Assembly (NCBI GenBank): GCA_910574345.1 | Contig: CAJSZV010000037.1 | Location: 1-32,942 of the forward strand | DNA from: Clostridiaceae bacterium | Lineage (GTDB): Bacteria > Bacillota > Clostridia > Lachnospirales > Lachnospiraceae | Direction: 5' to 3' | DNA length: 32,942 nucleotides | Shown: in pieces, positions 1 through 32,942 of the stretch | Numbering within the stretch: position 1 is the first letter of the stretch | Layout: each line of letters starts with the position of its first letter | Position numbers and translations under genes: made by a program | The notes under the pieces: model-generated | What the model saw: only the letters and a program-made list of their open reading frames with translations | The model's database searches: none | What the model was told of the DNA's origin: nothing

Positions 1-9
1 TAAAAAGTT

Positions 10-40
10 ATCCGAGAAAACAGTTTTTGTTTTCTCGGAT
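10..40 (-). terminator. 12-bp-stem hairpin, probable terminator at left edge
   Basis: Arms 10-21 and 29-40 (ATCCGAGAAAAC / GTTTTCTCGGAT) are perfect inverted repeats around a 7-nt loop. Read on the minus strand the hairpin is followed by TAACTTTTTA, a weak T tract, so it could end leftward transcription. The upper arm shares TTATCCGA with the palindrome at 94-119, so it could instead be a protein-binding site. Confidence 0.4.
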
Positions 41-75
41 TTCTGCATAAATAAATCATTTTAAGGAGGATAACT

Positions 76-108
76 ATGAACAAAGCATATGGGTACTTAT
101 CCGATTAA
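76..108 (+). pseudogene. Start of a broken plus-strand gene, possibly a serine recombinase
   Basis: A very good ribosome site (AAGGAGGATAACT, 63-75) precedes an ATG that opens only ten codons, MNKAYGYLSD, before a stop inside the palindrome at 94-119. It is the only plus-strand translation start in the window with such a strong site. The M-x-K-x-YGY start resembles the N-terminus of small or large serine recombinases (YGYxRVS), but six residues are too few to prove this. If correct, the gene was cut at the same point as the facing ArdC-like gene. A genuine short leader peptide is also possible. Confidence 0.3.
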
Positions 109-119
109 TCGGATAAGTA
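94..119. repeat. Perfect 26-bp palindrome at a double gene break
   Basis: Positions 94-119 read identically on both strands (half-site TACTTATCCGATT). With one mismatch the symmetry continues to GG/CC on each side. Both neighbouring reading frames, the plus-strand MNKAYGY start and the minus-strand ArdC-like gene, lose their expected sequence exactly where the palindrome begins. The half-site motif TTATCCGA also occurs at 8-15. A recombination site or excision scar, an operator, or an assembly or deletion junction are all possible. Confidence 0.6.
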
Positions 120-311
120 GCCGGCAACGTATGTCGCATCCGGGCATTGCATCTCTATGAGCTGGATATTGTTTGCGCTGTAATTGTGGAATTTTGACAT
201 GGTGTTTAAGTAGCTTTTATATTTCTCCCCTTCAAACAGCGCCTTCAAGCCTTCCTCCAGCCTGTCCGTTATCTCTTTTACTTTCTGTTTTTCAGTTCTT
301 GCATCTGCCAT
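105..311 (-). pseudogene. Truncated ArdC-like (DUF1738-type) protein, N-terminal stump
   Basis: The 68 codons match the start of the ArdC-like proteins common in Clostridia ICEs: a charged helix (MADARTEKQKVKEITDRLEE), then SYLNTMSKFHNYSANN, then PDATYVAGY. In full-length relatives this leads into the single-stranded-DNA-binding N-terminal domain of antirestriction ArdC, often with a metalloprotease-like part behind it. Here the frame runs into the palindrome after VAGY and stops three residues later, so only about a fifth or less of the usual length remains. An AAGGAG ribosome site lies just upstream of the ATG. It is probably non-functional. It follows the DUF6674 gene behind a strong terminator. 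Confidence 0.7.
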
Positions 312-343
312 ATGGTTTTCTCTCCTTTTCCTCCATAAAAACA

Positions 344-373
344 GGGGGCAGATAAGTTTCCCTGTCTGCCCCC
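344..373 (-). terminator. Strong terminator after the DUF6674 gene
   Basis: Nine-bp GC-rich arms (GGGGGCAGA / TCTGCCCCC) are followed on the minus strand by TGTTTTTAT. The hairpin lies 30 bases beyond the DUF6674 stop and ahead of the ribosome site of the ArdC-like stump. Confidence 0.8.
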
Positions 374-402
374 GCTTTGGATATTTTTATTTGCTGATAT
401 TT

Positions 403-1245
403 TTATAGACTTTCCTCTTTGCTTTTCGTCTTTGCCTTGTCCGGCTCCGGCGCTTTTTTCTGCTGTCCCACCTTTTCCTTCATCTGCGACAGCTTATCCT
501 TTACGGACACCCGCCCTCCTTTCTCCGCTTCCTTCCCGGCATCCAGACGTGCAGAGAGCCGATCCAGCTTTTCAAACGCCTGATCCGCCCCGTCAATCTT
601 TTTCCGGAGGTTCTCAACCGCCTTTTTTACAGGCATATTGACTGTCCTTGTCAGACCGACACCCGGCTTTTCGTCCGATACCTCTTTCGTGCCTTTCCCG
701 GCTAACAGCCTGCCCACGTTGGAAACGCTGTTCCCGATCTGCTTTAACTCGTCCCCAATGCTGTCAATCTGGTTGGCTGTCTTTTCAAAATCCGTCATCA
801 CGTCAACCAGACGCTCCCGGTAGCCGGAAAGCATGGACTTCACGCCGGAAATTCCTTTCTGAAGAACCTTGCACATCTCCGCTTTTCCTTTTTCCTTAAA
901 GGTATTGACCGCCTGTGATGCTGTTTCCACCAGACGGTTTCTTACCGCTGTCAGGCGTTCCGACAGGTTCGTAATTTTCTCCTGAAGGTACGCCACTTTA
1001 TCCATGAGGTTCTCTTTCACTGATTTTGGCTGATTCTCCTGCATCTGTGAAAGCTGTTCCCGGACACTCTGTAATTCATCCACCATTGCGCTAAGCTGTA
1101 CCTGCATACCCGCCACATACCAGAACACCCCCATAAAATCCTGTGACTGCTCTTTCATGTTCTGCTGGTTAAGCAGCTCCATGAACTGCTTTAATGCGTC
1201 ATTTTCCTCCATGACCTGTTTTGTTTTTTGTCCTGCTGTTTCCAT
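403..1245 (-). CDS. DUF6674 family ICE protein (coiled coil)
   Basis: The 280-residue product is almost all helix-forming and charged, with heptad-like runs around residues 45-95 (VDELQSVREQLSQMQ) and again around 140-190. The layout, with an NNQQNMKEQSQDF-type start, a central amphipathic helix and SVSNVGRLLAGK, fits the DUF6674 proteins found beside conjugative helicases; their function is unknown. An in-frame ATG at 1263 lacks a ribosome site and abuts a terminator, whereas GGAGG lies 11 bases before the ATG at 1245, so that start is preferred. The last ~37 residues (GRVSVKDKLSQMKEK ... SKEESL) closely match the C-terminus of the helicase encoded by 4006-4917. In the backbone this gene would follow the helicase; the SIR2 gene now separates them. 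Confidence 0.75.
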   Translation of the reverse strand: METAGQKTKQVMEENDALKQFMELLNQQNMKEQSQDFMGVFWYVAGMQVQLSAMVDELQSVREQLSQMQENQPKSVKENLMDKVAYLQEKITNLSERLTAVRNRLVETASQAVNTFKEKGKAEMCKVLQKGISGVKSMLSGYRERLVDVMTDFEKTANQIDSIGDELKQIGNSVSNVGRLLAGKGTKEVSDEKPGVGLTRTVNMPVKKAVENLRKKIDGADQAFEKLDRLSARLDAGKEAEKGGRVSVKDKLSQMKEKVGQQKKAPEPDKAKTKSKEESL

Positions 1246-1283
1246 TTTCTCTGATACCTCCATTTAATTTTGAGCATGATAAA

Positions 1284-1303
1284 AGCAGCCATTTCTGGCT
1301 GCT
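1284..1303 (-). terminator. Terminator of the SIR2 gene
   Basis: Arms AGCAGCC / GGCTGCT with a 6-nt loop are followed on the minus strand by TTTTATC. It lies in the 179-base AT-rich gap between the SIR2 stop and the DUF6674 start, where no other gene is visible. It would insulate DUF6674 from SIR2 transcription. Confidence 0.65.
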
Positions 1304-1424
1304 CTCTACATACTGTTTTTTATTTACTTTCACATTTGAGTGAATATTACTGCCCGTATTCGTTTCAATTTCTGCAATTTAGTCCTGTCTCCTCCCTACC
1401 CTTTCCGCTGTAAATTATTTAGAA

Positions 1425-3908
1425 TTATAAAAACTTTTTTGCGTCATCTAAAAGTACTTCTGAAAATTCTTTCAAATATTGTTTCATATGTATAGGTAAA
1501 TTTTCGTTACATAAATTTGAAAGTTTTTTCGACTTATAATCTGGATTATAATCTAAAATTACTTTACAATACTTTGGAAATGCTAATCGACCTTGATTGT
1601 CCAAATTATAGGCATTGGGATATTTCTTATAATGCAACAATTTTTCTATTAAAAAATCTTCTATAATCATTTCAATATGATTATTTAAACCTATTTTCTG
1701 AATATATTTACTTACCAAACATAATTTATCATATTCATCAATCTCTCTAACCGCTATATAATTCAAAATACATTTTACAATTTTCTCTTGTAATTCATGT
1801 GTAGAAATAAAATGTATTGCCAAATAGCATAACGCATTATATTCTTCCTTGTACATAAAATACATCCTCACTCTATTTCCTTGTAATTTAGAGGAATAAT
1901 TGTTTTCAAGATAAGAAAATTCTTTCCAAATTATATCTTCAATAGCATGTTGTTCTGATAAATCAAACTTTTCAAAATCAATTATACTCTCTAAATATAG
2001 TATATCTTCTCGCTTAAAATTTTTATATATCAATACGAAATCTTGCGCACTTATTTTGTAATGAGGATTAGAAAAAAAATTCTTTTCCTTTATTTGAAGT
2101 TTCATCCTATAATATTCGCCCTTAAATACATTAATTAATGTATTTCTTATATAGTTCTTGTGTTCAGAAAATTGAGAATATAAAAGTTTATTATCATATA
2201 TAAACATAATTGCATCTAACATATTTCTTTTAACCTTCTCATATTCTGATTGCCCCGCCAAAATGACTTTATTCTTAAAAATATCTTGTTCAATCTTATA
2301 GATACTTTCAAATGATTCAATAATATCCTGAGAATAAATATTTCTTGTACATAACCTTTGTAAAAAAACATAATTTTCTCTAATTTCAGCAGGCAATTCA
2401 TAATACAATTCTTCAAATCGAAAATTTTTCATTTCCGAAGTCATCGAATCAATAAACTCATCATTAAATAAATTAACATTTCCATATGCCATCTGACCAT
2501 TTATACTATTAAAATAATTCGTATATGATGTAATAGTCAAAAAAACAAAATATCTATTAATCTGACAAAAATAATAAAGTATCCAATCGTTATCCTCTTT
2601 TGACCAAGACAGCAAATCTGTATATAACAAATAACTCTCTTCTAATCTACCTACCGCATATAATCCGTATGCTGCATCATACCATTCCTTAAGAGAATCA
2701 TAGTTTCTTGTCAAAAATTTTTCAATTTCCTCATATTCGCTCCAAAATACCTCATTACGAATAGTATGTTCTTCCATACCATTATAAATATATCCAGCAT
2801 CATGAATTCCTTTTATATTTGATTTATCCAATACTCTCTGAATAACATTAAGTTTCAATTTATAATCTTCATCCAATTCATTTACTTTACTTAATAACCC
2901 ATAAAACACCTCTATATAAGATGCTTTGCTGTCTCTGCTAACAATATAGTTTTGCTGATCAATATAATATTTCCCTTCAAACAACGTTTCTATATCTCTA
3001 GCGCGAACATACTCAAAAAAATTTAGCCCTACTAATTTTTCATATAAATATTCAAATAAGTTTTTATCATTTTTTAATACATCAGCCTTATTATAACTCA
3101 CAATTTTTTCTAAAACTGCAATATATTTATCCTTGAACTCTCCGCTTTTCACAAAGCAATTGGTATCAATAATTCTGATCCCACGTCCCTTATAATACGT
3201 TATCATTTCATTAGACAGTTCTTCTTTTCCAGTATAAATGAAAATAGGCTCAATAAATGTATCTCCCTGAACCTGCTTAACCCAATTTAAAATAAGTTTA
3301 ATATTGTAATCATTTAATCCATAACCTATAAATACAATCAGATTAGTTGCAATAATAGTTTTCATGACTGTATCAATAAGAACATAATCCTTCTCATAAT
3401 CTAAATAATCTTGTTCTTTTAAAACAAATTTGTTATTTTCAAAATCACCATGTACTTTTAATATATATCTTTTTGTAGGTGTCACAGATATTTTTTCATC
3501 ATGGTTGATTACACTATAATTTATACCATATTTATTCGCCGCTTGTTCTAATAAAGTATCATAATTTGTTGTTAGTATGTGATATGGATTTAATTGCATA
3601 ATCAAATCATGAACTTCATTAGGCTTACAATCACTAGAAAATGCACCATTTATCTTTTCAAAATACTCTGTTTCACTCTTATTATCATAATATATCTGTG
3701 GTATCCGTAAATATTCTTCTGAAGAAAAAATTGCTTTTCCTTTTGCATCTAGTTCATATTTGTAATTCAACTCATCTGCCATATCTTTGACTAAATCATA
3801 CCAACTTGGATAATTTGAAACTGCAGATACTCCAGCACCTACAAAAAAAGCTAACTTCTTCTTTTTCTTATATTCCAAAATATCTTCAACTAATATATTA
3901 ACGTCCAT
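1425..3908 (-). CDS. SIR2-domain protein, putative antiphage NADase
   Basis: An 827-residue protein. Residues ~1-270 are a SIR2 fold: GAGVS at 24-28 (nucleotide loop), TTNYD at 113-117, KVHGD at 151-155 and GYGLND at 195-200. N115 and H153 occupy the places of the catalytic Asn and His of defence SIR2 NADases such as ThsA and DSR2, so NAD+ cleavage is expected. Residues ~280-827 are rich in aromatic and Lys/Glu residues, look helical, and match no family I recognise; by analogy they would sense phage or mediate oligomerisation. Start: an in-frame TTG at 3923 is possible, but GGGAG lies 8 bases before the ATG at 3908. The gene is far richer in A/T than its neighbours, has its own promoter candidate and terminator, and sits between the helicase and DUF6674 genes, so it is likely acquired cargo. 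The SIR2 call is firm; the defence role is inferred. Confidence 0.85.
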   Translation of the reverse strand: MDVNILVEDILEYKKKKKLAFFVGAGVSAVSNYPSWYDLVKDMADELNYKYELDAKGKAIFSSEEYLRIPQIYYDNKSETEYFEKINGAFSSDCKPNEVHDLIMQLNPYHILTTNYDTLLEQAANKYGINYSVINHDEKISVTPTKRYILKVHGDFENNKFVLKEQDYLDYEKDYVLIDTVMKTIIATNLIVFIGYGLNDYNIKLILNWVKQVQGDTFIEPIFIYTGKEELSNEMITYYKGRGIRIIDTNCFVKSGEFKDKYIAVLEKIVSYNKADVLKNDKNLFEYLYEKLVGLNFFEYVRARDIETLFEGKYYIDQQNYIVSRDSKASYIEVFYGLLSKVNELDEDYKLKLNVIQRVLDKSNIKGIHDAGYIYNGMEEHTIRNEVFWSEYEEIEKFLTRNYDSLKEWYDAAYGLYAVGRLEESYLLYTDLLSWSKEDNDWILYYFCQINRYFVFLTITSYTNYFNSINGQMAYGNVNLFNDEFIDSMTSEMKNFRFEELYYELPAEIRENYVFLQRLCTRNIYSQDIIESFESIYKIEQDIFKNKVILAGQSEYEKVKRNMLDAIMFIYDNKLLYSQFSEHKNYIRNTLINVFKGEYYRMKLQIKEKNFFSNPHYKISAQDFVLIYKNFKREDILYLESIIDFEKFDLSEQHAIEDIIWKEFSYLENNYSSKLQGNRVRMYFMYKEEYNALCYLAIHFISTHELQEKIVKCILNYIAVREIDEYDKLCLVSKYIQKIGLNNHIEMIIEDFLIEKLLHYKKYPNAYNLDNQGRLAFPKYCKVILDYNPDYKSKKLSNLCNENLPIHMKQYLKEFSEVLLDDAKKFL

Positions 3909-3937
3909 ATAAATATCTCCCAAATTTTCTTTATTTT

Positions 3938-3968
3938 AGTATATCGACTTTATTTTCTCTATTCTTAA
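3938..3968 (-). promoter_or_regulatory. Candidate promoter of the SIR2 gene
   Basis: On the minus strand TATACT (3938-3943) lies 19 bases after a poor -35 match, TTAAGA (3963-3968), in an AT-rich leader about 30 bases before the start codon. Only the -10 is convincing. Confidence 0.3.
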
Positions 3969-3970
3969 CA

Positions 3971-3996
3971 AAAGGGCAGTCGATTGACTACCCTTT
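3971..3996. terminator. Bidirectional terminator after the helicase gene
   Basis: Arms AAAGGGCAGTC and GACTACCCTTT (one mismatch) enclose GATT. T-rich sequence follows on both strands (TTTTATT on plus, TTTTGTT on minus). It starts 10 bases past the helicase stop and separates the helicase from the SIR2 promoter. Confidence 0.7.
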
Positions 3997-4005
3997 TATT
4001 ACTAC

Positions 4006-4917
4006 CTATAAACTTTCCTCTTTTCCTTTTCCCTTTGAAATATCCGGCTTTTCCGGCGCTTTCTGCCCATATGCCTTCTCCCGCATCTCGGCAAGTTTCT
4101 CTTTTACGGAAATACGCCCTCTGGGACTGTCTGCCAGCCTCCTCTCTTTCCCATGCTCCGCTATCTTTTCCGATACTGCCCGGTTAATCTGCGGTTTAAA
4201 AGGCACATCCGCCACAGCTTCCGCATCACGCCCCATTTCCTCTATGTCCAGTTCCTCCTGCTCCCCGTCATTTTCCGGCTCATCGTCCATATCAATTCCA
4301 TCGCCGCCCTTTTCGTCCATGTTTAACAGGGCATTTAGTTCTGTCAGGCGTTCCAGCTTCTCCGCAAGCTCCGCTTCCTGTGCAAATGGCTTTGTGACCT
4401 CCACCTTTGCGGTTTCAAGCTGATGCTCCACGTTCTCCAGTTTCTGCGCCACCGTTTCCATTCTCCCGGTCATGCCCTCTAAGGCATTGCTTAACCTCTG
4501 TAAATTCCCCAACGGATCAGTGCCGATTTCCACCTCATGGCTGATGCTGCCCTTTAAGTTGACTGTAAACTTGGAAAAGAACGAATCAAAGGAAACGCTC
4601 ATCTTAAATCCCTGATACTCCCCGATTGTGACTGCCATATTCGGCTGTTTTGCGCTCCGGCACATATCAATCAGCGCTGCCCCGGCTTCCTTTTTGTCCG
4701 TATATACCCGGTTGCCGATTTTTATGGAGAAAGTGTCCTTGTCCGGGAATTTATTCTGTGCGTAGGTCTGAATGTCGGCACGATACCCTGCAAGGCGTTC
4801 CTTCATGGAAGCAATCTGCACCGGGTAATGCTTCACGATATTGTCCTCTAAGCGGTACTTCTGGCTGGTGTGGTTCGCCTTTAACAGCTTTAGCTTGGAC
4901 ACCTGAATATCTAAATC
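4006..4917 (-). CDS. Methylase-like/SNF2 conjugative helicase, exon 3 (C-terminus)
   Basis: This last exon encodes 303 residues, beginning DLDIQVSKLKLLKANH. That is what normally follows NPYIKEKM (the end of exon 2) in ICE helicases of this family. The open frame continues upstream to 5115, but those extra 66 codons read through the intron 3' end (domains V-VI) and are not protein. The exon carries a coiled-coil stretch (VAQKLENVEHQLETAKVEV), an acidic linker (GIDMDDEPENDGEQEELDIEE), then a basic tail, GRISVKEKLAEMREK ... GKEESL, shared with the DUF6674 protein. Exon 2 ends on a complete codon at 7471 and this exon starts on a complete codon at 4917, so splicing preserves the frame. A terminator at 3971-3996 follows. 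Confidence 0.85.
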   Translation of the reverse strand, partial: DLDIQVSKLKLLKANHTSQKYRLEDNIVKHYPVQIASMKERLAGYRADIQTYAQNKFPDKDTFSIKIGNRVYTDKKEAGAALIDMCRSAKQPNMAVTIGEYQGFKMSVSFDSFFSKFTVNLKGSISHEVEIGTDPLGNLQRLSNALEGMTGRMETVAQKLENVEHQLETAKVEVTKPFAQEAELAEKLERLTELNALLNMDEKGGDGIDMDDEPENDGEQEELDIEEMGRDAEAVADVPFKPQINRAVSEKIAEHGKERRLADSPRGRISVKEKLAEMREKAYGQKAPEKPDISKGKGKEESL

Positions 4918-4969
4918 ATGAGGTAAGCACAGTCTGTCATCAACTTCGACAGTACCATACTCCCTCCTA

Positions 4970-5003
4970 AAACCGTACTTACACCTCTCAGCGTATACGG
5001 CTC
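4970..5003 (-). other. Domain V of group II intron 1
   Basis: A 34-nt hairpin beginning GAGCCGTATACGC, with a GAGA loop region and a closing arm GTACGGTTTT. It keeps the AGC triad and lower stem typical of the catalytic core. It lies 15 bases after the maturase stop codon. Confidence 0.85.
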
Positions 5004-5017
5004 GCCATAAGTTCAAC

Positions 5018-6910
5018 TTATCGTTCTTCATCACAGGAATGAATTTTCTCATGGCACGTTGGGCATACTGCAAGTGTTTTCCGCCTGCGTTTCCGCATAA
5101 GTTTCTCCCACTCACTGTTACCCTTAAGACTTTTCAGCTTTTTTACCTGATGAATTTCCAAGTCTGTACAATAACCGCCACATAACTCACACGTTTTGGT
5201 TTTCAACTTCCTTGCAAGGCTGTTTGGTCTGTCATACCGCTTATACTGCGGCAGTACCTCAACCTGACCCGCGATAGAATTATCCCTCTTGCCATAGCCC
5301 TGATTGTAAAATACAGAAGTCTTCTTCCCCTGCTTCGTTTCATAGCTGACTGTAAAATCTCCATTCACTACATACTTCTTTTTGATTTTGGAAACTTTTG
5401 TTTTGTACTTGAATGCAAAAGTTTTCATCATGCTGTATTTCATTGTCCTGCCAAACTTTCCTATTACATAGGCATTGTCAGCAATACAGTAATAATTGAA
5501 CAGCCCTCTGACCTTTGCATTATAATCGCTTAAAATCTCAATGTCGCTCTTATTCAGAACTTTGCCACTGTGCATGACTTTCCATTTTTCATTGCCATTT
5601 TCGTCAGATACAATCCTGATTGCCCCATATTCAAGCAACTTTTTAATCCAGTTTTCTTTCGGCACATACAGCTTCACTACTCCGCTGAACGGTCTTGTCT
5701 TCACTCCGTCTTTTCGGCGTTTAATGCTCTCATTCCTCGATACCTTAATTCTGTAGCCAAGAAATTCAGCACACTCACTTGTATGTGTAATCTTTGTTTT
5801 CTCGTCCGAAAGCGTCAGGTTTAATTCTTCCGCAAGGAATTTCTTTACTTCTGCCTTTATGGTTTCCGCATCTTCCCTGCTTCCAATAACTCCAATCAGA
5901 AAATCGTCACAGTATCTTGTATACTGTATCTTCTTGAAGTCTGTATCCCGTGCATCATATCTGGGCAGTTTTGTATACACTGCCCTCAAATCCCTGATTT
6001 CCTTTGCACGGCGTTTTCGTTCCTCCTCACTGATTTCGTTCCAGTCTTTGGCATATTTCTTTTTCAGGCGTTTTGCCCTGCCCCTTACACTTTCATATTC
6101 ATAAGAAACTTTACGTCTGTCACAGCTCCCTACATCAAACCGTTCTTTCAATCCCTGCATAAACTCGTCTAACTCATTCAGGTAAATATTTGCAAGTATT
6201 GGACTGCACCCCGAACCCTGCGGAATGCCGAAATATGTTTTGTTGTATGTCCACTGTTCCATATATCCTGCTTTCAGGAATTTCCATATCAGATTCAAGA
6301 ATGCTTCATCTTCTATCCGTTTCCTCAAAATACGAATTAACACTGCATGGTCAAAACTGTCAAAACACGCTTTAATATCGCCCTCAACAAACCATTTAGC
6401 GCCTGTAAAGGTATTCCTAATCTGTGTCAGTGCTGTATGGCAGCTTCTGTTCGGTCTGAAACCGTGTGATTTTGTGGAGAAACTTCCCTCATAGATACTT
6501 TCCAGTATCATTCTGACTACTTCCTGCACCAGCTTGTCATCAGCGGAAGAAATACCAAGCGGCCTTTTCTTATTGCCTGTTTTCTTCTTGATATACTCAC
6601 GTCTTGCAGGTTTTGGCTGGTAACTCTGGTTTCGCATACTCTCTATGATTCTGTTAATCCGAGCCATGCTGATACCATCAATGGTCATGCCATCAACTCC
6701 CGGTGTCATACTGCCTTTGTTGGCATAAATGTTTTGGTATGCCAGCAGGTAAAATTCCGGGTTGTATAAGTTCCTGTATAACCTCTGGTACTTATACGAT
6801 TTTTCCTGCGATTTCTCGCCTAAGCTTTTCAATACGTTAATAGGATTTCTCAATGCCTCACGCACCTTCCTTTCTTTGTATTTTCCAAACTTACTGCTTC
6901 CCTTCGCCAT
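5018..6910 (-). CDS. ltrA: Group II intron 1 reverse transcriptase/maturase (HNH type)
   Basis: A 630-residue intron-encoded protein. RT signatures run in order: NKGSMTPGVDG (~65-75), KKRPLGISSADDKLVQ (~115), GFRPNRSCHTAL (~150), FVEGDIKACFDSFDH, GIPQGSGCSPILANIYLNEL (~235) and YCDD at 333-336. A maturase (domain X) region follows, then from residue ~574 a zinc/HNH-like endonuclease (CELC, LEIHQVKKL, CPTCHEKIH). It would bind its own intron RNA, assist splicing, and copy the intron into new DNA targets. YCDD in place of YADD keeps both catalytic aspartates. The start has only a weak ribosome site (GGGAAAG), as is common for intron ORFs. It ends just before domain V, meaning it sits in domain IV. 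Confidence 0.93.
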   Translation of the reverse strand: MAKGSSKFGKYKERKVREALRNPINVLKSLGEKSQEKSYKYQRLYRNLYNPEFYLLAYQNIYANKGSMTPGVDGMTIDGISMARINRIIESMRNQSYQPKPARREYIKKKTGNKKRPLGISSADDKLVQEVVRMILESIYEGSFSTKSHGFRPNRSCHTALTQIRNTFTGAKWFVEGDIKACFDSFDHAVLIRILRKRIEDEAFLNLIWKFLKAGYMEQWTYNKTYFGIPQGSGCSPILANIYLNELDEFMQGLKERFDVGSCDRRKVSYEYESVRGRAKRLKKKYAKDWNEISEEERKRRAKEIRDLRAVYTKLPRYDARDTDFKKIQYTRYCDDFLIGVIGSREDAETIKAEVKKFLAEELNLTLSDEKTKITHTSECAEFLGYRIKVSRNESIKRRKDGVKTRPFSGVVKLYVPKENWIKKLLEYGAIRIVSDENGNEKWKVMHSGKVLNKSDIEILSDYNAKVRGLFNYYCIADNAYVIGKFGRTMKYSMMKTFAFKYKTKVSKIKKKYVVNGDFTVSYETKQGKKTSVFYNQGYGKRDNSIAGQVEVLPQYKRYDRPNSLARKLKTKTCELCGGYCTDLEIHQVKKLKSLKGNSEWEKLMRKRRRKTLAVCPTCHEKIHSCDEER

Positions 6911-7470
6911 GTGGGCGGCTTTCCCGCATCTGGTTTTACAGCTTTCCCTGTTATTTCAGGTTCCTCAGACTACTATGGAAGCTCTGTTGCCATGCCCTTT
7001 TACGGGTTTAGGCAATCTCCGTTTAGTCTAATCAAAACAATAGCTTTCCGTATTGTCGGGTACGACTTTCGCCATTTACACACTACTCATGGTTGCCCTG
7101 TCTTGAGTATTCCGCAGTTATACAAAATGGAAATACAACTGCCAAGACACTGCACGTTTCAACTCCTTTCGTGCAGGGACAAAGCTATGTCCAGGCTCTG
7201 GCTATCGTTCAGGCAATCTAGCTTTTACCCTCATATACGAATTTTCATTCTCGCAATAAAGACGCTTGTCAGGAAATTTTAATCACTTCTCTATTGCCTG
7301 CCTATAATAGACAACAACATGCTACACTCCCTGTTTTGTTTCCAAAATCAGATAAGTTGTAGAATGATAGGCTGTGGATTTCTCCACGTTAATACTTTTA
7401 CCTACTCCTTGCTAAAGGGAGTATTCTGACTAGACCTCACCGCCAATAAATTAGCGGTTTACGGACGCAC

Positions 7471-8156
7471 CATCTTTTCTTTTATGTAGGGATTGCCCGT
7501 TGCCAGAGCTTTCACCTCGGCATAAGTGAGAGCCGCTTCGTCTATGTCCTCACAGCTTCTGACCGGGGATTTGCTCGTCATAATCTGCCCGATGAATTTT
7601 TGCTTATTCTCGATAAGCTGCCAACTGTACGAATCGAACGTACCTTCTGTTACATACCGGAATATTTTCACCTTGTCATTCATGTTGCCCTGCCTTAAAA
7701 TCCGCCCTTCCTGCTGTTCAATGTCGGACGGACGCCAGGGCACATCGAGGTGGTGTAACGCAATCAACCTGTCCTGCACGTTGGTTCCGGCACCCATTTT
7801 TGCGGTTGAGCCTAACAAAAAACGAACCTGCCCGCTTCTTACCTTTGCGAACAGCTCCGCTTTCCTTGTTTCCGTATTGGCGTTATGGATAAAAGCTATC
7901 TCATTCTCCGGCACTCCTTTCGCCATGAGCTTATCCCTGATGTCCTCATATACATTAAATGTCCCATCTCCCTTCGGTGTGGATAAATCGCAGAAGATAA
8001 GCTGCGCCGATTTCTGCTCTTTTGTATGCTCCCAAATCTCAAACGCCTTCTCCACACAGGTTGTGGCTTTGGAGTTTTCTTCATCGGGAAGCATATCATT
8101 GATGAGCCGCTGGTCTAACGCTAACTTTCTTCCATCGTTGGTTATCTTTAATACCG
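7471..8156 (-). CDS. Methylase-like/SNF2 conjugative helicase, exon 2 (helicase C-lobe)
   Basis: This exon of 686 bases encodes the second RecA lobe of the SNF2-type helicase: [15 protein letters not shown], then [19 protein letters not shown], then the arginine-finger motif VI as [11 protein letters not shown] (about residue 2690 of the joined protein), and [18 protein letters not shown] at the end. Its first base completes the codon split by intron 2 (G from exon 1 plus CG), and its last codon is ATG at 7471. The open frame extends from 8250 to 7459, but the first ~31 codons belong to domains V-VI of intron 2 and the final VRP-stop belongs to intron 1. Without both splicing events the helicase would lack motif VI. 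Confidence 0.88.
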
Positions 8157-8207
8157 ATAGGTAACGGTCTGAACTGGCTTTACAGTTCTCGCCGCTTTCC
8201 CCCGGTT

Positions 8208-8244
8208 CGCACCGTGCATGACAGTTTCCCATCACACGGCGCTC
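8208..8244 (-). other. Domain V of group II intron 2
   Basis: A hairpin from GAGCGCCGTGTGATG through a GGAAAC loop to CATGCACGGTGCG. It is typical catalytic domain V, here with a slightly extended base stem. It starts about 10 bases after the intron ORF stop. Confidence 0.85.
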
Positions 8245-8253
8245 CATCAATAA

Positions 8254-10164
8254 TTAGATTGCAATAGTATTATCCAAAGAACTTATTTCTGTGTTTCCAG
8301 CTAGGTTTCTCAACTCATTCAGTTTGCGTAAATCTATGGTGTCTTTGTATTCGGAAATATACTGTGATATTGTGTACTGCTTTGTCGCATGGATTAGCCT
8401 ATGGATGTCCTCATGCACGATTACCAGATTTCTATATTCATCTGTACCGCCTTGACAGCGTGGGGTTTTATGGTGGCAGTGGATGTCGCTGTATTCCAGT
8501 TTTATCCCTGTTACTGCACATTTCCCATACTGCCCGGCATAAAGTGAAATCCTGTTGTCCGCATACTGTATGCTCCTGTTGCTGACAGGGTTCTGCATGA
8601 GTTTCAACAGCGTAAAGGTGTCTATCCCTAAATTATTGTGGATTTCAGCACGCCCTTCGGCTGTGTATTTATTGACAGACTTTTTCTTACACTTAGGGAT
8701 TTTGTTCTGTACATACCCAACCGGGGCTACTGCATAGCCGCTTATAAATCGGATTTGCTCGCTTTTCCCATAGTTCATTTTCACAGCTTTTGATATGTTT
8801 GGCACTCTCTTTTTCCGCTTTTTATAATACTTAACGGATTTAAAATTTTTCCTCATACGATTTTTGAATACAGCCGTTGCCTGGAATGCTATCTTTCGGC
8901 AGTCAAGGCATATCCGGGTAGCTATTTTATAATAATTGTGTATGCCCATGACTTTTGAATTGTAGTTTTGTATCATCTTATACTGCTCTTTGCCACTGTC
9001 CGGCTTCTGTATGCGCTTTATCTGCTCCACCAGCTTCTTTGCCGCCTTTTTCACAGCCTTGTCGCTCATACTGCTGACAACAGTGTATTTATTCCTTTTC
9101 CGATGAACCTTTAACTTAAATCCAAGAAAGTCCGAATAGTGTTTCCGCAAGTTTACTATCTTTGATTTTTCGGGTGAGATGTCCAGTTTCAGCCGTTCTT
9201 TCAGCCAGCCTTTCACCGCATGGAATGTCCTGACGGCGGCGTCATAACTCCTGCAAAAGATTTTGAAGTCATCCGCATACCGCACAATCCGCATTTCCTT
9301 TACATTGGTTTTCTTTAATGCTTCCATTGCGCCGCTCCTGCTGACCGTGCCGTTTTTGGTGGTGGTTGTGTAGTATTCATACCTTGTCGGCATGTTTTCC
9401 CAGTTGCTGCTGACCCACCAGTCCAGCTCATTCAGCACAATATTGGACAGCAGCGGCGACAAAATACCGCCCTGTGGTGTTCCTTTCGTTGGATAACAGA
9501 CGGTCTTGTCCGGCATTTTGACCGGGGCTTTTAACATCTTCCTTATAATCACTAATAACTGCCTGTCCTGTATTCCCATTGTCCAAATCTGTTTTAACAG
9601 CTTTGAGTGGTTGACGTTATCGAAAAATCCCTGTATGTCTATATCCACACAGTAATGCAGGTTGGATAACTGCATATTCCTGTGCGTCTGGGCGATAGCA
9701 TGTTCCACACTCCTGTTTGGGCGGAACCCATAGCTGTGTTCATAAAACTTTGCTTCACAGATTGGCTCCAAAACCTGCAAGATACATTGCTGTATCAGGC
9801 GGTCATACATTGTGGGGATTCCAAGCGGCCTTGTTTTGTCGCTCCCTTCTTTTGGGATTTCTACCCTTTTTACTGCTTTTGGCTGGTAATCCTTAAATTT
9901 ACGCTGGATAATCTGCACGAACTCGCTTACTTCGATTCGCTCAATATCTTTGATATTCATATCGTCTGTACCATACGTTTTACTCCCGGCATTGTCTTTG
10001 ATGTTCCTATACGCAAGTTTTATATTGTTTTCACAAGTGATATACTGCATTAGGTTCCTGAATTTCCCGCCGTCTTTGCTCTTTTGGTACAGCCCGTCAT
10101 AAATATCCTGCATATCGTAGTATTCGTTGTGCCTTAGCTTCTTGTTTTTCAGTTTCTTTGTCAT
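8254..10164 (-). CDS. ltrA: Group II intron 2 reverse transcriptase/maturase (HNH type)
   Basis: A 636-residue intron-encoded protein. RT blocks: NAGSKTYGTDDM (~58), KTRPLGIPTMYDRLIQQ (~110), YGFRPNRSVEHAI (~145), CVDIDIQGFFDNVNH (~168), KGTPQGGILSPLLSNIVLNEL (~228) and YADD at 296-299. Domain X follows, then a C-terminal HNH endonuclease from ~549 (CAVTG, HCHHKTP with H564/H565, GGTDEYRNL, HEDIHRLIH). Role: splicing of intron 2 and target-primed reverse transcription during homing. AAAGGAG lies 9 bases before the ATG, a much stronger site than that of intron 1. It differs clearly in sequence from the intron 1 protein, confirming an independent arrival. Confidence 0.94.
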   Translation of the reverse strand: MTKKLKNKKLRHNEYYDMQDIYDGLYQKSKDGGKFRNLMQYITCENNIKLAYRNIKDNAGSKTYGTDDMNIKDIERIEVSEFVQIIQRKFKDYQPKAVKRVEIPKEGSDKTRPLGIPTMYDRLIQQCILQVLEPICEAKFYEHSYGFRPNRSVEHAIAQTHRNMQLSNLHYCVDIDIQGFFDNVNHSKLLKQIWTMGIQDRQLLVIIRKMLKAPVKMPDKTVCYPTKGTPQGGILSPLLSNIVLNELDWWVSSNWENMPTRYEYYTTTTKNGTVSRSGAMEALKKTNVKEMRIVRYADDFKIFCRSYDAAVRTFHAVKGWLKERLKLDISPEKSKIVNLRKHYSDFLGFKLKVHRKRNKYTVVSSMSDKAVKKAAKKLVEQIKRIQKPDSGKEQYKMIQNYNSKVMGIHNYYKIATRICLDCRKIAFQATAVFKNRMRKNFKSVKYYKKRKKRVPNISKAVKMNYGKSEQIRFISGYAVAPVGYVQNKIPKCKKKSVNKYTAEGRAEIHNNLGIDTFTLLKLMQNPVSNRSIQYADNRISLYAGQYGKCAVTGIKLEYSDIHCHHKTPRCQGGTDEYRNLVIVHEDIHRLIHATKQYTISQYISEYKDTIDLRKLNELRNLAGNTEISSLDNTIAI

Positions 10165-10842
10165 AGAACATCACTCCTTTCGGAGCAAACTTTTTGTCTT
10201 GCTCGAACCTATGGTGATAATTCCTATTGCAAATCTGACTACTGACTGGAGGCTATCCCTCCTCACGCCTTATTATTGCGTGTATCATCAGTACTGTGCC
10301 TCCACTTTCATCACCCGCAAAGACGCTTATATGATTCGTCATCACCACCTGCAAATGGGCAGGTGTCGGGTAACTTACTACGTTCCGATAATCTTATCCC
10401 AATCCCTGAAAAAAAAACTTCAAGGATTTCAATATAGTTTTAGGTTCTGCTTTAAGCCTGCCAGCTTGATGCCACCTGTAACGGCATAAGGTATTTCATA
10501 ACATGCACTTTTACTTTACCTCACTGGCTCCACGCCCGTGGAATAGACATTTCTATCTATGCGACATATAGACTTGTACGTTCGCAGATATGTCAGTCTT
10601 TTCAGACATTCTAACCATGACTATATATAGACCTCCGACCTGTCATATACAGCCGGCACCTCTGCCGGCCTTTCCACAGCTCTGCCTGTTTGGGTATACT
10701 TCAGCCGTCCTCTCCGTGCTGTGAGCCGTGAACTTTATCCACTCGCCCAACGGGGTATTAAGGGAAGCGTTTCAAGGCGTTACCCTGTCATTCCACTTCT
10801 CAGATTATCAGTTATCCTGATGTGCTTTTAACTACTGCACAC

Positions 10843-13800
10843 CAGTCACAGCTTTTGTCACGTTTTCCTCGTGGTTTGTAGCTGTAACGTATCGCTCACG
10901 CATATTGTCGATGTTCGGCTGCACTTTCCTGTCCCTGACTGCCTCCGCCCTGTCCGCAAGGGACTGAACCATGTCCTGCTGGTACTCGCTCGGCTTTAAC
11001 ACAATATTTTCATAATCCGCTTCCGGCACAGGCAGCTTTAACATATCCGGTGTCTGAATGTCGGCACTCTCCTTAAATAACGCAATCAGCTCTGGAAGAT
11101 TGAAAAACTTCGCAAATCTCGTCTTTGCCCGGTATCCAGTACCCTCCGGCGCAAGTTCTATGGCTGTCTGAGTTTCCCCGAATGATGCCGCCCAACTGTC
11201 AAAATGCCCTAACCCCAACCGCTGTAAGGTGTTGTACTGGAGATAACGCATATTGGTGTATAATTCCGTCATGCTATTTGAGATTGGCGTACCCGTCGCA
11301 AATGTGATGCCCTTCCCTCCGGTCAGTTCGTCCATGTACTGGCACTTGGCAAACATATCCGAGGATTTCTGCGCTTCCGTCTGTGCGATGCCCGCCACGT
11401 TCCGCATTTTTGTGTATAAAAAGAGGTTCTTATAATTATGGCTCTCGTCCACAAACAGCCGATCCACGCCCAACTGTTCAAAGGTCACAACATTGTCCTT
11501 CCGGCTGGAATCATTTAACCGGCTCAACCTTGCGGACAGTGATTTCTTTGTTTTTTCCATCTGTTTAATGGAGTATCGCTCTCCATTTTCCGCTTTGAGC
11601 GCTTCGATTGCCATTTCAACTTCCGTTATCTGCCTTTCAATCATCGCCATCTGTCTTTCGGTGGAAAGCGGGATTTTCTCGAATTGAGAATGTCCGATAA
11701 TCACAGCGTCGTAATCCCCGGTTGCGATTCTGGAGCAGAACTTTTTCCGGTTGGCGGGTTCAAAATCTTTCTTGGTTGCCGCTAAGATATTCGCACCCGG
11801 ATACAGGCGCAGAAAGTCACTCGCCCACTGCTCCGTCAGGTGGTTCGGCACAACAAATAAACTCTTTTGACACAATCCTAATCTTTTACTTTCCATTGCT
11901 GCCGCAATCATTTCAAAGGTCTTGCCTGCCCCCACGCAATGGGCAAGCAGCGTATTGTCCCCGTATAACTGATGCGCCACAGCGTTAAGCTGGTGCGGTC
12001 TGAGTACAATGTCCGGTGTCATGCCGGGGAATTTTAAGTGCGAACCGTCATATTCCCTCGGTCTGGTGGAGTTGAAAAGCTCGTTATACTTTGCACATAA
12101 ATCCTGCCTGCGCTCCGGATCACGAAACACCCAGTCCTTAAAGGCTTCCCGGATTGCTTCCTGCTTCTGGCTTGCAAGCATGGTTTCCTTTTTGTTGAGG
12201 ACTCTTTTTTCTTTCCCGTCCTCTGTCACAATGTCAAAAATACGGGTGTCACGCAGATTTAAGGAATCCTCTAAAATCCGATATGCGTTTGCCCGCCCTG
12301 TTCCGTAGGTCATATTGACAAGTGCGTTTCCCCTGTCCGCATTTTTCCCCTTCACGTTCCACTGCCCGGTCACGCCTGAATACTGTATGCCCATTGTCTT
12401 ACGTTCAAGCAGGTATCCCGGCGTTTCAAAGGTTTCACGCATGAAGTCCTCAATATATTTTGTGGAAATCCATGTTGCGCCGATACGCACCTCAATCTCC
12501 GATGCGTCAAGCTCCTTCGGCTGTACGCTTTCCAGTGAGGACACGTTAATGGCATATTCCGGGTGGTTTTCTGCAAAGGTTCTCGCCACTGACAGCTTCT
12601 CCCGCACGTTCCCGCTTAAATACTCGTCTGCGGTTTCCCATTCCTCTGTGACCGGGTTCTGGAAGATTACCCCGGCAAGCTCCTTTGTGATTTCCTCCAC
12701 GCTCTTGTCCGCAAGCTCCGACATATAGGCTAAATCCACGCCCGCCTTCTCGCTAAGCGATACCGCCAGCGCTTCACTGGCTGTGTCCACGCTCGTCACA
12801 ACTTCCTGCTTTTTAATGGTACGCTTCGTGAACATATCCGCTTTTCCAATGAAGTTCCCCTCATCGTCCAGATTTTCAAGGGAACATAACAGGCAGTAGC
12901 TGGAATCCTGATTGAACGCCCTTTTATTGGTCTGTGAACTGATAAGACCGAATTTCTTGGAGAAATCATCGTATAACTGATTCAACTCCGTCTGTTTGTT
13001 TTTAATCATTTCATCCGGGTATTCTTCCAACTGGAAGTTTATCAGTTCCTGCGTACAGTCCCGGATTGCCACCATGCCCTTCATGCGCTGCTCCGCTTTC
13101 TCCGAAACGTCCACAGGCTTCATAATGGAATTTTCCCGGTAATACACTTTATCGTCCACTACGGTATAACTGTAATTCTTCACGTCCGGATCGGCGGGTA
13201 TGTTCTCCCTTGCCAGCTCATCATCAATCTCATTGAAATCCGCCTGCTCGATGCTGCCCTCCACATAAGAGAGCGCATGTTTAAGCTGCGCCGACAGGGG
13301 AAGGGACGTGTCCGGCAGACAGGCGCTTTCCATGCCATGCGCCCCGGAAACCATCTCCATTTTTCCGAGTACCATTTCCGGGTGGTCTGCGAAATACTGG
13401 TTTATCACGATACCGTCTTTTTCCGTCAGATGCACCCAGTCCGGTTCAATATCTAACACCCGGTCACGCTTCTTTAAAAATAAAATATCCGAAGTGACCT
13501 CCGTACCCGCATTTTCCTTAAACGCTGTGTTCGGAAGCCTGACCGCCCCCAATAGTTCCGCCCGCTGTGCAAGGTATTTCCGCACTTCCGGGTTTTTCTT
13601 ATCCATAGTCCCCTTTGAAGTGACAAAGGCAACGATGCCGCCCGGACGTACTTTATCCAAAGTCTTTGCGAAAAAATAATCGTGTATGAGGAAGTTATGC
13701 TTGTCATACTGTCTGTCAGACACTTTATACTGTCCGAAAGGCACATTTCCCACCGCCACGTCAAAAAAGTCATTAGGATAGGTGGTATTCTCAAAGCCTG

Positions 13801-16800
13801 TGATTTGAATGTCCGCATGAGGGTAGAGCTGTTTTGCGATACGCCCGGTTATCCCGTCAAGCTCCGCCCCGTAGAGCCTGCTCCCCGCCATTTCCTCCGG
13901 CAGACAGCCATAAAAATTCCCGATGCCTGCGGCGGGATCTAACACATTACCTTTTGTAAATCCCATTTTCCCCACTGCGTCATAGATTGCCTGAATGATG
14001 ACCGGGCTTGTGTAGTGGGCATTTAACGTGCTTTCCCTTGCGGAAGCGTATTCCTCCGGGGATAACAGGCTCTTTAATTCCTGATACTCATTCGCCCAGT
14101 TCGCTTTGGAAGAATCAAAGGCATCGGCAAGACCGCCCCAACCCACATATTTTGCTAAGACTTCCTGTTCCTCCGGTGTGGCAGTGCGGCGTTCACTTTC
14201 AATCTTTTCAAGGGTTCGTATGGCTTCCACGTTCTGCCGGAATTTCTCTTTCGGCGCAAATCCTTTCCCAGTATTCTCTGCTTCATTGAAAGAAATGCGG
14301 TAATTGACTGCGCCTGTTTTATCAATCTCCGGCTGTTTTTGTGATGCTTTTTCCGGCTCTGGCGAATTGCCCCCGGTCAGCGTTTCCACATCGCCCATGA
14401 CCTGCTGGATAAACGGGCTGTTTTCCAAAGCATTTTCATCTACAACCTGCCCGTCCACAATGCCTGCTTTTTCCAGACCTTCCCGGACAGCCTGAGTGTC
14501 AATGTCGGGAAAATCATCTTTTATAGCAACATCTTTTGTGCCTGAAATATTTTCCGTTCCCGGCTGTTCTGTTTCCTCTGTAACCTTTTCCGGCTCTGGC
14601 GCAATATCTTTTGTTTCTTTCTGCCCTGTTTCCTGTAAATTCTCTGTCTGTAAACCTTCATTGAGCTTATGGCAGAAAACATCCGCTTCCTCCGGTGTGT
14701 CAAATGTCGGCACTGTGCCATCGCCTGTTACATAATAATCCTGCGTTTCGCTGTCCCACACCGCATAAGGCTCTGTAAAGGCATCCGAAGTTTCCGTAAC
14801 CGTAAAACGTGTTGTTTCTTCCTGTTCTGGTTCTTCTGTAAGGTTTTCCGGCTCGGCATCCGGGAGAGGTTCTTCCTTCTTTTCTTCTGACAGCTCTGCT
14901 TCAGAAACTTCCGCAGCGTGTCCTTCCCTCTGCTGTTTTGGCTCGCTCTCATAACGTGCCGCATACTTCTGAGCCTCCTTCAGCAGAGCATCCATTTCCA
15001 CCGCTTTTTCCGTATTGCCGCTTAATGACTGCATCAGGACATAATCAGTAGCTTCTAAAAACAGAGTATCATAGACCGCCTTGCCCTCTAAACTCCTGCT
15101 GTCATCCTCTATGGCAACCGCCCCGGTATCCTCATTCCAGCCGACCACATCTTTCATAGAAAGCGCACCGCAGATTTTTACCACAGCGGACATCTCCGCA
15201 AGCCTTTCCATCAGCGCTTTTTCATTGTCGCTGGCTTTATTTTCCGGTTCGGGACTTTTGGATTTTTCCCCGGAAATTTCCGCTTCCTGTTCCGGTACAG
15301 CAATTTTTTCCGGCTCCCTGTCACGCTCTATGTACCGCCTTGTCTGGTTTGTAAAACCGTCCAGCACAGCCGGGTGGGACGTGACGAGGTAATCCCTGGT
15401 CTGCCAGTCAGCGGAAGGGACAAGGCTTTTTGCCCACTCCTTATTGTCGGGGGAAAACCGCCCGTCATGGGATAAGTGCATGATTGTGTTTGCAAGGACG
15501 ATTTCCACACGTTCCTTCCCATACTGCCGGATAACGCCCTCTGCAGTATCCCCCGGAAGGGTGTAACCGTCAAATTTCTCCGCAATCGCTTTTTCTATGG
15601 CATCTTTACATTCTACCCGGACACCATGCTCCAGCTTTTCCTGCTCCCGGCGCATGGCTTCCTCCGCCTGCTCTTTTTTGTACTGTGCAAAGGCTTCCTT
15701 TCCCTTCGGCGTAAGGTATTTATCCGCATTGACAAGCTCCCTGATGCGCTTCTCCACCACGTTCCATTTTAAAAGCACTTTTGCGTATGGATCGCCTATC
15801 CTGCCTTTCCCCAGTTTGATTCCTTTGGAATCGTGCCATTCATCGCTCCGGTCTGAACCGATTAGGGCGGGAGAACCGCCGCCCGTCCCGTACTCATTTT
15901 TAAGGAAGGCAATATTTTCTTTCTTATCATGCCCTTCCATAAAATACTCATAGATACGGAACTGCCCATGATGATAGTTGCTGCCGCCTGTCAGACGCTC
16001 ATCTATCTCATCCTGTGTAATAAAATCCTCATGCAGCACCTCCACGCTGTCCTGTACCGGGTATTCCGTTTTCTCTGTACTCAAATCCGCAATCTCTGAA
16101 AGCAGATGCTCTGGCTTTTTCACATACCGCCACCTGATCTGCTTTTCCCCGGCTTCAATCTGCTCTTTTGCGCGGGAAAGCTCCCCGGCGATGACATCAC
16201 GCCCCTCCTGCGTGGATAAAAGCTCGCACAGGATTGTCATGCTCTCCGGGTGGTTGTGGCTTTTAATCGGTATGCTCTCCGGCGCTTCCCCGATACCGTC
16301 CCAAAAGAAATTGAACAGGTCATTTGACACCCTCTGACGTTCCACCGCATCCACAAGGAACACTTCATTTGCGCCCATGTAAGAGCCACTCTCCACCATA
16401 GAACGGACAACGCCCTCTATCTCCTGCCAGTCCATTAACGCAACCGGGTTTTCTTTTGCGGACATCCCGTAGCCGATGCTCATGCCGGATTCATTGAACC
16501 AAACGGAAATGGGATTGCTGCCGAAGTCAAAGCCTTTCCCGGTAGTTCCATATTCATTTTTCAGAAACTCCGCCATTTCCTCCGGCGTTTTGCCTTGCTG
16601 GTACTTGGCGTAAATGCGGCTCCTGCTGTTATCCCGTCCACCCCCTGTCCGTAAAATGGCTTCAAGCTGCTCCTGCGGCAGAGAAAAAGCGGCGGGCATG
16701 GTATAGTTCTCTCCTGCCTGCGCCGCTTCTATCGTGCCGATCTGTTCCTCTATGGTGGGGAATAAACTAAGCTGCTGGTAAACCTCCGTTTCCTTTGGTT

Positions 16801-18472
16801 CTTCCCACTGCGGTATCTGCCCTTCTTTCAGATATTCTCCCTTTTCCATGTAAAAGGCGATGCTGTTCCTCACATCCTCCCATGATACAGATGCCTCCGC
16901 TGTCCGGTTTAAATAACTTCCCCTCCAGACGGTCAGACCGTTTTCGTCCGCCCTATACCCGGCTCTTTCCTCCCCTACATTAAACTCGGTAAATTCCTTA
17001 TGCCTGTAACTGTTTTTGATATATTCCGTCTGTTTATCCTTATCCGGCTCGAAAAGCATTACCCCGGCAATATCCGGGCATTTATGCACCATAAATTCAT
17101 CAAACTGCAAGATGCCTTTCTCTATTTCAGACAAAGAAAGACCGGGCAATGGTTCTCCACTGTCCGGCTCTGGTAAATCCTTATTTTCAGTTTTTTCAGT
17201 CGCTCCTTCACTTACAGGCTGTATACCAGTTCCCTCAGTACGATTTCCTCCGCCGAGTGCCTGATGCTGTTCATCTTCTGAACCCAAAGCATCTGGTTCT
17301 CCGCCTTGAGTTTTTCCGTCACTCCCTCCTGCTTCATCATCTGCCCGGTCAGCAGTTCCATCCTCTGCTCTGCCTGCTCCTGAATGGTCAGAAGATGCTC
17401 TTTCAGCTTCCCTTTCAGCAGAAGCCCGGTGTAAATCCCCTTCTTGTGTTCCTGTAAGTAATTCTTCCTCATCAGTCCGTATTTCGTCAGTGTCCCCTCC
17501 GGCTGTTCGTCCATCTTTAACATCGGTATCAGATAATCCCCGTTCTTCTCGTAAGTCAGATTCATTATTTTTTCCCCTTTCCCCGGCGTTCCCGGTCTGT
17601 GTGGTAAGTTGTATGTCCTCCGTTTTACTTTCACGCTTTAAAGCATTATAGCGTGTGCCAGAGGTATTTGCAAGTCCTTTTTCGACAAAATTTCTTGATG
17701 CTTCCTTTCCGGCGATTTCCCTGTCATACGCCCCGATTGCTTTGCCAATCTCCATAAGCACAGGTTTGGATAAATCGGATATGCTGTCACCGATGTGCGA
17801 CAGTGTTTCGATTGTATTAAACTCATGGATATAGGGGAACTGGATTTCCTCTGCCAGCTCCGCATCTTCCATGCCGCACCGCTTTAAAACAGTGTAGGCG
17901 ATGCTGTCCGCCAGTGTTTCCCGGACACGGACAGCAATATTCAGTTCGTCCAGTTCCTCCAGAAAACTTCCCTCTTTCAGATATTCCATATCCGAAGCAA
18001 GCTCCCCATAACAGTCCTGTGCAATCCGGGAAGCAATCTCCCTGATCCTGTCCGTAAACCCGGCTTCTTTGTCAGTGTCCCCGTAAATCCCTTCCAGACG
18101 GTCAAGCACCGCTTCCTGATGTTCCCCCTTCATCTCCCAAAGCCTGGGGAAACGCCCGATGCGCCTTGCCTTATGCACGTCCGATATGTCAAAGACGTAC
18201 CGCAGTCCGGTGTTGGGACTCCCTTCTTCATCAAACAAGGCGATACCCTTTGCCCCTTTGTTTACCCAGCAGTGCATTTTTTCATTCCATATCTCTATGG
18301 AAGCACAGGCTGTAGCATCCGGTCTTTGGGCATAGATAAGGAGCTGGTCTTTGAACGGGTATTTGTAGAGCCTTGATGCTGTGTTCAGATATTTCTTCCA
18401 GCTTTCTTCATTTCTCGTCACTTCCCTTGATGTTTCTGCGGAAAGTATGGAAATTAAGTCATATTTTCTCAT
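10843..18472 (-). CDS. Methylase-like/SNF2 conjugative helicase, exon 1
   Basis: This exon encodes the first 2543 residues of a protein that reaches about 3075 after splicing. It starts [18 protein letters not shown], typical of the family, with GGAGG 6 bases upstream. Residues ~1-130 are an ArdC-like N-domain ([17 protein letters not shown]). Residues ~280-440 are a low-complexity acidic linker that overlaps tnpV. Two LPD-like modules each carry FLKNEYGT (~640 and ~870). A second acidic, Pro/Glu-rich linker follows. A Rossmann N6-methylase-like domain has [11 protein letters not shown] and GNVPFG (~1570) in place of NPPY, so methylation is doubtful. A SNF2 first lobe has GAGKT (~2180), DESH (~2340) and [12 protein letters not shown]. 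It probably processes or unwinds transferred DNA with topoisomerase III. The frame stops two codons beyond 10843, inside intron 2. Confidence 0.9.
17212..17565 (-). CDS. tnpV: TnpV-like transposon protein, overprinted on the helicase gene
   Basis: A 117-residue frame on the same strand as the helicase but in another register, covering helicase residues ~303-420. It reads [18 protein letters not shown], then [70 protein letters not shown] and [11 protein letters not shown]. That is the full layout of TnpV, a small protein of unknown role carried by Firmicutes mobile elements. An in-frame ATG 23 codons earlier exists, but AAAGGGG lies about 8 bases before the ATG at 17565, where the family start also falls. 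In the same bases the helicase frame is disordered Gly/Asp/Glu-rich sequence, so the TnpV frame appears to be the constrained one. Confidence 0.8.
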
Positions 18473-18504
18473 GGTAAACCTCCATTTCCTGTTTATTGTT
18501 TTTT

Positions 18505-18547
18505 GGCAATAAAAAAGGCGGCTATGGTTCGTTCATAAGCCATTGCC
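18505..18547 (-). promoter_or_regulatory. Hairpin with T run in the helicase leader (attenuator candidate)
   Basis: On the minus strand GGCTTATG pairs with CATAGCC (one bulge) and is followed by GCCTTTTTTATT, a terminator-like layout about 35 bases before the helicase start. Outer arms GGCAAT and ATTGCC enclose the whole structure. It could be a terminator for upstream transcription or an attenuator controlling the helicase. Confidence 0.45.
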
Positions 18548-18616
18548 ACCAGTGACGGTAAACTTTATTCAATTTTTGTCTGCTCCTTTCCTCCACTGAT
18601 TCTTCATATAAGAAAA

Positions 18617-18640
18617 GCACCTAAGATTTCTCCTAAGTGC
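18617..18640 (-). terminator. Terminator of the ApeA-like gene
   Basis: A 10-bp stem with a GAAA tetraloop (arms GCACTTAGGA / TCTTAGGTGC, two G-U pairs) is followed by TTTTCTT on the minus strand, 22 bases past the stop codon. Confidence 0.8.
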
Positions 18641-18662
18641 ATTTTCTTTAAATTCCATTTTC

Positions 18663-20120
18663 TTAAAAAATCTTATGAATTACTCGCTTTATTGCATCAT
18701 GTGAAATTCCAGTATTATCCAAAATCATAACATATATCATACATCTGGCTAACTGATATGTATAGGCGTGAATATCCTCTAAGTCTTTCGGGTGTCCATG
18801 TCCTATTTCATTTCGCATCTTAGAAAATATCTGACCTAAATTGCTATTTCCTTCAAAATGGATTTTCATTCTCTGTGCTAACATCTTCTTATAATCATTT
18901 AAAATATCTGAGTATTTCTTTAGCACATTATTGAATTGTTCCTCTAAGGAAAAATCTATTTTATCAAGGTCATCTAATATTTTTTTCGCATAATTTTCAA
19001 TTTTTTCCTTCTTTTTCTTTGATGTCCGTTGCTCTTTTAATTCATCGGCAGCACTTTCAAAGTTCTTCTTAATATATTCCAATAATTCCTCTCTTAAAGA
19101 ATCGCTTTCCTCCTGATCCACTAATTTACAGGATTCGTCAATCACCACATCATTTGCTAACTGTTTTATTTGCTGGAACTCTGCATTAGTTTCCATTTTT
19201 GTTTCTTGTGTACGGTCATACTCTCCTTCAAAACTTAATGCACATTCTAAAAAACTTGTATGAGTTAAATCCTTATACTCCGTATCATTATCTGGAACAA
19301 ATAACTCATCAGAAGTATCTTTTTGACGCCTCTCTGCAATATATTGAAAAAGTTCTCCAAATTTATCTCCAACATCCCTTGTAAGAATTGTATTCAATTC
19401 AGAATTTGTATACTCACCTCTATCTATCGTTCTGAAATAAACAATCCCTGTTTTTTCAAATTTTTTATCTCTGTTTCTCTTATAAATCTTAATATTATCA
19501 AACTTAATATTTCGGCGGAAACTCAAAAATTTCATAAAATCAAATACCCACAAATAACAGTCTGGTATTATATCAATTCCAACCGATTCTTTAAAATCAA
19601 TATAAAATTGTGGCGTACAAGTACCTATATTGCGTTCTCCCCACCTTTCATTATAATAAATAGCGTAGTCGATTCCTACTTCACATAAAATCCCATTAAC
19701 TATTGCCGGATATTTTGTATTTATTTCATTCCAATATCGAGGTTCTTTTGCATATAAGCGCTCACTCCAATCTATCCCATTATCAATCTTCTTCATCACA
19801 TTAGCACTACCGCCAGCAAATACATCTATCGGCTTTCCAGTAAACATGATCCTATCAAATTGTGAAAGATCATCTGGCGGATTATTACCGCTCGAATAAA
19901 TATATCCTTTACACGAGATGCTTCTCCCATTATATATACAACCGAACATTTTAAAATTATAATTATTAAAAAGATAACCCTCAACAATATCCTTCTCTAT
20001 CCTTTCATGTTGCAAGCAAAAAAAGTGTTCTTCATCTACTATAATCTTAAAATCCTTATGATTCTCTGAAATAAAACGTATTTCATTTTCCTCAAGTCCA
20101 CTCAAATATCCTTCTAACAT
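18663..20120 (-). CDS. ApeA-like HEPN-domain protein, putative antiphage RNase
   Basis: A 485-residue protein. The N-terminal ~300 residues are beta-rich and resemble the ApeA N-terminal domain (LEGYLSGLEENEIRFI, later GKPIDVFAGGSANVMKKI and FIDFKESVGIDIIPDCYLWVFDFMKFLSFRRN). A charged coiled coil follows (~330-400), then a C-terminal HEPN helical bundle. This holds R436-N-E-I-G-H441, the RX4H signature of HEPN ribonucleases, followed by a helical hairpin. ApeA proteins abort infection, most likely by RNA cleavage. GGGAGG precedes the ATG at 20120 by 4 bases; the ATG at 20132 overlaps that site and is unlikely. The gene is clearly AT-rich, has its own promoter and terminator, and splits the regulator/helicase pair, so it looks like cargo. 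HEPN is confident; the ApeA assignment is moderate. Confidence 0.75.
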   Translation of the reverse strand: MLEGYLSGLEENEIRFISENHKDFKIIVDEEHFFCLQHERIEKDIVEGYLFNNYNFKMFGCIYNGRSISCKGYIYSSGNNPPDDLSQFDRIMFTGKPIDVFAGGSANVMKKIDNGIDWSERLYAKEPRYWNEINTKYPAIVNGILCEVGIDYAIYYNERWGERNIGTCTPQFYIDFKESVGIDIIPDCYLWVFDFMKFLSFRRNIKFDNIKIYKRNRDKKFEKTGIVYFRTIDRGEYTNSELNTILTRDVGDKFGELFQYIAERRQKDTSDELFVPDNDTEYKDLTHTSFLECALSFEGEYDRTQETKMETNAEFQQIKQLANDVVIDESCKLVDQEESDSLREELLEYIKKNFESAADELKEQRTSKKKKEKIENYAKKILDDLDKIDFSLEEQFNNVLKKYSDILNDYKKMLAQRMKIHFEGNSNLGQIFSKMRNEIGHGHPKDLEDIHAYTYQLARCMIYVMILDNTGISHDAIKRVIHKIF

Positions 20121-20169
20121 ATAACCTCCCATAATATTTATATCTATTTTTAGCTAACGTATTATGGAA

Positions 20170-20198
20170 ATTATACCACCCTATCAGTTGTAACTCAA
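20170..20198 (-). promoter_or_regulatory. Strong sigma-A-like promoter for the ApeA-like gene
   Basis: On the minus strand TTGAGT (20193-20198) and a perfect TATAAT (20170-20175) are separated by exactly 17 bases, about 50 bases before the start codon. This is the best promoter match seen in the window. Confidence 0.75.
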
Positions 20199-20225
20199 TT
20201 TCTTCTCAGAATATTTCACATTTCA

Positions 20226-20254
20226 GTTGTAGGGTACTTAACGAACCCTACAAC
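20226..20254. repeat. Inverted repeat upstream of the ApeA-like promoter
   Basis: Perfect 10-bp arms GTTGTAGGGT / ACCCTACAAC with a 9-base spacer, between the XRE gene stop and the ApeA-like promoter. No T run follows on either strand, so an operator is at least as likely as a terminator. CAGTTGTA at its left arm (20225) recurs at 20186, between the -35 and -10. Confidence 0.55.
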
Positions 20255-20264
20255 CTACTATCAA

Positions 20265-20600
20265 TCACTCATAGAAACCATGTTCCTCAATGCCTTTTTC
20301 CAGAATAGTATGTATCAGTTCTTCCAGTTCCACACCGTTTATCTCACTGACCACAATCAGCTTTGCAAGGGTATCTTTCTGTACGGATATGGCATACTGT
20401 TCCTCATCGGCACGAAGTTCATGGACGCAGATGCCAAGTCCGTCCGCAATCCGGCACACCACGCCAAGCTCCGGCTCTCTGATGCCCGCCAAAACATCCA
20501 TAATCGTCCTCTCCGGCACTCCTGACATTCTGGAAAGCTCCACAATGCTGATTTCTTCCTCTTTCATCACGTTTAATAACTTATCCCCGGTTGTAAACAT
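20265..20600 (-). CDS. Small XRE-type HTH regulator
   Basis: A 111-residue protein. Residues ~1-65 are a helix-turn-helix of the XRE/Cro class (GDKLLNVMKEEEISIVELSRMSGVPERTIMDVLAGIREPELGVVCRIADGLGI) with a normal recognition helix. The C-terminal ~45 residues form an amphipathic helix that may dimerise (VSEINGVELEELIHTILEKGI). The open frame runs up into topB, but GGGAGG lies 7 bases before the ATG at 20600, 14 bases after the topB stop, so that start is used. It is translated with the topB operon and probably controls ICE genes. Its target is unknown; the inverted repeat at 20226-20254 is a candidate. Confidence 0.8.
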   Translation of the reverse strand: MFTTGDKLLNVMKEEEISIVELSRMSGVPERTIMDVLAGIREPELGVVCRIADGLGICVHELRADEEQYAISVQKDTLAKLIVVSEINGVELEELIHTILEKGIEEHGFYE

Positions 20601-20613
20601 ACTTTTTCCTCCC

Positions 20614-22734
20614 TTATTTTTTCTTCCCGCCAGAAGATTTCTTTTTCGGAAACTCCATGACAAACTTAAACTGTACCCCGCTTTTTTCTTCCCCGTCTTT
20701 GGTATAGCTATATTCTTCTGTCCCGCTCGGAATGATATAGGCATCATAGGGCTTGCCCGCTTTGCTCTTTAACCCTTTTAACAGGATTTTCTTTCCAGCA
20801 AGCATATCCTTCACCTGTGCATCGGTAAGGACAGCACCCATTATCCGGCTCACGTTCATACCGCATTTTTTCATGCAGTACGCACCGAATTTTCCTTTTA
20901 CCACCTGACCGCCGCAATTCGGGCATACCCCAAGAGCCGCCTGTTCCTGTGCGCACATCTTTTTCTGCTCGTCACTGACCTCATGGTAGGTGTGTATCAG
21001 CTCCGACACCATATTTTCAATGTCCGCCATGAAGTCCTCCATAGGAAGCTCCCCTTTCGCTACCAGTGTCAGAGCATTTTCCCAATCGGCGGTAAGTTTC
21101 GGGGACTTCACCACATCCGGCAGCACCGTAATCAGTTTCAATCCGTCCTCTGTTGGTATGATCTGCTTTTTCTCACGCTTTACAAAGCCGTCCTTGACTA
21201 ACTTCTCAATAATGTCCGCCCTTGTCGCTGGCGTACCCAAGCCTTTCCTCTCCACGTCATCGCCCATATCTTCCGCCCCGGCACGTTCCATTGCGGATAA
21301 TAATAAATCTTCCGTAAAGCGCTTCGGCGGGGAAGTGAAATGCTCGCTGATTTTGGTCTGCACACCGTCAAACACCTGTCCTTCTGAAAGCTCCGGCAGC
21401 TTCTTTTCCTCTTTTTCTTCTTCCGTATTCCCGGAGATTTTAAAGGAACGCTTAAAGGCATCTTCAAAGGACTTCCACCCGTTATGCGTGACAGACTTCC
21501 CGGAAACCGCAAAAGTGTGTCCGTTACAGGAAAACTCCGCTTTGACTGTTTCATACAGATGCTTCTCCCCGGTGGCGCATAACAGGCGGTTCGCAATCAG
21601 GGATAAAATTTTGCGCTCCGTTTCCGGCAGTGCTGCAAGGTCAGCTTTCCCTATCTCCATTGTGGGGATAATGGCGTGGTGGTCTGTCACTTTTTTGCTG
21701 TTCAGAATCCTTTTTATATCTGGGCTGGACGTTTTGTTTTCCTCAAACATGAGGGAGCTGAACACCGCTTCAATTACACCTTTTGCGGTCTGCCCCATAT
21801 CATCGGATAAGAACTGGCTGTCCGTTCTCGGATATGTGGCTAACTTTTTCTCATAAAGGCTCTGTGTGTACTCTAAGGTCTGCTTTGCGGTGAAACCAAA
21901 TAAACGGTTCGCATCCCTCTGGAGGGTGGTAAGGTCATAGAGCTTCGGCGGCATGGCTGCTTTTTCCTCTTTTACAACAGACATGGTAAGAGCCTGCCCG
22001 TTCCGGCAAGCTCCCACAATTTCATCTGTTTTCTTTTTGTCATCCATGCGCCCGGTGGCGGCATCTATCCCATCCATCAGGATATGCGCCATGTAATATG
22101 TTTCCTTCTGGAAATTCATAATCTTTGCTTCCCGATCTACCAGCATCGCAAGGGTGGGTGTCTGCACCCGCCCCACCTTTAAAACCTTTCCGCCATACAG
22201 GACAGTGAACAGCCTTGTACCGTTGATGCCCACAAGCCAGTCCGCTTCCTGCCTGCACAGTGCGGAATGGTACAGGTTATCGTAATCGCTCCCCGGCTGT
22301 AAATTCTCAAACCCTTCACAAATGGCGGTTTCCTCCATTGAGGAAATCCACAGGCGTTTGATTGGCTTGTCACAGCCTGCCATTTCATACACCAGACGGA
22401 AGATAAGTTCCCCCTCCCGTCCGGCGTCTGTTCCACAAATCACAGCCGACACGTCTTTCCTGTGCATCAACTGGTACAGCACGTCATACTGCGCTTTTGT
22501 GTCCGGCTTCACCTCATACTGCCATTTTTCCGGCTTGACGGGAAGGCTCTCATACGTCCACTTTTTCCACTGTTCCCCGTAGCTTTCCGGCTGTGCCAGT
22601 TCCACCAGATGCCCCACGCACCAGCTCACAATATATCCGTTCCCCTCCATATATCCGTCACTGATTTCCGATGCGCCGATCACGTCCGCAATGCTCCTTG
22701 CAACACTCGGTTTTTCCGCTATCACTAACTGCAT
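20614..22734 (-). CDS. topB: DNA topoisomerase III
   Basis: A 706-residue type IA topoisomerase of the ICE-borne TopB class. The Toprim domain starts MQLVIAEKPSVARSIA, with TDAGREGELIFR around residue 105. The active-site tyrosine is in YPRTDS (~305). A single Cys-rich zinc-ribbon-like segment (CPNCGGQV ... YCMKKCG) lies at about 610-635. The enzyme passes single strands to decatenate or relax DNA and is thought to help process plasmid-like ICE DNA during transfer. The start codon follows the DUF4366 stop directly (TAAATG), and GGGGAGG lies inside that upstream gene, so the two are translationally coupled. Length and motifs are complete. Confidence 0.95.
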   Translation of the reverse strand: MQLVIAEKPSVARSIADVIGASEISDGYMEGNGYIVSWCVGHLVELAQPESYGEQWKKWTYESLPVKPEKWQYEVKPDTKAQYDVLYQLMHRKDVSAVICGTDAGREGELIFRLVYEMAGCDKPIKRLWISSMEETAICEGFENLQPGSDYDNLYHSALCRQEADWLVGINGTRLFTVLYGGKVLKVGRVQTPTLAMLVDREAKIMNFQKETYYMAHILMDGIDAATGRMDDKKKTDEIVGACRNGQALTMSVVKEEKAAMPPKLYDLTTLQRDANRLFGFTAKQTLEYTQSLYEKKLATYPRTDSQFLSDDMGQTAKGVIEAVFSSLMFEENKTSSPDIKRILNSKKVTDHHAIIPTMEIGKADLAALPETERKILSLIANRLLCATGEKHLYETVKAEFSCNGHTFAVSGKSVTHNGWKSFEDAFKRSFKISGNTEEEKEEKKLPELSEGQVFDGVQTKISEHFTSPPKRFTEDLLLSAMERAGAEDMGDDVERKGLGTPATRADIIEKLVKDGFVKREKKQIIPTEDGLKLITVLPDVVKSPKLTADWENALTLVAKGELPMEDFMADIENMVSELIHTYHEVSDEQKKMCAQEQAALGVCPNCGGQVVKGKFGAYCMKKCGMNVSRIMGAVLTDAQVKDMLAGKKILLKGLKSKAGKPYDAYIIPSGTEEYSYTKDGEEKSGVQFKFVMEFPKKKSSGGKKK

Positions 22735-24396
22735 TTAGTCATCCTCCCCTTCTTTATCTTCAAAGAAATCATCCTCACTGCCCTCGTTTTCCTCATCATC
22801 GTCATATTCTTCTTCCTCGTCCTCCTCATCATCGTCCTCGTCAAGAAATTCCTCTTTCTTTTTCCGGACTACTTTGAAATAATAGCCGCCGCCAATAGCT
22901 GCAACTGCCACAATCCCAAGAATGATATAGGTTGCCGCCGGGTTTTCTTCTGGTTTCTCCAGCTCAGGTTCTTCGGTGTTTTCCCCCTCCCCGTCCTCTG
23001 TGGGTTCTTCCGTAGGTTCTTCCTCCTTCCCCTGTTCCCCGTTGTTATTGGGAAGTGCGCCCTCCGTCACAGGGATTGCGGACTCCAGCGCAGCGGAATT
23101 TTTCGGTAAGGTTTCGCTGTTGTCCGCTGTCACGTTCAACAGGTCATTTTCCGTAACTTCCGTCAGGAAATACACCATTTCTTCCTCCCCGTCCCGGTCA
23201 ATGATAAGGTAGAACACTTTTTCCGATGCGGTCTGGATTGTATAAAATTCCTTTCCCGTTTCGCTTTTCTCCTTTTCCCCGGATTCCTCTTTTTTCTCCG
23301 ATGCCGCCGCTTCCGCCATTGCCTGCTTTTTCTGCTCTGCAAGGTTGTTTTCGGAAACGGTGTTCCCGTCACTGTCCGTCTTGGTATGCTCCGTCACCTG
23401 TGCGGTGGCGGAGGAAGGCTTGGTAGCCTGTGCGTTCACCGGGAGCTGCTCTGCCGGGTTCTTCTCGTTCCCGTCCTCTTTTTCCGGATCGGTGTAATAC
23501 GGGTTGGCTGTTTTGTAGACCTCCGACATATTCCCGGCGTTATCCATTGCGGAAATGGTAAAATACTGGTAGCCTGCGTCAAACTGTTGCAGACGGATAT
23601 TCAGGACACCGTTTGTAAGCTCCGTAAATTCATACCCGTTCACATACACCGCCTTGATGCCGGAATCCGTATCATGCGCCTGTATGGAGAGCAGACCGTC
23701 GCTGACCGCAGCGTTTAAGGTAGGCTTCGTGAAATCAAAGCATTTCATATAGCGGTTTTTCTCATAGGTTTTTCCCTTCTGGTCTGTCACAAGCACATAG
23801 ACGGTGGTATTCTCCGAAATCTCTACATACATATCCTCTGTTACGTCTGTCCAGCTCCCATTCTGTGCCACTTTCGCCTGCACTGTCTTTATGGTGAAGT
23901 TGCCGGAATGTGCCACGTCCTCTATGGAGATATGTACCTTTGTGGTGTCATTGTGCCACCCGGACGGAGTGGAGATTGTGACCTTTACATTCGGGTTCAC
24001 ATACTCGCATAAGCTGTAATCCTCTTTGCAGACACCGCAATCCTTATCCGTAACATACTGTGTGCATTTCTCTTTACAGGTACATTCCGGTTCAGGTACT
24101 TCGTTCCCGGATACCGTACCGCTTTCCGTTTCTTCCTCATTACTGCCGGACTCGGTTTTTGTTTCCCCGGTTTCATCCTCCCCATTCTCTAAATTTTCCC
24201 CGGTTTCAGTGCTTTCCTCTGCTCCGGCGGTTTCCTCTGTTTCCCCTTCGGTATTGTTTTCCTCCGTAAGCGCACCCTCCGCATAGGCATCTACCGTATT
24301 CCCACTGTTCGCCATAAACGCCCCTATGGGCATACAGAACAGCAATGCCGACAAGAACAGCGACACCGCCGCCCTAACTGATAACTTTTTCTTCAT
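22735..24396 (-). CDS. DUF4366 (CD1107-type) surface protein
   Basis: A 553-residue cell-surface protein of conjugative elements. It has a signal peptide at 1-40 (MKKKLSVRAAVSLFLSALLF), a Thr/Glu-rich low-complexity stretch (~42-100) and a six-cysteine cluster (CTCKEKC ... DCGVCKEDYSLC, ~103-127). Two Ig-like beta modules follow (~135-300, FTKPTLNAAVSDG). Then come a Glu/Ser-rich region, a transmembrane helix (ATYIILGIVAVAAIGGGYYF), a basic stop-transfer RKKKEE and an extremely acidic cytoplasmic tail. This topology puts the Ig-like part outside, so contact with a recipient cell or a scaffold for the mating channel is plausible, though the family has no proven function. Its start overlaps the DUF4315 gene by 23 bases, and AAAGGAG precedes it. 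Confidence 0.85.
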   Translation of the reverse strand: MKKKLSVRAAVSLFLSALLFCMPIGAFMANSGNTVDAYAEGALTEENNTEGETEETAGAEESTETGENLENGEDETGETKTESGSNEEETESGTVSGNEVPEPECTCKEKCTQYVTDKDCGVCKEDYSLCEYVNPNVKVTISTPSGWHNDTTKVHISIEDVAHSGNFTIKTVQAKVAQNGSWTDVTEDMYVEISENTTVYVLVTDQKGKTYEKNRYMKCFDFTKPTLNAAVSDGLLSIQAHDTDSGIKAVYVNGYEFTELTNGVLNIRLQQFDAGYQYFTISAMDNAGNMSEVYKTANPYYTDPEKEDGNEKNPAEQLPVNAQATKPSSATAQVTEHTKTDSDGNTVSENNLAEQKKQAMAEAAASEKKEESGEKEKSETGKEFYTIQTASEKVFYLIIDRDGEEEMVYFLTEVTENDLLNVTADNSETLPKNSAALESAIPVTEGALPNNNGEQGKEEEPTEEPTEDGEGENTEEPELEKPEENPAATYIILGIVAVAAIGGGYYFKVVRKKKEEFLDEDDDEEDEEEEYDDDEENEGSEDDFFEDKEGEDD

Positions 24397-24634
24397 TTCC
24401 TGCCATCTCCTTTGCGTTTTCTTTTTCTTCCAATAACTTCAAAATCTCGTCCTCGCTGAATTTGATAAGTAATTGCAGCTTCTCGGACGAGATTTTATGC
24501 TTTTCGATAATATCCATTTTTTCGGCTCTTTCCGCCATGCGCTTCTGTTCTTCCAAATCCTTCTTTTTTGCCTGTAAGGATTCAAGCTGCGCATCCACTT
24601 TGGAAAGCTCCTTTTCAATGCGTTCCTTTGTCAT
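24374..24634 (-). CDS. DUF4315 family small coiled-coil protein
   Basis: An 86-residue, highly charged, almost fully helical protein (IEKELSKVDAQLESLQAKKKDLEEQ) ending in FSEDEILKLLEEKE. It matches the DUF4315 family, which nearly always lies between the NlpC/P60 hydrolase and DUF4366 in these elements. AAGGAGG precedes the ATG by 7 bases. It starts 10 bases after the hydrolase stop and overlaps the DUF4366 start, so it is part of one operon. The function is unknown; a cytoplasmic adaptor of the transfer apparatus is a guess. Confidence 0.85.
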   Translation of the reverse strand: MTKERIEKELSKVDAQLESLQAKKKDLEEQKRMAERAEKMDIIEKHKISSEKLQLLIKFSEDEILKLLEEKENAKEMAGNEEKVIS

Positions 24635-24644
24635 AAATGCCTCC

Positions 24645-27407
24645 TTAATTTAACCTTCCGAAACTGTAAAAATGGCTCTGCCAGTACGAAGAATTGATGC
24701 TTGCGTAACTGATCGGATCGCCGCAATGTATCATAGTCCCGCCACCGCAGTAAATCCCCACATGGCTCACTGCCCCGGCAGAATTGTAAGTCCCGGTAAA
24801 AAAGATAATGTCCCCCGCCTTTGCGTCCGATGCGGAAACCGGAGTACACTGGTCATAAATCCCCTGTGCTGTAGTTCGTGGAAGGTTATGCACCCCGCTG
24901 TTGGTAAATACCCAGCAGACAAAGCCGGAACAGTCAAAACTTGTGGAAGGGTTTGAGCCGCCCCACACATAAGGGTAGCCGAGGTATTTTGCGGCTTCCT
25001 CCATAAGAGCCTGCACCGATGCGTCATCGTAGGCATCCGGCGGTATGGCGTTCCCCGGCAGACCTCCCGGCGTTTCCCCGTAAAGCGTGCCTTCGCCCAC
25101 ATCGAAATAAAATAACGGGTTATAATACTCCCCGTCATATAAACATTCGATATGCAAATGGCTTCCTGTGCTGCTCCCGGTGTTCCCCGTTGTGCCGATG
25201 ACCGCCCCTTTTTCCACTTCCTGCCCCGCACCCACGCTGATGCTGTCCATGTGGGCATACTTGGTTATGTAACCGTCTATCTCAATCGCTACATAATTCC
25301 CGTAGTGGCTGTCATACGCCGCCGCTGTCACCGTACCGTCATGGGCGGCATAAACGGTTGTGCCTGTCGGTACAGCTATATCCACGCCCCGGTGAAATTC
25401 CTCGTTCCCTGTGGCTGGATTTTTCCGGTATCCGTAATAGCTTGACACATAGTAATACCAGTAAAGGTTAAGCGGCGATGTGAACTCCTGAAGCAGACCG
25501 TTTGTTTCCCGGTACATGGCGAAAATCTCCGCCTGCTCCGTATCCATTTTCCCGGAAACAAGGCTTTCAAGCGGTATGACCGTCAGTGTCACCCGGAGGA
25601 TACTGACCTCGTATTCTTCTTCCTCCTCATACTCATATTCTTCCCCTGTTTCCTCCCCTGTGACCGGATCAGTGACCGTCCTTGTGCCTGTCTTTGTGAC
25701 TGTCCTTGTCCTCGTTTCCGTATCCGGCGTAAGTGTGAGCGTATACATCTCATCAAAAAGAGCCTGTATTTCGCTTTCCACCTCACTTGCGGTAAATTCC
25801 GTATGGACTGCCGATAAATAGCCGATAAGGGTAAACGGGTTATGCCCGATTGCCCCAAGATTATAGGAATATTCATCATACCCCGGATAATCCGTTTCCA
25901 CCCGGTCAATCTCATTCTGCAAGTCAAGCTCCAGACGGGTAAGCTGTAAATCAGCGGCGTCAATCTCTTTCGGCTTACTTAAATAACTCGCTGCTAAAAT
26001 CGTGGACTGCGTATCCGCAAACATCGCCCCACAGGACGATACGGAAACCATAATCATCATAAGGAGCAGAGCCATGATGCCCACTGTCACAAGCAGTCCG
26101 GCGTTTTTCCTCGCAAACTCCTGTAACTTCCTCGCCACAGTGACCGCACCGTTTTTTGTCTTTTGGAACGCCTGCTCCGCCGTCTTTCCTGCCGCCGCTT
26201 TTTTCCTCGCCTTGACATACTCCCGTTTAATGCGCTGTTTCTGTAACCGCTTCTGCAATGCCTTTTTCTGCATCTGCGGGTTTTCTTCCAGAAACTTCTG
26301 GTACTGGAAATTGACTTCCTTTTTAAACTGCTTCTTTTCCAGCTTTGCTATCTTTGCCCGCTGTTTCTGCTCTTTCCCATTTATCTGCCTTTTGACGAAA
26401 GAATAAACCGATTCCACTTTCTGCTCCGACTTGTGTGCGCCCTCCACCGCTGAATTTTCTTTCTCCGTTTCAGCGATTTTCCCATGCACAAAATTCCTGC
26501 CCTCATTCTGCATCCGGCGCATGGTGGTTTTGGATACGCCCTCCTGCTTGAAAGGCTTCTCCTTATCCAGAGGGACAATTACATATTTTCCCTTCCCGGT
26601 TTTCTCGTCAAACACTCTCTGCAAGGTGTATTCCCTTGTCTTAGGCAGCTTTGCCCTTGCTTTTTGTACCTTCCTCCCGGCTTTCTGTGCCTGCCGCTGC
26701 TTCTTTTTCAGCTTTTTGCTTCCGGCAAATTCAGAGCCTCCTTCCCCCTGAAAAGAATTTCCGGTTTCTCCTGTAAAAGTTTCTTCCGTAAATGTTTTAT
26801 TTTCCGCTTTTTCCTTCGTGCCGCCTTTATTCTGGTGTTCCCTCTGTACCCGCTTTTTATGGTACTTCCCTTTTTTCTGCGACTGCCTGTAAGTGTCCCT
26901 CCGGTGGTAATCTTCCGCATCCGGCTGTTTCTTCCCTGTTTCCTCCGGCTGATTGAAATTGTCCTGCCCGGTAAACGTGTTGTTTTCCTTTATAAAATCC
27001 GGGTTTTCCTCCTGCCCCGGCTTTGCATCGGACTTTTGGACTTTTTGTCCAGAAGTGTTCTGGTACATCTGCTTTTTCGCATGGGATTTTGAAGCATGGT
27101 TCGATTTACGCTGTCCGGCATCATTTTTCCGGGAATCCATGCTTTTATTGTCTGTAAAACTGTTTTCCTTTCCCGGCTGGCTCTCTTTGGACTTCTGGAC
27201 TTTTTGTCCAAAAGTTTCCTGTTGCGCCTGCATACTCTTTTCCGTCTGCCTTTTCCCGCCCGAACCATGCCCCGGCTTCCCGATGCCGGAATCCCTCGGC
27301 TGATAGGCAGCATTGCCGCCACCTGTAAAGGCATTATCCGCTACCTTATGGAACTCCTTATTTACTTCTTTACGGTAGACGGTATCCTTTTTCTTATTTT
27401 GTGCCAT
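24645..27407 (-). CDS. Membrane-anchored M23 + NlpC/P60 cell-wall hydrolase
   Basis: A 920-residue protein of the conjugative-element peptidoglycan hydrolase type. Residues 1-430 are a very basic, Lys/Gln-rich cytoplasmic part that includes two GQKVQKS segments created by a DNA repeat (27032-27056 and 27191-27215). A transmembrane helix follows at ~438-465 (GLLVTVGIMALLLMMIMV). A Thr/Arg repeat and an acidic stretch occur near 590-620 (TRTRTVTKTGTRTVTD). The M23 peptidase domain has HRGVD (H672, D676) and HLH (H750, H752). The C-terminal NlpC/P60 domain has DCSG (C826) and SHVG (H882). It would cut the donor cell wall to let the secretion channel assemble. GGAGG lies 10 bases before the ATG. 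Catalytic residues of both domains are intact. Confidence 0.92.
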   Translation of the reverse strand: MAQNKKKDTVYRKEVNKEFHKVADNAFTGGGNAAYQPRDSGIGKPGHGSGGKRQTEKSMQAQQETFGQKVQKSKESQPGKENSFTDNKSMDSRKNDAGQRKSNHASKSHAKKQMYQNTSGQKVQKSDAKPGQEENPDFIKENNTFTGQDNFNQPEETGKKQPDAEDYHRRDTYRQSQKKGKYHKKRVQREHQNKGGTKEKAENKTFTEETFTGETGNSFQGEGGSEFAGSKKLKKKQRQAQKAGRKVQKARAKLPKTREYTLQRVFDEKTGKGKYVIVPLDKEKPFKQEGVSKTTMRRMQNEGRNFVHGKIAETEKENSAVEGAHKSEQKVESVYSFVKRQINGKEQKQRAKIAKLEKKQFKKEVNFQYQKFLEENPQMQKKALQKRLQKQRIKREYVKARKKAAAGKTAEQAFQKTKNGAVTVARKLQEFARKNAGLLVTVGIMALLLMMIMVSVSSCGAMFADTQSTILAASYLSKPKEIDAADLQLTRLELDLQNEIDRVETDYPGYDEYSYNLGAIGHNPFTLIGYLSAVHTEFTASEVESEIQALFDEMYTLTLTPDTETRTRTVTKTGTRTVTDPVTGEETGEEYEYEEEEEYEVSILRVTLTVIPLESLVSGKMDTEQAEIFAMYRETNGLLQEFTSPLNLYWYYYVSSYYGYRKNPATGNEEFHRGVDIAVPTGTTVYAAHDGTVTAAAYDSHYGNYVAIEIDGYITKYAHMDSISVGAGQEVEKGAVIGTTGNTGSSTGSHLHIECLYDGEYYNPLFYFDVGEGTLYGETPGGLPGNAIPPDAYDDASVQALMEEAAKYLGYPYVWGGSNPSTSFDCSGFVCWVFTNSGVHNLPRTTAQGIYDQCTPVSASDAKAGDIIFFTGTYNSAGAVSHVGIYCGGGTMIHCGDPISYASINSSYWQSHFYSFGRLN
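27032..27056. repeat. 25-bp palindromic repeat, copy C
   Basis: Arms ACTTTTGGAC and GTCCAGAAGT around TTTTT (plus strand). It is identical to the two other copies in this window apart from swapped bases at the single unpaired arm position. It lies inside the hydrolase gene, where it encodes the first-from-right GQKVQKS segment. Confidence 0.75.
27191..27215. repeat. 25-bp palindromic repeat, copy B
   Basis: Arms ACTTCTGGAC and GTCCAAAAGT around TTTTT. It is identical base for base to copy A at 32438-32462. In the hydrolase frame it encodes TFGQKVQKS; at copy A the same bases are in another frame. Confidence 0.8.
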
Positions 27408-27447
27408 TCTCTTAGTTCCTCCAAACCCATAATAAAAATCACTCAGT

Positions 27448-28242
27448 TTACTGCACTTCCCTAATCCTCCTTACCGCTGTTTCATAATACCCCGGATTGA
27501 TTTCCGCACCTAAATAACGTCTTTCGGTTGCTATTGCTGCCAGTGCGGTACTCCCTGTCCCCATAAAACCGTCAAATACTAATTCCCCCGGCTGGCTGGA
27601 TATTTGGATTAACCATGAAAGAAACTCTACATTCTTAATGGTAGGGTGGTATATGCCATTCTGCTTCTGCCATACGGAATTATAAGTTGCTTTAGGATAT
27701 TCAGAGCCGAACCAACAGGCATTAAACCTTGTTTTATATTTCCTGCTTAATTCCCTGCCTGCATGGAATCTGTTTCCCGCCTTTTTCTTGTTCTGCAGTA
27801 ATGTTGTATGGTTAAAAATCCTCCTTCCTTTCTGGCAGAAAATAATCCACTCTGCATTATTGGCATAGCTGCCTTTTAAATCGCCAATGCCGCCGACCGT
27901 TCCCTTTTCTACAACCATGCAGTTTTTTATGGCAAATCCAGCCTGCCGCAGACATTCATAATGATATGGATAACAGTCAAACCGGGTAAAGAAATACGCA
28001 TGAGCATCATCTTTCAAAATACGATAGCTTTCATGCGCAAACAGTTCATAATCTATTCCCTCATCCCCGTCAAGTACCTGATGCCTGCTGTTAGTGAAAT
28101 TGTTCTGGTAGGAAATTCCATATGGGGGATCGGTGAGTATCATCGACACATATCTGTCCGGCATCTGTGCTACTAATTCCATGCAGTCCATACAATATAT
28201 CTGGTCTGATAAAATAATACTGTTGCCAGTTTCTTCCCCCAT
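27448..28242 (-). CDS. Solitary N6-adenine/N4-cytosine DNA methyltransferase
   Basis: A 264-residue enzyme with catalytic motif IV DPPYG at 38-42 and SAM-binding motif I FMGTGSTALAA at 226-236. This order, catalytic before SAM site, is the beta class (PF01555 type). It transfers a methyl group from SAM to an exocyclic amine in a target site that cannot be read from the sequence. No restriction endonuclease is nearby, so it is an orphan enzyme, plausibly protecting ICE DNA in new hosts or marking it. It starts 3 bases after the VirB4 stop with GGGAG upstream, inside the transfer operon. TDPPYGISYQNNF and QKQNGIYHPTIK are typical of ICE-borne relatives. Confidence 0.9.
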   Translation of the reverse strand: MGEETGNSIILSDQIYCMDCMELVAQMPDRYVSMILTDPPYGISYQNNFTNSRHQVLDGDEGIDYELFAHESYRILKDDAHAYFFTRFDCYPYHYECLRQAGFAIKNCMVVEKGTVGGIGDLKGSYANNAEWIIFCQKGRRIFNHTTLLQNKKKAGNRFHAGRELSRKYKTRFNACWFGSEYPKATYNSVWQKQNGIYHPTIKNVEFLSWLIQISSQPGELVFDGFMGTGSTALAAIATERRYLGAEINPGYYETAVRRIREVQ

Positions 28243-28245
28243 ATT

Positions 28246-30732
28246 TTATTCACTCCCTTTTGCTTCCTCCGGCTTCGTATTCATAATCGCAAAGGTTTTT
28301 GTATCTGCCGGGTACTTATCCACGAATGGGATTACCACGTTGTCAAACAGTATCAGACCGCTTCCCGGCTCGGAATTGGTGACGTGCATGAGCTGTTTTT
28401 CTGACAGTCCTAACTTATCTGCCAGGATATGCTGGTCTTTGGCGTTCTGGTTTAACAGGTACACAAAATCGCTGTTCCCCAAGATGCCCTCAATTTCCTC
28501 CGATTTCAGAAAATCGCCCACATTCTGTGTCAAGCCTGTTGGAATCCCGCCCCACTTTCTGAATCTTTTCCAAATCTCCACCGAGTAAATTGCGGTCTGC
28601 TTTTCTTTCAGGAGCAAATGAAACTCATCACAGTAATATCTTGTGGCAACTTTCCGTTCCCGGTTCTGCGAAACCCTGTTCCAGACCGCATCCTGTACGA
28701 TTAACATTCCAATCTCTTTTAACTGGTTTCCCAAATCACGAATGTCAAAGCACATGATCCGGTTATGGGAATCCACGTTAGTACGGTGGTTGAAATAGTT
28801 CTGCGAACCATGCACATACAAGACAAGGCTGTTGGCAATCCGAACCGCTTTCTGCTTCGCTTCCCTCTGCATCTCCGGCGCAACATCCCTCGGCTCATAC
28901 TTTAACAGCGCATTATACAAATCTTCCAGTATGGGCATATTCTCCGGCTTCGGGTGTTTGAAATACCCGTCATAGATATGCTTGATACAGGTGTCAATGA
29001 TGCCCTTCTCGTCATTTTCCAGACCGTCCTTCCCTCCGGCAATCAAATCGCACAGGGTAATCAGGAAATCGCTCTTTAACTTCAACGCTTCCTTATCCCC
29101 CTTATGGGAGAGCTGAATGTCCATCGGGTTCAGGTAATCCTTTGAGTTAGTGGCAAGCCTTACCACCTGCCCATGAAGCGCCTGCACTAATGGAAAATAC
29201 TCGCCCTCTGGATCGCAGACGATAATATCGTCCTTTGTGATAAGGAAACAGGATAAAATTTCACGCTTTGCGCTGAATGATTTACCACTGCCGGGTGTGC
29301 CCAAAATCACCCCATTCGGTGTACGCAGCCTTTTCCGGTCTGCCATAATCATGTTGTTGGAAAGTGCGTTCAGACCGTAATAAATGGCGGGGGCGGGCAT
29401 GAAAAGCTCCTGTGTGCAGAAGGGTACAAGGACAGCGGCGCTTTTTGTGGTGAGGTTTCTTTCAATCCCCACCTCATTACAGCCAATCGGCGCACTTGCC
29501 ATTAACCCCTGTTCCTGTAAATACTGCAAACACCGCAGGTTGCAGTTTGCCTGCTGGATAATGCCGGACACCCTCTGCGTCAGGTTCTCCAGTTCCCGCT
29601 TCGTCCTCCCGTAACAGGCAATGAGGAACGTCATCTTGATAAGTTTCTGGTTGCTTGTGTTCAAATCGTCCAGAAGCTCCAGCGTGTCCTTCTCATAAGT
29701 CACGATGTCCGTAGGCAGAATATCCATATCGTAGCCGCTTCTGACTGCCTTCTTCTGTTCCTCTATTTTCATTTTCTGAATGTCGGTGAGCGCACGTTTT
29801 ATCATCTTGATTGCTTCCACCGGATCAATGGTCTGCATATGCATGGTAAGTGTGAGGTTATCGTCAATATCCAGCAGCTTCTTAACCATCTCGTCCGTAA
29901 ACTTCGGCGCAATCATATCAAGGTAAGACACACTCCCATAGATGCTGCCGGACTTAAAGCGGCTCGGATAGCGGAAGTCAAACCCCGGTGGGGCGATATA
30001 GTCCTTGACCGACTTCCCGGATTCTGACAGCTCCTTAAACGAAAAACGGAAAGGCTCCATTGTACCCTGATTGAAATACTCATGCAGGATACGCAGCCTT
30101 TCCTTCCCGTCAAGACCTCTGGCGTTTGTGCCGATATTGTTTAAGTTGTGTACCACATCCTTCTCGATATTGCTTAACTTGCTCTTTGCTTCCCTGTACC
30201 CGGCGCTTTCCACGCCAAAAATCAGATATTTTGATTTGATGATGCCATTGTTGCCCTTTGCCGACTGGTGCTTTAACATCTGCGTGTATTCGTCACGAAT
30301 ATCGTCAAACGCATCGCCCTGTAAGGAAATGTCAAACTGCTCCGCAAGAGCCTGCTCGCTGACCTGCCTGTTAAATAAGAACAACTGGAACTTTATGGAC
30401 GGATCGAAGTAGTTAATCAGTTTGCTGTATTCTTCCAGAATATCCGCCTGATCCTCCACCTCCAGCAAGTCATAGTTGATGTCAAAGAACTCCACCATTT
30501 TCGTGTAATAACTGTCCGCCACCTGACAGATGCCGTCCCGGTACATTTTTTTGAATGTAATGGTTTTCTGTGCGGTGTCCGGCTTCGCCTGCTCCTTGCT
30601 GTTCCCGGCAAGCGCACGTTTCAGCTCCGCAAGGCGTTTCTTTTCCGATAAGGTCAGTCCCGCCTTTTCCGGTGTCCGCTTATTTTCCTGCGGTTTTGGC
30701 TTTGCCGCCCCCGCCTTTTGCTTTTTGTTCAA
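28246..30732 (-). CDS. VirB4/TraE-like conjugation ATPase
   Basis: An 828-residue cytoplasmic ATPase that powers the type IV secretion channel. The N-terminal ~430 residues are the VirB4 N-domain (FKKMYRDGICQVADSYYTKMVEFFDINY). The RecA-like motor has Walker A GTPGSGKS at 478-485, CDPEGEYFPLV shortly after, and a Walker B-like YYCDEFHLLL (~680), ending in the family motifs GLTQNVGDFLKSEE and NSDFVYLLNQN. The open frame reaches 30984, but its first 84 codons are a shadow of prgI. AAGGAGG precedes TTG at 30732 by 9 bases and no in-frame ATG fits, so a TTG start overlapping prgI by 53 bases is proposed. Confidence 0.93.
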   Translation of the reverse strand: MNKKQKAGAAKPKPQENKRTPEKAGLTLSEKKRLAELKRALAGNSKEQAKPDTAQKTITFKKMYRDGICQVADSYYTKMVEFFDINYDLLEVEDQADILEEYSKLINYFDPSIKFQLFLFNRQVSEQALAEQFDISLQGDAFDDIRDEYTQMLKHQSAKGNNGIIKSKYLIFGVESAGYREAKSKLSNIEKDVVHNLNNIGTNARGLDGKERLRILHEYFNQGTMEPFRFSFKELSESGKSVKDYIAPPGFDFRYPSRFKSGSIYGSVSYLDMIAPKFTDEMVKKLLDIDDNLTLTMHMQTIDPVEAIKMIKRALTDIQKMKIEEQKKAVRSGYDMDILPTDIVTYEKDTLELLDDLNTSNQKLIKMTFLIACYGRTKRELENLTQRVSGIIQQANCNLRCLQYLQEQGLMASAPIGCNEVGIERNLTTKSAAVLVPFCTQELFMPAPAIYYGLNALSNNMIMADRKRLRTPNGVILGTPGSGKSFSAKREILSCFLITKDDIIVCDPEGEYFPLVQALHGQVVRLATNSKDYLNPMDIQLSHKGDKEALKLKSDFLITLCDLIAGGKDGLENDEKGIIDTCIKHIYDGYFKHPKPENMPILEDLYNALLKYEPRDVAPEMQREAKQKAVRIANSLVLYVHGSQNYFNHRTNVDSHNRIMCFDIRDLGNQLKEIGMLIVQDAVWNRVSQNRERKVATRYYCDEFHLLLKEKQTAIYSVEIWKRFRKWGGIPTGLTQNVGDFLKSEEIEGILGNSDFVYLLNQNAKDQHILADKLGLSEKQLMHVTNSEPGSGLILFDNVVIPFVDKYPADTKTFAIMNTKPEEAKGSE

Positions 30733-31087
30733 GGAAACATACCTCCTTCCTGATTTTTTCCCGTTCCTCCAACTGCTTGTAAAGGTTTTCCGATTTATAC
30801 GGTCTGATTCCCGGCGTGAGTACCTTCTGCCGGAGCATGAAGTATAATATCTTCTCTGCCGGGAAACCGTCTTTTTCATACATTGCCAAAAAGAAGAATG
30901 GCAGCATTGCGCCCACCATGATAAGCGCCGCCCCCTGTGTGCCCAATACCCCTTTGGTAAGGAAGTATAAGGGTATGCCCACAAGCGCTGCGCCGGAAAA
31001 ACAGATAATCTGCCTTCTGGTAAGGTTCAACGCCACTTTTGTCTTGATTCCACTCAGGTCTTTCGGCACTGGTACGGATATTGCCAT
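30680..31087 (-). CDS. PrgI family membrane protein
   Basis: A 135-residue protein beginning MAISVPVPKDLSGIKTK, the usual PrgI start. Two adjacent transmembrane helices (IICFSGAALVGIPLYFL and ALIMVGAMLPFFFLAMY, ~35-80) are followed by a cytoplasmic basic tail. It is the small VirB3-like partner of the VirB4 ATPase in Gram-positive type IV systems. An open frame extends 20 codons further up, but AAAGGAG lies 6 bases before the ATG at 31087. The 3' end overlaps the VirB4 start, suggesting translational coupling. Confidence 0.9.
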   Translation of the reverse strand: MAISVPVPKDLSGIKTKVALNLTRRQIICFSGAALVGIPLYFLTKGVLGTQGAALIMVGAMLPFFFLAMYEKDGFPAEKILYFMLRQKVLTPGIRPYKSENLYKQLEEREKIRKEVCFLEQKAKGGGGKAKTAGK

Positions 31088-31136
31088 AGTCTGCTCCTTT
31101 CGTGGGCAATGCCCGCCAAGTACAGTAATTTTGTAC

Positions 31137-32009
31137 TCAATGGGCATTGAAAATTGATTTTGATAATGAGCCTGTCTTGAATAAGCTGAAACAGAGGATT
31201 ACGGTATATGCCGCAACCGACCATAATGCGCTGTGTAAATTGCCTGCCACTGCCACGCTTGCCACAAGCACAGCATAGATCGCCACGCACACCATGATAA
31301 AGAACCCCTGAAAGGCAAGTGCGACAAGCCCTTTTAAGTAATTCGTCCCGATTGTACCCCATTCCCGGTTGGTGACTGTCGCTGCCGGGATTGGGGCAAC
31401 TGACACATAAAGGTATATTTCAATCATGCGCCCATATAAAATGACGGTGATGAGGACGGACATGATTTTCATACATAAGCTGATGACCATAGTTTCCATG
31501 CCAAGACCGATAAGCTCCCCTATCCCCATCGTGTCAATCTGGTTATTGAACATGGTGGTAAGGGTAGCCTGTACGTCAAGGCTTGTGGAGCCTGATATGG
31601 AAGATGCCGCCTGTGTCACCACATGGCTTCCCACATCAAACACCGCCATGACTATATCAAAGGTCTTGGAAAGCAGCATGACAGCGATACAAGCCTTAAA
31701 TAAAAAACGGAAGAACAGGCTTGTATCAAAGTCATGCATATTGTTTTTGTCGATTACCATTGTTATCAGCTCATAGATCAGCACAAAACTGATTATCATG
31801 CCTGCTATGGGTACTACCACGTTCTCCGAAAGCGTCCGTATCATGCTGAATATGCCGGAGTTCCATGTGCTGGGTGTCTTGCTGACCTCCCCCGCAATCG
31901 TCCCGACCTTATCATTGACATCGGAGAACATGGTATCAAGGTTGCTAAGCACCCACCCCTGCAGCATCTCCTTTATGAAATCAGTGATTTTGTCTATGAT
32001 GCCGCCCAT
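31137..32009 (-). CDS. TrbL/VirB6-like polytopic membrane protein
   Basis: A 290-residue inner-membrane protein with about six transmembrane segments (VVVPIAGMIISFVLIYEL, FLFKACIAVMLLSKTFDIVMAVF, MKIMSVLITVILYG, LVALAFQGFFIMVCVAIYAVLVASVAVA and a last helix near the C-terminus). A conserved-looking YLYVSVAPIPAATVTNREWG loop lies between them. Such proteins form the membrane pore part of the mating channel. The gene starts 5 bases after the Maff2 stop without a clear ribosome site, so it is probably translated by coupling. It precedes prgI, the usual order. Confidence 0.88.
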   Translation of the reverse strand: MGGIIDKITDFIKEMLQGWVLSNLDTMFSDVNDKVGTIAGEVSKTPSTWNSGIFSMIRTLSENVVVPIAGMIISFVLIYELITMVIDKNNMHDFDTSLFFRFLFKACIAVMLLSKTFDIVMAVFDVGSHVVTQAASSISGSTSLDVQATLTTMFNNQIDTMGIGELIGLGMETMVISLCMKIMSVLITVILYGRMIEIYLYVSVAPIPAATVTNREWGTIGTNYLKGLVALAFQGFFIMVCVAIYAVLVASVAVAGNLHSALWSVAAYTVILCFSLFKTGSLSKSIFNAH

Positions 32010-32014
32010 TTATC

Positions 32015-32230
32015 TTATGAAAACAGGCTGGAAAGCTGTGGGATCACCGTCTGCGCCACAATGATAATGCCTCCTCCACTCATAAGCTGCTTGATTCCCT
32101 GTGATTTTGCGCCCGGATTGTCATTCCCGTATCCCTCAAGCAGATTGATAACGCCCCATACGCCAACGCCTGCTCCGATTGCTGTTACGACTGTCTTTAA
32201 TCCTGTTACCGCTGTTGTAAAAAATGCCAT
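32015..32230 (-). CDS. Maff2 family small membrane protein
   Basis: A 71-residue protein starting MAFFTTAVTGLKTVVTAIGAG, which matches the Maff2 family named for this start. Two hydrophobic segments (~5-30 and ~50-70) flank a short polar loop (EGYGNDNPGAKSQGIKQL). Size, topology and position before the VirB6-like gene suggest a VirB2/TrbC pilin-like subunit, an inference from context. AGAGGT lies about 7 bases before the ATG at 32230; the frame continues 20 codons upstream but without a ribosome site. Confidence 0.88.
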   Translation of the reverse strand: MAFFTTAVTGLKTVVTAIGAGVGVWGVINLLEGYGNDNPGAKSQGIKQLMSGGGIIIVAQTVIPQLSSLFS

Positions 32231-32298
32231 GTTTCTACCTCTTTCTTTCTCAAAAATAGTTTTTGTCTGGTTTCTGAAAGAGTTTTTCATGTTAAAAT

Positions 32299-32329
32299 GC
32301 CCTGCCTTATGGTAAAATAAAGACAGGGC
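32299..32329 (-). terminator. Terminator between the coupling protein and Maff2 genes
   Basis: Arms GCCCTG..CTT and AAG..CAGGGC with an AT-rich loop are followed by ATTTTAA on the minus strand. The 281-base gap 32231-32511 also holds the 25-bp repeat; an open frame across it (32287-32487) ends inside this hairpin and lacks a ribosome site, so no gene is called. The downstream channel genes thus need readthrough or their own promoter. Confidence 0.6.
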
Positions 32330-32437
32330 AATCCTTTAGGAAGAACCCTGCGGGCATCCGGCACATTCAGTTTGGCGATTGGCTGTGCCGGGCGCTTTGT
32401 TTTTGTCCTTTCCCAAGTACATTCAAAACTCCGTTCC

Positions 32438-32462
32438 ACTTCTGGACTTTTTGTCCAAAAGT
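32438..32462. repeat. 25-bp palindromic repeat, copy A
   Basis: Identical to 27191-27215 over all 25 bases (arms ACTTCTGGAC / GTCCAAAAGT, TTTTT spacer), here in the non-coding gap after the coupling protein gene. Confidence 0.8.
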
Positions 32463-32511
32463 TTTGTAGCTGGTTGACGGGTTCCATATTCAGTTTTTCA
32501 ATATTCAGTTG

Positions 32512-32832
32512 TCATGCTTCAATCACGCCTGCATCCTCCACCTCATCAACGGTGTCATTGTCCCTGACTTTCGCTTTACACAGGTTCTTTACATATTTTT
32601 CGATGTCTAAGGCGTTCTTGTCATCAAAATCGGACAGAAGGCGGTACTGCTTATGCTTTGTGATGTCAAACTTATTGGAGAAAAAAGGTCTTACCCCTCT
32701 AAGCTGCATGATGCACTTCCCTCCGTCCATGACTGCAATCTCATCTTGGCTCATAAGCTCTTTCCCGGTCTTTTGATAATTTAAACCGTAGGACTGCGAT
32801 GTACCCCTTGTGTCAGAGGTATTGTAAAGGTC
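32512..32832 (-). CDS. VirD4/TcpA-like coupling protein, 3' exon
   Basis: The last 106 residues (DLYNTSDTRGTSQSYGLNYQKTGKELMSQDEIAVMDGGKCI, then QLRGVRPFFSNKFDITKHKQY) match the C-terminal end of the VirD4-type coupling ATPase of Clostridia ICEs. This protein brings the relaxase-DNA complex to the secretion channel; the MDGGKCIMQLRG stretch belongs to the second half of the motor domain. The open frame continues to 32913 only because it reads into the intron. The exon starts with the complete codon GAC at 32832, right after the intron 3' end. An acidic tail (DNDTVDEVEDAG) follows. The rest of the gene lies beyond the window. Confidence 0.88.
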   Translation of the reverse strand, partial: DLYNTSDTRGTSQSYGLNYQKTGKELMSQDEIAVMDGGKCIMQLRGVRPFFSNKFDITKHKQYRLLSDFDDKNALDIEKYVKNLCKAKVRDNDTVDEVEDAGVIEA

Positions 32833-32942
32833 ATGAGGTAAGCGCCTCGTGGACGCTCCCTCCCGAACCGTGCGGGCACCTCTCGATGCACACGGCTCTC
32901 CATATGCCATCAACTAACAAAATCAGTCTTTTCCGTGTATCT
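32833..32942 (-). mobile_element. Group II intron 3 (3' end only), interrupting the coupling protein gene
   Basis: The last 110 bases of a group II intron: domain V at 32865-32898, then a GGGAGGGAG linker, a domain VI hairpin and the terminal CTTACCTCAT. The same terminal ten bases and a very similar domain V/linker occur in intron 1, so they are relatives. The 5' part and any maturase gene lie outside the window. Confidence 0.85.
32865..32898 (-). other. Domain V of group II intron 3
   Basis: A 34-nt hairpin from GAGCCGTGTGCATC through a GAGA loop to GCCCGCACGGTTC. It fits the consensus closely and carries the same loop type as intron 1. Confidence 0.85.

Follow-up and report, generated by a model that had tools for sequence, protein, structure and literature searches.

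A probable dual-coding locus: an old tnpV gene nested in the linker of a DarB-like antirestriction gene

The locus described here raises the question of whether one stretch of DNA serves two protein-coding genes at once and, if it does, what each frame contributes and how the arrangement arose. In the window, by which we mean the whole 32,942-nucleotide stretch that was analysed, a minus-strand frame running from an ATG at 17565 to a TAA ending at 17212 (17212..17565; 117 codons plus stop) encodes a protein of 117 aa, and it lies wholly within a much larger ORF (18472–10832) on the same strand, from which it is offset by two bases. The first-pass annotation had taken this frame for a complete TnpV-family protein, which is borne out by a match to PF14198 across the full profile (positions 1–111 of 111; 146.3 bits against a cut-off of 27, E = 4.2e-43). 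Because our own TnpV profile drew on nested as well as standalone sequences, we took independent support from this curated Pfam model. Across a 50-row alignment of nested and standalone TnpVs, 12 columns are invariant, among them Y5, G9, D10, P14, W94, and E112. We consider it likely that the locus is dual coding: that an old tnpV gene is nested in an antirestriction gene, is made together with it, and has left the nest several times; it may encode a partner of the antirestriction protein. The two frames, their shared phase and place, the Shine-Dalgarno pairing, the selection on TnpV, the absence of the linker where there is no nest, and the presence of TnpV directly beside the host in one un-nested lineage can be read from the sequences compared here; internal initiation, coproduction, the reading of label changes as exits, and a role as partner are what we infer from them.

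The surrounding gene had been described as a helicase, with a suggested link to transfer. Its 5′ part, delimited by the ORF and its domain matches (10832..18472, minus strand), consists of an ArdC-N-like domain, the linker, DUF3849, an adenine methylase, and an SNF2 helicase; the ORF has 2546 codons, and its 3′ end reaches slightly into the first of two group II introns. DUF3849, ResIII, and SNF2 matched above cut-off, and the Eco57I methylase match reached 20.2 bits, below its cut-off of 25.3. Over host residues 1158–2479 there is a match to phrog_10089, a DarB-like antirestriction family, with 1252 bits, and we class the host as a DarB-like antirestriction type of protein rather than as a transfer helicase. 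Its first 290 residues had no Pfam match; the N-terminal domain (17714..18466, minus strand) resembles plasmid proteins annotated as ArdC-like ssDNA-binding at 25–39% identity, and we call it ArdC-N-like on the basis of alignment and the annotation of these plasmid relatives.

The introns, whose ends are approximate, divide the rest of the host gene. The first (8158..10900, minus strand; RF02004 at 10816–10624 and RF00029 at 8244–8151) carries a reverse transcriptase ORF (8254–10164, minus strand; TIGR04416, 347 bits), and the host exons around it stop near 10901 and restart at 8157. The second (4918..7470, minus strand; RF00029 at 5005–4918) carries a reverse transcriptase ORF with RVT_1, maturase, and HNH domains (5018–6910, minus strand), between host exons that stop near 7471 and restart at 4917. 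Beyond the second intron, the host gene closes with its 3′ end (4009..4917, minus strand), which shares 97% identity with the corresponding tail in L003, one of the relatives that have the host gene without introns. Elsewhere in the window, the 3′ part of a further group II intron lies at the edge (32833–32900, minus strand; RF00029, 57 bits), and possible defence cargo is encoded a short way downstream of the host, in the form of an 832-aa protein with a SIR2_2 match (1425–3923; PF13289, 76 bits).

The nested gene has what appears to be a ribosome site of its own, as had been proposed. A Shine-Dalgarno-like stretch, GGGGAAAGGGG (17574..17584, minus strand), precedes the ATG, and its predicted pairing with the 16S tail has a duplex energy of −8.1. 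We compared nested starts, picked by rule and including TTG or GTG in 13 of 126 cases, with out-of-frame ATGs further downstream in the host genes: the nested starts had a median of −8.1 (n = 126) versus −2.9 for the 2764 control ATGs (Mann-Whitney p 2e-42). Pairing of −5 or stronger was found at 83% of the chosen nested starts, or at 98% if any start within 60 nt is counted, and pairing was weak at 17% of the chosen starts; the host genes' own starts have a median of −10.7. The Shine-Dalgarno pairing supports internal initiation at the nested ATG. Ribosomes would most likely start at tnpV's own Shine-Dalgarno stretch and ATG on the host messenger, and TnpV would be made whenever the host protein is made.

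To determine how often the nest occurs, we used the host N-terminal domain, not TnpV, as the survey query; loci L001–L081 had been chosen by likeness to TnpV and are therefore uninformative on nest frequency. Among 146 genomes of the order, this search gave 43 matches in 35 genomes (E ≤ 1e-15). For 39 of these matches PF14198 followed directly downstream on the same strand, and the phase was the same each time; host identity among these nest-bearing matches goes down to 27–31%. The matches that were not counted, four in all, include one at a contig end (L141). In L173 the host is broken 34 residues after the N-terminal domain and TnpV is absent; L171 has a weak TnpV (20.9 bits) in the correct place and phase; L175 (G155:C1), a host that is built differently, has no nested TnpV; and L172, one of the 39, has a decayed TnpV copy in a broken host frame. 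Each of the 35 genomes that the host domain hit at this threshold also has a TnpV somewhere.

Extending the search phylum-wide with a host-domain profile (398 genomes) gave 24 full-length matches, and all 24 carried the nest in the same phase. There were also 13 loci with partial host-domain matches, one of which (L210) has a weak nested TnpV in the same phase (25.7 bits); no nested TnpV was found at the other 12, of which 11 are ArdC-like matches and one is a distant host (L211). Distant nests occur in Cohnella herbarum and on plasmids of Virgibacillus (PF14198, 76.5 bits), Listeria seeligeri (62), Ruminococcus albus (32), Anaerococcus prevotii (27.9), Aerococcus tenax (27.7), and Streptococcus agalactiae (18.6); the most distant nested copies fall below the PF14198 cut-off of 27 (L171, 20.9 bits, E 4e-4; L179, 18.6 bits, 2e-3). 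A scan of viral contigs with TnpV returned one locus. TnpV distances follow host-domain distances closely, with rho 0.92 over 129 pairs and 0.80 in the 66 distant loci (Mantel p 0.001). Taken over the Bacillota genomes searched, these comparisons indicate that the nest is old and present throughout the host family.

As a side observation, several loci (L041, L042, L045, L046, L014, and others) have a second, weak host-domain match of 28–44 bits without TnpV. These matches hit the C-terminal part of the host N-terminal domain and lie further along the same elements, possibly marking a second ArdC-like protein.

We looked for interruption of the TnpV frame in close homologues whose host frame is intact. 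An intact in-phase TnpV was found in 132 of 137 host-domain hits, a count in which some places appear twice, and none of the five exceptions (L005, L141, L072, L173, and L172) is such a case; L005 has a frameshift ahead of TnpV, and in L072 a frameshift within TnpV shifts the host frame too. Conversely, the host frame is free of stops in 157 of the 158 TnpV hits with an in-phase upstream host domain (145 distinct sequences), the sole exception being L068 with one stop. Among the 85 TnpV hits without an upstream host domain, the host-equivalent frame contains stops in 83 (70 distinct sequences); the remaining two, L023 and L025, have lost their 5′ end. These two stand outside both classes, as do L005 and L072, in which a frameshift puts the host in another phase. 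The stop count skipped 13 loci, most of them for a longer copy of the same place, and some places are still counted twice. We did not use two earlier figures ("0 stops in 126" and "0 of 4623") since the nested class behind them was partly defined by a stop-free host frame, which makes them circular.

The two truncated copies each have their own context: nested TnpV lacks its first seven codons at a junction near 10001 in L023 and near 3101 in L025, and the DNA upstream in L025 finishes with what we take to be the last part of a serine recombinase gene, which would fit insertion of a mobile element at this point.

The two frames bear very different constraints. Over tnpV, the host frame is an acidic low-complexity linker (17213..17563, minus strand), assigned from composition bias and without residue-level constraint; it is rich in the residues GEDART and has a net charge of −21 in the window, as the initial description of a low-complexity acidic linker had it. 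Codon-substitution analysis of both frames, which had been suggested as a check, used 679 pairs from 65 unique nested sequences (L023, L025, L068, and L071 were omitted from 69). In the TnpV frame, dNN/dSN was 0.24 [0.16–0.32] and dNS/dSS 0.09 [0.04–0.18]; in the host frame, dNN/dNS was 1.61 [1.12–2.50] and dSN/dSS 0.60 [0.35–1.11]. A set of 126 sequences gave the same pattern at 80–99.5% identity, and TnpV-frame omega rose to 0.27–0.43 at larger distances, the two ratios being 0.42 and 0.27 at 65–80% identity. For standalone TnpVs, the virtual second frame gave 0.93 and 0.73 at 65–99.5% identity. These ratios indicate strong purifying selection on the TnpV frame; the host-frame intervals reach 1 or more and, together with the virtual-frame comparison, leave the host frame without clear residue-level constraint.

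What the linker does keep shows in its composition. At third positions where T would create no stop, the share of T drops from 0.28–0.30 in the single-coding parts of the host and 0.245 in standalone TnpV to 0.135 in nested TnpV. The host frame over TnpV has 21.8% D+E and 0.0% Cys, versus 8.4% and 3.1% in the virtual frame, and carries a net charge of between −22 and +6 (median −12). As judged from these sequences, constraint on the linker is limited to openness and a hydrophilic, mostly acidic make-up. The host frame would then serve over tnpV only as a flexible, acidic, stop-free linker from the ArdC-N-like domain to the rest of the protein.

Hosts without a nested TnpV provide a complementary comparison. 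The acidic linker is absent from all four that we found: L241, L245, L175, and G308 (L211 and L254, which are the same gene). In L241 and L245, from two genomes of one genus, a separate TnpV gene ends ∼66 and 86–95 nt before the host start, and only 7 to 11 residues separate the host N-terminal domain from the next domain. In the nested host L164 the same next domain lies ∼250 residues on, which is ∼240 more, part of this extra length being a further short domain after the acidic stretch. L175 has a free TnpV ∼1.6 kb upstream of the host frame, and its joint is short and nonacidic; in G308 we detected neither a TnpV nor an acidic linker. With the linker missing from un-nested hosts, it looks like a footprint of TnpV. 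On the suggested check of whether linkerless hosts also lack TnpV, the nested copy is absent from all four, and L241, L245, and L175 carry a separate gene. The earlier idea that the linker may exist because it tolerates a second frame agrees with our finding the tolerant linker only with a nested TnpV; what changes is the direction, TnpV being the residue-constrained gene.

We were then left with the question of how nested and standalone copies are related. A TnpV tree of 72 nested and 28 standalone copies required 8 label changes, at least 4 of them forced by starred branches; with nine long-branch rows dropped (91 rows) it required 7, at least 6 forced, and with later copies added (53 nested and 43 standalone) 14, at least 8 forced. 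All of these trees are unrooted, are built on few columns, and leave many forks open. A single clade of nested TnpVs was rejected by the AU test, both with the 91 rows (p 0.0006) and with 96 rows from which no long row had been dropped (p-AU 5e-95). The nest occupies one place and one phase, and standalone TnpVs have stops in the frame that the host would need in 83 of 83 counted hits and in 26 of 26 loci of a separate set. Entry into the nest would consequently be hard and exit easy, and we read the label changes mainly as exits, a direction that goes beyond the trees alone. TnpV copies would thus have left the nest several times and become free-standing in other mobile elements. The host is not a requirement for TnpV to exist, as 20 of the 55 TnpV genomes of the order have no host match at E ≤ 1e-15, although three of these (G023, G114, and G163) hold a diverged host.

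The genome that carries the window sequence (G001) has 11 TnpV copies above cut-off; of the eight loci examined, one is the window copy and seven are un-nested, and among the remaining copies G001:C43 is nested. In L035 (15368–18028) and L038 (15421–18081), a free-standing TnpV followed by a 639-aa ORF lies 5–7 kb beyond the nested TnpV; we presume from its resemblance that this ORF is a ribosomal-protection tetracycline gene. Such tetracycline-gene elements have been reported as inserted in snf2 genes, according to the part of PMC9815147 available.

Exits from the nest do not by themselves say where TnpV began. One account, to which we give close to an even chance, is that TnpV was once an independent gene next to the host and was later taken up by the linker, not born there. 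The lineage in which TnpV is a separate gene upstream of the host is what capture would predict, standalone copies are widespread across the TnpV tree, and a good fold is predicted for TnpV, in contrast to the disordered-like composition of the linker. Set against this, the two un-nested hosts L241 and L245 fall within the nested ones in a host-domain tree rooted on ArdC-like proteins, albeit with weak branch support (83/89); the TnpVs of these two are placed apart in the TnpV tree; and an inserted standalone copy would generally break the host by its stops. The other account, which we hold tentatively and put well short of even, is that TnpV is at home in the antirestriction gene as its conserved partner, was perhaps born there, and that the free-standing genes are repeated escapes.

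As to function, we tentatively favour, at somewhat under an even chance, a role for TnpV as partner of the antirestriction protein, over a regulator or an excisionase. The basis is gene position: TnpV accompanies the host gene both in the nest and in one un-nested lineage. In this view TnpV would be a small helical protein working alongside the antirestriction protein as DNA enters a new cell. An AlphaFold model of TnpV shows a beta hairpin and five helices (pLDDT 88.5, pTM 0.68). Searching the PDB with this model gave no match at E ≤ 0.001, and a profile search of solved structures gave a designed protein (E 0.03) and an ATP synthase subunit (0.89). PADLOC and NCBIfam gave no match to TnpV, and its PHROGs match is a family of unknown function.

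Position could also point to a regulator, that is, to TnpV or its translation tuning the output of the giant host protein. The nested gene lies on the host strand with a strong internal Shine-Dalgarno stretch, in the un-nested lineage the host gene is immediately preceded by TnpV, and Cro-like repressor genes adjoin two standalone copies on the same strand (L091 and L099). Residue-level selection on nested TnpV is, however, about as strong as on standalone TnpV, which indicates that the protein itself matters, and most standalone copies have no host gene nearby; we regard a regulatory role as doubtful.

Distinctly unlikely, in our view, is that the transfer messenger yields TnpV as an excisionase or recombination directionality factor, with excision thereby coupled to transfer. 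The idea has a history, in that TnpV of Tn4451 was postulated, in the available part of PMC3158075, to act in excision because of its likeness to lambda Xis; a cited paper, by its title, names TnpX alone as required in Tn4451/3. In our set, a large serine recombinase lies within 500 nt on the same strand in 7 of 34 standalone TnpVs, one of which overlaps it by four bases, but in 0 of 135 nested copies, the loci covering part of each element. One standalone copy follows a Mob_Pre relaxase gene at a distance of 27 nt, and its contig also has a tyrosine integrase. The hairpin-and-helices model and the two PDB comparisons leave an excisionase fold unsupported, an absent match being no proof.

There is practically no chance that the TnpV frame is open only through a favourable base composition of the linker: synonymous shuffles of TnpV do keep the host frame open in 9.5% of cases on average (for a single gene), and the window host gene does have another alternative-frame ORF of 114 aa, but the PF14198 match (4e-43), omega values of 0.09–0.24, and phylum-wide recurrence all stand against it, the stops found in the other frame of standalone TnpVs tell against a frame artefact behind PF14198, and the second ORF fails the same tests. 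That ORF, which lies inside the methylase part of the host (13818–13474), served as our negative control. It is 57–92% identical in 33 loci where the host is 93–99% identical, and the longest open stretch is shorter than 114 codons in 22 of these 33; not being kept in such close relatives, it is spurious as a second nested gene.

TnpV of Tn4451, Tn6104, and related mobilizable transposons belongs to the same family, PF14198, which is matched at full length here; there it is a free gene on a small transposon, sometimes beside a large serine recombinase, whereas here it is nested. To our knowledge, long same-strand nested genes in bacteria are few. Small same-strand genes nested in another frame are exemplified by comS inside srfAB and Rz1 inside Rz, whose proteins are unrelated to TnpV and which lie outside this conjugative-element family. 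We found no account of the TnpV nest in the open-licence PMC literature. The host resembles the DarB-like and ArdC-N polyvalent proteins, which combine an ArdC-N header with a dyad of (adenine) methylase and SNF2 helicase, as far as given in the available part of PMC5512222; a text search of that part found no mention of TnpV or of an overlap. The closest precedent we found, as it appears in the available part of PMC3533173, is ardD, a small antirestriction gene inside tniA of Tn5053: it too is a small mobile-element gene within a larger gene, but it is antisense there and same-strand here, and the antirestriction activity is that of ardD, TnpV being known here from sequence alone. Nested genes and both protein families were thus already known; the widespread hidden dual-coding site is, as far as the open-licence PMC literature goes, new.

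Annotation can miss a nested gene of this kind. Four plasmid records with an annotated host have gene tables without TnpV, and two records that list the nested TnpV do not list the host, although these tables are known to be incomplete. If TnpV is indeed at home in the antirestriction gene, the family is misnamed and its main form is largely missing from annotation, and one overprinted site would have fed an autonomous gene family into the mobile-element pool several times. The old nest, found in 24 of 24 full-length hosts phylum-wide, offers a lead on the function of a family that has no established one, and it illustrates how another gene can leave its footprint in a giant conserved protein as a long linker.
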